DNA of 64,000 bases from NCBI RefSeq assembly GCF_000970285.1, contig NZ_CP009516.1, forward strand, positions 2,521,036 to 2,585,035. Reading direction: 5' to 3'. Position 1 is the stretch's first letter, and each line of letters starts with the position of its first letter. A program made the position numbers and the translations under genes. Source of the DNA: Methanosarcina horonobensis HB-1 = JCM 15518. GTDB taxonomy: Archaea; Halobacteriota; Methanosarcinia; Methanosarcinales; Methanosarcinaceae. The notes under the pieces are model-generated. The model did not search any database. It saw nothing but the letters and a program-made list of their open reading frames with translations, and was not told the origin of the DNA. Shown piece after piece: positions 1 through 64,000 of the stretch.

Positions 1-523
1 CCCGAAACGAAACTAGGGTGCTGAAGCAAAATTTGGGTGGCACAATTATAGGGAAACCATTTTTTCGATTTTACTCAAAAATGTCTAGAAGATCAGAGTG
101 GACGGCTAACTTCTGGACTATATAAAACATTTTTTACCTAAAACATTTTTTTTACCTGGTTTTTTTACTGTTCCAGAATAAGTGCTAAGGGTTGCATTAA
201 CATACTTGAAAATTCATCTTATTACCTGAAAATATTTGAACCTGGGAAATCATAATATAAAGCGAATCCGGGGAAGGAATAGATAGTTGGGGGATTGATG
301 AAATTAAAGATTTATTAAAAAAAATAGACTTTAAAGCTCTACTTGCAATTCTCGTTTTTTTGACACTTTATTATATATACCATTACTCTGGCGGAGCTAT
401 TGATTAAAAACAAATCGAAAGATCAAAAAACAAATTCGAGAGAAGTGGAATCTTGAAATAACCACAAAAAGCCGAACCTGGCTTTGGATAAAAAGCGTAA
501 CTGATGAAAAGGAGCTTCAAGCT
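1..523. other. Non-coding stretch with one possible micro-ORF
   Basis: No recognisable gene. A TATA-like stretch (ctatataaaa) lies near 118-128. A short open frame at about 294-407 (+) would encode a roughly 37-residue peptide with a charged start and one hydrophobic segment (core LLAILVFLTLYYIYHY), but it has no ATG, GTG or TTG start, only ATT behind a G-run, so I do not call it a gene. Confidence 0.4.
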
Positions 524-1420
524 ATGCTTTCAAGAGAAAACGATCAAGCAGTGCGCAAAGGGCTAGCTTCTATAGATGAGGAATTTGACGAAGGGGTCAA
601 CCAAGCTCTTGCCTCCCTGACAGAGATAGGTAAAAGGTATCTTAGCGAAAGAAAAGAACTGGAAGCTGAAAGGACGATATCCTCCATAAAAGAAATAGGA
701 AAGGCTGCTGCCCTTCAAGGCATGGAGAATGCAGCAATCAATGCTATCCGGTCTCTGGAACAGATTCTTCAGTGCTCGATGAAGCAGAACATGGAAAGCA
801 TAACTGTCAGGATTCTGCTTTCCTTCGGGAGTATCGGAAAAGTCGCTGCCGAACAACAACTTGAGACGGTAGCCAAACTTGCAGCCTCAATGCTCGGGAA
901 AAGCGGAAATACGGCAACTCTACTTAACAGAGAAAGAGAAACAATTGCAGTTACAATCGGGCTTGGTGAAATTGGAAAATCGGTTGCCAGGATGAAAATC
1001 CCTGATATTTCGGAAAATGCTGCTATGTGTGTCACCTGCCTTGGAGAAACCGGGAAACTGGCTGCTCAGAAAACTCTTGAAGAAGCTGCAATAGGAGCCG
1101 AACTTATGTTAGAAGAGATGGCTGCAGCCGCGATGGAAGAAAACCTCCAAGGTGCAGCTGGAAACATCGCAGCTTCTATTGAGGAAATAGGAAAAAGCGC
1201 TGAGGAAGAAGAGATGGAAAATGCCGTTTTTCAGGCTGCATCCGCCCTTCAGACAATTATGAGCAGTGCAGGAAGTAAATACCTGAATGATGCCTCAATT
1301 GCGGCAAAGATTGCTCTTGAATCTTTTAACGAATTTGATATAATAAACAATGAAGCCAGCATCAAAAAAATAGAAGAAATCAGGGAAATGATGAGAGCGC
1401 TGTGGGCAGATTCGAAGTAA
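524..1420 (+). CDS. Alpha-helical repeat protein of unknown function
   Basis: I do not recognise a named family. The 298-residue product has no signal peptide or membrane segment and should be cytosolic. It consists of degenerate helical repeats of about 35-50 residues, each containing an (E/S)xGK motif: TEIGK, KEIGK, GSIGK, GEIGK, GETGK and EEIGK, spaced through residues 30-235. Ala and Glu are abundant. This looks like a HEAT- or armadillo-like solenoid, a fold that usually serves protein binding. An AAGGAG ribosome site lies about 10 bases before the ATG, and no in-frame start occurs upstream. It stands alone, convergent with the UPF0210 gene. The repeat architecture is read from the sequence; the binding role is inference. 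Confidence 0.75.
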   Translation: MLSRENDQAVRKGLASIDEEFDEGVNQALASLTEIGKRYLSERKELEAERTISSIKEIGKAAALQGMENAAINAIRSLEQILQCSMKQNMESITVRILLSFGSIGKVAAEQQLETVAKLAASMLGKSGNTATLLNRERETIAVTIGLGEIGKSVARMKIPDISENAAMCVTCLGETGKLAAQKTLEEAAIGAELMLEEMAAAAMEENLQGAAGNIAASIEEIGKSAEEEEMENAVFQAASALQTIMSSAGSKYLNDASIAAKIALESFNEFDIINNEASIKKIEEIREMMRALWADSK

Positions 1421-1498
1421 AAAAGAAGAAAAAACAAAGATAGTGAAAAATGGTACAAAAAAATCCGGAAAAATAATTCCGGAAAAGTTCCGGAATCC

Positions 1499-2860
1499 TC
1501 AGTTTGTAAGCGACTGGATAGGAGCCGGAATTCTTCCACCCCTATTCACGAAAGTCTCGGAACTGAAACTGCTTACCGGCATGATAGGCGCACTTCCTAG
1601 CAGCCCGCCGAACTCTACGGAATCCCCTACGACTTTTCCCGGAGCCGGAATGATACGGACGGCTGTTGTCTTTTTGTTGATCACTCCAATTGCCATTTCG
1701 TCCGCAATGATTGCGGAAAGAGTAGTAGCAGGGGTATCGCCCGGGACTGCTATCATATCAAGCCCTACGGAACAGACGCTGGTCATTGCTTCGAGTTTTT
1801 CAAGCGTAAGGGCTCCGGCTTTAACTGCTTCGATCATGCCTGCGTCTTCACTGACAGGGATAAACGCTCCGCTCAACCCCCCTACGGAAGAAGAAGCCAT
1901 TGCCCCTCCTTTTTTTACGGCATCATTCAGAAGGGCAAGGGCTGCCGTTGTGCCGTGGGTTCCGCAGCGTTCAAGCCCCATAGCTTCCAGAATAGCGGCA
2001 ACACTATCCCCGATTGCCGGAGTTGGAGCAAGCGAGAGGTCAAGAATCCCGAATTCCACACCAAGCCTTCTAGAGACTTCTCTTCCTACCATCTCTCCCA
2101 TGCGTGTAATTTTGAAGGCTGTCCTTTTGATTGTCTCAGAAATCTCGGTAAGGTTCGGATTTTCAAGTTCGCAAACAGCTGCATTAACCACGCCAGGGCC
2201 GCTTACGCCTACATTAATAACACACTCGGGCTCACCTATCCCGTGAAAAGCTCCTGCCATGAAAGGATTATCTTCAGGGGCATTTGCAAAAACAACGAGT
2301 TTGGCACAGCCTATCCCATCCCTGTCGGCGGTCAATTCAGCAGTATTTTTAATTACTTTTCCCATAAGGCTTACTGCATCCATGTTAATGCCTGCTTTTG
2401 TGGTTGCAACATTTACTGAAGAACAGACCTTCTCAGTTGACGCAAGGGCTTCAGGAATGGAATTTATTAACTTAAGGTCGCCCCCGGTTTCTCCTTTATG
2501 GACAAGGGCGCTGAATCCACCTATAAAATCAACACCTGCTTCTTTTGCAGCTTCGTCCATTGTTTTTGCAACGGAAACAAAGTCCTTAGTCCTGCAGCTT
2601 TCTGCTGCTATGGCTATGGGGGTTACGGAAATCCGCCTGTTGATGATTGGAATTCCATACAGGTTCTGGATTTCATTCGTTGTCCGGACAAGGTCCTTTG
2701 CACGAGAAGTTATTTTTTCGTAGATATTCTCGTTAAAGACCTCGATATCAGGGTGGCTGCAGTCCCTCAGGCTGATCCCCATGGTAACGGTCCTGATATC
2801 CAGGTGTTCCATTCTGACCATCCGGATTGTTTCCATGATTTCGTTAGGGTTTATAAGCAT
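1499..2860 (-). CDS. UPF0210 (DUF711) family protein
   Basis: The 453-residue product belongs to UPF0210/DUF711, large cytosolic proteins of undetermined biochemistry found in archaea and bacteria and remotely related to glycyl-radical-enzyme folds. Recognisable stretches are the Gly/Ala-rich central part ([19 protein letters not shown], near residue 320) and the C-terminal [18 protein letters not shown]. The length is normal for the family. A GGAGGA ribosome site sits 5-6 bases before the ATG. It lies 26 bases downstream of an ACT-domain gene on the same strand. The pair is conserved in many prokaryotes, so the ACT protein may be its regulatory partner; that role is inferred from the pairing. 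Confidence 0.9.
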
Positions 2861-2886
2861 GAAAAATCCTCCGACTTTCTTACTGA

Positions 2887-3165
2887 TCAGATCCTGTGCA
2901 TGAAACGGAAAGCATCTTCGTGCTGTACCTTGACCTCGACTCCAAGGCTCTTGCCTTCGGCGTCCATAGCCTGCTGGAAAGCTGCAAGGTCAAAGTTTTC
3001 CTTCGGAGCTTCTGCAAGCATGATCATTGTAAAGATGCCCTGCATGATAGTCTGGCTGATATCGACAATGTTTACATTGTAACTTGCCATAACCGTGGTT
3101 ATCCTGGCAACAATTCCTACTCTGTCGCTACCAATAACCGTGATAATGAAACGGCTTGATGTCAT
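2887..3165 (-). CDS. ACT domain protein (UPF0237 family)
   Basis: A 92-residue single-domain protein, almost entirely one ACT domain (about residues 4-78; opening [20 protein letters not shown]). ACT domains bind amino acids or other small ligands and usually act as regulatory modules. There is no catalytic partner in the polypeptide, as is usual for UPF0237. A strong AAGGAG site precedes the ATG. It is the first gene of a two-gene operon with the UPF0210 gene, which supports a regulatory link. The ligand is unknown. Confidence 0.88.
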
Positions 3166-3382
3166 GAAATATCTCCTTTTGAACCTGCTTTATCTGCAGG
3201 TTAGTACATGAAAACTTAAACAGGAAATTTTGTCCAGATTGAAGACCTGATATCTACAATTATCTCTGGAAACCTTCTTTATATGCCTAAACTGGTTTTA
3301 ATAGTTAAGCTTTTTTGCTACAACGAGAAAAATAACTATTAACACATGCAGTTAGTGAAGTTAACAATTGGCTTCAAAAACG

Positions 3383-3514
3383 ATGTTTGGACGTAGGATT
3401 GACTGCAAAGATCCCAGTTATTCAACGTTGGAACTGTCTAAGATTCTACGAAGCATTGCATTATTTCATAACAAAGTTAGACTACTATCAAAGACTATTA
3501 GGGAGACATCATGA
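3383..3514 (+). CDS. Small basic ORF coupled to the TrpF-like gene
   Basis: A 43-residue ORF (ATG at 3383; an in-frame TTG at 3368 would add five residues) whose TGA overlaps the ATG of the next gene as ATGA. The product is basic, without Cys or a membrane segment, and matches nothing I recognise. The exact stop/start overlap suggests it is translated and hands ribosomes to the TrpF-like gene, or acts as a leader peptide. No run of Trp codons is present, so classical Trp attenuation is not supported. Whether the peptide itself functions is uncertain. Confidence 0.4.
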   Translation: MFGRRIDCKDPSYSTLELSKILRSIALFHNKVRLLSKTIRETS

Positions 3515-4221
3515 GAATCAAAATTTGTGGTATTAAAAGGGTTGAAGATGTTTTTATGGCTGCATATTGCGGTGCTGATGCTATTGGTTTACTGATGGGA
3601 CAAAAATATCCATCAGACGACTTTATTAACATAGATTTAGCCCAAAAGATCGTAAAAGAATGTCCGCCATATATTTCGCCGGTGCTAGTTACACATCTGG
3701 ATGACCCTGAAAAAATTTCTTATCTTGCATCCCAGATAGGTTTTACTGCTATTCAACTGCACTCGGATTGTACTGTTGAAAGTATCAGATCACTGCGTGA
3801 AACCCACCCTCATATAAAAATAATCAAAAACTTTCATGTTGACGGGTTAGAGATGATTCACGCTATGAAACCCTTCGAATCTGTGGTAGATGCATTCATT
3901 CTAGATACTCTAGATTTAGCAAACAATAAAGTAGGTGGAACAGGTCTCACACATGATTGGAATATTAGTAGAGATATTGTTAGAAAAGTTTCGCGCCCAG
4001 TTATCTTAGCAGGAGGTTTGACTCCTGAAAATGTTGCGGATGCTATAAAGATTGTGAAACCCTTTGGGGTAGATGCTAATACCGGACTTAAAGACTCTAG
4101 TGGTTTCAAAGATAATACGAAAATGTTTAATTTTGTGTATCGTGCGAAACAAGAATTTTTCCAGGTCAGAAACTTGTCTACTAAACCGAGAGATAAAGAA
4201 GTTTTATGGATTCGCTCTTAA
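3511..4221 (+). CDS. Phosphoribosylanthranilate isomerase-like protein (TrpF family)
   Basis: The 236-residue product has the TrpF beta/alpha-barrel signature: KICGIKR at residues 3-9 (catalytic Cys of the family), the FILDTLD acid near 130-136, GGTGLTHDW, LAGGLTPENV and GVDANTGLKDSSGFKD. TrpF isomerises N-(5-phosphoribosyl)anthranilate in tryptophan synthesis. It is not next to other trp genes and carries an extra tail of about 20 residues (RNLSTKPRDKEVLWIRS), so it may be a paralogue with another substrate rather than the trp-operon enzyme. It is probably co-translated with the tiny ORF before it. The family assignment is firm; the substrate is not. Confidence 0.8.
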   Translation: MRIKICGIKRVEDVFMAAYCGADAIGLLMGQKYPSDDFINIDLAQKIVKECPPYISPVLVTHLDDPEKISYLASQIGFTAIQLHSDCTVESIRSLRETHPHIKIIKNFHVDGLEMIHAMKPFESVVDAFILDTLDLANNKVGGTGLTHDWNISRDIVRKVSRPVILAGGLTPENVADAIKIVKPFGVDANTGLKDSSGFKDNTKMFNFVYRAKQEFFQVRNLSTKPRDKEVLWIRS

Positions 4222-4445
4222 AACAATTTTTAGACATTAAGTACCTGTAAAAATGCCTGCAAATATCCCTCGAATATTAATGAGAAGGAAGGCCTCCGCT
4301 TTTGAGATAAATTGAAAAAATCTTTTAGTTAAATTCTCTTAAGGGTTCTTTGACTGCCAGGAGTAAAATTATGCAAAGACTTTTATTATTATATACAAAT
4401 TATAAAAGGGGATTGTATTGAAGTATCAATTTAGGGGATCACACT

Positions 4446-4835
4446 ATGGGGAGAGATTCATCAACCAAAGAAAAGGGTTCTGTAACACATGGAAATAAAA
4501 ACATAACTTCTGAAAAATGTACGGATTTTACAGTTCCTTATGTAGGGGAAAACATCAGTAGATGTAAATGTCCGGAGTGTCCGGTCCAGGCCGACAGTCC
4601 GTGTGCACAGGATAAAATTAAAAGTTCAAGGGAAGCAATGGAATATATGCCCGCAGGGGATATCCCATATCCGGAGTATATCCCCGGGGTGTACTGTGCA
4701 AAAGGTAAGTCCCAATGCAAGGACCTTAACTTTGACAGACAATGCATTTGTGATTCATGTGATGTCTGGAAAGAGTATGGTCTCAAAGATGCAGATCCGA
4801 ATAATCACTTCTGCCAGCATGGCAGAGCAACTTAA
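4446..4835 (+). CDS. DUF2769 Cys-rich protein
   Basis: A 129-residue soluble protein rich in cysteine, with an N-terminal cluster CKCPECPVQADSPC (about 40-53) and a C-terminal set GVYCAKGKSQC, CICDSCDVW and HFCQHG (about 82-126). This matches DUF2769, found in methanogens, whose Cys/His pattern suggests metal binding (zinc or Fe-S); its function is unknown. A TTAGGGG-like ribosome site lies upstream of the ATG. It is monocistronic. Family from pattern recognition; metal binding is inferred. Confidence 0.8.
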   Translation: MGRDSSTKEKGSVTHGNKNITSEKCTDFTVPYVGENISRCKCPECPVQADSPCAQDKIKSSREAMEYMPAGDIPYPEYIPGVYCAKGKSQCKDLNFDRQCICDSCDVWKEYGLKDADPNNHFCQHGRAT

Positions 4836-4939
4836 TTATTAAGGGTAATGTTTTTACTCAATATTTTACTACTCAAATGATGTTAATATACTGATATTTA
4901 ATATACTGATATTTTTGCAAAGGGGGCAGAGTTATAATT

Positions 4940-5068
4940 TTGGTCGTTATTCCTCTTTATAATAAAAAGCCACATGTTAAAAGAGCGTTAAGTTCTGTTC
5001 TAAATCAAACAACTCAGGATTTTGAAATAATTGTCATCGATGACGGGTCAACTGATAAAAGTGGATAA
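4940..5068 (+). pseudogene. N-terminal remnant of a family-2 glycosyltransferase
   Basis: Reading from a TTG, the frame gives a typical GT2 start: VVIPLYNKKPHVKRAL, then QDFEIIVIDDGSTDKSG with the nucleotide-sugar-binding DD motif, and a TAA after only 42 codons. A complete GT2 is about 250-350 residues. The sequence then passes directly into a histidine-kinase fragment in another frame, so a rearrangement joined two unrelated genes here. A GGGGG run lies upstream of the TTG. It is almost certainly non-functional. Confidence 0.7.
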
Positions 5069-5653
5069 AAATCGATACCCTTGATTTTGCAGCTTATTTG
5101 AGAAAGCTGACTACTGATGTTTTCAGTTCACATAATCTTCAAAATAAGGATATTAGTTTCAAACTTGACCTTGAACAGGTTGACCTTGGCATGGATATAG
5201 CAATACCTCTTGGAATCGTTGTAAACGAGCTGGTCTCAAACTCTTTCAAATATCCTTTTCCTGCTGGAAGAAAAGGAGAGATCCAGATCAATCTTCTATG
5301 AATAAGAAGAGGTTATATCATATAACCCAGAACAGTAGAGAAATTGTGCCTTTTTACTAATTCTCCTTTTATTCTACGCTGAATCCTATGACAAATTGAG
5401 TACCTTTATCTCTTTTAGGTTCAATTTCGCCGTCTATCTGCTCAACAAGAAGGTTTACAAGCTGAAACCCGAGGAAATCTGAGTTTTCAAAATCTATCTC
5501 TTTAGGGATGCCTTTTCCGTTATCCGATACTTCGAGTTTGTACTCGAAGCCATTTTTTTCCTTGCAATGTTTATCAGGACCGAAAATATCCTTTTCAGCA
5601 GCAATGGTTTCAGTTCTGAGTATATAATATATAAGAAAAGTGATTAAAAGCAT
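5068..5653. pseudogene. HisKA_2/HATPase histidine kinase fragment split by an internal inversion
   Basis: The + strand 5068-5298 encodes IDTLDFAAYLRKLTTDVF through the N-box NELVSNSFKYPF to GEIQINLL, collinear with the equivalent part of the kinase at 7054-9579. The rest of the ATPase domain (RTETIAAEKDIFG, VSDNGKGIP, GFQLVNLLVEQIDGE and the end, TAA at 5369-5371) lies on the minus strand between about 5618 and 5369. Inverting roughly 5298-5618 rejoins the frame exactly (ATC CAG ATC AAT CTT CT | C AGA ACT GAA). Sensor domains and the phospho-acceptor region are missing. A dead kinase paralogue. Confidence 0.8.
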
Positions 5654-5689
5654 TAAATCTTTTTATGCTAAATTAGTTTTTGTTTAGAA

Positions 5690-5943
5690 ATGATTTTTGA
5701 TACAATTTATTTAATATAATTTATGCTATTACTATGTACTGGAGTTGGGAAGTCGAATTGGGAAGTGGGGTGTGGGGTATCATCCGCACCAAATGAATCA
5801 CCCGGAGGGCGCTGATCCTTTCTTCGAATCGATATGCTTGGGGGAGCATAAAATCCGAAGAGACTGTATTGGGGGATACAGTAAAACAGCGCCTTTGGGT
5901 CTCTTCTTACATTACTCTTTTTACTGCTTTTTTCGCTACTTCT
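5690..5943. repeat. 250-bp non-coding repeat, copy 1
   Basis: About 250 bp that recur at 10340-10584 with roughly 80 percent identity by eye, collinear throughout. Two hairpins expose G-runs: GCT-TGGGGG-AGC at 5836-5847 and CTGTAT-TGGGGG-ATACAG at 5864-5881. Loops and stems are kept in the other copy. No open frame is conserved between copies. It could be a structured RNA, a kinase-gene leader or a mobile remnant. See findings. Confidence 0.7.
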
Positions 5944-5981
5944 TATAATACTTCCATGTAAATTGCTTAGGGGTGGCTTAT

Positions 5982-6557
5982 ATGGAGTTCGGAGGAAACC
6001 AAGTTACTAGACTAACTGTATATCTGCTGAGTATAAAGAGAATATTAAGAGATAGTCTTGGAACTCTACTTTTAAAGGGATGGAAGCAGTTAGATAAAGA
6101 AAAAACTACGCTTGTAGATGATCAAGCAATTCCTGAAATCCTTAGAATCCAGTCTGAAGAGTTTCAGAGCAAAAATGAAAAAGATATAATAAAATATTCA
6201 AAATATTCTAGAGAAACATTCTATGTAATCAAGAGCCAGAATAAAGTCATCGGCTATTGCATATACTATCTTAAACCAACAGTTTCCTTTAAAGGTTTTA
6301 AGAAACAAGCCGTAATTCATTTGATTGTAATCGACAGAAACTTTAGAGGCAAAGATTTTGCTGAGAGGCTATTAATTGAAAGTATTAAAGAGATGAAACT
6401 AAACAAAATATCCTCAATTCTTTTGTATGTAAACGTAAATAATGTTCCTGCCATAAGATTATATGAAAAAACTGGTTTTGTAGTAGTAGAACAAACTGAA
6501 AACATATGTGGGCAGAAGGAGAAGTGCTACAAAATGGAACTAAAGTTACAGTATTAA
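5982..6557 (+). CDS. GNAT-family N-acetyltransferase
   Basis: A 191-residue protein with a GNAT fold in the C-terminal two thirds. The acetyl-CoA loop region is VIDRNFRGKDFAERLLIESI (about 116-135), preceded by the beta-4 strand AVIHLIV, and the end carries VNNVPAIRLYEKTGF, the RimI-like motif. GNATs transfer acetyl from acetyl-CoA to amines of proteins or small molecules; the substrate here is unknown. The ATG at 5982 follows an AGGGGTGG site, better than the GTG at 5973. The N-terminal 40 residues are not part of the domain. The gene lies inside what is a continuous repeat at the second copy (10584), so it probably inserted there. Confidence 0.82.
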   Translation: MEFGGNQVTRLTVYLLSIKRILRDSLGTLLLKGWKQLDKEKTTLVDDQAIPEILRIQSEEFQSKNEKDIIKYSKYSRETFYVIKSQNKVIGYCIYYLKPTVSFKGFKKQAVIHLIVIDRNFRGKDFAERLLIESIKEMKLNKISSILLYVNVNNVPAIRLYEKTGFVVVEQTENICGQKEKCYKMELKLQY

Positions 6558-6612
6558 GAAGTTCAAGTAGAAGTGATAAAGTTTAGAAAAGTTTGCAGGA
6601 AAGTGATTGAGC

Positions 6613-6770
6613 CTACTAATTTGCAATCCTTTACAGGCTCTTTGAGCCTATCCAGACCCGTCCCAATACAAACACCACATAAAGAGCCTGGTCACCAAGC
6701 AATGCGCCTGCAAATAACTGCTAAAAACCTGGTCTGGGCAGGATTGTCCGGGCTGTCGAGCTGGCGCAGG
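6613..6770. repeat. Second non-coding repeat type, copy 1
   Basis: About 140-150 bp that match 9618-9760, sharing blocks such as CCAATACAAA and AATGCGCCTGCAAATAACT and ending near ATTGTCCGG / ATTGTTCCGG. The first part (TTTACAGGCTCTTTGAGCCT, 6629-6650) also matches the start of sequence downstream of the 250-bp repeat at 10585. No coding sense. The stretch from 6771 to 7053 is AT-rich and holds only the kinase promoter region. Confidence 0.6.
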
Positions 6771-7053
6771 CATACCGCTGAAAAAGAGAATTCTATCTTT
6801 TTGTTCAATTATTACTTGTTTTAATGATTTTTGGTATACAGAAAATAATGTAAAACTTATACATAAGTTGTATAAACGTAGATTTATTATATTGTCTTTA
6901 TGAACTCGTAATTACATAAACTCCATAAAATAAAATTTATTTTTCCAAAAATTCATTTATATGTAGACAAAACAAAACATGTGATTTTAAATAAAATAAG
7001 GATGTTAAACAATAAGAAATTTTTGACTTTATGCCAGAATATTGGAGAAAAAT

Positions 7054-9579
7054 ATGGATAATATTCGAGCCTCTGGCAATGATATTGTCGGAGATATTCC
7101 CTGCGGAACACATTTCTGCCTTTTCTACAGGACAAAAGAAGATCTGATAGATGTCCTTGTTCCTTATTTCAAAGCCGGACTAGACAATAACGAGTTTTGT
7201 ATATGGATCATACCAGAATCTCTTAGTTTGGAAGAGACAAAAAAAGCCTTGAGAAAGGACATTCCCGGTTTTGATTACTACATGGAAAAAAGGCAAATCG
7301 AGTTTATTTCTTATGCTAATTGGTTCTTAAAAGAAGGTACTTTCGATTCGAAAAGAACCTTAAACTGCTGGATTGAAAAGCTCAATCAGGCTCTAACCAG
7401 TGGCTACGATGGACTGAGGGTGGCAGAGGACACTAACTGGTTGGAAAAAGAAAGCTGGGATGATTTCGTTGATTATGAGGAAAAACTGGATTCCCTCACC
7501 AACGGATGCCAGATGCTAATTCTTTGTACTTATTGTCAGGATATATGTAGCGTAACAGAGACTATTGATGTGATTTCCAATCATCAAATGTCTCTTATCA
7601 AAAAGAAAGGAAAATGGGAAAAAACAGAGAATCTCACGCGAAAGAATATTACAGACCTGAAACAGGCAGAAAATATAATCTGTGAGAGCGAAGCACGTCG
7701 TAAAGTTGCTGAAGCTATTGAGGTTGAGCGGCAAAGGTTTTTTGACATGCTGGATTCACTCCCGGCAATGATATTGCTACTGACATCTGACTAGCATGTT
7801 GCCTTTGCTAACCGCAGCTTCCGTGAAAAATTCGGCGAGCCAAATGGTCGGCAATGCTATGAATACTGTTTTGCGAACACCAAGCCCTGTGAGTTTTGCA
7901 AGGCATATAAGGTACTTGAAACCGGTAAACCACACGGTTGGGAATTTACCATGCCGGACGGAAGTATATTCGATGTTTATAATGTCCCGTTTACTGATAC
8001 TGACGGTTCACCCATGATCCTCAAGATGGAAGTTGACATTACCGAGCGAAAAAAGATGGAAGGAGCTCTTAAAAAAGCACGTGATACTTTAGAAGAAAAG
8101 ATTAGACAGCGTACAGCAGAGCTTGAAAAGGCTTATAACTCTTTGAAAGAAAGCGAGAAAGGTCTAGCTGAAGCTCAAAAAATGGCTCACCTGGGCAATT
8201 GGGATTGGGATGTTGTAACTGATAAGATACATGGATCTGATGAAACTTATCGTATTTTTGGGTTAAATCCTCAAGAATGCACTGCAACTTAGAAGGAATT
8301 TTTGAACTTTGTCCATCCAGAAGATCGGGATTACGTTGATAAGGCAGTTAAAGAGGCATTAAATGGAAAGCCTTTTGACATCGACTATAGGATAATTTCA
8401 GTTTCTGGAGAAGAACATATAGTCCATATGCAATTCAAAGTCATTTTTAGTGAACAAAATGTTCCTATTCGAATAAAAGGAATTATTCAGGATATTACCG
8501 AACATAAGCATCTGGAGGAGCAAATTCGCCAGCGAGTTGAAGAACTGGAATTGATGATGGATGTTGTGCCTGTTGCCATCTTTATGGGACACGATTCACA
8601 AGGTCAAAACATTACAGGTAATAAAAAGGCAAATGAATACTCTGAAGCTGAAATTGGAGAGAATATCTCGGCAAGTATCACACATACGCGGCGCTTCTTT
8701 CATAAAGGTCGCGAGTTGCTTGCAGAAGAATTACCCGTGCAACAAGCCGCTTTAAAGGATATTGATGTGCGTGATGTAGAAATTGATTATCTGTTACCGA
8801 GTGGACAACGTAAAGTTGTTCTTGGGTCAGCTAGTCCACTACATGATTCAGAGGGGCATGTGCGTGGTAGTGTCGGCGCGTTTGTTGATATAACTGAGAG
8901 AATAGAAACCGAAGAAGCTCTGGAAAAGATGCAGGGAACCCATATAAAAGAAATTCACCACAGGATCAAAAATAATTTGCAGATAATATCATCTCTTTTA
9001 AGTCTTGAAGCTGAAAAATATAGCGATACAAAGGTTCTTGAATCCTTCAAAAACAGCCAGAACCGCGTAACCTCAATGGCTTTGATCCATGAAGAATTAT
9101 ACAAAGGTAAAGATATAGATACTATCGATTTTGCTGCCTACCTCAGGAAATTGACTGCAGACCTGCTGGATTCATACCTTGTGGGCAGTGATAATATAAC
9201 CCTCATTCTTGATCTTGAACAATCTCATTTTAATATGGATACGGCAATCCCTCTTGGAATTATTGTCAATGAATTGGTCTCAAATGCCCTGAAGCACGCT
9301 TTTCCAGACCGAAGGAAAGGAGAAATACTTGTAGCCCTGAAGAGAACGGAAAACTTTACCATATACGAGGACGAATGCAGAGAGAAGGGTAATTTCCAAC
9401 ATGTACTTACAGTGGCAGATAACGGAATAGGCTTTCCTGATGAGATAGATCTCCAAGCTGCTGAATCTCTTGGACTTCAACTCATATATGTTCTTATTGA
9501 ACAGATAGACGGCTGCATCGAACTTAAAACGGATCACGGGACTAACTTTACGATCTGGTTTAACAATTTAGAAAAATGA
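7054..9579 (+). CDS. MEDS-PAS-PAS-PAS-HisKA_2 histidine kinase with two in-frame amber codons
   Basis: One frame of 842 codons from the ATG at 7054 (GGAG site 5 bases upstream) to TGA, interrupted only by TAG at 7792-7794 (codon 247) and TAG at 8290-8292 (codon 413). Read through, it gives a MEDS sensory domain (about 10-190), a coiled linker, three PAS domains (about 230-340, 370-490 and 500-620), the HisKA_2 motif EIHHRIKNNLQ (His near 635), then HATPase with NELVSNALKHAF and VADNGIGFP. No membrane segment, so a cytosolic redox- or ligand-sensing kinase. The first amber stands in LTSD-x-HVAFANRSF and the second in TAT-x-KEFLNFVHPEDR, both places where Tyr would be usual. There are no frameshifts, TAA or TGA. 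Either pyrrolysine is inserted or truncated pieces are made; the partner response regulator is unknown. Confidence 0.75.
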
Positions 9580-9617
9580 TTCGTTATGAGGTATTTGCTC
9601 ACTTTCTAAATACTATT

Positions 9618-9760
9618 TTTGCAAATCATTTGCAACCCCACGAGCCGTCCACCATCCAGTCCAATACAAATCCTATCCTCAGTCCTGAACTCCCTGCAAT
9701 GCGCCTGCAAATAACTTCTCTGCACTGTATCCGGGTAGATTGTTCCGGGGCTTCGCAATA
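9618..9760. repeat. Second non-coding repeat type, copy 2
   Basis: Matches 6613-6770 in order and orientation, immediately after the kinase stop codon. The shared blocks are listed at the first copy. The similarity is patchy, which suggests an old duplication. Confidence 0.55.
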
Positions 9761-9775
9761 TGGAGAGAAAACTAA

Positions 9776-9895
9776 ATGCAAGCCAGTAACATTGAATTTC
9801 GGAATATGCTAAAAAATTTGCACTTTCCTCTTACAAAGAGGGAGCTTATTCAGCAAGCCATGAAGCGTGGAGCTAATCTAACCTTTAAAGGTTAA
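9776..9895 (+). CDS. Short DUF2795-like peptide, probably truncated
   Basis: A 39-codon ORF with a GGAG site about 10 bases before the ATG. Its core, LKNLHFPLTKRELIQQAMKR, resembles the opening of DUF2795 proteins, small helical proteins of about 60-130 residues and unknown role, but a TAA ends it after half of the usual domain. It may be a remnant or a short active form. Similarity was judged by eye. Confidence 0.35.
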   Translation: MQASNIEFRNMLKNLHFPLTKRELIQQAMKRGANLTFKG

Positions 9896-10339
9896 TTCTA
9901 TTTTTCTGTGAGTAAGATAATTTCAGTCACCGATGAGAAAATTCCATATATCGTATCAGGTATGAAATCATTAATCACCTAAAGTCCAGCAATGGTCATT
10001 AGAAGCGTACTCTGGATGACCTGATATAGTTTCAAGATATCTGAGTTACAAAACAAGAGTTTAAGTAATCGCAAAAGTAGTATTATCATTAAAATCAGCC
10101 AAGAAGCAGATGGTAGTGGTTGAGTCCCTATTCTCAACCCTACCTGCGATCCAACCCATTGGATTAAGAGGAAACCCTATTGCCCTTAATCTAGACATAT
10201 ATAATAACAGGGTTCTATATATCATATTTGACGCAAAATGTTGTTTCTGATTTGAAATTTCAATATAATTAAAAAAATATATAATAGCAAATATTTTAAT
10301 GTTATTAAAATAAGCTATGTTAAATTATTCTTTGCTTGA
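9896..10339. other. Gene-free stretch with strong hairpins
   Basis: No ORF. At 10112-10144 a hairpin pairs GGTAG-T-GGTTGAG with CTCAACC-CTACC (12 pairs, one bulge, 8-base loop), directly followed by ATCCAA-CCCA-TTGGAT (10149-10164). The tight spacing in an otherwise AT-rich stretch suggests a small structured RNA or the end of one. Confidence 0.4.
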
Positions 10340-10584
10340 AAACAATTTTTGATATAATTTATTTTATATAATTTATGTTATTAGTATATGCCGGAGTTGG
10401 GAAGTTGAATTGGAAAGTAGGGATGGAGTATCACCAGATAAAGAATCTCCTGGGGGTTGCTGATCCTTCTTCGAATAACTTGCTTGGGGGAGCATAGTGT
10501 TCAAAGACTGTATTGGGGGATACAATAGGACAGCGCCTCTGGGTTTCTTCTTACATCATTCTTTTAGTTGCTTTTTTCGCTACT
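10340..10584. repeat. 250-bp non-coding repeat, copy 2
   Basis: Second copy of the element at 5690-5943. Hairpins at 10482-10493 (GCT-TGGGGG-AGC) and 10508-10525 (CTGTAT-TGGGGG-ATACAA). Here the element runs straight into TTTACAGGCTCACTAAGCCT at 10585, whereas copy 1 has a GNAT gene at that point. Confidence 0.7.
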
Positions 10585-10728
10585 TTTACAGGCTCACTAA
10601 GCCTCTCTTTCCATGCCCCAAATAAACTCTTAGCTGCCAGCCTTAACTTAAAGCCTTCGGGCTATGGCTTACTGCTGCATCGAAAAGGTGTTTCTTGGTG
10701 AGATTCAATCATCTGGAATCTGGCGGAA

Positions 10729-10875
10729 ATGCGTAAGATATCAGAGACAATCGATGTGATATCCAGCCATCAAATGTCTTTGATCAAAAGGAAAGGAAAA
10801 TGGAAACGGATAGAAGAAGCGGTTATGGAAGAAAAAAGCCTGATTGGTATGTCATCCAGAGAATGTTATGCTTAA
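10729..10875 (+). pseudogene. MEDS-kinase remnant
   Basis: A 48-codon frame containing ISETIDVISSHQMSLIKRKG and KWKRIEEA, collinear with the end of the MEDS domain in the kinase at 7054 (VTETIDVISNHQMSLIKKKG). The rest of the kinase is absent and the frame ends in TAA. Together with the 250-bp repeat just upstream it marks a lost paralogue of the neighbouring kinase. Confidence 0.75.
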
Positions 10876-10876
10876 A

Positions 10877-11386
10877 TCAGGACTCTGTTTTAAAACAGAG
10901 ACTTACCACTCTGTCTACAAGTCGCTGAACATTTTCCCCTCCCCTTATTTTTATAGAGAAGTCAGCATATCTGTTATATAGAACGAGCCTTTCCTCAAAG
11001 AGCTCTTTGAGGCTTCTGTCCCTGAGCCCGACTATACCCCTTTTTCTCGCATTAGGTATTCTTTTTACTATGCTCCTGAAGGGTGCATCCAGAAAGACTA
11101 TTTTTGAGATCTCTCTAAGGTGCTTCATGGATTTTTCGGAGTAAATTACACTCCCTCCGGGAGATATGATACAGTTGTCAACCTGCTCAAGCCCCAGAAT
11201 TGCTTCTTCTTCAAATCTGATAAGCGCAGAGTCCCCCTGTTTATCAATGAGAGCCTGAAGGGGCATTCCTATTTTCTGTGTTATCAGGCTATCAACATCA
11301 ATAAATGTATAATTCAGACGTTTTGCAAGTGCCTTGCCTATAGTACTCTTTCCCGCTCCTGCCATACCGATTAATGTTATGTTCAT
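10877..11386 (-). CDS. Shikimate-kinase-like P-loop kinase
   Basis: A 169-residue P-loop protein of the bacterial AroK/shikimate kinase type: Walker A GMAGAGKST (7-15), the DVD substrate motif (FIDVDSLI, about 29-36), FRxxE-like RFEEEAI, and SPGGSV in place of the family's TGGG. Archaea normally phosphorylate shikimate with an unrelated GHMP kinase, so the substrate is open; it could be a small-molecule kinase acquired from bacteria. An AGGAAG ribosome site precedes the ATG. Monocistronic. Fold assignment strong, substrate weak. Confidence 0.75.
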   Translation of the reverse strand: MNITLIGMAGAGKSTIGKALAKRLNYTFIDVDSLITQKIGMPLQALIDKQGDSALIRFEEEAILGLEQVDNCIISPGGSVIYSEKSMKHLREISKIVFLDAPFRSIVKRIPNARKRGIVGLRDRSLKELFEERLVLYNRYADFSIKIRGGENVQRLVDRVVSLCFKTES

Positions 11387-11654
11387 TGCCGCTTACTTCC
11401 TGCTGTCAAAAATCAAGGAACTTACTCATTAAAATCCCTTATGTGAGAGGTCTGCAGTCGATAAGTTACCAGGACAAAATATAATCTTCTGCTATATAAA
11501 ATGTACAACATGAGCGCTTTAAAGAAAAAGAAAAAAATTATAGTGAGTCTCTAGAGTTTTTCAGATATACCAGGAATTTTTTAGTCGACATTTACAATAA
11601 TTTGAGAAGAGAATAAAACACCGGATCTGAGAAACTGTTATCAGATTCAGAGAT

Positions 11655-12071
11655 TTATTTTTTCGTAGTTTGTTCTTTCCTGTCTAATGGCTGAGAGCTA
11701 AGACTGCAAATATGTTTTTCAACTTCTTTAGAGGAATACATGAAAGCAGATATATACTCCAGAAGGACAAGTCTGCTGCCTGAGATATAATGCCTTAACA
11801 GATTTCGGGTCGTAAGTTTATCCACCTGTTCGAGTGAAATAATTGCAAGGTACATAAGAAGCCGGATGAAAAACACAAGATGAAGCACGAGCATTTTGAC
11901 CCAGGGACTGTCCGAACTGATAGCCATCCCGCAAATCCAGTTGCAGAGCTTGAGAGAATGAGAGAGCAGCCTGATCTTATAATAGTGCAAAAACAGAGCC
12001 AGAATCACAAAAAGAAACGCAGATCCCGCTAATAAATTCATTTCCTGCGCTGCTAAGTCCATATGAGTCAT
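11655..12071 (-). CDS. Small membrane protein, unknown
   Basis: I do not recognise this 138-residue protein. It has two clear hydrophobic segments (about 14-30, LAGSAFLFVILALFLHYY; about 59-79, VKMLVLHLVFFIRLLMYLAI) and a polar, basic C-terminal tail ending in EQTTKK, which suggests a two-helix membrane protein. No partner gene is adjacent. It is probably real because the frame is long for an AT-rich region and a plausible start lies just after the spacer. Confidence 0.5.
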   Translation of the reverse strand: MTHMDLAAQEMNLLAGSAFLFVILALFLHYYKIRLLSHSLKLCNWICGMAISSDSPWVKMLVLHLVFFIRLLMYLAIISLEQVDKLTTRNLLRHYISGSRLVLLEYISAFMYSSKEVEKHICSLSSQPLDRKEQTTKK

Positions 12072-12500
12072 TAATCTTACTTTCTATTATTATTTGAATT
12101 TATCCATTTTTCAGAAAAAGAGTAAAGAAGAGGAGTAAAGAAAACCGGAAGGGATGCCCGACAAATAAAGTGTCTGACCAGAAAAGTTTGTCTGCATGCA
12201 CCCCTATAACCGGACCATGCCTTAATTTTCCGGAACCGTTGTATAAATCATACCTGTCAGCCCCTTCTGGCGGGAACGAAAACGGAAATCCGGATTCTGC
12301 TGTTAGCAGGAGGAATGGTCTGCCTGTAGACATTTACTTTAGGTTGAACTTCTATTTAACACTTTTCTAAAAATTCGTAATAATATATAAGCTACGTCTA
12401 ATTAAAAACCTGGGAGCCTGAAGAATAAACCTATTTTCAAAAAAATATAAGGGACGAAAAAATATAATCTGCCATTATAGCCTGTTTATGCAGCCTAGCT
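12072..12500. other. Intergenic stretch without a convincing gene
   Basis: Two short frames overlap on opposite strands here (12100-12333 minus, 12170-12370 plus), but neither has a family, a good ribosome site or composition like the neighbours. An AT-rich block with possible promoter elements lies near 12360-12400. Confidence 0.4.
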
Positions 12501-13034
12501 TTATTCTCTGGTATTTTCGATTACGTGTTTGCCTCTTTCAGCCGGGACAATTGTCAGTTCAGCGCCTGGAAACTCTTTTTTAAGTGGCTCACCTTCGGCG
12601 ATTCTGTCCATTGTGATTGCAACTGCTGCAACTTCGGAATGTGGCTGGCTTCCCACAGCTACGTTCCAGTCAGCAAGCTGGTAAATTTCCGGCGGAACTT
12701 TTTCTGCGCCTACAACAATCATGAGCTTGTCACATATTTTGAGTTCTTGAGTAACATCTGGCAGATTAACCCCGTACATGGAAAGATGGCAGACTTTTCC
12801 GCCTTCTTCTTTCCATTTTCTGATTTCTTGCTTAAAGTTGACGTTATTTTTAATGTAAAAGTTACCACCCCAGCGCCTGACCACATCTTCAAGGCTCTGC
12901 ATAATCCCTGGGTCGTCAGAAGCAAGAAGCATGCCTTCAGCTCCGAGCATTCTGGCAGTTAAGCCAACATGTGTAGTGATCCTTTTGTCCCTCTCAGGAC
13001 GGTGTCCAAGGCGCAGTAATACAATTCTCTTCAT
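12501..13034 (-). CDS. tRNA (cytidine(56)-2'-O)-methyltransferase
   Basis: The 177-residue product matches archaeal aTrm56, a SPOUT-class enzyme that methylates the ribose of C56 in the T-loop of tRNAs using S-adenosylmethionine. Typical stretches are the start VLRLGHRPERDKRITTHVGL, the knot region LMIVVGAEKVPPEIYQLADW and VGSQPHSEVAAVAI. Length is normal for the archaeal family. It stands alone, downstream in orientation of the AMP phosphorylase gene with a purine-rich spacer between them. Confidence 0.93.
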   Translation of the reverse strand: MKRIVLLRLGHRPERDKRITTHVGLTARMLGAEGMLLASDDPGIMQSLEDVVRRWGGNFYIKNNVNFKQEIRKWKEEGGKVCHLSMYGVNLPDVTQELKICDKLMIVVGAEKVPPEIYQLADWNVAVGSQPHSEVAAVAITMDRIAEGEPLKKEFPGAELTIVPAERGKHVIENTRE

Positions 13035-13089
13035 GTTCGGCTAAAACCCTTACAAGGTATTAAAGGGTTTCAGTGAAACTTCACTGACA

Positions 13090-13163
13090 AAAAGGAAAAA
13101 GGAAAAAAGGAAAAAGGAAAAAAGGAAAAAGGAAAAAAGGAAAAAGGAAAAAGAAAAGAAAGG
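13090..13163. repeat. Low-complexity A/G tract
   Basis: About 70 bp of AAAAAGG units in alternating 7- and 6-base spacing, giving almost pure purine on the + strand between two minus-strand genes. On the coding strand it is a T/C tract and may aid termination of the AMP phosphorylase transcript. Confidence 0.7.
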
Positions 13164-13173
13164 AAAATACGAA

Positions 13174-14694
13174 TTACTGGAACCCGTAAATTCCGGGGAT
13201 TCTTTTCAGAAGCATGCCTTCGACTATTATCGGGTTTGTCCTCTGGGCCGTTGTTAATGCGGTATCAAGCTTGAATTCCTTTTCAGCGTAGATTGTAAGG
13301 ATGGAATCTCCTTTTTTGACCTGCTCTCCCATTTTCTTGTGGATTGCAACCCCGGCTCCTTTGTCGTTAGGAGCTCCTGCAAGTCTGGCAATCTCGATTA
13401 TCCACTTGTTGTCAAATTCGATAACATACCCATCTGTAGAAGCGAAGATGTCAGCAGTGTACTGTCCTACCTGTATATCATCGGATTTAATGCCCGGGTC
13501 TCCTCCCTGGGCTTCAATGATCTGTTTCATCTTTTCATGGGCTTTCCCACTCCTTAGCGTTTCAAGTGCAACCTCTTTTCCTCTGTCCCTTGGAGCCGCC
13601 CCTCCCATCTCAAGAAGAATTCCGGCAAGGGCAGCGCTCTTTTCAATTAGACTGTTAGGACCTTCCATGCTCTCCAGAACATTCAGGGCTTCTCTAACCT
13701 CCAGCGAGGGCCCGACTTTTCTTCCTATTGGAGAAGAACCATAGGTAATAGCGCACTCGACGTTCATTCCAAGCCTGTGTCCCAGGTTAATCAGGTCTCT
13801 TGCCAGTTTTTGACCAGCCTGGACAGTGGGAACCTTCGTACTCGGACCTACCGGAATATCCATTACTACATTATCCGCCCCTATAGCTCCTTTTTTTGCC
13901 ATGATTGAGGCAAGCATCTGGTAGTAAGGATCAATGGACAAAGGATACTCGACTCGGATAAGCTTGTCGTCGGCAGGTGCAATATTGGTAGCTCCGCCCC
14001 AGACGAGTGCACCTCCCACTTTTTCTGCTATCTCCTTGACTTCCTGAGAACTGAACTCTACAGGAGAGAGCACTTCCATCAGATCTGCGGTTCCACCTGC
14101 ACCTGTGATTGCTCTCGAACTTGTTTTCGGTATAAGTAGCCCGTTTGCAGCAACTATGGGGACAACAAGGAGTGAGATCTTGTTTCCAGGCACTCCTCCT
14201 ATCGAGTGCTTGTCCATAACAGGATGATTGTCAAATTCAATCCTGTCTCCGGTATCGATCATAGCTCTTGTCAGCCATTCAACTTCGTCATCAGTCATCC
14301 CGTGGATATAAGAAGCTGTTATAAAGGCGGAAAGCTCGATATCGCTCAGGTTTTCTTCCACTATATCGTTTACAAGCAGTTTGATCTCCTCCTGGACAAC
14401 AGGTCTCTTGTCCATCATTTTCTTAATAACGCTTGCAGCTTTTGAGCGAAATGCCGGGATAACATCGACTGGTTTATCCCAGTCCTCAAAGTGTTCGTAG
14501 ACTTCAGAAAAGACCCCAAGAGTGCCCGGAGGAACCATATCGTCAGTTGTGTCCACAATGGCAGAAAGGCTTTGATGTCCACGAATGCGGACCCTATCTC
14601 CAGGGTTGACTCCAAGTTCCTTGGCATCGGCAATATTGAGCAACACTTTGTGTTGTCCTATTTTTATATTAAAATGTTCCAGCTTCAACTGCAT
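13174..14694 (-). CDS. deoA: AMP phosphorylase
   Basis: The 506-residue product is an archaeal AMP phosphorylase of the thymidine-phosphorylase superfamily. It cleaves AMP with phosphate to ribose-1,5-bisphosphate and adenine, feeding the archaeal route through R15P isomerase and type III Rubisco. Seen: an N-terminal extension of about 85 residues specific to AMPpase, the phosphate loop MDKHSIGGVPGNK (about 160-172), SSRAITGAGGTADLMEVL, the TYGSSPIGRKVGPSLE region, and a C-terminal domain with GAGVAIHKKMGEQVKKGDS. Length is typical. A GGATGG site lies upstream of the ATG. The R15P isomerase and Rubisco genes are not in this window. Confidence 0.94.
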   Translation of the reverse strand: MQLKLEHFNIKIGQHKVLLNIADAKELGVNPGDRVRIRGHQSLSAIVDTTDDMVPPGTLGVFSEVYEHFEDWDKPVDVIPAFRSKAASVIKKMMDKRPVVQEEIKLLVNDIVEENLSDIELSAFITASYIHGMTDDEVEWLTRAMIDTGDRIEFDNHPVMDKHSIGGVPGNKISLLVVPIVAANGLLIPKTSSRAITGAGGTADLMEVLSPVEFSSQEVKEIAEKVGGALVWGGATNIAPADDKLIRVEYPLSIDPYYQMLASIMAKKGAIGADNVVMDIPVGPSTKVPTVQAGQKLARDLINLGHRLGMNVECAITYGSSPIGRKVGPSLEVREALNVLESMEGPNSLIEKSAALAGILLEMGGAAPRDRGKEVALETLRSGKAHEKMKQIIEAQGGDPGIKSDDIQVGQYTADIFASTDGYVIEFDNKWIIEIARLAGAPNDKGAGVAIHKKMGEQVKKGDSILTIYAEKEFKLDTALTTAQRTNPIIVEGMLLKRIPGIYGFQ

Positions 14695-15038
14695 CGAACA
14701 AACACCATCCTTTTCATCCTCAATATAATTGTGGTTTTGTCATTGTAATTAATTTCGCCTGAACCTGACATTCTGCTGGCTTTCCGGTGCTAAAAGCCGC
14801 CAGAAAGTCTGAAAAAGTATATGAGATTGAGAGCAGACATAATACATCTAAGGTATGGTATCAGGCTGGATTCTCGGTTATCTGATAAGAAATGAGATAC
14901 TCAGATTATCTGATAAGATATCAGACTATATACTGAACTGACCTTATATACTGAACTGACCTTATATACTGAACTTACCCGGCATATTAATCTTTTTATT
15001 ATTTTAAGCAGTGACGTGAAAAACTCTTCTGGAAACTC
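14695..15038. other. Intergenic stretch with an 18-bp tandem repeat
   Basis: No gene. Three head-to-tail copies of TTATATACTGAACTGACC occupy 14926-14979 (first copy begins CTATATA, third ends TTACC). Each contains a TATATA core. Just upstream, TCTGATAAGA and related words recur (14881-14925). This could be a reiterated promoter or binding site for the divergently placed AMP phosphorylase, or simple slippage. Confidence 0.65.
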
Positions 15039-15914
15039 TTATTTTCGTTCCTGTATTAGTACAACGCCTGTGAGTACGAGAAGAATCCCTACTAACTGCC
15101 AGCCTGAAAGCATTTCCCTGAAAATGAAATAACTTACAAGGGTGCCCACAACAGGCTCTATTGTAACTACTATAGCTGCCCTACTCGCTTCAACTTCTTC
15201 GAGCCCTTTTGTGTATAACAGATAGGCAAGCGTACTGGGAAAGATGCCCATGCCTGCAAGGTAGATCCAGAAACTTCCGGTAGAGAAAGCTCCTCCGGAA
15301 TTTTCAAAGTTGACCAGAGGCAGAAGGGCAAGGCTTGCAAAAATGAAAGTATAGGTTATTATTGTAAGTGTATGGTACTTTTTAAGGGCAGCCTTTCCGA
15401 ATATAGTGTAAAGGGCATACCCGAAACCTGCCCCTAACCCTGTAAGAAGCCATGGCAGAGGGATAAAAGGAGAACTCCCGAGTTTCGGAAGGTAACCGGT
15501 TACAAATGCGCACCCTGCAAGAGTCAGACCCAGAGAAAAAAGTTTTTTTGCTCTAAGGCTTTCCCTGAAAAACACTCTGGAAAGAACCGCAACAAATGCA
15601 GGGGCTGTATAAAGCAGAGTAACGGCAATTGCGATTGAAGTTTCCCTTATGGTGATGAAATAGCAGAGGTTAAAGAAAGCAAGGCTGAGGATACCCGTCC
15701 CCACAAAATAAAGAGAATCGCGAAATCTGAATTTCAGCAACTCCGGCCTCGTAAAAAGAAGGTAGATCAGCATTATAACAGCTGCTGAAAAAACCCTGAG
15801 GGTTACGACCTGCAGAGAAGAAAAACCTAACCCGTACAGCCCTCGAACAAAAATCCCTATCGTACCCCACAGGACGCCGCTCGCAATAATCAGTAAATAT
15901 GCCCGTTTTTGCAT
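15039..15914 (-). CDS. EamA/DMT-family transporter
   Basis: The 291-residue product has ten hydrophobic segments in two repeated EamA halves (about 5-140 and 150-288), the pattern of the drug/metabolite transporter superfamily at the cytoplasmic membrane. Markers are GVLWGTIGIFVRGLYGLGFS near the N-terminus and the second-half EPVVGTLVSYFIFREMLSG. Members export amino acids, sugars or other metabolites; the cargo here cannot be told. It is monocistronic, with the final ERK directly before the stop. Confidence 0.9.
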   Translation of the reverse strand: MQKRAYLLIIASGVLWGTIGIFVRGLYGLGFSSLQVVTLRVFSAAVIMLIYLLFTRPELLKFRFRDSLYFVGTGILSLAFFNLCYFITIRETSIAIAVTLLYTAPAFVAVLSRVFFRESLRAKKLFSLGLTLAGCAFVTGYLPKLGSSPFIPLPWLLTGLGAGFGYALYTIFGKAALKKYHTLTIITYTFIFASLALLPLVNFENSGGAFSTGSFWIYLAGMGIFPSTLAYLLYTKGLEEVEASRAAIVVTIEPVVGTLVSYFIFREMLSGWQLVGILLVLTGVVLIQERK

Positions 15915-16277
15915 TTCTTAACCTTCTTTCCCCATATCTTCAGTTTAGTATATCTATTTCCATTTGAAATCTTCGTTTAATAGAATTTGCGGCCGAATAA
16001 TCCAACTGAAAAAGCGTAACACCGAAACGTAACATCATTTGAATAATCGCTCATTAAAACGAATAAGAAGGAGAAAAGAAAGGGCAGTGTCCCGAATTTC
16101 CTGTTAATTCGAAGTCAAGTTTTTGTGCGCAGTACACGAAACCGGTCTACTAACATCGAGTTTCTATTCGATAATTTTTTAAAATTTGTAATTTTGCAGA
16201 CAAATTGGCACGCTGCCTAAGAAAGAGAAAAGAGAAAAAAAGAAAAAGAAAAAAGAAAGATTAAAACTCTTTCGAAC
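15915..16277. other. Intergenic stretch, nothing recognised
   Basis: AT-rich spacer between two minus-strand genes with an A/G-rich run at 16218-16262. I see no ORF, RNA gene or strong hairpin. Confidence 0.5.
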
Positions 16278-16574
16278 TCAATCTCTGTAGTAATCAAATA
16301 GTAACATTTCTCCTGAATGCGCATCAATCCATACTGAGGTCGGATAGTTATCTGTTGTAAAACTTGAATCTACAAACCGGATCCACCATGCCAGATGAAT
16401 CCTATCATCGCTGTTCTTTTTCCAGACAAGACCAGACGAAATAACTTTTACAGTATTTGCTTTTTTTTCTCCGATGTATGATTCGCTACTCATATAGTCC
16501 TTGAGAACTTCAACTGCTTTTTCATCCGTAATACTTGGTTCCGTATCAATGAGTGCTATCTCCTCTTCAGACAT
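16278..16574 (-). CDS. PepSY-like domain protein
   Basis: A 98-residue protein resembling a PepSY domain: an N-terminal helix segment (SITDEKAVEVLKDYMSSE), strands around TVKVISSGLVWKK, and the closing VWIDAHSGEMLLFDYYRD, which matches the usual (V/Y)xVDAxTGEV ending. PepSY domains occur as inhibitors or regulators of secreted proteases. No signal peptide or membrane anchor is seen, so this could be a truncated form of a longer secreted protein. Ribosome site weak; the start is uncertain. Confidence 0.6.
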   Translation of the reverse strand: MSEEEIALIDTEPSITDEKAVEVLKDYMSSESYIGEKKANTVKVISSGLVWKKNSDDRIHLAWWIRFVDSSFTTDNYPTSVWIDAHSGEMLLFDYYRD

Positions 16575-16704
16575 AGACCAGCTTTTATGGTAGCTCGAAA
16601 CTTCTCACGTTTCTGCTTTTCGAGAAAAAACAAAGCACATAAAAAAGTAATAGAGTAAAAAAAGATTATGAATTAAAAATAAAAAAATACTTACTGGAAC
16701 TCAG

Positions 16705-16911
16705 TTATTTGTACTTATATATTGAAACCAGACCCTTGGCAACAGCTATTGAAATTATGGATATCAATACTGCAGTTAAGAGAACCATGAAAAGATTTTC
16801 CTGTTCAGCAAACTGAAACATAAAATAGAAGAGAATAACACTCAACACTACTCCAACAAGCAGCAGAATTGCTGCCGGTCCTCCCAAAATCTTTTCAGTA
16901 TCCTTAGGCAT
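16705..16911 (-). CDS. Small two-helix membrane protein
   Basis: From the ATG at 16911 (GGAGGG site 8 bases upstream) the product is 68 residues: MPKDTEKILGG, then two transmembrane segments (about 12-33, AAILLLVGVVLSVILFYFMF; about 39-60, LFMVLLTAVLISIISIAVA) and a short basic tail. A start further upstream at 16956 would add a residue stretch without a ribosome site. No family recognised. Neighbouring genes give no hint of its role. Confidence 0.6.
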   Translation of the reverse strand: MPKDTEKILGGPAAILLLVGVVLSVILFYFMFQFAEQENLFMVLLTAVLISIISIAVAKGLVSIYKYK

Positions 16912-17557
16912 AAATACGGTCCCTCCTGAAATAATTACCAGAAAATTATCGTTCAAACAACCTTTTAATTTATAGTTTTCAAGTTAATCTTTGTAAATTA
17001 CCTTTAGAGCTTTCGTTAATCTAAAAGCCCGAATTCAACAAAGAATCAGGTAGTGATTATATTTTTTAACGGAAAGAAGTGAGTTTCAATTCAGTATAGC
17101 AACCAGAGATAGGAATGCATTAGTAAAGGGGATCTCCAAAGCTTTAAGCATACCGATTCTCACAATATTATAAAAGAACCGGGTTATTGAAACATATATT
17201 TCAGAGATGTCTAAATGCATTCATGATATGTTATACAGATGTACAGCCTTCTGGTTCTAAATAAATTTATAGTTTTTGATTTAGGAGTCCAGCATGGACT
17301 TGCTGAAAAAGAACTACTTTTGAAATAACAAGTTGCTCATCATCTATTTTTATGAAGTTGATGCTTTAGAGAAAAAAATAAATGAGGTTGAGACGCTGAA
17401 AACCGAATTATCCTGCCTGCTGTCGGCTAAGTCAGCTCGTGGCACGGAAGAGCACAACCTTGAAAGATGTCGTTATGGAGATTATGGAATATTATAAATG
17501 TGGGTGGCTGTTTTAAAGGTAAAAAATATCCGAAGAATCTGTGAGAAAATAAGACTT
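16912..17557. other. Intergenic stretch with a doubtful micro-ORF
   Basis: Mostly AT-rich. On the + strand a frame from a TTG at 17333 to TAA at 17497 would encode about 54 residues with a coiled-coil-like part (VDALEKKINEVETLKTEL). It has no ribosome site and no family match, so it may be a remnant. Confidence 0.35.
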
Positions 17558-17779
17558 TTACAGAAACTCAAGGCAAAGAGATACATAATATTCCCTTGAA
17601 ATCTTTTTAAGCCAGTCCGGAACCAGAAAATACCTGTCAACAATAAGTTCGTTCAGGTAATACAGGGACTCTTCGGTTCTGCACTCGCTAAGTCTCTTTA
17701 CAGCCGTCCTTCTCCCCCATGCAGATCTCTCTTCGTCAAGAGCTTCAAGATAAAGCTGGTATTCTTTACTGTCGTCCAT
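17558..17779 (-). CDS. Small acidic protein, unknown
   Basis: From the ATG at 17779 the product is 73 residues (a TTG at 17800 would add seven). It reads as helical pairs: YQLYLEALDEERSAWGRRTA, then AVKRLSECRTEESLYYLNEL and a C-terminal hydrophobic helix YVSLCLEFL. The pattern VKRLSxxxTEESLYYL resembles a single HEAT-repeat pair. No signal or membrane segment. Isolated; real-gene status is moderate because the ribosome site is weak. Confidence 0.45.
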   Translation of the reverse strand: MDDSKEYQLYLEALDEERSAWGRRTAVKRLSECRTEESLYYLNELIVDRYFLVPDWLKKISREYYVSLCLEFL

Positions 17780-18636
17780 TAAAGTAAAATTATCTACCAA
17801 AGAATATAAATATTTGTATCCGGTGTCAGAAGCGTGGTATCCAAAGGTTTTTTAGAGGACATCTTTGATCCTGTGAACTGCAGTTAAACTGCAATTATAT
17901 GTTTTGGCAGACAGGATGAACTTCAGATTTCCGAAGAAAGTATCTGGATAATAAAGCTTAAGAACTAAAAGTAAATCAAAAAAATTAGTTATTCTGAGGA
18001 AGAGGATAATGTAATTTAAAAAAATTCGGGAAAGAAAATAAAAGGGATTCCCTTTAATGCAGTGATCAGCTGCTGGTAATCCCCCACTCAAATGTTCGGT
18101 CTGTGCTACAAGGTAGCGCACAAAGATATAGTGCCAGCATAAATATAGTTTCCGAAATTCTTCTGAAAAGCCAAAGGTTACTAAAAACGTTATATAAGAT
18201 TCTCAATAAGCTTTCTGAAATAGCGTATAGGGCTGTAACAGGTACAAAAAGGCACAACATATATAAAAAAGTGATTTTAAGTTGTAGAATGTAAAAATAG
18301 GAAAAGAGAATTCCCATGCAATGATCAGTTGATGAGAATTCCTGCACAAGGTTTTTGTTCGCTTTTGTTCGCTATGCTTACTAAGTAAGTAATTATTCGT
18401 CAAAAAAGATATATAATTACCGGGATTGAAATTTCAATCTACATGACATATTAGCTCGTGTTGAAATGTTTAATGCCATCGATAATTTTGATAGCATTAT
18501 TAATTTTTTTGCCTTCATAAATTATTTTGAATGAATACACAAATAGAAATGGGAAAAAATTAATTTGAAGTTATTTTTGAGCCTATTCCAAAACTAATAT
18601 TTTATTGAAATTACAAATTTAGTATTATGTCACTCC
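17780..18636. other. Gene-free region with a duplicated palindromic motif
   Basis: Short frames on both strands here look random. A motif recurs: GGGATTCCCTTTAATGCAGTGATCAGCTGCTGGTAATCCC region at 18043-18082 and GAGAATTCCCATGCAATGATCAG to GAATTCC at 18305-18342, each preceded by an A-rich stretch. Both copies are partly palindromic (GATTCC...GGTAATC), suggesting a degenerate mobile end or hairpin repeat. Confidence 0.45.
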
Positions 18637-18858
18637 ATGAAATCGATGATGCTCTGTGAGAATCTATAGAACATCATCTTTCTCTACAGAAACCACATAA
18701 GAAGACCTCTTTCAGACTTTAGGGAGCTAATGAACGGGATTTTATATGTTGTTTCAGGTTATACCTGGCAAAATGTTCCTCATCATTATGGTTCCAAGTC
18801 AACAGTTCATAGATTCCATCTCTATCTATGCGAACACGAATGGTTTGGTATAGTGAAT
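18637..18858 (+). pseudogene. IS5-type transposase N-terminal remnant
   Basis: The frame from the ATG at 18637 reads through one TAG (18667-18669) to RRPLSDFRELMNGILYVVSG and YTWQNVPHHYGSKSTVHRF, then HLYLCEHEWFGIV, the N-terminal DUF4096-like domain of IS5-family transposases (usual form: RPxxDxRxxxNGILYxLRTGxxWRxLPxxFG). The catalytic domain is absent; sequence after about 18858 is unrelated and runs into the 3' end of the convergent gene. Confidence 0.7.
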
Positions 18859-18933
18859 AAGGTTGTACGCGTTAAAAATACTTGTAACCTTGTCTTCTTG
18901 AGCGTAGCTTTCCTTTATAACCATAATTACATT

Positions 18934-19512
18934 TTATTGGCCATTTTTATGTTCATTTTTCGCCAGTTCTTTAACATACTCAAAGTTCCAGAGAGGAACT
19001 CCTTTTATTTCTCCTTTCTCAAGATGTTCCAGTTCATGAGCTGCACTATAAGCCGGCGTGCCTTTCAGTTGTATGCGTTTTTTCTTTAGCTCCCTTACTA
19101 TTATTTTCCTGAACTCCGGGTTTACTTCTGCAAATATAATCTTTTTCGCCTTCAGGGTTATTAAGTAGGGTCTTTCAACCAGTTCTCTTTCTTCTTTTGT
19201 CCCACATTTTTCGAGCCTGCGAATTACTCCTTCTTCCTCTATGATTTCGGGATCGATGAAAAAGTAGATTTTTTCCAGAGTATAGCCAGTTTTGCCTTCT
19301 TCATTGTAATAGGTAATTACATCTTTTACTGCCATGCTTTTTGCCTCTTCGGTGGCATAGCTCCATGAGCCTCCCGATTTCAATGAAAGCAGAAAAGGAA
19401 GAAACAGATCTCCCTGAATTTCGAAACTGGAGATCATATTTTTTTCCAGGGCTGAAAACCTGAAGATCGCCCGAATTTCTTCAGCATCCATATTTTGCAT
19501 CCCTTCCATCAT
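18934..19512 (-). CDS. Hypothetical protein, about 192 residues
   Basis: I do not recognise a family. The product is soluble and charged, with no signal peptide. Visible: an N-terminal segment AEEIRAIFRFSALEKNMISS, a middle part rich in strands (KTGYTLEKIYFFIDPEIIEE), and a C-terminal AYSAAHELEHLEKGEIKGV. The string HELEH has the HExxH spacing of a zinc metalloprotease, but no surrounding motifs support that reading. A GAGGAG site lies upstream of the ATG, so it is a real gene. No operon partners. Confidence 0.65.
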   Translation of the reverse strand: MMEGMQNMDAEEIRAIFRFSALEKNMISSFEIQGDLFLPFLLSLKSGGSWSYATEEAKSMAVKDVITYYNEEGKTGYTLEKIYFFIDPEIIEEEGVIRRLEKCGTKEERELVERPYLITLKAKKIIFAEVNPEFRKIIVRELKKKRIQLKGTPAYSAAHELEHLEKGEIKGVPLWNFEYVKELAKNEHKNGQ

Positions 19513-20150
19513 CCATTTTCATATTCTCCTCAAGAGTTTGAAGGTCGAAGTGTATTTAGTTTTTCCTTATTAAAAAACAAACTTTAAGTTTGGACAGACA
19601 TGCGAACCGGGAGTGAGGAAAAAAATTCGAAATTATATGAAACAGCAGGGGGGAAACTATTTAGTTTGGGGCCAGTGAAGTTTTAGGTATTCGGTGGCTA
19701 ATCCCCGTTCATGATGTTTCTGCTTCCCAGGACTTCAATAGTTCTTTCCTGCCTTTATTCAGTTATATTTTAATTGACTATTTTTACTTACCATAGCGTA
19801 AAGGATTGTAGACTAGTAAAGTTATCTTTTTTCATTTTCTCGTGGAAACATTGGCAGCAAGTGTAGTCTTATAAGTTTTCTCTCCAGATCATCAAACAAT
19901 CAAAGTCAAGGAATAACTACGGATTCAAAATAAGTATGAAAAACAGTCAGTTTGATGATCTGGAGAGAAAACTTATAAAGAGTTAATTAAAAGAGATTTG
20001 TGGAGATTAAATGGTTTTCTATCATATCAGAACTCCATAATAGAGACAATATAACTGTAACAGAAAAACGACACGCAGAACCTGTAATTCCTAAATTTGG
20101 AAATCAACTGATCCGGATCAAGAACTTACAAGAGAGGTGAGTTTTTCGTT
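19513..20150. other. Intergenic region with a perfect 29-bp inverted repeat
   Basis: No gene. The arms TTATAAGTTTTCTCTCCAGA... (19869-19897) and its exact reverse complement (19950-19978) enclose a 52-base spacer. Upstream regulatory sequence of the UPF0228 gene follows to 20150, with an AGAGAGGTGAG ribosome site just before the ATG. Confidence 0.85.
19869..19978. repeat. 29-bp perfect inverted repeat with 52-base spacer
   Basis: Left arm 19869-19897 and right arm 19950-19978 pair without a mismatch. It lies between divergent genes, is not followed by a T-run, and has no ORF in the spacer. Possible readings are a small mobile element (MITE-like), a cruciform or a stable RNA hairpin. Confidence 0.9.
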
Positions 20151-20792
20151 ATGACAAAACCAATTTATACTGTATTGTTTATTGTCGTTTTCATTGTTTT
20201 TCTTATTCTTGTAATACCATTGGTACTGTTTACATCTACACACGTTACTGCGGAAATGACATCCGATACGGAAACTCCAGCTCAGGAGCTGCAAGCAGGT
20301 GGTTTATTTATTGAATTTGAAGAAGGGATTGGTGAGCAGGAAGTTAAAGCTATTCTTGAGAACTGCAACATGACCAGGAACTGGATCATAAAGTATAATG
20401 TTGATTATATGGGAGATCTTTACTACGTGAAAGTGGATGAAGATAAAAGAAATGAACTGAATAAAGAGGAGAACTGGAATGATCCTGTATACCCTGAAAT
20501 CCCTGAACCTCGATTCCCTGAAATCAAAAAGGGAAATTATTCTTACATAATTGTATCCGAAGAAAATTTTGAGAACGAAAGTTTTGAGAATGGAAGTTTT
20601 CTTAAAGTAATGAAAAAACATAATCTTCAGGTGAAAAAGTCTATCGTCTGTTACATTCTTTTTGGAGATGGGTCTCAGAATTGGAGCGAACCAAAGAATT
20701 TGATCCCAGAAATGGATGCAATTAGAATAAAAAATGAGCTTGAAATGTGTGAAAAAGTTATGATTGTAAGCCCTGACTATCTTGAAGGATGA
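20151..20792 (+). CDS. UPF0228 family protein
   Basis: A 213-residue protein of UPF0228, a family largely restricted to Methanosarcina and of unknown function. It begins with a signal anchor (about 6-30, YTVLFIVVFIVFLILVIPLV), so the rest should lie outside the membrane. The family core is GGLFIEFEEGIGEQEVKAIL, NMTRNWIIKYNVDYMGDLYY and VKVDEDKRNEL, with a C-terminal part (SYIIVSEENFENESF to VMIVSPDYLEG) conserved in the family. An AGAGAGGTGAG ribosome site precedes the ATG. Monocistronic. Confidence 0.9.
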   Translation: MTKPIYTVLFIVVFIVFLILVIPLVLFTSTHVTAEMTSDTETPAQELQAGGLFIEFEEGIGEQEVKAILENCNMTRNWIIKYNVDYMGDLYYVKVDEDKRNELNKEENWNDPVYPEIPEPRFPEIKKGNYSYIIVSEENFENESFENGSFLKVMKKHNLQVKKSIVCYILFGDGSQNWSEPKNLIPEMDAIRIKNELEMCEKVMIVSPDYLEG

Positions 20793-20937
20793 AAATGTAC
20801 TGAAACGGAATAATCACTGTAGAAATGATAGTGAAACTATAATAGTAAAATATCATCATGAAACTACAAGATACCTTATAATTCAGCAGTTACGTTTAAT
20901 TGATATCGAGGCTGACAATATATGTTAAGATGATAGA

Positions 20938-21297
20938 ATGTTTAAAAATTTAGGGTATAAAATGTTCCAGATTTTTCTCATTTTAATTCTTTTTTCACTG
21001 GCTTCGGATTTAGCCGCCGCAGAAGCGCCTGCAGAACAGTGGAACAGGTCTTTTGGTGGAAATAGTGAAGACAGTGCCTGGTGTGTTCAACAGACATCAG
21101 ACGGCGGGTACATAGCTGCAGGCGTTAAAAATAAGAATGCATGGTTAGTTAAGTTAGCAGGTGATGAAGAAAATATTGAGTGTGAGGATAGAGAAGGTAT
21201 TGAGTATGAGAATACGTCAGACAGTGACTTCAGCCAAATAAAAAATTACATTTATGATATTTTTCCTGTAATTTTCCAGCAGAACCGCTATAAATAA
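20938..21297 (+). CDS. Truncated secreted beta-propeller-like protein
   Basis: A 119-residue product with a signal peptide (about 9-29, MFQIFLILILFSLASDLAAA) followed by one blade-like unit WNRSFGGNSEDSAWCVQQTS and DGGYIAAGVKNKNAWLVKL. Methanosarcina surface proteins repeat this unit six or more times; here the sequence leaves the pattern after one blade and ends in an unrelated acidic tail. It is probably a decayed or truncated relative of those surface proteins, although the frame is open. Confidence 0.6.
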   Translation: MFKNLGYKMFQIFLILILFSLASDLAAAEAPAEQWNRSFGGNSEDSAWCVQQTSDGGYIAAGVKNKNAWLVKLAGDEENIECEDREGIEYENTSDSDFSQIKNYIYDIFPVIFQQNRYK

Positions 21298-21520
21298 AAG
21301 AGATTTTTCCATTTTAGAGGATTTTTCTTTTAACTTTCTCCCCACACTCTTAAAGAATATATAATCAAATATCCCGTATCTCGCCGCCGTCCTGCAGGTT
21401 CTCGATTCCCCTGTCAAATATTCCGGCCCGATTGTTTCCATCTGGATGGCACAACAGAGGGAATCTTATAGTTTGGAATTCAGGAAGGAATGGTCGAAAC
21501 TTTTCTTGCGGAGGTTACAT

Positions 21521-22168
21521 TCATGCTTTCAGTACATTATTGCAGTCCTCAAATAGTTTACAATCCCTGGAGCATTTTGTCTGCTCTCCTTTTTCCGTTA
21601 TTCCAAATAAATTCCGGAGTATTTCGATCCATCGAGATCGGACTTCATTCCAATCAACTCCAAGAAGAATAAGAACCCGCATTCCATTGAATAATGACAC
21701 GAGAGCGACTGCAAGAGTACGCGGATCTGTCTCGGATGGAATAAGGCCTTTATGCTGCTGTTCTGTGATTTCATGAACTGGCTGATTAAGTCCATGCTTC
21801 ATGCCTTCGATCGATCTTTTCTGAATTTCAGGCTTATGTACTGTCATCCCGAGAATTTCGAAGTACAACGCATGTATTTTAATATCGGGTGACATTATTT
21901 GATCGAAGATTTCTATCCATGCATCAACCGGGCATGTATCGGAATTACAGGTTGTCTTTATATCACGATATTGCGTCTGGAGGTAATTTGCACTTTCTAT
22001 AACCAGTTCATCCTTATTCTTAAAATAGCGGTAGAGAGCGGGTTTGCTGACATCAAGGCGGCGGGCAATATCATCCATTGTAGTGTTACAGTATCCTTTT
22101 TCATACATTACCTCCAGCCCTGCTTCAACAATTCTTTTTTTTGCCTCTTCCCTGTACTCAGGTAGCAT
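21521..22168 (-). CDS. TetR-family transcriptional regulator
   Basis: From the ATG at 22168 the product is 215 residues. The N-terminal helix-turn-helix is clear (about 8-50: KKRIVEAGLEVMYEKGYCNT, MDDIARRLDVSKPALYRYFK, NKDELV), followed by a helical ligand-binding domain (about 60-190) with a short Cys-containing tail (CSRDCKLFEDC). TetR proteins repress their targets until a ligand binds. It is divergent from the methyltransferase gene at 22372, and a 22-bp palindrome lies between them, so it probably controls that gene and itself. Longer starts up to 22207 lack a properly spaced ribosome site. Confidence 0.9.
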   Translation of the reverse strand: MLPEYREEAKKRIVEAGLEVMYEKGYCNTTMDDIARRLDVSKPALYRYFKNKDELVIESANYLQTQYRDIKTTCNSDTCPVDAWIEIFDQIMSPDIKIHALYFEILGMTVHKPEIQKRSIEGMKHGLNQPVHEITEQQHKGLIPSETDPRTLAVALVSLFNGMRVLILLGVDWNEVRSRWIEILRNLFGITEKGEQTKCSRDCKLFEDCNNVLKA

Positions 22169-22235
22169 CTTCGACAACACAATCACCTTCTCAAACTTTA
22201 GTGTCAACTCATATATATTTTACCAATAAAATACA

Positions 22236-22257
22236 AAAGTTACTAATCAGTAACTTT
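22236..22257. promoter_or_regulatory. Probable TetR operator
   Basis: Perfect inverted repeat AAAGTTACT-AATC-AGTAACTTT, 9-bp arms and a 4-base centre, in the 203-bp gap between the divergent tetR-like and methyltransferase genes. A second dyad, ATTGA-TCGG-TCAAT, lies near 22284-22297. The size and position fit a TetR dimer site; binding is inferred. Confidence 0.6.
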
Positions 22258-22371
22258 AATTACTATTAAGTATTATTAATACTATTGATCGGTCAATTAT
22301 GATGTAAAAAGTTAGAAAAATGAGATCTCAGAATCAAGAAAAACAAAAGCAGGTTCATGGAGGATGAGATT

Positions 22372-23307
22372 ATGGAAAAACCGGACAACACTGAAAACAG
22401 AATTCTTGAGACCAGCGGGAAGAAAAAAGGATCGAGTATTACAGCTGAGAATGTAGCGTTCGTCAGAGCTCTCGAATCGCTCAAGCCGGAGGGCGAACGC
22501 ATTTGCTATGACCCATATGCAGTCCGCTTTCTCAGCCAACAATATTTGGTATTTTTGAAAATGGCAGTTCATGACCCCTCCAAAACACCGTTCCCTGGTG
22601 TGCATAATTCGCTTTCGGCAAGAGTCAGATATTTTGATGATTTTGTGAAAAAGTTTATTGACGAAGGACTTGAGCAGCTGGTCATCCTGGGTGCAGGATA
22701 TGATACTCGGGCATACAGAATCGAAGGACTGAAGGGTAAAGTAAGGGTTTTCGAAGTTGACCATCCTGAAACTCAAGGCGTGAAAATGGAAAAGATCAAA
22801 GATATCTTCGGCTCGCTCCCGGATCACATCGAGTATGTTTCGGTTGATTTTGGGATCGAAGACTTTGGTCAGCAACTGCTGGAACATGGATACGAAAAGT
22901 CACTGAAGACCGTCTTCATAATGGAAGGTTTAATCTACTACCTTCCACCGAAAGCCGTTGATGAGATGCTGTCCTTTATCGCAAAAAATTCGGGCATCGG
23001 GAGTGCAATCATCTTCGATTATGTCCATGAGTCCAGTATTGATAGAACGGATGGAATATGCGGCGTGCAGTGTACGGCATGCGACCAGAATGCAATAAAG
23101 AATGCCGCAAAAGATATGGCGCAGCAGGGAGAGCCTTATAAGTTCGGCATCAAAGAAGGAATGATCGAGGAGTTCATTACTCAGTGCGGTTTTTCCCAGT
23201 TCTGTAATGTAACCAGTGAAGACTATAAAAAGGCCTATTTCCATGGGATCAATGAAAGTCGGCCAGTATGCTGCTTGTCATATTTCGCCCATGCGGTAGT
23301 GGAGTAA
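22372..23307 (+). CDS. Class I SAM-dependent methyltransferase, leucine carboxyl methyltransferase type
   Basis: The 311-residue product from the ATG at 22372 (GGAGGA site 7 bases upstream, better than the ATG at 22357) matches the LCM/PPM1-like family of S-adenosylmethionine O-methyltransferases. Seen: SARVRYFDDFVKKFIDEGL, the SAM motif VILGAGYDTRAYRI, the acidic VFEVDHPETQGVK, and VFIMEGLIYYLPPKAVDEML. Relatives methylate carboxyl or hydroxyl groups of small molecules; the acceptor is unknown. Divergent from a TetR regulator and followed by a hydrolase gene, it may be part of a small inducible detoxification or modification unit. Confidence 0.87.
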   Translation: MEKPDNTENRILETSGKKKGSSITAENVAFVRALESLKPEGERICYDPYAVRFLSQQYLVFLKMAVHDPSKTPFPGVHNSLSARVRYFDDFVKKFIDEGLEQLVILGAGYDTRAYRIEGLKGKVRVFEVDHPETQGVKMEKIKDIFGSLPDHIEYVSVDFGIEDFGQQLLEHGYEKSLKTVFIMEGLIYYLPPKAVDEMLSFIAKNSGIGSAIIFDYVHESSIDRTDGICGVQCTACDQNAIKNAAKDMAQQGEPYKFGIKEGMIEEFITQCGFSQFCNVTSEDYKKAYFHGINESRPVCCLSYFAHAVVE

Positions 23308-24125
23308 AATCCTATAACCAATTACGGACTCGTGCGTGGACGGTCTGGATTTTCGTCTTTACCTGTGTAGCAGGTAATCTTATTTTTCAATTTTATTTTT
23401 GCTCAGAGATAAGTGAGATAATGGAGAAAAGACATTTTTATATCTCAAATAGTAAAATTCGTATTCCTGCCATCCTGTGGGGAAAGCAGAGTGAAAAGTT
23501 GTTGATTGAGGTTCATGGCAACTTTTCTAATAAAGAAGACACTGTAATTTCCATGATGGCACAAAAGGCCGTTGAAAAAGGTTACCAGGCGTTAGACTTT
23601 GACCTGCCTATGCACGGTGAGCGCGTGGATGAGGAATATGCTTGTATTCCAGAAAATTGCGTAAGTGATCTGGCTGCTGTTTATGAATATGCAAAGTCGC
23701 TTGCGTCTGATATTCATTTGTTTGCGTGTAGCTTGGGAGCCTATTTCAGTCTTCTTGCCTATCACGACCTTAACATAAAGCAAAGTTTATTTCTTTCACC
23801 CATTGTCAACATGGAACGCATCATAAGCAACATGATGGAAGGTTTCCAGGTAAGCGAAGAAAGACTAAAAGCAGAGCATAAAATCCGATTGCCGATTGGG
23901 CAGACACTAGAATGGAACTATTATTGCTACGTTAAAGAAAACCCAATTTGTTTTAAATGGAAAGTACCTACTGCCATTTTGTATGGTTCTGACGATAATC
24001 TGTCCGAATGGGACGAGATCTCAGCATTTGCAGCGAGGTATCACTCAACAGTTAAGGTTCTGGAGCACGGGGAGCATTACTTCCATACGGAAGAGCAATT
24101 GCAGATATTTGATAGATGGGCAGGT

Positions 24126-25371
24126 CAATTACCCCTCCCTGTCGCTGATGCTCCGAGGAAGGGGCTTGTAACTAACTTACGTTGTTACGTTTGGGTTATT
24201 GACAGAAACCCTACTCAGGCAAGATATACCTGCTTGAGCAATGTTCAAAGCGGCATTAAGATCAGCATGTATCTGAAAACCGCAATCTCTACAATGGTAA
24301 GAACTACCGTTCCGGTTACTCTTCCGAATATCTCCACATTTGGAGCATTTCTGAGAAGAGAAACGAGGATCAACATAGATAACTCTCTTACCAAGAGCTT
24401 CTGCTTTGTACTCAAGGAACTGAGCAAGTTGATAGAAAGCCCAAGAATTAAGCTTCCGGTTGAAGTCTTTACCTTTCCGGTTTTGGACTCTAATACTTGT
24501 GAGGTCTTCAAGTGAAAATATATCTTAAGGCATATTAACAATGGTTTTCGAGATGCAGTGATTAGTATCAGTCACAAACCGTCTTTCTTTTCGACTCATC
24601 TTCTTGAGAAGACATTTAGCCGACTTAGTGCCTTTGGACTGCAATTGTTTACGGAGATATGCGTATTTGCCCCTAACGTTTTTTATGGATTTTCCGTTAA
24701 AGAAAACGTTGTTAGAGCAAACTGCAATATTTACGATACCTCTATCAATTCCGAGAATTCTGTTTCCAGAATGTTCGGGAGAGTCTTTTCTGAAAATTAC
24801 ATGCAGGAAAAAAGTATTTTTCTTGACATCATATTTTAGAGTAGAACTTCTGACTTCCCAATTAACATACTCTTGATAACATTCAGGGATGTTAAAAGTT
24901 GCTTTAATTCTTCCGTTGATTGTAGCAATGCTCACACTTTCTGTTTTCAGGTAGTAAGTGATTACTCTCTAATTATATCTGATGGATGCGAAAGGCTTTG
25001 CTGCTGGAAGATGTTTAAGTTTGACTCCTTTAAGAGCTTCGTAAGCAACATCTCTAGCACCCTGAACAAGAGAAGAAGGAAGCTCTGGATATTTTTCTCG
25101 AATATCTTTGTAGGTAGCGTGATGGATAGATACCTTGCTATGGGTTTTGTGTTCAAAACCATATTGAGCGACTTCTTTAAACACAGTGTTAAAAAGAGTA
25201 ATAGTTTTCTTGAGGGTTTCTTTATCTTCCTCAGAAACACTGAGTTTAAGTTTAATCGTTCTATCCATATTCATATATTACACTTAATACATTATATAAA
25301 TAATGGAGGTGTAGAGCAGGTTGACGCATTCTTCCTCTCCCTGCCAGTCTGATGACTGTCGAGGAAGGGGT
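24126..25371 (-). mobile_element. IS200/IS605-family element carrying only tnpB (IS1341-like)
   Basis: About 1246 bp inserted into the hydrolase gene. The ends carry subterminal hairpin-prone sequence (CCCTCCCTGTCGCTGATGCT near 24132-24151; CTCTCCCTGCCAGTCTGATG near 25336-25355, each followed by CGAGGAAGGGG), not terminal inverted repeats, as is usual in this family. No tnpA is present. A 2-base GT at both junctions leaves the exact ends uncertain by two bases. No target duplication is seen, which fits single-strand transposition. Confidence 0.75.
24177..25274 (-). pseudogene. tnpB: tnpB (RNA-guided nuclease of IS605-type elements) with one amber and one ochre codon
   Basis: Frame of 366 codons. 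Read through the stops it gives a whole TnpB: an N-terminal helical part (RTIKLKLSVSEEDKETLKKT), the RuvC start ILGIDRGIVNIAV, the zinc ribbon CSKCGDIRKSN and YHCRDCGF, and the final acid in IHADLNAALNIA. TAG lies at 24969-24971 (codon 102, after SIRYN) and TAA at 24525-24527 (codon 250, in NMP-x-DIFSLEDL). The amber could be read as pyrrolysine; the ochre cannot. So the gene is probably dead, although only recently. The reverse strand of its 3' part forms the artificial tail of the hydrolase frame. Confidence 0.82.
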
Positions 25372-25556
25372 ATCCTGCTTATTTGAGATGAAAATCTGCT
25401 GTAAAACTTGATGGGATACTGTAAACAGAGAGGTATCCAGCTTATTATTCTTTACACATGCAGTTAGCGAATTACTGAAGTTTCACAGGCAGAGAAATAA
25501 AGAAAAGTAATAAATGCAGGCCGGTCAATATACTGCCCTTAACAGGATTTGATACA

Positions 25557-26375
25557 ATGGCCCATATTATCGTTGACCAGGATCGCTGCACAGGGTGCGG
25601 TATTTGCGTAAAAATATGCTCTTCAGGTATTATCAATCCGGCTGCTGAGACCCATCTCCCGCATGTGCCTGAAGACAACATTTCTCGCTGTCTATACTGC
25701 GGGCACTGCGAAGCTTTCTGCCCTTCTCAGGCTCTCATTCTGAATCTCCGTCCTGATGAGAAAGTTACCCTTCCTGCCGATGCAGGTACTATCTCTCCAG
25801 AGGATCTGGCTTTCTATATCAAGAAACGCAGGTCTGTCAGGCATTTTACCAGGGAGCCTGTACCAAAAGAGAAAATTCTTGAAGTCCTCGATATTGCCCG
25901 TTATGCAGCATCCGGAACTAACGGTCAGCCGGTGGAGTGGCTGGTTGTTCACGACCCGGAGAAAGTCAGGAAGATTGCTGGGCTCACCATCGAATGGATG
26001 AGGAGCCTGCTGAACACTCCCCACCCGATGAGTAGCTATGTCCCGATGCTTATCTCGGCGTGGGAGCAGGGATACGATGTCATTTGCCGGGGTGCTCCGC
26101 ATCTGCTTTTTGCCCACATTCCGGAAAAGAACCCTGTTGCACCGGTCGATGCCATTATTGCCCTCACCCATTTTGATATTGCTGCGCCTGCATTCGGAAT
26201 CGGAACCTGCTGGGCTGGCTTTGTTGCAGCGGCTGCCATGTACTATGAGCCTCTCCAGAAGGAACTCGGCCTGCCCGCAGGAAGGAAATGTGCCTATGCA
26301 ATGATGTTCGGTAACCCGCAGTACAAGATCTATGGAATTCCTCGCAGGAAGCCACTTGAAGTTATGTGGCAGTAA
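25557..26375 (+). CDS. Ferredoxin-fused nitroreductase
   Basis: The 272-residue product has two [4Fe-4S] motifs (CTGCGICVKIC, about 12-22; CLYCGHCEAFC, about 45-55) fused to an FMN-binding nitroreductase domain (about 85-260: KKRRSVRHFTREPVPKEKI, RYAASGTNGQPVEW, GTCWAGF). The fusion passes electrons from a low-potential donor through the clusters to FMN. Relatives in methanogens reduce nitro compounds, flavins or other small substrates; the true substrate is unknown. Located in the cytosol. A short spacer separates it from the insertion element upstream, and it converges on the DJ-1 gene. Confidence 0.93.
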   Translation: MAHIIVDQDRCTGCGICVKICSSGIINPAAETHLPHVPEDNISRCLYCGHCEAFCPSQALILNLRPDEKVTLPADAGTISPEDLAFYIKKRRSVRHFTREPVPKEKILEVLDIARYAASGTNGQPVEWLVVHDPEKVRKIAGLTIEWMRSLLNTPHPMSSYVPMLISAWEQGYDVICRGAPHLLFAHIPEKNPVAPVDAIIALTHFDIAAPAFGIGTCWAGFVAAAAMYYEPLQKELGLPAGRKCAYAMMFGNPQYKIYGIPRRKPLEVMWQ

Positions 26376-26400
26376 AGTTTTGAAAGGTTTTGAGGGATGT

Positions 26401-27030
26401 TCAATCCCTCTTCCTTATATAGCCAGATGCCTGCGGGAACTTGTGCATCATACCATACGACTTGCCGGATGGGTAATATTCGGCCCCGAGTTGAATTTTG
26501 CCAGCTATTTTTTCATCTGTCATATATTCAATAAATGCAAGCGCCAGATCAATGCCAGCAGAAATGCCTGCCGAGGTCCAGATGTTGCCATCCCTTACAA
26601 TCCGGTCCTCTATAACTTCAACATCGCCTAATTCTCGTAGCTTCTGAAGTGAAGCCCAGTGGGTAGTAGCTCGTTTGTTTGTGAGCAGACCGGCGCGATG
26701 AAGGATGAATGTGCCGGTACAGACAGAAAGGACAGCTTTACAGTTCTCAGCCTGCCTGGCAACGAATTGAATTAGGGATGGATTGTCCACTTCTCTGCGC
26801 GTGCCTTCTCCACCCGGCACAAGGAGAAAATCAAGTGGAGGGCAGTCTTCAAAGGTGGCGTGAGGATTTATAGACATCCCTTTACTACAGATCACAGGTT
26901 CGGGATTTTCGGCAATCATCAGGCAGTTTTCAGGTCCCTGAGCAAATTTGCTCCAGAGTGATATTATTTCCCAGGGACCGACAAGATCAAGTTCTTCAAG
27001 GCCTGGGAAAATCAAAAATCCGAAATTCAT
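26401..27030 (-). CDS. DJ-1/PfpI family protein
   Basis: A 209-residue protein of the DJ-1/PfpI superfamily, with nucleophile-elbow Cys104 in LSVCTGTFILHRAGLL, the acidic residue in the opening GLEELDLVGPWE, and PHATFEDCPPLDFLLVPGGE. The sequence TTHWASL and SAGISAGIDLALAFIE are typical of the isonitrile hydratase/AraC-sensor-like branch. Activities in this superfamily include hydration of isocyanides and glyoxal handling. The substrate is not predictable. Convergent with the nitroreductase gene, 25 bp apart. Confidence 0.88.
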   Translation of the reverse strand: MNFGFLIFPGLEELDLVGPWEIISLWSKFAQGPENCLMIAENPEPVICSKGMSINPHATFEDCPPLDFLLVPGGEGTRREVDNPSLIQFVARQAENCKAVLSVCTGTFILHRAGLLTNKRATTHWASLQKLRELGDVEVIEDRIVRDGNIWTSAGISAGIDLALAFIEYMTDEKIAGKIQLGAEYYPSGKSYGMMHKFPQASGYIRKRD

Positions 27031-27429
27031 GTTACAAAGTTAGCGGATGTTTTGTAAATAATTTTCTATGGCAGAATCCTCTGCAGTTCTATGCTTTTTG
27101 TTCACTATGTTTTAGGATCACAAAAAAGTAAGATTTGCTCAATTGAACTGAAAAATAAACTGATTTTTTGTTAGTCGAAAACGAGTTTGAGGTAGAGTAT
27201 TTTAAGAAATGAGGAATTAGTGTCAAGGCCGGTTTACTTTTCCCCACTTTGGTCGGTTTAAATTTCCTCACCTATTATAGCTAATAAACCAAAACCGATA
27301 AAAGACAAAGCTAAAATCCAATAAACTATTTTCCATGCAATTTTAATAACACTATCACGTGATTGATCTGCTTGTGATCCTTATACATGCATTGCGCTTT
27401 TTCGAGTTACCTATATCCCAATTATTTAA
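27031..27429. other. Intergenic stretch, no gene
   Basis: AT-rich. A short minus-strand frame (27089-27271) ends in KHSEQKA and resembles another random frame near 18380 (SKHSEQKR), which points to a decayed repeat shared by both places (TTTTGTTCxCTATGxTT at about 18364 and 27098) and not to a gene. Confidence 0.4.
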
Positions 27430-27512
27430 TGCGGGAGAAGGGATTCGAACCCCTGAACGTCTGCACGAACAGATCTTGAGTCTGCCACCGTTGACCGCTT
27501 GGTTACTCCCGC
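27430..27512 (-). tRNA. tRNA-Leu (anticodon CAA)
   Basis: On the minus strand: acceptor GCGGGAG pairs with CTCCCGC and the discriminator is A; D-arm ACCAAGCGGTCAACGGT; anticodon stem GCAGA/TCTGT with loop CT-CAA-GA; a long variable arm (class II); T-loop TTCGAAT closed by AGGGG/CCCTT. The anticodon CAA reads UUG leucine. No CCA is encoded and no intron is seen. Confidence 0.93.
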
Positions 27513-27549
27513 GCTTTTTGGAAATCCAATTAGGTAAAGTTATAACTAG

Positions 27550-27559
27550 CATATAAAGC
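27550..27559 (-). promoter_or_regulatory. Probable TATA box of tRNA-Leu
   Basis: On the minus strand CTTTATATGC lies about 40 bases before the 5' end of the tRNA, a fitting distance for archaeal box A with a short 5' leader. Confidence 0.45.
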
Positions 27560-27694
27560 TAATCCTGTGAGTGAGCTAATTCCGCTGATTTTTGAGCCAG
27601 CGGATAGTCTCAAACCGTTTAATCTCTTTTTTCATTTCAAAGTATCCGTTTCCGGCTTAATGTTTATCCGGGTTTAGAGAGCTTCGGGTTTTTC

Positions 27695-28000
27695 TTAAGA
27701 ACTGTTTACATGGACCCAGTCAAGATACTCCTCCTCCCCCTTAACTTCCCAGAATTCGATGGCAGGTAAGCTATAAGTGTGAAGATGCTTTACGGTTCCG
27801 ATTATTTCGTCAAGGCGGGAAGAGTCAGTCTTAACAAGCAGGACTATCTCGTTTTGCTCTTCTACCTTTTCTTCCCATCTGTAGATTGAAAATGTCGGAA
27901 ACATGTTTACGCAGGCTGCGAGCCTTCTTACAACAAGTTCTCTTGCAATTTCCGATGCATTTTCCATACTTCCAGCTGTGATGTACACGATTCCTATCAT
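27695..28000 (-). CDS. cutA: Divalent-cation tolerance protein CutA
   Basis: The 101-residue product is a standard CutA1: start IVYITAGSMENASEIARELV, the central RRLAACVNMFPTFSIYRWEE, EEQNEIVLLVKTDSSRLDEI and the end HTYSLPAIEFWEVKGEEEYL with the typical tyrosine and tryptophan positions. CutA forms trimers and is associated with copper and other divalent metal tolerance, although the mechanism is unsettled. Cytosolic. Monocistronic; the ATG lies after a TCACTCACC-rich leader (GGTGAGTG ribosome site on its strand). Confidence 0.95.
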   Translation of the reverse strand: MIGIVYITAGSMENASEIARELVVRRLAACVNMFPTFSIYRWEEKVEEQNEIVLLVKTDSSRLDEIIGTVKHLHTYSLPAIEFWEVKGEEEYLDWVHVNSS

Positions 28001-28649
28001 GAAACACTCACCTCATACAAAGTTCTTATAAGCACAAACGTACTGAACTGTACTTGCATTGTTATTCGTGCACTTATTATCTATTGCCTAAGGCATAAAA
28101 CATGATCCTTCACAGCATAACCTATAAAATGACATGACCTTAAGAGCTATAAAATGACCCTGCCGGAGCATTAAAAATTATAATTCCATGTACCTTTTTA
28201 TATAATTATGATGTATTATTACGAAACAAGGTTTCATGGTATAATACAGAGGAACTAAAACGTATTTATAATAAGATAGACTACGGGTTTAACAGCATTA
28301 ATTATTTGAATGTATGCTGGCTCCAGATAATTGCTACTTAAAACGGCAACTTGAAGCTTGCAAACTGCGCCGAAGGATTGCTTGCGGCACTAATCTCTTT
28401 ATTGAAGATATATTCTAAATACAGTTATATCTGATCAACAGCCAATCAGTTGACGGTCAACCTATTGACATTTAACCTATTGACATTTAACCTATTGACA
28501 TTTAACCTATTGACATTTAACCTATTGACATTTAACCTATTGACATACTTGATTAATATTCCCAATTAATATCCCCAATCAATATTCCCAATTAATATTC
28601 CCAATCCAGAGCCTATAATGGTTCTGCTTAATCATTTCGGAGAATTTCC
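28001..28649. other. Intergenic region with two tandem-repeat arrays
   Basis: No gene. 28461-28545 carries five full copies and one partial copy of the 15-mer CCTATTGACATTTAA. 28546-28612 then repeats a 13-base word close to CCCAATTAATATT about four times. The GGAGA ribosome site of the next gene follows at 28639-28643. Confidence 0.7.
28461..28545. repeat. 15-bp direct tandem repeat, 5.7 copies
   Basis: Unit CCTATTGACATTTAA, perfectly periodic and identical in all full copies, 105 bp upstream of the M50 protease start. Could be slippage or a reiterated operator; each unit contains the word TTGACAT. Confidence 0.9.
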
Positions 28650-30476
28650 TTGAGCAGCACAAGCATTGTACTGGGTATTTTTTTACTGTACTGGTTCCTT
28701 ATCTCCATTCTAGATAGAAGGGGAATTCTGGAAAAGTATAACATAAGCACTTTCGGTCCTCTTCCTATCCTCATGATCAGGACAACAAAGGGTCTTAAAC
28801 TGCTGGACATTCTTGCCCGCCCGAAAAGTTACTGGAGGGTTTTTGCAAACGTCGGGATCCTTATGATGTTTGCGGGCATGGTAGCTATGTTCCTGGTCAT
28901 TGCTATTTCGGACCTTGCGCTCTATACCTCGTTTCTTAACAACAGCGTGCCTGAGCCTGGGAAATACAATGCCCCAAGGAATATACTGCTGATCCCGGGA
29001 GTGAATGAATTTATTCCTTTTACCTGGGGTGTTATTGCTCTCATAGTTACTCTTGTAGTGCACGAGTTTTCCCATGCAATCCTGTGCAGGGTTGAAGACA
29101 TCAGGGTCAAATCCATGGGAATCCTGTTTGCCCTTGTCCCTATAGGGGGTTTTGCGGAACCTGATGATGAACAGCTTTTTGGCAAAAAAGAAGAAGTAAA
29201 AAAAGAGCTGTCGCTGACAGCTACGATTGAAGAAATCGAGGCATGGGAACAGAGGGAAAGAGAGGAAAAAAGGCTGAATAATAAGCAAAAAGGCGCAGCA
29301 GCAGCAGCCATTCCTGTACCCAAAGAAACAAAACCTGAGCCGGAAGTGACAGCCACAAGAACTCAGAGAGCCCGTATCCTTGCTGCCGGAGTTATGGCTA
29401 ATTTCTGCGTTGCTTTTGTAGCCTTTCTGCTCTTTTTCGGTCCCGTACTCGGGGCAATTGCTCCCCTCAGCGATGCCATGATAGTTGGCATTAACGAAAG
29501 TTCTCCGGCTCAGCTTGCAGGGCTTCAGAAAGACATGGTGATTACACAGGTTGATGATACTGAAGTCACCACAGGCATGGACCTTCTCTCCTATCTGGAA
29601 ACTGTCGAGCCAGGAGATACCGTGCGCATCCATGCTTCACAAGATAATACTGTTTCAGTCTATGAGTTAAAGGTTCCTTCTTCTCCGGAGGAATGCTTCA
29701 GTGGAGTGCCTGTAGGAGGTGTCGTTGAAGGAAGTCCTGCAGAAGCAGCAGGGATCGAAACCGGAATGACAATGCTCCGGCTTAATGATACACAAATGCG
29801 AAGCATTGCAAGTTTTGTAAATTTCATGGAAGGAACGGAGGCAAACCAGACCATAGAAGTTGAGGTGCTTCCTTCCGCAAATTATACAGGTGAACTTACA
29901 GAAAACGGCACTGCCATTTTTGACATCCAGCTTGCCCCACACCCTTCAGACAGTGAAAGCGGCTTCCTTGGAGTGATCTACGGAAGTAGTGGGGTTCTGG
30001 AGTGCCAGATGCTTGGAATGTCCATCTGGATGCCCCAGGCAAAGTTCTATCTCGAAGCACTCAAGCAGATTCCCTCCCTTCTTACCGAGCCGGTAGGCTG
30101 GATTATCCTTTTCGGGCTTCCCATATATGGGTTTGCAGGTGAGGGATTCCGCGGCTTTTCAGGCACTATCGCACAATTTTACCAGCCTGTTGGATGGGCA
30201 GAGCCCCTCGGAGTCGGGATTTTCTGGATTGCAAACTCCCTGCTCTGGATTGGGTGGCTGAACTTCTACGTGGGCCTGTTCAACTGCCTGCCTGCAGTGC
30301 CTCTTGATGGAGGACATGTATTCAGGGACTATACCTATTCCCTCATGTACAGGTTCACAAGGAACGAAGGAGTTGCGGAAAGGGTTTCAAATTCCATCAC
30401 TGCAAGTTTCTCCATGCTGATTCTGTTCTCGTTCCTTTTCATGATATTCGGGCCTTTCATAGGGCAGTGGATCTGA
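28650..30476 (+). CDS. Site-2-type intramembrane metalloprotease (M50) with two PDZ domains
   Basis: The 608-residue membrane protein starts at TTG 28650 (GGAGA site). Zinc motif HEFSH is at 138-142 within a transmembrane helix, and the second ligand motif, VPLDGGH, places Asp near 553. Two PDZ domains occupy about 270-345 and 350-430 (INESSPAQLAGLQKDMVITQ; VVEGSPAEAAGIETGMTMLR). A charged segment (about 175-235) with many Glu/Lys lies on the cytoplasmic side. Site-2 proteases release membrane-bound regulators or clear signal remnants. Its substrate is unknown. Monocistronic behind the tandem-repeat region. Confidence 0.93.
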   Translation: MSSTSIVLGIFLLYWFLISILDRRGILEKYNISTFGPLPILMIRTTKGLKLLDILARPKSYWRVFANVGILMMFAGMVAMFLVIAISDLALYTSFLNNSVPEPGKYNAPRNILLIPGVNEFIPFTWGVIALIVTLVVHEFSHAILCRVEDIRVKSMGILFALVPIGGFAEPDDEQLFGKKEEVKKELSLTATIEEIEAWEQREREEKRLNNKQKGAAAAAIPVPKETKPEPEVTATRTQRARILAAGVMANFCVAFVAFLLFFGPVLGAIAPLSDAMIVGINESSPAQLAGLQKDMVITQVDDTEVTTGMDLLSYLETVEPGDTVRIHASQDNTVSVYELKVPSSPEECFSGVPVGGVVEGSPAEAAGIETGMTMLRLNDTQMRSIASFVNFMEGTEANQTIEVEVLPSANYTGELTENGTAIFDIQLAPHPSDSESGFLGVIYGSSGVLECQMLGMSIWMPQAKFYLEALKQIPSLLTEPVGWIILFGLPIYGFAGEGFRGFSGTIAQFYQPVGWAEPLGVGIFWIANSLLWIGWLNFYVGLFNCLPAVPLDGGHVFRDYTYSLMYRFTRNEGVAERVSNSITASFSMLILFSFLFMIFGPFIGQWI

Positions 30477-30792
30477 ACAGCCTGAACTGAGAACAGCTCA
30501 AAACGAAACAACATCGAAATATCCAGATCAGTTCAGTTGATTAGGAAATAGGAAATCTGCCGGAAAGCTGGAATTAAACTTATTCTTCCGGCTTTCCTGA
30601 TTCTTTTACGATTACCAAATATTGATTTTGATGATTGCGAGTCTTTTTTTGACCAGCGGGTTTTACTGTCTGCTGATCTCAATGACCTTTGATAATTTTC
30701 AAGCGAAATTCTATGAATATATAGAGATATTAATAAAGATTATAAGGTACTTTGACCTACTTCAGAAGTAAAACTAAGGCAGGACACTGAAC
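30477..30792. other. Intergenic spacer
   Basis: Contains a hairpin-rich segment after the protease stop (CCGGAAAGCTGGAATTAAAC...TTCCGGCTTTCC at 30558-30597, with a T-rich tail), a likely terminator, and an AT-rich promoter region before the channel gene (TGAATATATAG near 30713). Confidence 0.5.
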
Positions 30793-31833
30793 ATGTTTTC
30801 TTCAGATAAAAAGAAGAATCGAAGAGCAAGGTCTAAAAAACTCATTCGCAAAAGACTGAATCTGGCATACAAGATCGTAGCTTTACTCCTGATCACTATT
30901 TATGTCCTGCTTTTCAAGCATATTATGATCCTTGAGGGCCAGCCCGAAAATGCAAATGCTATTACTGCTATCTACTGGGCTACGACTACCATTGCAACGG
31001 TAGGATACGGAGATGTGGTTTTCACCTCACTTCTGGGAAGGAGCTTTTCCATACTGGTACAGATTACGGGAATTATTCTGATCTCGGGCTTTCTTGCAAC
31101 TTATGTTATCACTCCCTGGATGGACAAAGTAATCAAGTACAGGCTGCCAAGAAAAGTTCATTCCAGCACTAAAGATCACATTATTATCTGCGGATATAAC
31201 CAGCTGGTAGAAACCCTGATTGATGAACTTGCAGAGCAGGAAATAACATTTATAATAATCGAAGACGATGAAGAGCTCGTCAAAGAACTCGTTTACAGAG
31301 ACATTCCCTGTATTTTCGGGGGTCCGAGCGATAAACAGACACTTATGAATGCAGGCATTGAAAAAGCCAAGATCCTTATCGCCAACAAATCCGATGAAAG
31401 AAATGCAAATATCGTACTGACCTCAAGAGAATTTCAGCACCTCAATATTATTGCTATCGTTGAGGACAGGACAAACTCAAAATACCTGAGATATGCAGGC
31501 GCAGATATGGTCGTCTCTCCCAAGTCGATGTTCGGGCAGTTTATCGGAAGAAAGGCTATGGATAGGCTCGTAAGCAGAGTAACGGGGACAACTGAAATCT
31601 TCAAAGGGGTGCACGTCACAGAATTTCCTGTCTATCTCAAAAGCCCGCTTATAGGTAAGACCCTGAAAGAGGTCTCAAGCCAGCGGCTTACAGGCGCAAG
31701 AATAGTTGGAGTCTGGAAAAGTGGGAACCTCTCGTTTAATCCTGAGGAAGACGATGTCATCCGCGGAAATTCCGTTCTACTGGCTGTTGGAACGCCTGAG
31801 GAGCTCTCAAAACTGAAGAAACTTACACATTGA
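30793..31833 (+). CDS. K+ channel with RCK (TrkA-N/TrkA-C) domain
   Basis: A 346-residue protein: a basic N-terminus, transmembrane helix 1 (about 27-47), pore loop with selectivity filter TVGYGD (69-74), helix 2 (about 82-107), an RCK/TrkA-N Rossmann domain (about 120-240, HIIICGYNQLVETLIDELAE) and a TrkA-C domain (about 265-345). This is a two-helix ligand-gated potassium channel of the MthK type, which tetramerises in the membrane. The RCK glycine motif reads CGYNQL instead of GxGxxG, so the ligand may differ from NAD(H). The next gene encodes a stand-alone TrkA protein. Confidence 0.93.
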   Translation: MFSSDKKKNRRARSKKLIRKRLNLAYKIVALLLITIYVLLFKHIMILEGQPENANAITAIYWATTTIATVGYGDVVFTSLLGRSFSILVQITGIILISGFLATYVITPWMDKVIKYRLPRKVHSSTKDHIIICGYNQLVETLIDELAEQEITFIIIEDDEELVKELVYRDIPCIFGGPSDKQTLMNAGIEKAKILIANKSDERNANIVLTSREFQHLNIIAIVEDRTNSKYLRYAGADMVVSPKSMFGQFIGRKAMDRLVSRVTGTTEIFKGVHVTEFPVYLKSPLIGKTLKEVSSQRLTGARIVGVWKSGNLSFNPEEDDVIRGNSVLLAVGTPEELSKLKKLTH

Positions 31834-32013
31834 TTACCGCACCTGATATACTATCTGATATATACAGTTTGAGATACACAGGCATCATAAATTTTCGGTT
31901 TACAGACAATGACCAGATGAAGCTGAAAACTTGATAATTAACGGCTTGATAATACTTACCTGAGCGTTTTCGTCATTAGTTTTCAAGTTTGTTTAAAAAT
32001 CTGAGGATTCAAA

Positions 32014-32691
32014 ATGGAGTCAAAAGGGCATCTTGTCGTACTGGGGTATGGAGACGTTGGAAAAAGCATTGTCAATGAACTCTCTGAAGGCCCATTCCGG
32101 TTTGTAGTTGTGGATTCCAATGAAAAAGTTTTTGAAAATACGGAGTTTGAACACATTGTTGGTAATGGATCTGACGAGGAAATCCTTGTTGCAGCCGGAG
32201 TAAATACTGCATCTTTTGTGTTTGTAGCCCTCAACGATGACACATATGTTATTTTTGCAACCCTCATTTCCAGAGGATTGAACCCTGAAGCAACTATTGT
32301 TGCAAGGGCAAACTCCGTAAAGTCCATTGATAAGATTTATAAGGCAGGAGCGGACTACGTAGGATCTCTTTCTATAGTCGCAGGACAGATGCTTGCGAAA
32401 ATGAGTGCAAACTGCATTGGTAAAGTCTGCAGGATCGATGAAGATATAATGCTTTACGAGGGGATAGAAATAGAAAAGCACCATATTGAGAAAGGTTCTT
32501 TCCTTGACAAAAAATCAATAGAAGACCTGGATATCGAGAAAAAAATAGGGTGCACGGTTATAGGCATTGAACGTGGGGGGCTTGTTACTACTACCGTAAA
32601 TAAGCAGACAATACTTCATGCAGGAGACATAATTGCAGTTGGAGGAAGCAGTAAGCAGATTTCGGAATTTAAGGAGAAATACCTTGATTAA
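32014..32691 (+). CDS. TrkA-type (RCK) potassium regulator
   Basis: A 225-residue soluble protein with a TrkA-N Rossmann domain (HLVVLGYGDVGKSIVNELSE, glycine motif GYGDVG at 11-16) and a C-terminal TrkA-C domain (about 140-220, IGCTVIGIERGG). Such proteins gate K+ transport proteins by binding nucleotides. It lies about 180 bp behind the K+ channel on the same strand, and both probably serve K+ homeostasis, but no separate transporter subunit is next to it. Could also regulate the channel directly by mixed assembly. Confidence 0.9.
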   Translation: MESKGHLVVLGYGDVGKSIVNELSEGPFRFVVVDSNEKVFENTEFEHIVGNGSDEEILVAAGVNTASFVFVALNDDTYVIFATLISRGLNPEATIVARANSVKSIDKIYKAGADYVGSLSIVAGQMLAKMSANCIGKVCRIDEDIMLYEGIEIEKHHIEKGSFLDKKSIEDLDIEKKIGCTVIGIERGGLVTTTVNKQTILHAGDIIAVGGSSKQISEFKEKYLD

Positions 32692-33073
32692 CTTACTGAT
32701 AAATATTATCACTAACCACCTAATTTTTTAAAAATTTAATTTTAGTTTCTTTTTTACCTGTTTTGTTTGTCAATTCTGTGTTTCCGTTTTTTCGGTTCCT
32801 GATGCACTTCGGTTAAATCCTTCAATCTATCCTTGCAGCTCTGATTTCTTCTTGAGTTATGATATCTTACTGTAATTTACAGACCCTTTTTTTAGATAAC
32901 TTACTCCGGTTTTTGAGGAACATATATATTAGTTGAAATATAATAGAACAAATAGAAAACTTACTTTTTATAATAAGTAAGAGATCAACTCAATCTAATT
33001 AATTTAAGACTGTTTGATTAATTCAGACTATTAACATTTAAAATAAATTTACCGCACTGAACTATGTGATAGT
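32692..33073. other. Intergenic spacer, T-rich then AT-rich
   Basis: A T-rich stretch (32725-32790) follows the TrkA gene and probably holds the terminator. AACATATATATTAG near 32920 could be the box A of the KaiC-like gene. No ORF or RNA seen. Confidence 0.45.
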
Positions 33074-33790
33074 ATGGAAAGTTTGCCTACCGGAGTAGAA
33101 GGATTGGATTTACTGGTGGAGGGAGGGTATCCCAAAGGAAAGAGTATTCTTGTTACCGGGCCTCCGGGTTCGGGAAAAACCATCCTGGGGCTTCACTTCC
33201 TTCACAGGAGCTGCCAGGACGGCAGAAAATGCATACTTGTTCTTACCAGAGAGCTTACCGAAGACGTACTCAATCAGGCACGCAGCCTTAAGCTTGACCT
33301 TTGTCCTTTTATTGAGAAAGGGCAACTCAGTATCAGGAATATATTCGAAGACAAAATAAACAAGATCAAGAGCGTCTCTAAATTCGGAAAAGGGCTCTGT
33401 GCCGTGGATACGGACATAATTGAATACTTAAGTTCCATGTCTTCGGAAGTTGATGTTGTGGTCATTGACAACATAGGGGTAATGGCTATACATCATGATA
33501 TGAGAGAGTTTGCGGATGAGTTCAGTTCGATAAGCATTATCCTTATGAAAAACGGATGTACAAGCCTTTTCATAATGGACGAAGACTCTTACAACCTGAC
33601 CCACAGGCTTACTGGTTATATGGTTTTCGGGCTGATGAGACTCATAACACAGGAAAATTTCAATTCCGGGAAAACCAAACAGTATCTCTACATTGAAAAA
33701 ATGAGAAACACGCCAGTTCCGATCAAGTATTCTCTGTTTGACATCACTTCACAAGGAGTTAGAATTATCTCAGGCATGAAATCGCAATGA
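33074..33790 (+). CDS. KaiC/RAD55-family ATPase
   Basis: A 238-residue single-domain RecA-fold ATPase: the opening LPTGVEGLDLLVEGGYPKGK, Walker A GPPGSGKT (29-36), Walker B VDVVVIDNIG, and the C-terminal part MRNTPVPIKYSLFDITSQGV typical of archaeal KaiC-like signalling proteins. No second KaiC domain. It is convergent with a second paralogue at 34856-35578 (same length and ordering), suggesting a local duplication. Function in archaeal signal transduction or taxis-like control is inferred. Confidence 0.85.
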   Translation: MESLPTGVEGLDLLVEGGYPKGKSILVTGPPGSGKTILGLHFLHRSCQDGRKCILVLTRELTEDVLNQARSLKLDLCPFIEKGQLSIRNIFEDKINKIKSVSKFGKGLCAVDTDIIEYLSSMSSEVDVVVIDNIGVMAIHHDMREFADEFSSISIILMKNGCTSLFIMDEDSYNLTHRLTGYMVFGLMRLITQENFNSGKTKQYLYIEKMRNTPVPIKYSLFDITSQGVRIISGMKSQ

Positions 33791-34008
33791 AACAGCTGAT
33801 ATAATTTCATTTTTCTTTTTAAATCAGAAAGTAAACCATTGAAGTAGAAGTGCAGAAAAAGCATAGAACAAAGGAGATTGAAACCAGAGAGTATATAGCT
33901 GAGAAACGGATTTGAGAAATAAAAAGAGATTTGAGAAAAGGGATTTATGAAAGGTGATCAGGTAGAATAGAAATCAAAATCATATGAAAAAGAAATAAAA
34001 TAAAAAAA

Positions 34009-34863
34009 TTATGCAGCTCTTATGAAAAATTCACAGCAGTCATTTCTGTTTCCTATGGTTTTTAGAGCTTCAAGTCTGCAGCCTGAATCCACTTTCAAAG
34101 TTATGTTTGAAAAAATTTTTCTGGTCAGTGTGCAGAGTATGGGGTTTTTGCGAGCTTCTTCTCCTTTCCAGGGACATTTTGTTCCTTTGACTATCCAGAG
34201 TTTTCCGTTTTCATCCATCGTCGAGGTAAAATTTCCACCCAGCTGGTTCATTATCTCGGCGCAGACATTTCCTGCGTAGGCAAGATCCATTTCCCTATCT
34301 TCAAAGTGGTACATGTCAAAAAGTGTTTTTTCGACCATTCCTGTCATCTGGTTTATTATGACTTTCTTTTCTTCATTGGAGACAGACTGAAGCAGGGTAG
34401 GAATTACGGCTGTAAGGATGCTCTGTACCCTGTTTTTTACTTCAAGGCTGTCACGGTCAGCAACCAGCCTGTCATGGAGGTATTTTACTCTGAGAAGAGA
34501 TTTCACTCTCGTCTTGAGTTCAAGTCTGTTTATAGGTTTCGTGAGAAAGTCATCAGCTCCGACTTCAATCCCTTTTATACGGTCTTCAAGTTCCGAGAGA
34601 GCAGTAAGCATGAGGACCGGAATGAACTGGGTTTCGGGATTTTCTTTGAGAATTTTGCAAACTTCATAGCCGTTGACTTCAGGCATCATAACATCCAGAA
34701 GGACGATATCTGGCTTTTCTTCTTCAACCTTCTGAAGAGCTTCTTTTCCGCCGTAGGCACAGATAACTTCATAAGGCTCAACTGAAAGGTAGGCTTCCAT
34801 CAGTTCTACGTTTTCCTTCATATCATCTACAATCAGGACTTTCGGTTTGTTTTTTTCATTCAA
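34009..34863 (-). CDS. Response regulator with a methanogen-type output domain
   Basis: From the TTG at 34863 (GGGAG upstream) the product is 284 residues. The receiver domain (about 7-125) has DD at 13-14, phospho-acceptor Asp57 in IVLLDVMMPEVNG, and FLTKPI near 107. A coiled linker leads to a C-terminal domain (about 150-284) with conserved Cys (KCPWKGEEARKNPILCTLTR; SGCRLEALKTIG; NDCCEFF), which resembles the methanogen output domain found in Methanosarcina. The start overlaps the end of the KaiC-like gene by 8 bases, so both are translated together and likely act in one pathway. The kinase is unknown. Confidence 0.85.
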   Translation of the reverse strand: MNEKNKPKVLIVDDMKENVELMEAYLSVEPYEVICAYGGKEALQKVEEEKPDIVLLDVMMPEVNGYEVCKILKENPETQFIPVLMLTALSELEDRIKGIEVGADDFLTKPINRLELKTRVKSLLRVKYLHDRLVADRDSLEVKNRVQSILTAVIPTLLQSVSNEEKKVIINQMTGMVEKTLFDMYHFEDREMDLAYAGNVCAEIMNQLGGNFTSTMDENGKLWIVKGTKCPWKGEEARKNPILCTLTRKIFSNITLKVDSGCRLEALKTIGNRNDCCEFFIRAA

Positions 34864-35578
34864 CAAGGCTCCCTCCCTTGGTTTCATGAATCTTGATCCC
34901 TTCGGATGTGATTTCAAAAATCGACATATCCGGAGATATAGGAGTACTGCGCATCTTGGGTATGCACAGGTAGCGCTCCATTTTTCCCAGATAAGCATTC
35001 TCTTTTACCAGAAGGCGAATAGAACCGTAGACTGAGTACTCGGCAAGCTGATTAGTCAGGTTGTGTGCCGACTCATCCATAATTAAAAGTGTGGTGCAGC
35101 CTTTTTTTCTCACAAGATAGTTCAGTCCGTCAAACTGGTCCCTGAGCTTTTTTTTGGAAACTCTCAGGGCAAAGGTTCCCAGGTTATCTATGACAAGGCA
35201 TTCTGTTCCTTCACGTATGAGTTCTATAAGATTAGGAAGCTCGATATCAAAGCTTTCAGGTTTAAATCCATACCTTGTCTGCCCTATGCTTTCTGAGCGA
35301 GTCTCAAATATGTTTTCTATGGTGAGTTGCCCGCTTTCATAGTAAGGTTTAATGTCATGCCCCAGTAATTCTGCCTGATAAAGAATATCTTCAGGAGTTT
35401 CTTCAGTTGCGATCATCAGGCATTTTCGTCCTTCAGCACAGTTCCTGTGAAGAAAATGGATCCCATAGATTGTTTTTCCACTTCCCGCTACGCCTGTTAT
35501 CAGGGTTGCTTTATTCACAGGATAACCCCCGCTCAATTTTCTATCCAGTTCTTCTATGCCTGTTGAAACTCTCTCCAT
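34856..35578 (-). CDS. KaiC/RAD55-family ATPase, coupled to a response regulator
   Basis: A 240-residue RecA-fold ATPase: VSTGIEELDRKLSGGYPVNK, Walker A GVAGSGKT (29-36), Walker B CLVIDNLGTFAL, and the C-terminal MRSTPISPDMSIFEITSEGI. It is paralogous to the convergent gene at 33074 (same lengths and motif spacing). Its stop codon overlaps the start of the response regulator gene (34863), which makes a two-gene operon. KaiC-like ATPases linked to receivers are a recurrent archaeal signalling arrangement; the specific output is unknown. Confidence 0.88.
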   Translation of the reverse strand: MERVSTGIEELDRKLSGGYPVNKATLITGVAGSGKTIYGIHFLHRNCAEGRKCLMIATEETPEDILYQAELLGHDIKPYYESGQLTIENIFETRSESIGQTRYGFKPESFDIELPNLIELIREGTECLVIDNLGTFALRVSKKKLRDQFDGLNYLVRKKGCTTLLIMDESAHNLTNQLAEYSVYGSIRLLVKENAYLGKMERYLCIPKMRSTPISPDMSIFEITSEGIKIHETKGGSLVE

Positions 35579-36072
35579 CCTGGTAAGCCCTCATTTTACT
35601 GTGTACTATGTCCCGTCTCATCTCCATGTTCTCAGACAGTTGTTATTTATAACTAATGTGAGTTATAGAAGGCATCCAAATAATTTGAACAGCTTTCTAG
35701 CTTCTAAACAAAATTACAAGTTATATAGGCAGAAATAAAATAACCTTCTGTTTTAGTTATTTTGTTTAGATAAGACATATCTATCTTCTTTAACTGACGG
35801 GTATGTGACTATATGACATCGGAAATTATTTGTATATATTAAAAGAACTTTTGTAATATAAAAGTTATGTCTGTAATATATTTCTTTTATTTTCGGGAAA
35901 GTTTTTATTTCAGTCGAATACCCCGCTAGCTTGCTGCGGGGTGCGCCAGCGCAACTTTGATATACGATTGAAAAATATACTTGACAGTCGTAGTAATATG
36001 TAATATAATGAATAGTGCCAATCGGATATACTTTTCAAGTGTAGAAATATGCTTGTCGTAAGGAGGATGAGT
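35579..36072. other. Spacer with a GC-rich hairpin
   Basis: AT-rich apart from a hairpin at 35920-35942 (ACCCCGC-TAGCTTGCT-GCGGGGT), which stands out in composition. Downstream lies the promoter of the padR operon and its AAGGAGG ribosome site at 36060-36066. Confidence 0.55.
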
Positions 36073-36411
36073 ATGGAGCCGAAACTGTCATCGGATTTGC
36101 TCCGAGGCCACACGGAAACCATAGTGCTTGGAATCCTGCTTAAGCGGGATATGTACGGCTTTGAAATCTACAACACGATTTTGGAACGTACCGGCGAGAA
36201 GTACGAATTGAAAGAGACTACGTTGTATTCAAGCTATAAGCGGCTTGAAAAAGAAGGCTGCATCACCTCGTATTGGGGCGACGAAACACAGGGAGCCAGA
36301 AGGAAATATTACCGTATCACGGAGAAAGGCTGTGAACTCTACCAGCAGAACAAATTGGACTGGGAGTTTACGCAAACGATTATCAATGATTTGTTGAAGG
36401 AGGAAGAATGA
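36073..36411 (+). CDS. PadR-family transcriptional regulator
   Basis: A 112-residue PadR protein: winged-helix region RGHTETIVLGILLKRDMYGF, KETTLYSSYKRLEKEGCITS, and QGARRKYYRITEKGCELYQQ. The ATG at 36073 has a well-spaced AAGGAGG; an earlier ATG at 36067 is too close. PadR repressors usually control the operon they lead. Its stop overlaps the ATG of the next gene. Base composition is less AT-biased than most surrounding genes and the family arrangement (PadR + DUF1700-type membrane protein) is common in Firmicutes, so transfer from bacteria is likely. Confidence 0.9.
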   Translation: MEPKLSSDLLRGHTETIVLGILLKRDMYGFEIYNTILERTGEKYELKETTLYSSYKRLEKEGCITSYWGDETQGARRKYYRITEKGCELYQQNKLDWEFTQTIINDLLKEEE

Positions 36412-37295
36412 TGGACACTCAAAAATATGTTGACGGTCTGTTTTCCGGATATGAGGAAACGCCTGCCCTCACTGATTTCAAAGAGGAATTGCGGAGTAAT
36501 CTGGACGACAGGATCGCAAATCTCATAAAAAAAGGTATGTCGGAACAAACAGCTTTCGCCAAAGCCACAACGGAACTTGGTGACGTATCTGTGCTGGCAG
36601 ATGAAATCAGTTTTAAGAAGAAGAAAGAAGTATTTTCAGAAGTATACCTGAAAACCAAAAACTATATGAAATTATGGCAGAAGATCGGCTACACATTAGC
36701 GGGCGGACTGATGGCGCTCGGCATTATCATCTCTCTGCTGGCTTATTTTGCATCCGGTGATATTGTTGCCGGTCTTGGCGTTCTCATAGTGTTCTTTATC
36801 GTACCCGTGTGCGGCTTTGTATTCCTCGGCCTGACGCAGGAAACCGCCAGAAATATTCCTATGAATTGGAAACGGGCGCTCATTTATGTGGCGGCTGTGG
36901 GTGTCATTCTGTTTGGGCTTGTTGTTTTTGCCATATTATTCTTTGAAGAGAATGGCGTTGACAGAACGCTTGCGTCCATTGGCTCGCTGATACCTTTTGT
37001 TTTGCCCGGCTCCGTAGTCCTAGCTTTTTTGCTCCTTACCGAAAAGAACAGGCATAAGCCTTGGGTCGTTGAGCAGCAAGCGGTTTGGGCGGAGCGAATG
37101 AAAGATCAATTAGCTGATCCATATGCCGCGTCAAGATTCGGTCTGTTCTCCGGCGCATTGTGGATATTTGCCATTGCGTTATTCGCTGGATTGGGATTCC
37201 TGATCGGCTTTCAGTATTCATGGCTGGTGTTTCTTTTCGCTGTCTCAGGACAGCTTTTGATTCAAGCGTTTACGACGCCAAAAATCGAAAAATAA
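36408..37295 (+). CDS. Membrane protein with N-terminal permease-prefix-type domain
   Basis: A 295-residue protein: an N-terminal soluble domain of the permease-prefix/DUF1700 type (about 1-85, with TDFKEELRSNLDDRIANLIK and FAKATTELGDVSVLADEI), then about six hydrophobic segments (97-120, 125-148, 160-185, 195-215, 245-265, 267-285). The PadR gene before it overlaps by ATGA, so the two are translated together. In bacteria such PadR-linked proteins respond to envelope stress. The exact role here is unknown. Confidence 0.8.
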   Translation: MMDTQKYVDGLFSGYEETPALTDFKEELRSNLDDRIANLIKKGMSEQTAFAKATTELGDVSVLADEISFKKKKEVFSEVYLKTKNYMKLWQKIGYTLAGGLMALGIIISLLAYFASGDIVAGLGVLIVFFIVPVCGFVFLGLTQETARNIPMNWKRALIYVAAVGVILFGLVVFAILFFEENGVDRTLASIGSLIPFVLPGSVVLAFLLLTEKNRHKPWVVEQQAVWAERMKDQLADPYAASRFGLFSGALWIFAIALFAGLGFLIGFQYSWLVFLFAVSGQLLIQAFTTPKIEK

Positions 37296-37335
37296 AGACC
37301 GCTCTATAAAGCGGGAATAGACGAGGAAGATTTTT

Positions 37336-37824
37336 ATGAAGGTCAAGAATAGCAAAGCAATGAAATGGCTCCGGGCATTTCATATTCTAACCTCATCTGT
37401 TTGGTTTGGAGGAGTTGTCGCCATTGGTGCGTTAGCCTGGATTTGCTTTTTTAGATTGGAAGAAGCGACTTTTCTAACAGTCGCTCCATTAGTGCCTGAA
37501 CTCTTTCCCACAGTGATTGCGCCGGCGGCGCTGCTGATCATTGCTCAAGGCATATTCTATGGCTTTTTTACCGGTTGGGGATTCCTTAAGCACAGATGGG
37601 TTATCTTAAAATGGATAGGTACATTTTTATTGTTTTTATTAACAGGAATGGGCACGGTTGGCCAAATGTTTTCGACAATTCAAAAAGTTGAAATGAATGG
37701 CTTTACCGGCGGTCTTGCGGATGGCGGCATGGTGTTGTTGTTTATCGCCATGCAAATTCTGATTATGGGAATCATGATTTGCGTGTCGGTGTTTAAGCCG
37801 TTCGGTAAAAAAGCAAAGGTATAA
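37336..37824 (+). CDS. Four-helix membrane protein (CopD/DUF2269-like)
   Basis: A 162-residue integral membrane protein with four hydrophobic segments (about 10-30, 45-70, 82-103, 130-152). The opening WLRAFHILTSSVWFGGVVAI resembles the CopD/DUF2269 pattern in which a His and a W-x-GG motif lie in the first helix. It follows the PadR-linked membrane gene by 40 bp and is probably the third gene of that operon. The function is not known; heme or copper handling is possible from the His, but unsupported. Confidence 0.7.
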   Translation: MKVKNSKAMKWLRAFHILTSSVWFGGVVAIGALAWICFFRLEEATFLTVAPLVPELFPTVIAPAALLIIAQGIFYGFFTGWGFLKHRWVILKWIGTFLLFLLTGMGTVGQMFSTIQKVEMNGFTGGLADGGMVLLFIAMQILIMGIMICVSVFKPFGKKAKV

Positions 37825-38021
37825 GGGGCAGGGAATGAATAATGGCTGCCGCTATACAAGCAGATAAACGAGGTGATTGCCCTTTATTTAATTAATAGGA
37901 CTCCATAAACATTTTCCTTAATAGACTATTTTTAATTTGATCCCCTTTTCTTTCCCCTTTTTTCTTAATTTTTGAGAGAAACCTTTAATATGGATAGTTA
38001 CTATCAATACAGCGGCACCGC

Positions 38022-38116
38022 GGGCTCGTGGGGTAGCCAGGATATCCTAATGGGCTTCGAAGTAAAGTTGTTTACGAAGATACCCATTGACTCGTGTTCG
38101 AATCGCGGCGGGCCCG
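38022..38116 (+). tRNA. tRNA-Arg (anticodon TCG) with a 21-nt intron
   Basis: Acceptor GGGCTCG pairs with CGGGCCC (one wobble), discriminator G, T-loop TTCGAAT closed by TCGTG/CGCGG, anticodon stem ATGGG/CCCAT. The loop CT-TCG-A is interrupted after A37 by 21 bases (38061-38081) whose GTAAA/TTTAC forms a hairpin; CTTCG of the anticodon side pairs with CGAAG of the intron, giving the bulge-helix-bulge cut by archaeal splicing endonuclease. Length is 95, mature length 74. CCA is not encoded. A TATA-like TTTAATATGG lies about 35 bases upstream (37984-37993). Confidence 0.88.
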
Positions 38117-38314
38117 CTAATCAATTTTCTTCTTGTCCTTAGTCTCAGAGTGCATTCTGTCAGTATTGCTTTTTTCAGGGAATTTTTAGTCCGTAGTCTC
38201 AATATATTAACTATGCAGGTCAGAAAAGAGGAGTCAATTATAGGCAAAATGGACTTATTGCATTTTAATTGAAAACACTATTAGAAGAATCAATAATGGA
38301 GAAAAATCGCTTTA

Positions 38315-38407
38315 CCGTGGACTCTACTACATCCTGATACTGCAGTCAAGAACTGGAATAAAGTACTCCGGAAAGAAGGGGTACTTATCGTCATAGATGG
38401 GCTTTAG
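38315..38407 (+). pseudogene. Methyltransferase remnant
   Basis: A short frame reading PWTLLHPDTAVKNWNKVLRK then EGVLIVIDGL-stop, which corresponds to the region between SAM motifs II and III of class I methyltransferases (usual form LWTLPxPxxALxEWxRVLxxGG). Neither end of the gene is present. The next codons, in another frame, read ALVPPKKTIEYLRKA-stop, perhaps its shifted tail. Not functional. Confidence 0.6.
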
Positions 38408-38444
38408 TTCCGCCGAAAAAAACAATTGAGTATCTCAGGAAGGC

Positions 38445-38845
38445 ATGATTTAAGATCTGGAGGATGGCTTCTACGTCCGAAGAGGAGTTTTCATAAAAGA
38501 ACAGAATGTGCTAGAAGAAGAGGAGTTTGACGAAGCGGACCTGAGGTCTCATCACGTAGTTGTGTATTCAGAGAGCAGGCATGTAGCTACAGGCAGGCTT
38601 TTTAAAACTGGAAAAAATTGGCTTATTGGAAGAATGCAGTCCTTAAAGAGTACAGAGAAAAACATGCAGGAAAACTCGTTGTGGAGAAACTTATGGAAAG
38701 GACTGCCGAACTCGATGCAGGAGATATCTACATTCACGCACAGACTCATGCAGTCAGTTTTTACGAGAAGTTTGGATTTGTCGCTTATGGAGATACTTTT
38801 CTTGAAGCTAACATAGAGCATATTTCAATGATAAAAAAGATGTAG
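38445..38845 (+). pseudogene. GNAT acetyltransferase with a stop and a frameshift
   Basis: From the ATG at 38445 the third codon is TAA (38451-38453), after which DLEDGFYVRRGVFIKEQNVL, EEEEFDEADLRSHHVVVYSE and VATGRLFKTGKNWLIGRM follow in the same frame. A frameshift near 38620 moves the remaining half (VLKEYREKHAGKLVVEKLME, SFYEKFGFVAYGDTFLE, HISMIKKM, stop TAG) to another frame. The pattern FVKEQ...SFYEKxGF matches YitI/ElaA-like GNATs. It lies next to a methyltransferase remnant, so the locus around the tRNA is decaying. Confidence 0.8.
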
Positions 38846-41170
<2,325 letters not shown>

Positions 41171-41178
<8 letters not shown>

Positions 41179-41512
41179 CAAGCAGCCAGAGAAACCTTTG
41201 AAGGGCAAGTCACAGCATCTTGCCCGTCAGGTTGGGACAAAAGCTGAACGCAAACTCAGGGCTCAACGCCACGTAGATCGAACTATCTGGCTTGGTTTGG
41301 GCATGATGGGGCTCATAGGCTGGTCTGTAGCAGTTCCGACGCTAATCGGAGCTGCACTTGGGCTCTGGTTAGATGCGCACTATCCAGCAAGCTTTTCCTG
41401 GACGCTCACGATGCTGATTATCGGCCTGTTTATAGGTTGCTTGAATGCATGGCACTGGGTGGTTAAGGAGCATAAGGAAATGCAAGAGGAACAGGAGGAT
41501 TATAATGAATGA
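41171..41512 (+). CDS. atpQ: N-ATPase accessory subunit AtpQ (AtpI-like)
   Basis: A 113-residue protein with a basic N-terminus (about 1-38) and two transmembrane helices (about 42-65 and 75-96), GLWLDAHYPASFSWTLTMLI between them, and a charged tail. This is AtpQ of N-ATPase operons, related to AtpI and thought to help assemble the c ring. Its start lies inside the end of atpC (8-base overlap) and its end covers the atpR start. Sits in the membrane. Function is taken from the family. Confidence 0.88.
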
Positions 41513-41819
41513 AATTTTTAATCTTATCCTGGCTCTGGTAGCTGGTTTTTTACTCGGAGCTGTTTTCTTCGGCGGTCTCTGGTGGACTGTTCAGAAAGGA
41601 CTTTCATCCAAAAGACCTGCATTCTGGTTCTTCGGTAGCCTGCTGTTGCGGACAAGCACTGCCATAGCTGGATTCTACTTTGTTTCGAACGGCCATTGGG
41701 AGAGGCTGCTAATATGCATGTTTGGGTTTTTTATTATGCGCCATATAGTAGTCAGACTCACAAGGCTGCCTGAGGAAGATCCGAATCAACTGATAAAGGA
41801 GGCCAGTAGTGCGACTTAG
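41505..41819 (+). CDS. atpR: N-ATPase accessory subunit AtpR
   Basis: A 104-residue membrane protein with three hydrophobic helices (about 5-28, 36-58, 64-85) and a polar C-terminal tail (RLPEEDPNQLIKEASSAT). The motif FGSLLLRTSTAIAGFYF with a buried Arg is typical of AtpR, specific to N-ATPase operons and absent from ordinary F-ATPases. The ATG at 41505 follows AGGAGG; it overlaps atpQ by 8 bases and atpB by 11. Its role, possibly in c-ring assembly, is inferred from the family. Confidence 0.87.
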   Translation: MNEIFNLILALVAGFLLGAVFFGGLWWTVQKGLSSKRPAFWFFGSLLLRTSTAIAGFYFVSNGHWERLLICMFGFFIMRHIVVRLTRLPEEDPNQLIKEASSAT

Positions 41820-42498
41820 TCCTGATGAGCTAATTTTCTGGCAGTATGGCTTTATCAAACTCAATGCCACGATTGTATATACCTGGGGGCTTATGCTTGT
41901 AATGACGGTTGGCTCAAAAACCATTACAAGCAAACTCTCTACCGGTCTGGAACGTTCTCATTGGCAAAACATTTTGGAAATTATTGTCACAGGCATCCTG
42001 AAACAAATTGAAGACGTTGGTCTGGATCAGCCGAAGAAATACCTAGGTTTTTTGGGCACGCTCTTCCTTTTAATTGCCGTAGCCAATCTCTGTATCATAA
42101 TCCCAGGCTATGAACCGCCAACAGGATCTCTCTCAACTACAGCTGCACTTGCATTATGCGTGTTTGTAGCCGTGCCAATTTTCGGCATTGAGGAGCAAGG
42201 AATAGTTAATTACCTGAAGTCCTACACAGAGCCGACGATCATCATGCTGCCGTTTAATATTATTAGTGAAATTTCTCGCACGCTGGCTCTGGCAATCCGT
42301 CTGTTCGGTAACATCATGAGCGGCTCGATGATCGTTGCAATTCTGCTGACCATTACGCCGTTCATCTTTCCGGATCTCATGATTGTTCTTGGTCTGCTCG
42401 TTGGTATGGTACAGGCCTATATCTTCAGCATCCTGGCTACAGTTTACATTGCTGCCGCTACGCGAACCAGCAGGTCAAGACGTAAAACTGGAGTCTAA
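41809..42498 (+). CDS. atpB: N-ATPase subunit a
   Basis: A 229-residue membrane subunit a starting at GTG 41809 behind AAAGGAGG. About six transmembrane helices. The essential arginine is R164 in ALAIRLFGNIMSGSM, the rotor-facing motif of subunit a; ISEISRTLAL precedes it. Together with the c ring it forms the ion path through the membrane. It overlaps atpR and is followed by atpE after 37 bases. The C-terminal TRTSRSRRKTGV is unusually basic. Confidence 0.93.
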   Translation: MRLSPDELIFWQYGFIKLNATIVYTWGLMLVMTVGSKTITSKLSTGLERSHWQNILEIIVTGILKQIEDVGLDQPKKYLGFLGTLFLLIAVANLCIIIPGYEPPTGSLSTTAALALCVFVAVPIFGIEEQGIVNYLKSYTEPTIIMLPFNIISEISRTLALAIRLFGNIMSGSMIVAILLTITPFIFPDLMIVLGLLVGMVQAYIFSILATVYIAAATRTSRSRRKTGV

Positions 42499-42535
42499 GA
42501 ATTGAAACAATAACTCAACAACAGAAGGAAACACT

Positions 42536-42811
42536 ATGGCTTTGGACACTTATTCGACAACAATCGCAGTGGCATCAATTGCCGTCTCTGGCATTACAAT
42601 AGGCATCGGGGTTATCGGGCCCGCAATTGGTGAAGGGCGAGCTGTTGCGACGGCTCTGAGTTCACTGGCACAGCAACCCGATGCTTCCGCAACAATAACC
42701 AGGACTCTGTTCGTGGGATTGGCTATGATCGAGTCTCTGGCTATCTATTGTTTTGTGGTCTCTATGATTCTCATTTTCGCCAATCCGTTCTGGGACCGTG
42801 CACTTACTTGA
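42536..42811 (+). CDS. atpE: N-ATPase subunit c (Na+-type)
   Basis: A 91-residue two-helix proteolipid. Helix 1 contains GPAIGEGRAVATAL with Glu33, helix 2 contains AMIESLAIY with Glu66, Ser67 and Tyr71. Aligned to the Na+-binding c subunit of Ilyobacter (GPGVGQG; AVAESTGIY), Glu33 stands where Gln32 is, and Glu66/Ser67/Tyr71 match ligand positions. The two carboxylates per hairpin are characteristic of N-ATPase, so Na+ coupling is expected from the family; it is not proven here. Strong AAGGAA ribosome site. Confidence 0.94.
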   Translation: MALDTYSTTIAVASIAVSGITIGIGVIGPAIGEGRAVATALSSLAQQPDASATITRTLFVGLAMIESLAIYCFVVSMILIFANPFWDRALT

Positions 42812-42830
42812 TTTATAGAGGAAAATTATC

Positions 42831-43913
42831 ATGCCGCTAATCGATTGGTTCACAGTTATTGCGCAAGTGATTAATTTCCTCATCCTTGTGTGGTTGTTGA
42901 AGCGCTTTCTTTATAAACCCATACTTAACGCCATTGATGCACGTGAGAAGAGGGTAGCAGATGAACTTGCGAATGCAGATACGAAAAAGGCAGAAGCGGA
43001 AAAAGAGAAAGAGGAGTTCAAGCATAAGAACGAGGAGTTCGATCAGCAGCGCAGTGCCCTCTTAAATAAGGCAAAAGAAGACGCAAAAGCTGAACGTCAG
43101 CGGTTTTTTGAAGAAGTAAGAAAAGAAGCCTCCGATTTGAGAGCAAAACAGCAGGAGGCATTAAAGAACGAAGAAGAAAACCTAAGTCAGGAAATCGGTC
43201 GCCGGACCCAGCAGGAAATATTTAGCATAGCGCGAAAAGTACTGGAAGACCTGGCTGGAACCAGTTTGGAAGAACGCGCAGTTGATGTGTTTTCTCAAAG
43301 GATGCGCACTCTGAATGATGAGGAAAAGAAACAGTTAGCTTCAGCACTTGGTGCATCACTAGGGCAGGTGCTCGTTCGTACTGCGTTTGACCTTCCACAG
43401 GAACAGCGTGACTCGATTAAAAAGACGATTAAAGAAACTCTTGGTATAGAAACTCAACCAAAATTCGAGACAGTGCCAGATCTTATCAGTGGTATCGAAT
43501 TAACTACAGATGGACAAAAAGTGGCGTGGAGCATTGCAGACTATCTTACATCTCTGCAAAAAAGTATCGACGAACTGCTGAAAGAGCAGCCAAGAAGTAA
43601 AGCCAGAATCGAGCCTCAAACCGAAAATAACAAACCCAGGTCGGAAAACGAACCAGAAACTGAACAAGAGCCGGAAGCTGAGGCCAATAAACCCGAATCA
43701 AAAACTGAATCAGAAGGTGAAACCAGACCTGAAACTGATTATAATAAGCCCAAATCGAGAAAAGAGCCGGAAGCTGAGGCCAATAAACCCGAATCAAAAA
43801 CTGAATCAGAAGGTGAAACCAGACCTGAAACTGATTATAATAAGCCCAAATCGAGAAAAGAGCCGGAAGCTAAACAGGAACCTGATGCAAAACAAGAATC
43901 TGAGGTTAAATAG
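42831..43913 (+). CDS. atpF: N-ATPase subunit b with a long, repetitive charged tail
   Basis: A 360-residue b subunit. Residues 1-25 form the single transmembrane helix ([20 protein letters not shown]), 30-150 the coiled coil of the stator, and 150-245 a segment that probably covers the delta function, since N-ATPase lacks a separate delta gene ([38 protein letters not shown]). After about 255 the sequence becomes a Glu/Lys/Pro/Ser-rich tail with an exact 32-residue duplication. The frame ends at TAG (43911-43913); in the same frame another 21 codons in the same style follow up to TAA at 43977. Whether the TAG terminates or is decoded as pyrrolysine is open. Confidence 0.92.
43668..43859 (+). 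repeat. Exact 96-bp tandem duplication inside atpF
   Basis: Copy 1 43668-43763 and copy 2 43764-43859 are identical, and a 12-base third start (GAGCCGGAAGCT) follows. 96 bp equal 32 codons, so the frame stays intact. Perfect identity points to a recent event. Confidence 0.95.
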
Positions 43914-43986
43914 GAATCTGGAGCCAGATTCGAATCTGTGGCTAAGCAGGAGACCAAGTTTAAAACAAAGCCCATATAAAGAGCCA

Positions 43987-45654
43987 ATGAACATGGAACC
44001 TGAAAGTCTTAAGAATATTTTTGATAAAGTTTTCACCGAAATAGGTCAAGCCAGGGAATCAGTAACCCCGAAGCTTGCTCCGCAAGAGGTTGGCAGTATT
44101 TTGACAGTCTCTACAGGCATTGCAAATGTTTCCGGCCTTCCTACTGTAGGCTTCGATGAACTTATAAAATTTCCAGGGGATCTGTTCGGGATCGCGTTTA
44201 ACGTTGATGAAAAAGAAATAGGTACCGTTCTACTGGGTGAATACTCACATCTGCATGCGGGAGATCAAGTTGAACGCACTCGACGGGTTATGGATGTTGC
44301 TGTAGGCGAAGAATTGCTTGGACGAGTTATTGATCCGCTAGGTCGTCCACTTGATGACAAAGGACCAATAGTTACCAGTAAGCGCTTGCCTATCGAACGA
44401 CCCAGTCCGGCAATTATGGATCGATCTCCTGTTACTGTGCCTCTCCAGACAGGTATCAAAGTTATTGATGCTTTAATTCCTATCGGGCGTGGCCAGAGAG
44501 AACTGATTTTAGGGGACCGCCAGACTGGCAAAACCGCAATTGCAATCGATACTATCCTTAACCAGCGCAATTTTAACGTATTGTGTGTTTATTGTGCTAT
44601 TGGTCAGCGTGCATCCGCAGTTGCCAGAGCAGTGGCAAACTTACGGGAAAGGGGTGCAATGGATTACACGATTGTTGTTGTAACTGAAGGCAATGACCCA
44701 TCCGGACTAATCTATATTGCTCCTTATGCTGCGACCAGCATTGCAGAGTATTTTATGGAAGCAGGTCGGGACGTGCTGATTGTTTACGACGATCTTACCA
44801 ATCATGCGCGTGCATATCGAGAACTTTCCCTTTTACTTCGCCGTCCTCCAGGGAGAGAAGCGTACCCAGGTGACATCTTTTATATTCACTCGCGACTGCT
44901 GGAGCGGTCTACGCACCTGCTCAAAGAACTGGGTGGAGGCTCACTCACTGCCCTTCCTATTATCGAAACCGAAGCACAAAATATTTCCGCCTATATTCCA
45001 ACTAACCTGATTTCAATTACAGACGGGCAGATTTACCTCTCACCTTCACTTTTTGAATTGAGTGTGCTTCCTGCAGTTGATGTCGGCAAATCCGTTTCTC
45101 GTGTAGGCGGTAAAGCACAGCTTGCTGCCTATAGGGCAGTGGCTGGAGATCTCAAGCTTGCCTATTCACAATTTGAAGAGCTCGAAGCGTTTACCAGATT
45201 CGGCGCAAGGCTGGATGAAAATACACGAAAAGTAATTGAGCATGGGAGGCGGGTCCGCACCCTCCTGAAGCAACCTCAAAACTCTCCTGTACCCGTGCCC
45301 GATCAGATTGTTATTCTTGTTGCATTGAATGCAAAACTCTTCGACAATGTGCCGCTTGATAAAATGGGAGAGGCTGAGAGTGCCCTCCGCAAGGCAGTGT
45401 CAGATATTCCTTCTGATTTACGCGATCGGTTCAAAGGCGATAAAGAATTGAGCGACAAGGATCGCGAGACTATCCTTGATATCGCCCGCAAAGCACTGGA
45501 GCCTTACCAGCCAAAGCCCAAATCCGAATCCAAGCCGGAAGAAGCTAAAACCGAGGAAAAACATGAGTTAGGGACCCAGACTGAAGAAAAATTGAGTAAG
45601 TCAGAAGCCCAAACTGAAGGAAAGTCCGAGCCGGAAGCTAAGGAGAAATCATGA
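43987..45654 (+). CDS. atpA: N-ATPase alpha subunit with charged C-terminal extension
   Basis: A 555-residue alpha subunit. The frame is open upstream to 43717 but overlaps the atpF tail in another frame, so the ATG at 43987 ([16 protein letters not shown]) is the sensible start. Seen: the beta-barrel ([20 protein letters not shown]), the P-loop GDRQTGKT (176-183), [20 protein letters not shown] and [19 protein letters not shown]. Alpha binds nucleotide without catalysing and alternates with beta. The final 45 residues are an acidic Glu/Lys/Ser/Pro tail ([20 protein letters not shown]) not found in standard alpha subunits. The stop overlaps the atpG start (ATGA). Confidence 0.93.
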
Positions 45655-46559
45655 CCGAAACCACGCAGAGTCTACGCACAAAGATAGATAGAGCAAACGA
45701 TCTTCAGTCTGTCGTCCGCACTATGAAAGCCCTGGCAGCCTCGAACATAGGGCAATATGAAAAATCGGTTAGTGCTTTATCCGACTATTATCACACAGTG
45801 GAACTGGGTTTAGGCTTATGTTTTCGGAAAATTGCACTCATGCCAGCCCCGGCAGAAGAAAAAGGGCAAAAGAATGCACGTCTCATTGGAGCTGTCGTTT
45901 TTGGTTCGGACCAGGGGCTTGTAGGTCAATTTAATGATATAATAACCGATTACGCGGTCAAGGAACTGAAAGTTTTGACAGGTAAAGTTCAGGTTTGGGC
46001 TGTAGGAGAGCGTGTTTATTCACGCCTGGTAGATGGGGACTTGCAGCCTATTGGACTTTATAATGTGCCAAATTCGGTTAAGGCCATTACCCCACTTATA
46101 GCGCAAATTCTTGTGGAAAATGAGAAATTACGCAGCCAGGATGAAGATGCTGAACTTCATCTATATTACAACCGCCACAAAACCAGAGTTACCTACGAGC
46201 CAGTTAGCCAGCGACTGCTGCCACTTGATGAAACATGGCGAGATGACCTGATCAAACTTTCCTGGCCAACCAAAAACTTGCTGCCTGAGGTAATGGGCGA
46301 TATCACAGAGACCTTGCGAGCACTCATCCGCGAGTACCTTTTCGTTTCGCTTTTTAGGGCATGTGCCGAGTCCCTTGCAAGTGAAAATTCGAGCCGGCTA
46401 GCAGCGATGCAACGCGCAGACAAAAACATTGATGAGTTGCTTAATAATCTTAGAGGAGAATTCTACCGTGTGCGGCAAAGTGGTATTGACGAGGAGCTGT
46501 TTGAAGTTGTTTCAGGTTTTGAAGCACTTTCCAGGTCTCACAGTTCTGAAAGCCGCTAA
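45651..46559 (+). CDS. atpG: N-ATPase gamma subunit
   Basis: A 302-residue gamma subunit, the rotor shaft. N-terminal helix [20 protein letters not shown], the central Rossmann part [20 protein letters not shown], and the C-terminal helix [20 protein letters not shown]. It is the last gene of the operon, overlapping atpA by ATGA. The absence of a separate delta gene fits N-ATPase. The 215-bp spacer after it has no clear terminator, although TATCTAAATGATC-type AT-rich sequence leads into the next gene's promoter. Confidence 0.93.
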
Positions 46560-46774
46560 AAATACGGTTGATGTGATTAACTAATGTATCCGGACAAAGT
46601 AAGGAATTTGGAAAAATTAGTTTTGTGAAACGGAACAGGAAGAAAAGTATGAAATTTCCGAATATTATGCATCGAGTAAAAGAACTCTGATATCTAAATG
46701 ATCTAAAAGTCTATCTGAAAATCTCGGGTCTGATTTCTGGATAATTATTTATCATCTGAGTAAAATTATATATT

Positions 46775-47941
46775 ATGAGCTGGTATGCAATAGATGCGGT
46801 GGATAGAGCTTTTACGAGGACAAAAAAAGCTCTTTTCGAACCTTTTGATTTCTGGAAATGGGTAAAGCTTGCAATCATCATTTTTTTCATTGGTAGCATG
46901 GGGTCTAACTACGGAGGCTCCGGAACCCATTATCAACCCTCCGATAACTACGGAAATGATTTTCCAAGTATTGAACCTGGAGATCCTGGAGATATACCTG
47001 ATTTCCCTTCCGGTATATCCGGACTTGGTCTTGGTTATATTGATTCTGTATCTTCCCTGGCAATTATAGCTACTGCATTAGTTTTCTTTATTCTTTTCGT
47101 TCTTCTTTTTTCATATATTTCCAGTGTTATGGAGTTTGTTTTTGTAGAATCTCTGGTAAGGAACGAGGTGCGTCTCCGGGCTTACTTTAAAAAATTCATG
47201 GGAAAGGGTTTCAACCTCCTGCTGATACGTCTGGCCCTGGGACTTATTTTCGTTATACTTTTCGTACTGGCTTTGCTGCCTTTTGTCCCGGTATTTCTTA
47301 CAGAGTCCTCTGACTTTAAAGTGTCTGCTCTCATAGGTGGGATGTTCTGGTTTTTTGGCGTAATTATCCTGCTTGTCCTGATAGGATCAGTCGTAAGCTC
47401 TTTCTTAAGCCTTGCAATCCCTCTTTCTATTTACAGGGAAACAGGAATTCTTTCGGCTTTCCGTATGGTATACAGGAGTTTCAGAAAGAGCTGGCAGGAA
47501 GTGCTTGTTTACTGGTTTATCAGGTTCCTTATTGGAATCGGGATAGCCATCCTGGCACTTATCCTGTTCGGACTGATTATACTGGCGTCGGTGATTATTT
47601 TCCTTATTATTGACGGGGTCCTTTATTTTATCTTCTCGGCTTTAGTATCGGAGCCCTATAGCTGGATACTCCTGATCCCATTCGTGATTGTAGAGATACT
47701 GCTGGTTTTCGTCACTTTGATCTTTCTGAGTGTGCCATTTGCAGTCTACCTGAAGTACCACTTGCTTAGCTTCCTTGAAGCCTGGTTTGCCGGGGCAAAT
47801 ATTCCATTCTTTGACGAATTCAAAGGAAAACCTGAAATAGGGACAGGGACAGAACCAGGCGATATGGAGCAGTCTTCAATGGAACAATATGTGCCGGAAC
47901 CAAACGGGCCGGGATCAGGTGGTCCGGACCCTTCTATCTAA
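46775..47941 (+). CDS. Multi-spanning membrane protein, unknown
   Basis: A 388-residue protein with six to seven transmembrane segments (about 28-45, 95-120, 150-180, 190-225, 250-290, 300-330), a glycine/aspartate-rich extracytoplasmic loop (about 48-85, GGSGTHYQPSDNYGND and EPGDPGDIPDFPSG) and a polar C-terminal tail (EPGDMEQSSMEQYVPEPNGP). The opening WYAIDAVDRAFTRTKKALFE is conserved among related euryarchaeal membrane proteins. The function is not known. Promoter-like TTATATATTATG immediately precedes it, implying a leaderless or very short leader transcript. Separate from the ATPase operon. Confidence 0.8.
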   Translation: MSWYAIDAVDRAFTRTKKALFEPFDFWKWVKLAIIIFFIGSMGSNYGGSGTHYQPSDNYGNDFPSIEPGDPGDIPDFPSGISGLGLGYIDSVSSLAIIATALVFFILFVLLFSYISSVMEFVFVESLVRNEVRLRAYFKKFMGKGFNLLLIRLALGLIFVILFVLALLPFVPVFLTESSDFKVSALIGGMFWFFGVIILLVLIGSVVSSFLSLAIPLSIYRETGILSAFRMVYRSFRKSWQEVLVYWFIRFLIGIGIAILALILFGLIILASVIIFLIIDGVLYFIFSALVSEPYSWILLIPFVIVEILLVFVTLIFLSVPFAVYLKYHLLSFLEAWFAGANIPFFDEFKGKPEIGTGTEPGDMEQSSMEQYVPEPNGPGSGGPDPSI

Positions 47942-48194
47942 AACAATTTAAAACCTCCAGAGGCCTGGAGGATGTTTAACTTTTTCGACCATATAAGAGA
48001 GGAATCCAATAACACTGGCAACCTCTTCTTTTTACGCATTTTCTTTTTTATACTTCCTTTCTTATTTTATCCTGATTTCTGTTCAGAATTCCTGTTTTTT
48101 AAGTTATAATATACCTTCCTGATACTAACTATACTGGGTAAACACCACACAGGTCTCTCTGTAACCGAAGAATGAAAATTTGGAGTTGATAAGG

Positions 48195-48392
48195 ATGAAG
48201 CAGGAATTCATTGAAAAGTACTATCTGGGCAAAGAAGTAGAAATTGACATTGGGGGAAACACAACATACAGGGGAATAGCTGCAGAATGCAATGACGGAG
48301 TCCTGAGCCTTAAATGGACCATAAAAGAAGAAGGCTACACACATATTGAAATAGAGAAAATTGCTGTAATGTGGAAAACCCTTAGAAAGTAA
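48195..48392 (+). CDS. Small beta-rich protein of the MM0924 type
   Basis: A 65-residue protein from the ATG at 48195 (AAGG upstream; an ATG at 48180 is less likely). It reads KQEFIEKYYLGKEVEIDIGG, TTYRGIAAECNDGVLSLKWT and YTHIEIEKIAVMWK: a strand-rich layout like Sm or SH3 barrels, similar to the small Methanosarcina proteins called MM0924-type. Function unknown. Naming from memory of the family, so moderate confidence. Transcribed alone; the reverse frame here is a shadow. Confidence 0.7.
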   Translation: MKQEFIEKYYLGKEVEIDIGGNTTYRGIAAECNDGVLSLKWTIKEEGYTHIEIEKIAVMWKTLRK

Positions 48393-49609
48393 GAAGAAGT
48401 TAAAGTAAAGCTGTAAATGAAATATGAGATAGGTTGTAAAATAATATTGTGGCAGGCATAATAATAAGGTATTGAAAAAAGGTATTGAAAATTTTGCTTT
48501 GCTATACACGAGTTTAGCCCATATAGAAAAAAAAGACTTCTCAGTTCTTCTATGTTTAAGATTTATCTCTACAATTAGGTTTTAAGAGGGGGAATTAAAT
48601 CCTCCTTTTTATCTCTTTTTTTCAGTTAAAACTATTCTAGAAAAAGGCGTTTCAACTCACATGATATTGGAGATCTCGCCAACATATCTGGCGGTCCTTC
48701 CCAAACGAGAAAGATAAGAAGGAAGAAATTTGAAAAAATTAGCAAACAATAAGACAAAGATAGAAAAAGCATTTTTCAGATCTAGTTTAATCCTGTTTCA
48801 TTCTGCTCTCTCCAAATTTCTTGCTATTTTTTATTTATTTTCGAGTAGATTTGTCAGTTTGTTATCGTTTCTATCTATTGTTTTCATGCTTTGAATTTTA
48901 ATTTCAGCTTTCTTTTTCGTTTTTTGTGGAAAAGACCGCTCTCCTGCGCCGAGCGGGGCAAGACCGGTCCAGTATAGCGAATATAATATGGTTGGCCGGG
49001 TAAGAATCACCTGTAATTTAACTCTCTTTCAGTCCTCTTAAGCCAAGCGAAAAGGAACTCGTGCTGTTGCGATTACATCGCAACTCCCAGAAAATCTCCG
49101 ATTTTCTGTGATCACAATAAAGCTTAAATTAAGTACAGTAATACTGAATAGACTGATTGGCGTGCAGCAGGTCCTCTTATTCCCCTGAAATTCGCAGATC
49201 TGATTTTCCGGGTAGGGTTTTTGTACGTCAAATATTTGTCTGAGGTACAGTACATAAACGGCTGGTAGCAGACATTAAAAACAGATATTAAATATACTTT
49301 AATAGATTTGATACCTTACCTATCAGAGATTTGATACCTTACCTATCAGAGATTTGTCATTAGTCAGATTAGTCAGATATTTATATACACTGACCGGTAG
49401 TTTACTCTAAATGTACGTCTTACTGACAGTCAATATCGGTATCAGAATGTCAATGTTAAAGTTGTCAGCACTGGTCTGTCATACTTACTGATTAGTAGTT
49501 TATCAAGAGTTGTTTATAAAGAGTTATTTATAAAGACTGTCTATAAGCTGCAGGACAGAACTGAATAGACAGCTTACTTCAATTTATCTTTCATCAGGGA
49601 GACTCCCAT
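48393..49609. other. Long non-coding region before ileS, with structured segments
   Basis: No ORF of merit in 1.2 kb. A GC-rich island in AT-rich surroundings near 48934-49010 contains CCGCTC-TCCTGCGCC-GAGCGG (48936-48956) and GACCGGTC. Then GTTGCGA-TTACA-TCGCAAC (49066-49084) and CAGAAAATC-TCC-GATTTTCTG (49088-49108) follow three bases apart. Two 23-bp direct repeats lie at 49304-49349. It may hold a non-coding RNA and the ileS promoter/leader. Confidence 0.55.
49304..49349. repeat. 23-bp direct repeat upstream of ileS
   Basis: AGATTTGATACCTTACCTAT-CAG occurs twice head to tail (49304-49326, 49327-49349), with a third start AGATTTG. It lies 260 bp before the ileS ATG near TATTTATATAC at about 49379, the likely box A. 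Confidence 0.8.
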
Positions 49610-52600
49610 ATGATAAAAGAAATCACTGCCAAATACGATGCAGAACAAATAGAAAAAAAAGTAACGCAGTTCTGGGAAGACAGCGATGCCTATCGAAAAA
49701 CCCGGGAGCACCGCAAGACCGGAAAAAGGCTTTTTTTTGTTGACGGCCCCCCGTACACTACAGGACATATTCACCTGGGGACTGCCTGGAATAAGATCAT
49801 TAAAGATTCCATTCTCCGCTATTATTCCATGAATAACCGCCATATTCTTGAGCGCCCTGGCTGGGATATGCACGGCCTCCCAATTGAGGTTAAGGTCGAA
49901 GGTGTTCTCGGATTCAAGTCCAAGAAGGATATCGAGAGCTTCGGAGTAGAAAATTTCATAGAAAAATGCAAGGAATTTGCCCTCACGCAGAAACAGGCAA
50001 TGACCGAGCAGTTCCAGAGGCTTGGGGTCTGGCTTCAGTGGGAAGACCCTTACATGACCTTGAAAGACGATTATATCGAAGCTGCCTGGTGGACCCTCAA
50101 GCAGGCAAGTGAGAAGAACCTCCTTGATGTGGGAAAACGTTCGGTAAACTGGTGTCCGCGCTGTGAGACTGCAATTGCAGACTCCGAGGTTGAATATTCC
50201 GAGAGGACCGACCCCTCGATTTATGTTAAGTTCAAGGTCAAAGGCGAAGAGAACACTTTCATAGTTATCTGGACAACCACCCCATGGACAATTCCGGCAA
50301 ACGTAGCCGTAGCTGTTCATCCGGCTTACGAATACTCTAAATTCAGGGCGATCAGGCAGGACGGCTCGGAAGAGATTCTGATAGCAGCTACAGACCTTAT
50401 CAGAAACGTCCTCAAGCAGGGCAGGTATGTGGACTTTGAAATTCTTGAGACCATGCTCGGAGAAGAGCTCACAAAGCTTGAGTACGAAAGCCCTGTTGGG
50501 GACCTGGTGCCTGTCCAAAACAGGATAAAACACGGTGTCTATCTTGCAGATTTCGTAACTGTGGAAAATACCGGCTGTGTACATATTGCACCAGGGCACG
50601 GTATGGACGACTTCAACCTTGGTGTAAAGCATAAACTTCCGATCCTCTGCCCTGTGGGCTCAAACGGTTCCTATACCGAAGAAGCCGGGGAATACGAAGG
50701 TAAAAACGTAAGGGAAGCAAACCCCATTGTCATCGAAGACCTCAAGGCCCGCAACAGGCTCCTTGCCGAAGGTACAGTAACTCACAGGTACGGGCACTGC
50801 TGGCGCTGCAAGACTCCTATCATCTACCTTGCAACCGAACAGTGGTTCCTCAAGGTTACCGAGATCAAAGACAGAATGCTTGAGGAAATCGATGCTGTTG
50901 ACTGGTACCCTGACTGGGCAGGTTCAGCTCGTTTCAGAACATGGGTTGAGGGTGCCAGAGACTGGTGTATTTCCAGGCAGCGATACTGGGGAATTCCAAT
51001 TCCTGTCTGGAAGTGCAGGAAGTGCGGAAATCTTGAGGTAATAGGCACAAAAGCCGAACTTCTGGAAAAGGCGGGATTAAACGGCGATATCGAACTGCAC
51101 CGTCCTTACGTAGACAAAGTAACCATACCCTGTGAGTGCGGTGGAGAGAAAAAGCGTGTAGAAGACGTCTTTGACGTCTGGTTCGACTCGGCTGTAGCTT
51201 CCTGGGCAACCCTGAAGTTCCCGCAGACACGAGAGCAGTTTGACGAGTGGTGGCCTGCTGACTTTATCACCGAAGGGCACGACCAGACACGCGGCTGGTT
51301 CTATTCTCAGCTTGGAGCAAGCATGGTTGGCTTTGGACGTGCTCCTTATAAGAGTGTGCTCATGCACGGGTTTACGCTTGATGCAGGTGGAAAGAAGATG
51401 TCCAAGAGCCTTGGAAACGTGATCTCTCCTCTGGATATTATAGACAGGTTCGGGGCAGATACCCTGCGTGCCTACGTGCTTTCTTCAAGTGCACCCTGGG
51501 ACGACCTCAAGTTCAATATGGAAGAAGTGGAGACCATCCACCGCTCGATCAATATCCTCTGGAACGTTTTCAGGTTCCCGTTGCCGTATATGGCACTCGA
51601 TAACTTTGACCCGATGCAGGTCAGCCTTGACTCCGTAAAAGATGCCCTGCGGGAAGAAGACAAATGGATTCTATCAAGGGCCCAGTCCGTGGTAAAAGCT
51701 GTGGATGAAGCCATGAGCGGGTATCTATTGCATAAAGCGGTTCGTGAGATCATGGAGTTTGCCCTCGAAGACCTTTCACGCTGGTACATCCAGCTTATCC
51801 GCCCGAGAACCTGGACCGAGGCTGATGATCCTGACAAGCTTGCAGCTTACTGTGTGCTTTATGAGGTATATGTGACCATAACAAAATTGATCTCGCCTTT
51901 CATGCCTTACCTTGCTGAGGAGATGTATCAGAACCTGATAAGGAACGTGGACCCGAATGCCCCTGAGTCGGTCCATATGTGCGACTGGCCGACAGTTAAT
52001 GAAGCGTATCTTGACCCGGAACTTGAAACGGCCATGAACACCGCCCGCTCAATTGTGGAAGCTGCCTCAAACGCCCGCCAGAAGGCAGGAAGAAAGCTCA
52101 GGTGGCCCATCTCCAGAATTGTTGTCTCCCCTGAAAGTGAAGAGGCAGCAAAAGCAGTTGACAGGCTGCGCTCTGTCCTTATGGATCAGACCAATTCCAA
52201 AGACATTGTGCTTACAGGTGTGGGCAAGAGCTGGGATGAACTCGGGCTTGAGGTTATCCCTGACCCCGGCAAGATCGGACCTGTGTTCAAGAAGGATGCC
52301 GGAAAAGTAATTCCTGCCCTGCAGAAAGTCGATGGTTTTGCTTTAAAGAAGGCTTTTGCCGAAAAAGGTGAGTTCGAGCTTACCCTTGCCGACGGAACCA
52401 CCGTCAAAGTTACCCCAGGTATGGCAAACTTCAAAGAGACCCTGCCCGAAGGTACGGCCAGTGCGGAATCCGATGCAGGACTTGTCTATGTGGATGCAAA
52501 TCTGACCTCCGAACTCGAAGCCGAGGGATATGCAAGGGAAGTAATCCGCAGGCTCCAGGACATGAGAAAGGAACTCGACCTTGTTGTGGATGAAAACATC

Positions 52601-52786
52601 CGTGCCTCTGTCCGGATCGAAGACGAAAGGGTCTTAAAGCTCGTTGAAACCCTGAAGGACCTGATTGCAGAAGAGGTTAGAGCAGATGTCTTTGACCTGG
52701 GCAGCGAAATCGAGGTCTCTGGAGCCCTTGTGAAGGACTGGGACGTCGAAGGCATCGCCATGAAGATGGGAATTGCAAAGAAATGA
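49610..52786 (+). CDS. ileS: Isoleucyl-tRNA synthetase
   Basis: The 1058-residue class I synthetase charges tRNA-Ile. HIHLG motif at 53-57 ([18 protein letters not shown]), the editing CP1 domain (about 190-400, [31 protein letters not shown]), KMSKS at 596-600 ([15 protein letters not shown]), an anticodon-binding domain (about 650-800) and a C-terminal part typical of the archaeal/eukaryotic type. ATG behind GGGAG. The size matches the archaeal form. A small gene (mptE) follows 94 bases later, perhaps in the same transcript. Cytosolic. No odd features. Confidence 0.97.
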
Positions 52787-52880
52787 CTGGCAATCTGGTT
52801 TAGAAGAAAGATAAATAAGAAAATCTGATTTCAGAAACTAAAAATAGTCATAAATTAAAAACAGGAAAGAAGCGATTGAT

Positions 52881-53525
52881 ATGGACTTTGCTGCCTGGGA
52901 GCCAATTTACGAAAGTATCCTTGAAGACTTCGGGTTTGACCGTAGCGGTGATGAAGAGGCAGCGTGTTTTCTTTCCCGTATGCTGACAGAGGATAATTCT
53001 GTCAGCCTCTCCGAACTCAAAGATAAGATTTCAGGAAAGTATGTCATGGTCTGCGGGAACGCTCCCGGACTCAGGGCTGAACTTTCAGAAAACGATCTAT
53101 CTGCTTTTGTTATAATTGCAGCTGACGGAGCTGCTGCCGTTCTTACGGACATGGGTTGCGTACCTGAAGTCATCTGTACCGACCTTGACGGGAATTCCGA
53201 AGCTGACATTGAAAAAGAGATCTACGCCTGTGAACAGGGTTCGATTGTCCTGATCCATGCCCACGGGGATAATATGGATAAGCTGGAAAAATACGTGCCC
53301 AGATTTAAACGCTTTGTTGCAACTACCCAGGCAAGGCCTTTTGATAATGTCTACAACTTCGGCGGGTTTAGCGATGGAGATCGCTGCGCTTTTGTGGCAA
53401 AAGAATTCGGAGCCAGCAACATTAAGCTGACTGGATTTGATTTTGAAGACCCTGAAGTGAATCCTGTTAAGAAAAAGAAACTGAAGTGGGCTAAAGAATT
53501 ACTCGGGATGTTAGGAATTATCTGA
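52881..53525 (+). CDS. mptE: 6-hydroxymethyl-7,8-dihydropterin pyrophosphokinase (MptE)
   Basis: A 214-residue DUF115-type enzyme. In methanogens it makes the pyrophosphate ester of 6-hydroxymethyl-dihydropterin, needed for tetrahydromethanopterin or sarcinapterin. Family marks: YVMVCGNAPGLRAELSE, AADGAAAVLTDMGCVPEVIC, TDLDGNSEADI, LIHAHGDNMDKLEKYVPRFK and GGFSDGDRCAFVA. Length is normal. It uses a different fold from bacterial FolK. It lies behind ileS on the same strand, so co-expression is possible but not necessary. Confidence 0.93.
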   Translation: MDFAAWEPIYESILEDFGFDRSGDEEAACFLSRMLTEDNSVSLSELKDKISGKYVMVCGNAPGLRAELSENDLSAFVIIAADGAAAVLTDMGCVPEVICTDLDGNSEADIEKEIYACEQGSIVLIHAHGDNMDKLEKYVPRFKRFVATTQARPFDNVYNFGGFSDGDRCAFVAKEFGASNIKLTGFDFEDPEVNPVKKKKLKWAKELLGMLGII

Positions 53526-53989
53526 TATTTCTTAATCAGGTCATCTGGTCTTATAGTAATCTAAATTCAGCAATCTCCAGAAGCAATACCTGCTTTTTCT
53601 AGGAATATTACCTGCTTTTTCTAAAATTTTGTTTAAGTTTTAGATTCATTTGAACCTTTTATCGCCTCATCTGAACCATTGAATGAAAAAGCAGCTCTTT
53701 AAGGATCTAGAAAATGACTTGAGAATGAACAATAACAAAAAAGTTGAAAGAATCTGCATTTCAGCTTCCAGAACTTTTTGGGAATGCTAATTGAATGGAA
53801 TCTCACCGACGTTAATATATTTATTTGATGACAAATATAATTATTGGATGCGAATATGAATGCTTATTCATTTTGTGGGGCAAAAAATTATGGAAAATTT
53901 TGCAATCCGATTTTTTACTTCTCCGTAAAAAACTACTTTCGAGGATTTATACAAAGCCAAATCTCATTAATGATGTGGGGTAATGCAAA
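53526..53989. other. Intergenic spacer
   Basis: A repeated word TACCTGCTTTTTCTA at 53588-53603 and 53609-53623 and AT-rich sequence. No gene. TATTTATTTGATGAC near 53817 may be the promoter for the zinc-ribbon gene after it. Confidence 0.45.
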
Positions 53990-54205
53990 ATGAAAAAGGG
54001 AAAATGCCCGAAATGTGGGAGTGAAAATCTCGATACAGGCCATATAATTGGAGAACGTATAGGTTATGAGTCTGATAACGAATGCTATTTTTCCGGCCCT
54101 ATGCGTGAATTTAAAGTGCATGTTTGTTCAGACTGCGGGTATGCTGAATTTTATGTGGATATAGAAAAACGAAAATCTCTTTTTGTTAAGAAGAAAAACA
54201 GTTAA
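53990..54205 (+). CDS. Small zinc-ribbon protein
   Basis: A 71-residue protein with two CxxC knuckles, CPKCGSENLDTG (6-9) and CSDCGYAEFY (about 48-51), joined by a strand-rich linker (YESDNECYFSGPMREFKVHV) and a basic tail. The layout matches short zinc ribbons often seen as accessory or transcription-related proteins. It has no known partner. A ribosome site is weak; the ATG at 53990 is the only sensible start. Confidence 0.75.
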   Translation: MKKGKCPKCGSENLDTGHIIGERIGYESDNECYFSGPMREFKVHVCSDCGYAEFYVDIEKRKSLFVKKKNS

Positions 54206-55560
54206 AGGTCGGCAGAAATGGTGGAAAGGCCAAAAATAGCTGTCAGGCAGATATGTATCCGAGTACCGCACAATTTGAGGCGTAAGTACGGCACCTGATG
54301 AGGCATCAATCTGAAAGGATACCGTTTGATCAAACCTGTCCTGCCTTCCCACCGCATCTAATATAAGGCCTTTAGCCTTACTCTACCACTTTCTAATCAT
54401 CTATTGCCCAATTTTCTTTCAGTTCTTCGCCCATCTATGAAACGACCCACTCATTTGACGCCAGGGTGGAGCGATGATCGTAATGGTAGCGAAGAACTTA
54501 ATTATATATTCCTTCATCAAGGAATACGTTTTATGATTGGCTTTTATTATTATAAATAACTTTCCAGACTAACCATTAAAAGAAATCAATAATTTTTAAT
54601 TTAGAAACAGGATTAAAGCAAAAACGAAGGTCAATTTGTAAACTTTTCTTGTTTTATAGAGCTTTTTAAACTCCCTTGTTAATCAAAATTAATAAAATCC
54701 AAGAATCAGGATGAATTTTTCACATCTTTATTATTTTTCTGAACCTGAAGAACGAAAAGGAAAGAGGAAAGGTTGAAAAACAAGTTCAGGGTTGAGGCAA
54801 ACAGTAGATTTTAACTGCTATATCTGTTTGAGGCGTTGACATTTACAGCTTTGAGATGCTTTTAAAAAATGTCTCTGCTTGCTTCATCCTTTTGATTTTT
54901 CCTTTCCTCCGGAACTCTCAGGTCTTTATTATTTTTGAGGCAGCTCGGTTTTCTACCATACATTTTTTAGCACATACTTTCTACCACATCTTTTTTCCAA
55001 TATTTTTTCTACCACATCTTTTGTGCCTGATATCCGTTTTTTCTGTCCTTTTCTTTGCCCGGCACCTGAACGACTTACCAATAGCCAGGGATGGATATGG
55101 ATGCGATACTGAGGTGTAGAGCATTTTTGTCATATCCCTTTATTTAAGGGGATACTACAGTATTGTTCCTACTTCTAATATATAAATATTTTCAGAATAA
55201 AAAAGTATAACAAATGTATCCTGTGATAAGAATGCTTTTATTTCAAATCAGGACAGAAAAACCGGGAAAAAATAGAGAAAAATTCGGAAAAATGAATTAA
55301 CTGACAAAAACGGGTTAAAGAGACTTCAAATCTATCGAGGGAATGTCCAGTTTAAAAAATTCTACAAGCAATTAAACAATTAATAGGTAAACGATTGCTT
55401 GCAGTCACTCCTTCGTGCCCTAACCTTTTCTTCAACGAAGCTTTTTTCCTTATCTTTTAACAGCGTTATAGTAAAAAAGGAAGTCTGGTAACTTACTTGA
55501 ACTCTCAGGTCATAGAGATTTCAGGTTAGAAAGATTCATTGACAACCCAGGAGTGGTTAC
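54206..55560. other. Long non-coding stretch of 1.35 kb
   Basis: I see no convincing gene; a + frame at 54856-55119 is low-complexity (F/L/I-rich from T-rich DNA). A short word TTTCTACCACATCTTTT recurs at 54977-54993 and 55004-55021, and TTCTACCATACATTTTTT at 54951-54968, so a degenerate tandem repeat is present. Otherwise AT-rich spacer, perhaps the site of lost genes. Confidence 0.45.
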
Positions 55561-55749
55561 TTGGCTTATAGAGCTCCATCAAGAGTTTCTGGAAAAATTT
55601 CAGGAAAAAACATTTTGTGCTTCATAGGGCTTCATAAATGGAAAAGAAGCGGAGGTTTGAATGTCTATGCTTCAAACGTAAGGGAAAAGTATTTTGTATG
55701 CGAAAGATGCGGGAAAAAGAAAACAGTATATGAGCCTAAAAAAGATTAA
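55561..55749 (+). CDS. Small CxxC protein
   Basis: A 62-residue basic protein starting at TTG 55561 with AGGAG upstream. It carries NILCFIGLHKWKRSGG and YFVCERCGKKKTVYEP; the pair of Cys (CERC) and the H-x-W motif are typical of a small zinc-ribbon-like fold seen in phage and plasmid proteins. Function unknown. No neighbours in operon arrangement. Confidence 0.6.
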   Translation: MAYRAPSRVSGKISGKNILCFIGLHKWKRSGGLNVYASNVREKYFVCERCGKKKTVYEPKKD

Positions 55750-56188
55750 AAGTTTAAATAGATTTTTTTAAAGATTAATACAACTATATACTTTTTTTTC
55801 ACAAATACTTTTGAGCTATTTTTTTAAGTTAAACCACTTTCAACTGACTTGATCAGATAACTTCATCTATTAAAAAAAATCTTTCGTTACTACTTTCATA
55901 AATTTATATTTGATAATTTTAGAACAGGCATCAAGTTGAAGCCATTTAATTATTCCGGGCAATAAACTGGTTAAAGACCAAAAAAATCCGTTTTTCAGTG
56001 CATTTAGAAAGAGATTATCTGGATATGAAAGAAATTATCTGATATTCGCTTAATCAAAAACACAATTCGCTTTCCTCTTTACGATTTAGTTTCTACTTTT
56101 AAGGCCAGTATATATTTAGCCTTTTCATGAAATTGTGGTCTCTGCCAGAATAACTATATAGTTTTACCTCACAAATTATTCTGATTAT
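55750..56188. other. AT-rich spacer
   Basis: Runs of T and A without ORF. AGTATATATTTAGCC at 56108-56122 and TAACTATATAGTTTTAC at 56150-56166 are the better promoter candidates for the ATPase gene. Confidence 0.4.
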
Positions 56189-57553
56189 ATGCAAAGACTT
56201 GAACTTCTTCCCCTGGTTCTTGACCACCAAAAATTTTTCCAAAACCCCTCTGATATAATCTCACGCTACATTCCAGTTTTCCCATGTCTGGACGGGAGCG
56301 AGATCAATGTGATCTGTGGTCCACTCCATGCAGGTAAGACTTCCTTCCTGAGGCAGGTCGCAGACCTTGTGCAGTGTATGAAGATTTACATTAATTTTGA
56401 AGACAGCAGGTTTAAAGAAATGGAACCTGAAAGCCTTCAGGAAATCGAAGAAATTGCAGCTGAATTTTATAGAAAAGGATCTGGAGATGAAGAAGGGTTT
56501 GAAAATGAAGATAAGTCTTATGAGGAAAGGCCTGCCGGACCGACCTGCTATTTCCTTGATGAAATCCAGAATTTCTCTGGCTGGGAGGACTGGATTGACA
56601 GGCTTCAATGCGGTGGAGCAAAGGTGTTTATAACATCTTCGTCCTCAAGTCTCATGACTCAGGATATCTCTTCTCGCTTTTCAAACAGGATAAGGACTCT
56701 CAGGCTTCTGCCTTTTTCCTTTAAAGAATATCTTATCCTGAATGGTCTAATGGTCCCAAGGCCTAACTTCCTTACACCTTCCAGGTGCGATGAAATGCTA
56801 TGTCTGTTCCTGCGCTATTTTGAAACCGGCGGCTTTCCGGAGGTAATCAGTAACGGAGACTTCAGGCTTTCCAGGCAGTTTTTTGAGGAAATCCTGCGAA
56901 AGGAGATCATTGCCAGGCATAATATTCAGGATCCAGACGGGTTGAAAAACCTTGCAGTTTTCCTGATCTCGAACATGGCATCGGAATACTGCATGGATAC
57001 TTTGAAAAAAGTGAGTGGGATCAACAGCGAAAACACTATTAGTAACTATCTGGACTATCTGGAAGAAGCTTTTTTGCTGTTCCGGGTCCCCATGTTTAAT
57101 CACGGATTTGAAAAATCGGAAAACGGAAGAGAAAACGAAAATGGAAAAGAAGTCCCGTATAAAGTGTATGCTGGAGACACAGGTTTCTTCAAATCAGTAT
57201 TTCCCAATTATCCGGATAGCCTTGGCTTAAGATTTGAAAACATTGTATTTCTTGAACTGCTAAGGAAGGGCAAGGAGATCTCTTATTTCCGTGGCAAGAG
57301 AGAATGCGATTTCCTTATATGTGAAAAAGACAGCCAGACTGTTACGACTGCGGTTCAGGTCTCTGTCTGCTTCGGAGGTTCTGCAGTAAGGGAACGGGAA
57401 GTCCTCGGGCTTATGGAAGCAATGGAAGAGTTCGGGCTTAAAGAAGGGCTTATCCTTACAATGGACGATGAAGGAGTTATGGAAATAGATGGAAAGGACG
57501 GAGAAAAGAAAAGAATAGTAATTAACTCGGTATGGAAATGGATGCTGGAATAA
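56189..57553 (+). CDS. AAA ATPase with DUF4143 C-terminal domain
   Basis: A 454-residue protein of the AAA_14/DUF4143 group. Walker A-like GPLHAGKT (44-51), Walker B TCYFLDEIQNFSGW (about 117-130), sensor ITSSSSSLMTQDIS, then the helical middle and a nuclease-like C-terminal domain (LRFENIVFLELLRKG, ISYFRGKRECDFLI with the E-x-D-F motif). These proteins are widespread in archaea, function unknown, sometimes linked to toxin-like or DNA-processing roles. Acidic low-complexity insert at 90-110 (GDEEGFENEDKSYEE). Leader is very short: TATATA lies 20-30 bases before the ATG. Confidence 0.87.
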   Translation: MQRLELLPLVLDHQKFFQNPSDIISRYIPVFPCLDGSEINVICGPLHAGKTSFLRQVADLVQCMKIYINFEDSRFKEMEPESLQEIEEIAAEFYRKGSGDEEGFENEDKSYEERPAGPTCYFLDEIQNFSGWEDWIDRLQCGGAKVFITSSSSSLMTQDISSRFSNRIRTLRLLPFSFKEYLILNGLMVPRPNFLTPSRCDEMLCLFLRYFETGGFPEVISNGDFRLSRQFFEEILRKEIIARHNIQDPDGLKNLAVFLISNMASEYCMDTLKKVSGINSENTISNYLDYLEEAFLLFRVPMFNHGFEKSENGRENENGKEVPYKVYAGDTGFFKSVFPNYPDSLGLRFENIVFLELLRKGKEISYFRGKRECDFLICEKDSQTVTTAVQVSVCFGGSAVREREVLGLMEAMEEFGLKEGLILTMDDEGVMEIDGKDGEKKRIVINSVWKWMLE

Positions 57554-57630
57554 CAATTCAGCAGACTGGCTTAATTATTCCGTTACTTTATACTCCTTTC
57601 CGTTACTTTTATACTCCTCTGAATTTTAGT

Positions 57631-57676
57631 CCGAAAATGCTTCCCTGAAGTAGTGATTTCAGGGAAGCATTTTCGG
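57631..57676. terminator. Bidirectional hairpin between convergent genes
   Basis: Perfect 19-bp stem CCGAAAATGCTTCCCTGAA / TTCAGGGAAGCATTTTCGG with an 8-base loop (57631-57649, 57658-57676). It sits between the convergent ATPase and mtbP genes and probably ends transcription from both sides. T-runs flank it on either strand. Confidence 0.65.
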
Positions 57677-57745
57677 ATCTCTTCTCACGTTAAAGTTTCG
57701 GTTTTTAATCAGATTTTAGTGCAGGTTTTAATGCAGATTTGTTTT

Positions 57746-59281
57746 TCATGTAGAGATTTCGGATAAAATAACCTCTTTTTCTGCAGCTTTTTTTTCTTTT
57801 GCCTCAGCAACTCTTTTTACCTCTCTCTGAGAGTAGAACCACAGCGGGACATAAAGACAGAGCACGAAAAAGCCGACTCCGGTTGTAGCCCATCCAAGTT
57901 CGAGGCTGTTGAGGTAAATTATACCCACAAGAAAGAACGGGATATTCAAAACTGCAGTTACCATTGCTACACTTTTCCAGCCTTTTGGGGCTTTAAAGGG
58001 TCTGTCAAGTTTTGAGAGTTCCGGGTCGTTTCTTACCTTTACGTAGGTATAGAGACTTATCCCGTTTGCGCAGATATATCCGATTGCAGAGGCTGCCAGA
58101 ATTGCTGTCGGAGTCCCGAGCAGGATCAGGCACATGTTAAAAAGGGCATCTGCAATCATTGCATTCATCGGATGTCCGTGAGAGTTAAGTTTGCTCAGAA
58201 ATTCAGGCAGGTTGCCTTCAACTGACATTGAATATATCGACCTTGCCGATGAAAGAAAAGCTGTCTGGATAATAAGGAGCATCGCCCCTACAAGCATGAT
58301 AATTGCAATAGAAGCTCCTAACGTGCCAAGCGTGAGGTTGGCAATGGGAAGCATAGGTGATATGGGTTCGGAAAGTACACCTTCAACTCCGAGCGTACCG
58401 ATAACCGAAGTCTGAACAAGAACATAGAGTACAAGGCAGATCCCTCCGCAGACCAGAAGGGCTTTTGGAGTGTCAGTATTCGGGTTCTTATATTCAGGAC
58501 CATAGATAGCTGCTGTTTCCCAGGCGCAGGCACTCCATTCTGCCATTGCAAAAATCCCAAAGAGAATCAGGATATGTTCCAGGTCCCAGGTCCAGTCTGT
58601 CGGGAACCATGAGCCGGTGATATTGGCCAGGTGGAAGTCCCCTGTGAGTAAAGGTGCAACCGTGATGACTATTAGAGGAATAAGAGATATCACAGCCAGG
58701 ATATAGCCGGCTCTTGCTCCGTTTTTGAGCCCTTTAGAGTTTATAACTGCAAGAGACCCGAAGATTACTGCTCCGACCATTAAAGAGAGCAGGGTATCCG
58801 GAAAAGCGGAGAAAGCGGGAACAAGACCTTTAAGGTAACTTCCGATAAGGATTGCATAGATCGCAAGCACGGGGCTCCAGCCGAACCAGTAGCTCCAAGC
58901 GCTGAAACCGCCGATGAATTTTCCGAATTTAAATTTCCCTTTATTATTTTTGTTAGAGCTTGAGCCAAAGACGGTCTGCGTATAACCTGGCAAACCCGAT
59001 GCCTTTGGAAAGACAGTTGAAAGCTCTCCGAAAGCCAGGTTCTGGAAAAAGCCCAGGAAAATGGTAAGGCCCCAGACAGCTATTGAAAAAGCCCATACAT
59101 AACCCGTAAAATAGCCTATTGAAGGCAAGATAAGTAAAGGAACACCGAGGGCTATTGCAAGTCCCTGTTTCCAATCGATTGCCCTCTCAAGTTCTTTTAA
59201 GTCACAGCTTGCCCTGCTGCATTCTTCAGCATGCTGCCAGTCGATCTGAGAATCAGAAGTCGAAGTATGGTTGTTGCTCAT
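57746..59281 (-). CDS. mtbP: Dimethylamine permease-like transporter (APC superfamily)
   Basis: A 511-residue integral membrane protein from the ATG at 59281 (AAAGGTG 6 bases upstream). About twelve transmembrane segments; opening IDWKQGLAIALGVPLLILPS, then typical APC-family GYFTGYVWAFS. Located directly behind mtbB (26 bases) in the mtbC-mtbB operon, where Methanosarcina carries the gene called mtbP; a role in importing dimethylamine is inferred from that context. The C-terminal segment is polar (KEKKAAEKEVILSEIST). Two amino-acid permease motifs are visible; the substrate has not been tested here. Confidence 0.88.
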   Translation of the reverse strand: MSNNHTSTSDSQIDWQHAEECSRASCDLKELERAIDWKQGLAIALGVPLLILPSIGYFTGYVWAFSIAVWGLTIFLGFFQNLAFGELSTVFPKASGLPGYTQTVFGSSSNKNNKGKFKFGKFIGGFSAWSYWFGWSPVLAIYAILIGSYLKGLVPAFSAFPDTLLSLMVGAVIFGSLAVINSKGLKNGARAGYILAVISLIPLIVITVAPLLTGDFHLANITGSWFPTDWTWDLEHILILFGIFAMAEWSACAWETAAIYGPEYKNPNTDTPKALLVCGGICLVLYVLVQTSVIGTLGVEGVLSEPISPMLPIANLTLGTLGASIAIIMLVGAMLLIIQTAFLSSARSIYSMSVEGNLPEFLSKLNSHGHPMNAMIADALFNMCLILLGTPTAILAASAIGYICANGISLYTYVKVRNDPELSKLDRPFKAPKGWKSVAMVTAVLNIPFFLVGIIYLNSLELGWATTGVGFFVLCLYVPLWFYSQREVKRVAEAKEKKAAEKEVILSEIST

Positions 59282-59306
59282 AAAATCACCTTTTTTCCGA
59301 TCATTC

Positions 59307-60710
59307 TCAGGCAATCTGTTTCCTGAAGAGTTCGCAGGAATTAATCTTTATATCGAGCAGCTTCTCGATGTTCATTTTTGCGGCAATGCCTTTGGCTGCA
59401 CCCGGAACTGAGGTAATGATTCCAATATCGAGTTCCTCACGGAGCTCGCGCATTACATGTTCGTCAGCAAGGTCCCTGGTTTCGACATTTAGTTTCTTTG
59501 CTACGTACTCCTTTGCCTCTCCGATGCGCATATTCTTTGAGAATTCCATCCTTGCAACAAGGTCGCCTGCTGCTCTCATTCCTGTCATTCCTGAAGCCAT
59601 TATGTGGGAAATCGGCATACCCAGCGGGTCGCCGACCCCGATCTATATGCCGTCTACTCCGGCAACCTCGACCATTGCCTTGCTTGCCCTTGTAACGGCA
59701 TCAATCGGAGGAGTCTCAAGCATGGGGATTCCGCCAACACCCATGCCCATATTCACATGGCAGGGGATTGAAGAAATTTCAACTGCTGCTTTTATGAATG
59801 TAACAGCTCGTGCCAGATTCCACGGAGAAGTCTTACTGGTATTGGTATTGCATACGGGTCCGAAAACGTTTGCTCCTGCTTTTGCTGCAAGAGGTGCTTG
59901 TTCATGAGGCCAGAGCCCTGCAAGGCGCACGCCATCGTATTCCAGTTCTCCATGCATACCGAGCACCATCTCTCCTGCCATGCCAACTTCGATATACATC
60001 TCCGGAAATTGAGCCCTCAGGATTTCAACTGCACTGAGTGTGCCATACATATCGGCATCTCCGGCTGCAGCAGTTGTGTCAAAATTGACGCCATCAGCTC
60101 CGGAGGCAAGAAGCTTTTGCATAACCCATACGGTATCCCTTGTAAGATGTTCGGCTGCATGTTCCATGGATTTCTGTGCTTTATCGATCTTGAACATCTT
60201 CATTAAGTCGCCCGGGTTTTCGAAGGGGCCGTCAGGAGTATAATAAAGTCCCATGTTCGGCATTGCGCCGTAAAAGAGAGGAATGATCATATTCTGCTGG
60301 CAGGCTTCCATTGCCTGGCACTCGTTTGCAACAACAGGCTTTACCGGCTTGAAACTATAGTCAATGTGCCCGAGTTCCATCGTATCTGCACCAAAAGCTC
60401 TTTCATGCACCATGCAGCCGACAAGCCGGCTTGAAGGGATGCCAACTCCACTGTTGCCCTGGTCACCGTCAAGCCTGAGGGTCCCGATGTCGTGAGTGAC
60501 CGGTACTTCCATACCCTGCTCGACACTGACGGCTTTTCCGGGCATCATAAGGATTTCGGCAAGCTTGTCGATTTCATTAGCACTGAGATCAGGGATTTCT
60601 CCCAGATCAGCAGCATTTGCTGAGCCTGATTCGATTTCACTGAGGATTTTTTCTTTCGTGAGGTAGATTCTTTTACCATCACCCATCCTCAAAGCGTATT
60701 CAGTAACCAT
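59307..60710 (-). CDS. mtbB: Dimethylamine:corrinoid methyltransferase, pyrrolysine protein
   Basis: A 467-residue enzyme read through an amber codon at 59643-59645 (codon 356). It transfers a methyl group from dimethylamine to the Co(I) corrinoid of MtbC in methanogenesis. Seen: [20 protein letters not shown] at the start, [20 protein letters not shown]-like first half, [33 protein letters not shown], and around the amber VDGI[18 protein letters not shown]. After the amber 111 residues follow without another stop ([20 protein letters not shown]). Length matches known MtbB proteins. Pyrrolysine supplies the amine-binding group. It lies 110 bp behind mtbC and 26 bases before mtbP. Confidence 0.97.
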
Positions 60711-60820
60711 TTTTTATCCTCCATTGCTCAAATTCGACTGATTAACTTTAGTGAGTGAAATTGAACTGCTATACTCAAATTATTAAATTTGGACTGTTAC
60801 ATTATGACTAAAAATGGGAT

Positions 60821-61465
60821 TCAGAGCAGCAGTTCTTTTGCCTTTGCCACGGCTTCACTTGCATTTTCTGCATAACAGTCTGCGCCTATTTTGTCAGCCC
60901 ATGCCTGGGTTGCAGGGGCACCGCCCACCATGACCTTAACGCGGCTGCGCAGCCCTTCTTCTTTCAGGAGCTCGATAACTTCCCTCTGCCCTTGCAGGGT
61001 TGTAGTCATAAGCGAGGAGATCCCTACCATGTCAGCACCGGTTTCCTTTGCTTTCTGGACAAAGTTCCGGATAGGGACGTCCCTGCCTATGTCGTGGACT
61101 TCAAAACCGGCAGACTGGAGCATTGTAGAGACGATTGACTTGCCAATGTCGTGAACGTCGCCTTCGACTGTCCCGTTTACAATGATACCGAGCTTCTTTT
61201 CCTGAGTGCCTGCAGGCATTCCCTCTTCAAGCAATTTCACACCTGCAGTCATTGCATCAGCTGCCATCATTACATGTGGCAGGAAGAGTTTTCCCCTCTC
61301 AAACAAAACTCCTACCTGGTTCATGCCAGCAGAAAGCCCTTTTTCAATAATTTCTTCCGGCGGAAGCTCAGCCCTGGCTTTTTCAACCGCTTCGAGCACT
61401 TTTTCTTTTTTACATGAGATTACCGCATCAGCAACCTCATGGAGTAAACCTTCAATATCTGCCAT
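60821..61465 (-). CDS. mtbC: Dimethylamine corrinoid protein
   Basis: A 214-residue cobalamin-binding methyl carrier, starting at the ATG 61465 (AAAGG about 10 bases upstream). The N-terminal helical cap is about 1-85 (IEGLLHEVADAVISCKKEKV), the B12-binding Rossmann domain about 90-214, with the signature DVHDIGKSIVSTML (D-x-H-x-x-G) where His supplies the cobalt ligand, and MVGISSLMTTTLQGQREVIE. It accepts a methyl group from MtbB and hands it to MtbA for coenzyme M. First gene of the operon mtbC-mtbB-mtbP. A longer start at 61486 has no ribosome site. Confidence 0.96.
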   Translation of the reverse strand: MADIEGLLHEVADAVISCKKEKVLEAVEKARAELPPEEIIEKGLSAGMNQVGVLFERGKLFLPHVMMAADAMTAGVKLLEEGMPAGTQEKKLGIIVNGTVEGDVHDIGKSIVSTMLQSAGFEVHDIGRDVPIRNFVQKAKETGADMVGISSLMTTTLQGQREVIELLKEEGLRSRVKVMVGGAPATQAWADKIGADCYAENASEAVAKAKELLL

Positions 61466-61549
61466 TTTTTTCAGTCCTTTTCTCATCTCAAGATAACTTA
61501 GAGTTGTCTTCTTTATCGGAAGACGGTAAGTTGTTTCCTAGTAATGATA

Positions 61550-61560
61550 TTTATATTTTC
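61550..61560 (-). promoter_or_regulatory. Probable box A of the mtbC operon
   Basis: On the minus strand AAAATATAAAT at 61560-61550 lies about 85 bases before the mtbC start, leaving a leader of roughly 60 bases. A hairpin GTCTTC-TTTATCG-GAAGAC (61507-61525) is within the leader or at its start. Confidence 0.45.
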
Positions 61561-61780
61561 CTAAAAATTGAATAAAAATATCAGAATGTTTACATTGTTT
61601 CTAAAAACTCAAACAGTCCTTTTTTCTTCTAAAATAAGAAAATTTCAACTTAAAAAATGAAATCTGGCAAGAAATTGAGAAGATTTAAAGGTTTACATAA
61701 AAGTTGAGCAGATTTAAGGATTTTTATACTAATTAGTTAAGTTCATTAGAAAAAAACATCCTTATCCGCAAGTGAAAGGT

Positions 61781-61824
61781 GAGAATATCTCAAGAGAATG
61801 TATTCTCAAAGAGAATGTATTCTC
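61781..61824. repeat. Clustered short palindromes upstream of mtbC
   Basis: GAGAATATCTC at 61781-61791, GAGAATGTATTCTC at 61794-61807 and GAGAATGTATTCTC at 61811-61824: two identical 14-bp palindromes and one degenerate copy in 44 bp, spaced 17 bases apart for the exact pair. A possible regulator-binding array. Confidence 0.6.
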
Positions 61825-61841
61825 AGGGTCAGTTCCCTAAT

Positions 61842-62131
61842 TTATTTTTCATGCTTTTTTCTGATTTCTGTAGAGGATATCCCATCGTCTTCATATTCAT
61901 CTACAGGGATAATCTCGCAAAACTCAAGGACTTCAGGATTGATGTAAAGCTTAACGGATTTCCTGTGAAACACCATGAAGCGTACATTCTTTTCCTTAAA
62001 ATGCTTTAAAATAGTGGATGTGTCTGCTGTACCGTTATAATATTTTGGATCAAAGATCCTGTTAATGGTGTCTGCACCAACGATAAAAGTACTGTCAGGG
62101 AAAAGGGCAGCTTTTTGAAGGGAAATTAGAG
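61842..62131 (-). pseudogene. C-terminal remnant of an NMN-adenylyltransferase-like protein
   Basis: On the minus strand, in one frame: LISLQKAALFPDSTFIVGAD, then TINRIFDPKYYNG, STILKHFKEKNVRFMVFHRK, YINPEVLEFCEIIPVDEYED and DGISSTEIRKKHEK-stop (61842). ISSTEIR is the C-terminal signature of the cytidylyltransferase/NMNAT fold, and FIVGADTINR the conserved middle. The N-terminal HxGH half is absent because an in-frame TAA stands upstream. So only the C-terminal two thirds of the fold remain. Unrelated to mtbC in function. Confidence 0.7.
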
Positions 62132-62175
62132 GTAATAGTTAATATATCTTTTTCAACAATGTAAAAAAAATAACT

Positions 62176-62508
62176 TTAAGCAAAGTATAATGTTTTCATA
62201 TCGGGGGTGTATAAATTAAGCTCTAATATAATTTTCTCTATAAGTTCTTTGCAGCATGGCCTGGTAATCCCAAATTTTTCTATTACTATATCCTCTAGAT
62301 CTTCTATCTTCATACCATTATAAACCATGCTGCCAAGACTCAAAAATACATATCTTAAAAGGTCTTTTTCGGAAATAGTGTCTATAATTTCAACATTAGA
62401 TAATGAATATTTATATGCTTGTTCTTCTGTTTGCTCTTCATCCATTTCAAGTCGTACATTATAATATACTTCATTATAGCATACAGGACACCGCGCTTTT
62501 ATATACAC
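62176..62508 (-). CDS. Hypothetical protein with CxxC motifs
   Basis: A 110-residue protein, not recognised. An N-terminal CxxC (KARCPVCYNEVYYNVRLEM), a long acidic middle (EMDEEQTEEQAYKYSLS) and a C-terminal helical part with PCCKELIEKIILELN; the Cys pairs may bind zinc. No signal or membrane segment. The promoter region to the right (62509-62594) is short and separates it from the RHH gene on the same strand. Composition is AT-rich like the other genes at this end. Confidence 0.6.
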   Translation of the reverse strand: MYIKARCPVCYNEVYYNVRLEMDEEQTEEQAYKYSLSNVEIIDTISEKDLLRYVFLSLGSMVYNGMKIEDLEDIVIEKFGITRPCCKELIEKIILELNLYTPDMKTLYFA

Positions 62509-62594
62509 TATATGACCCCTTATTTTTTATAAGTAGTAATCATATAATTATATTCTAAAAATATATAACAGTTGTTAAAGCGCTGTGAAAGTGT

Positions 62595-62960
62595 TCATTC
62601 AAAAAAAACTTTTCTTGTATTTTTGGGCAATTCCTTATCTTTTTCTTCTTCTATCCCTAGAGCTCGATCATAACATTCAATTGCTTTTTCTAACTCTCCC
62701 ATTTTTTGATATGCAATCCCCTTCTGTTTCCATATTTCTCTTTCAAATTGTTCTTGCTCTTCAGTCTGATGTTTCTTTGCGTAGTCATTTGTTTGATTTT
62801 TCATATCTATCTCAGCAAATAACATATTTAGTGCCTGAGATACCACATCAGACATACTACTATACTCCTCACTATCCACAAGCTCAATTACTCTTTTTTT
62901 GATAGAAGGGCTCAATGTCGCATTGATAGAATCCTTCTTTCGCTCATACTTCGCAACCAT
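62595..62960 (-). CDS. Ribbon-helix-helix protein with a TPR-like tail
   Basis: A 121-residue protein. The N-terminal part (about 8-50) reads DSINATLSPSIKKRVIELVD and EEYSSMSDVVSQALNMLF, the ribbon-helix-helix pattern of CopG/ParD-like DNA-binding proteins. After a Gln/Glu-rich linker, the C-terminal 35 residues (IWKQKGIAYQKMGELEKAIE, CYDRALGIEEEKDKE) form one tetratricopeptide repeat. RHH plus TPR in one short chain is unusual. It is divergent from a second RHH gene at 63142, with a perfect palindrome between them, so it is probably an autoregulator. No toxin gene is adjacent. Confidence 0.7.
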   Translation of the reverse strand: MVAKYERKKDSINATLSPSIKKRVIELVDSEEYSSMSDVVSQALNMLFAEIDMKNQTNDYAKKHQTEEQEQFEREIWKQKGIAYQKMGELEKAIECYDRALGIEEEKDKELPKNTRKVFFE

Positions 62961-63011
62961 AATATCTCTAATACGGTTGCTTCATAAGATTAAATAATCT
63001 TCTGAAGTATC

Positions 63012-63030
63012 AATGAAACGTTGTTTCATT
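63012..63030. promoter_or_regulatory. Palindromic operator between divergent RHH genes
   Basis: AATGAAAC-GTT-GTTTCATT is a perfect 8-bp dyad with a 3-base centre in the 181-bp gap between the two RHH genes. TATA-like CATATATATAC lies 12 bases to the right (63042-63052), so a bound repressor could block that promoter. Related half-sites (GTGAAACAC at 63088-63096) follow. Confidence 0.6.
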
Positions 63031-63141
63031 AGGTTAACCAAACATATATATACGTTAATGTCTTTTTATGTTATAGTGAAGCAATTGTGAAACACAATAA
63101 AGCTTACTACGCAAATAGTGAAATATTATGGAGATTGAAAT

Positions 63142-63306
63142 ATGAGTATTGTACTAGGAGCAAAATTCCCTGACACAATAGTAAATAAAGTGGATAATTA
63201 CGTCTCAAAAGGTAGCTATCTATCAAGATCTGATGCAGTCCGTGATCTAATCAGGCGAGGGCTTGTAAGCAAAGCAAGAGAAGATCAAGAAGGTGTTTCA
63301 GCATGA
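63142..63306 (+). CDS. Ribbon-helix-helix DNA-binding protein
   Basis: A 54-residue protein, almost entirely one ribbon-helix-helix: strand IVLGAKFPDTIVNKVDNYVS, then the helices KGSYLSRSDAVRDLIRRGLV. It resembles archaeal CopG/MetJ-like repressors. Its stop overlaps the start of the next gene (ATGA), the first of a chain of such overlaps to the end of the window. Probably the regulator of that gene set, acting at the palindrome upstream. Confidence 0.75.
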   Translation: MSIVLGAKFPDTIVNKVDNYVSKGSYLSRSDAVRDLIRRGLVSKAREDQEGVSA

Positions 63307-63482
63307 GCCTCTTTTCTCTTCTTCAGCTCTTCTCAGAAAAATGCGAATATGCTGAAAAATGTGGAGGGTTCCGGGACAACTCTTATACTTGCTCTAAAAC
63401 TCCGGAAAAAAGCCCTTGCGGGATATATAAAAGGTTCTGCAGAGGAGATATTCTTTCGTATCCTGCGGAGGCCCAGGCATGA
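63303..63482 (+). CDS. Small Cys-rich protein
   Basis: A 59-residue protein with six Cys (KCEYAEKCGGFRDNSYTCSK, SPCGIYKRFCRGD). The number and spacing suggest a disulphide-rich or metal-binding fold; no family is recognised. It begins in the ATGA overlap with the RHH gene and ends in an ATGA overlap with the next gene. Too short and coupled for chance; a real small gene, function unknown. Confidence 0.6.
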   Translation: MSLFSLLQLFSEKCEYAEKCGGFRDNSYTCSKTPEKSPCGIYKRFCRGDILSYPAEAQA

Positions 63483-63628
63483 GTGCAGAACTATTGACTC
63501 TCGCGGACCTGAGAGAAAACCATCTCGTTCGGAAATTCGCATCAATGGAAATCACGCCCTCTCTACCTCATGAAGCGGCATACTGCGCAAAGATTTGTAA
63601 AGCAATTTGCGAAGGTGGGGTACAATGA
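63479..63628 (+). CDS. Small protein of unknown function
   Basis: A 49-residue ORF that starts and ends in ATGA overlaps with its neighbours. It contains SAELLTLADLRENHLVRKFA, SMEITPSLPHEAAYCAKICK and AICEGGVQ. Helical and without a signal. Nothing known; its membership in the chain is the main evidence that it is translated. Confidence 0.5.
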   Translation: MSAELLTLADLRENHLVRKFASMEITPSLPHEAAYCAKICKAICEGGVQ

Positions 63629-63774
63629 ACTGCGATAATTGCGGATCGGAATTAAAAATAATGTCTGGTGATCTAGGGTTCTATCGTTATTGCCTGGTTT
63701 GCGGAGAAACTTATACTATCTCTACTCAGACCAAAAACACATCCAAAAGCGTTCCTGCGGTGATGAGGGCATGA
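63625..63774 (+). CDS. Small zinc-ribbon protein
   Basis: A 49-residue protein with NCDNCGSELK (3-6 CxxC) and YCLVCGETYT (about 26-29 CxxC): a compact zinc ribbon, followed by a Thr/Ser-rich tail. Fourth gene of the chain, sharing ATGA with both sides. Function unknown; zinc binding from the motif. Confidence 0.65.
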   Translation: MNCDNCGSELKIMSGDLGFYRYCLVCGETYTISTQTKNTSKSVPAVMRA

Positions 63775-64000
63775 ATTTTAACACTTTCAAAAAACTCTTT
63801 ATTTCTTTTGTTTTGTTCTCTGCTCTTATAATTTCAACAGTGAGCGGTCAGCCTGTCATCTGCCCAGGAAAAAACGTTTCCACTTGCTATGATTTTGCGG
63901 TCTCTTTCCAATCAGAAAACCCTGGATGGGGAATTGTGTCTCTCAGTACTAACCAGCAGTTTAGGGGCGTTTCGCACATAGTCAACTATCAGGTCGAAGG
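63771..64000 (+). CDS. Secreted protein, cut by the window end
   Basis: The ATG at 63771 overlaps the previous stop. The first 76 residues contain a signal peptide (FKKLFISFVLFSALIISTVS, cleavage probably after SG) and the start of a mature domain with Cys pair VICPGKNVSTCYDFAVSF and QSENPGWGIVSLSTNQQF. The remainder lies outside the window. The position at the end of a chain of tiny coupled genes suggests a structural or surface protein of the same element. Identity unknown. Confidence 0.65.
   Translation, partial: MNFNTFKKLFISFVLFSALIISTVSGQPVICPGKNVSTCYDFAVSFQSENPGWGIVSLSTNQQFRGVSHIVNYQVE

Follow-up and report, generated by a model that had tools for sequence, protein, structure and literature searches.

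RdmS (MA0863) of Methanosarcina acetivorans is a sensor kinase of PAS-GAF type architecture that lacks an H-box (PMC11784639). Its PAS region contains an in-frame TAG, and a published construct, RdmS_O216K (PMC7542351), names residue 216 as pyrrolysine (O). Pyrrolysine histidine kinases have been predicted for Methanohalophilus mahii, M. acetivorans and M. barkeri as the amber "sensory transduction histidine kinase" cluster 16, reported as a conserved cluster (PMC3639795). Among histidine kinases with a MEDS domain, those of the MA2082 type (MA_type 3, PMC11784639) are cytoplasmic and possess an H-box; MA2082 itself is uninterrupted as described, and its autokinase activity has been shown (PMC11784639). 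Outside the kinases, Thg1, the tRNA-His guanylyltransferase of M. acetivorans, has an in-frame TAG that is not essential for activity (PMC2933860), and which the title of a paper cited in PMC2933860 ascribes to neutral evolution. An ordinary UAG reporter in the same organism gave 20-30% full-length product (PMC2933860).

The question at stake is whether UAG outside the methylamine methyltransferases is used or merely tolerated in pyrrolysine archaea. Here we consider it for a kinase gene with two internal TAG codons from Methanosarcina horonobensis HB-1, located in a stretch of 64,000 nucleotides that we refer to as the window.

The kinase reading frame and its host

The kinase reading frame (7054..9579, + strand) runs for 841 codons to a TGA and, as the initial annotation had stated, is a single frame with two TAGs and without any other stop or frameshift. 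Six bases upstream of the ATG at 7054 is a GGAG (7044..7047, +), probably the ribosome-binding site. The further claim that the frame, when read through, encodes the full domain set of a MEDS-PAS-HisKA_2 kinase was also confirmed. With TAG taken as sense, Pfam matches above cut-off were obtained, all on the + strand, for MEDS (residues 19-178, 7108..7587; PF14417, E 2.9e-45), PAS_3 (residues 392-478, 8227..8487), PAS_9 (residues 506-615, 8569..8898), HisKA_2 (residues 633-708, 8950..9177) with an intact H-box, HHRIKNNLQ, and HATPase_c (residues 732-836, 9247..9561) with intact N and G boxes; the one frame thus has the composition that defines a MEDS-PAS-HisKA_2 histidine kinase. A weak PAS_8 match together with the fold model places another PAS domain, the first of the protein, at about residues 228-328 (7735..8037, +).

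In the fold predicted for the frame with TAG taken as sense every domain is formed, with a mean pLDDT of 78. The model puts the TAG at codon 247 (7792..7794, +) in the turn between strands 1 and 2 of the first PAS domain, and the TAG at codon 413 (8290..8292, +) at residue 1 of a short helix of the second; judged from this secondary structure, both sites look tolerant of substitution. A stop at either codon results in loss of the kinase part. The RNA structure downstream of each TAG was nothing unusual (z 1.2 and 0.5).

The initial annotation had put both stops at positions where related PAS domains usually have Tyr. This held in part. Of 111 related PAS domains, 78 bear it out for site 413, but in the closest paralogue the codon is CTT (Leu) at that site and CAT (His) at site 247. 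In the close PAS type, site 247 is either Tyr or His. Two other positions of the kinase are unusual, Cys at MEDS position 17, which is Trp in 19 of 24 MEDS domains, and Gly at PAS position 394, which is Trp in 88 of 111 PAS domains. Of 37 kinases compared, it also has the core that agrees least with the conserved positions, although most of the changes are conservative. Cys17, Gly394 and the low core agreement may be read as mild hints of relaxation. At the same MEDS Trp17, two other Methanosarcina HisKA_2 kinases (L157 and L111) have a TAG.

The host genome, a single contig of 5.02 Mb, contains pylS (C1:4854312, 429 bits) and TAG-containing mtbB genes, and therefore UAG can be decoded there; the premise that the host is able to read TAG as pyrrolysine proved sound. 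One of the mtbB genes lies in the window (59307..60707, - strand, in-frame TAG at 59645), where it marks the host as a UAG decoder and is not part of the kinase. TAG terminates 7 of 191 long genes in sampled stretches of the host genome, and UAG in this organism thus seldom serves as a stop and is open to decoding. An AAA/DUF4143 gene of the window (56135-57553) was considered as another TAG-interrupted gene and rejected, its TAG being upstream of the likely ATG; a coding-score scan for interrupted genes (800 kb sampled plus the window) was too noisy for that purpose, and most of its matches were adjacent genes.

Relatives, decay and surroundings

An alignment of orthologues had been suggested as a means of determining whether the two codons are Tyr, TAG or broken elsewhere. 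No orthologue of the kinase was found in the 30 other Methanosarcina genomes. The best matches were paralogues (41-61%) of mixed domain order, and a related-locus search of genome contigs recovered distant relatives only. Given that the orthologue is absent from these 30 genomes, neither TAG is conserved, and as far as can be seen from the sequences both are private to the window kinase.

The closest paralogue, encoded in the same genome (C1:1722893-1726300), shares 61% identity with the window kinase over residues 1-539. It is a MEDS-PAS-HisKA_2 kinase of full length, and its sole lesion is one TGA, a codon that cannot be decoded as pyrrolysine. The initial annotation had reasoned that a frame interrupted by ambers only points to recoding. 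This did not stand up, since the nearest full-length paralogue is equally intact and yet is broken by TGA.

Several measures of decay were applied to the kinase, all of which average over a time far longer than the probable age of the TAGs. The coding score is flat across the three segments set by the TAGs (0.06, 0.06 and 0.08), and in a phylogeny built from 58 kinase cores those of the window kinase and its sister have equal root-to-tip lengths (0.98 each). The proposed test of synonymous against non-synonymous change downstream of the TAGs gave a partial answer: measured against the closest paralogue, pN/pS is 0.36 upstream of the first TAG, 0.27 from there to the second and 0.32 beyond it, with no relaxation detectable, but the comparison is mostly older than the TAGs since the paralogue does not have them. 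The flat coding score, the pN/pS values and a branch length that is not raised together indicate TAGs that are either young or of mild effect, without showing that the gene is used. Searched for signs of a pseudogene, the kinase has no frameshift, TAA, TGA or raised substitution rate, and a very young pseudogene would look alike.

The surroundings of the gene contain the debris of other kinases. Similarity to the window kinase identified a kinase-core remnant at 5071..5295 (+ strand, query residues 688-762) and an inverted one at 5378..5635 (- strand, query residues 758-837), and a MEDS remnant at 10725..10815 (+ strand) has 80% DNA identity to 7539-7620. The kinase is flanked by two stretches, 5627-5941 and 10279-10585, that are diverged duplicates (76-88%) of one another, with the MEDS remnant further downstream. 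The flanking duplicates and the MEDS remnant look like the product of an old tandem duplication of which one kinase copy was mostly lost. A suspected DNA repeat flanking the kinase was rejected, as it is not a repeat family. Given the TGA-broken paralogue, another kinase of the host genome with one TAG and a frameshift, and the kinase and MEDS fragments with their duplicated flanks, this kinase family is in turnover.

The link to methylamine growth put forward in the initial annotation was not found. No methyltransferase genes adjoin the kinase, and mtbB is ~50 kb away. Elsewhere in the window, at 42798-45654, genes for ATP synthase subunits of B-like and alpha/beta type make up a cluster of bacterial (N-ATPase-like) type, here in a methanogen.

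RdmS and the lesions of other kinases

The host genome encodes a PAS-GAF kinase with one TAG (C1:4123744 onward) that is the orthologue of RdmS. The TAG is residue 216, counted from the ATG, and because this matches RdmS_O216K the strongly conserved pyrrolysine sensor kinase seen here is one already known. All 16 orthologues (12 from Methanosarcina and 4 from a second genus, 80-92% identity) have the TAG at this site, and dN/dS downstream of it is 0.04-0.07 in the 12 TAG-bearing Methanosarcina orthologues; the depth of this conservation may be under-reported. At the RdmS site an MsmS-like paralogue without the TAG (genome G086) carries a Lys codon, AAG, and Gln is found in more distant relatives. 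RdmS thereby provides a clear test for telling conserved pyrrolysine kinases apart from genes with incidental ambers, and on sequence comparison the window kinase fails the test of TAG conservation that RdmS passes.

The chance that two ambers arose without other kinds of lesion can be estimated from the kinase's own codons, for which the expected nonsense changes are ~0.32 TAG, 0.45 TAA and 0.24 TGA. The chance that both of two nonsense changes are TAG is 0.09-0.11, or 0.005-0.03 when indels are counted as possible lesions at assumed ratios, figures that ignore the choice of this gene among many broken kinases.

Among the HisKA_2 kinase matches listed from 31 Methanosarcina genomes, the window kinase included, the internal lesions are 7 TAG, 2 TGA and 0 TAA once end-of-gene stops are removed, a step that dropped three apparent Methanosarcina lesions. 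Against the shares expected from the kinase's codons, a binomial calculation by hand gives P ~0.006 for this lean toward TAG, and ~0.04 without the two codons of the window kinase, the numbers being small and the set not chosen beforehand. Some of the tallied kinases are also frameshifted, and those genes are therefore decaying rather than recoded. The likeliest reading of the lean is that pyrrolysine suppression makes ambers less costly and longer-lasting, and some amber kinases could be made and used. Should the lean be borne out by larger counts, it would show that suppression influences the kinds of stop codon that persist in these genomes. A second kinase family has, besides RdmS, only 1 TAG and 2 TGA as apparent lesions. 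The non-TAG stops of kinases in other genera were considered as a lesion control and rejected, those examined being natural gene ends.

Explanations for the two ambers and comparison with known systems

We think it probable that the gene encodes a lineage-specific, redundant MEDS-PAS-HisKA_2 kinase with two recent, tolerated ambers, which are incidental and not an evolved methylamine-dependent switch. If the gene is expressed, as we infer, most ribosomes would terminate at codon 247, yielding a 246-residue MEDS fragment without the kinase, and some full-length kinase would leak through because the host charges a UAG-reading tRNA with pyrrolysine. By analogy with the 20-30% per codon in an ordinary gene of M. 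acetivorans (PMC2933860), double suppression would give ~4-9% full-length protein. The ambers would persist because the gene is presumably dispensable and suppression blunts their cost. Two ambers with no other lesion are, on the other hand, somewhat unlikely under plain decay, and the TAG lean among Methanosarcina HisKA_2 kinase lesions also stands against this explanation.

The proposal of the initial annotation is a functional pyrrolysine kinase in which both UAGs would be routinely decoded, so that full-length protein would form only when pyrrolysine is made and signalling would be tied to methylamine growth. Parts of that proposal agree with the data, namely a UAG-decoding host, catalytic motifs that are all intact, no relaxation downstream of the TAGs, a conserved pyrrolysine kinase in the same genome and a kinase family whose lesions lean to TAG; the modelled positions of the TAGs at a turn and a helix start should moreover accommodate a bulky residue. 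Nevertheless we consider it unlikely, given that no orthologue in the 30 other Methanosarcina genomes carries the TAGs, that losses multiply over two successive UAGs, and that a methyltransferase neighbour is absent, while the TGA-broken sister demonstrates that a single nonsense codon in an otherwise intact frame does not call for decoding. More speculative still is a double-pyrrolysine sensor, in which the amount of enzyme would respond steeply to pyrrolysine supply, with ambers tolerated or used more widely across the expanded Methanosarcina kinase family, as the TAG lean hints.

The debris on both sides of the gene and the other broken kinases of the host genome might instead suggest an early-stage dead pseudogene, unexpressed or untranslated beyond the first TAG, in which pyrrolysine has no role. 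The radical changes at the conserved Trp17 and Trp394 and the lowest conserved-core agreement among 37 kinases are in keeping with this, but a frame without frameshift, TAA or TGA, and with neither pN/pS nor branch length raised, makes it an improbable description of the gene. Given that MEDS is complete upstream of codon 247 and that an AAGGA precedes a TTG at 8302, it might also be imagined that the gene is split, either with the 246-residue MEDS fragment under selection or with internal starts, such as that TTG, giving separate polypeptides. This is very improbable, since in the model both TAGs cut PAS domains past the first strand, and conservation of the PAS and kinase regions beyond them matches that of the MEDS part.

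Compared with the known systems, the window kinase resembles RdmS in being a sensor kinase whose PAS region holds an in-frame TAG, and differs from it in architecture and in having an H-box. For RdmS the TAG is present in every one of the 16 orthologues and the sequence after it is under strong purifying selection, whereas the window kinase has neither an orthologue nor a conserved TAG. Similarly, the amber histidine kinases of cluster 16 are reported as a conserved cluster (PMC3639795), whereas the window kinase belongs to no conserved cluster. In its MEDS domain and H-box it is like the cytoplasmic kinases of the MA2082 type, which differ in the uninterrupted state described for MA2082. The window kinase shares with Thg1 a lineage-restricted in-frame TAG that relatives do not have, although readthrough of Thg1 was shown by experiment and the window kinase has two TAGs. 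The case argues for tolerance of UAG, and by analogy is best explained as one like Thg1 of M. acetivorans, with leaky full-length synthesis at most.
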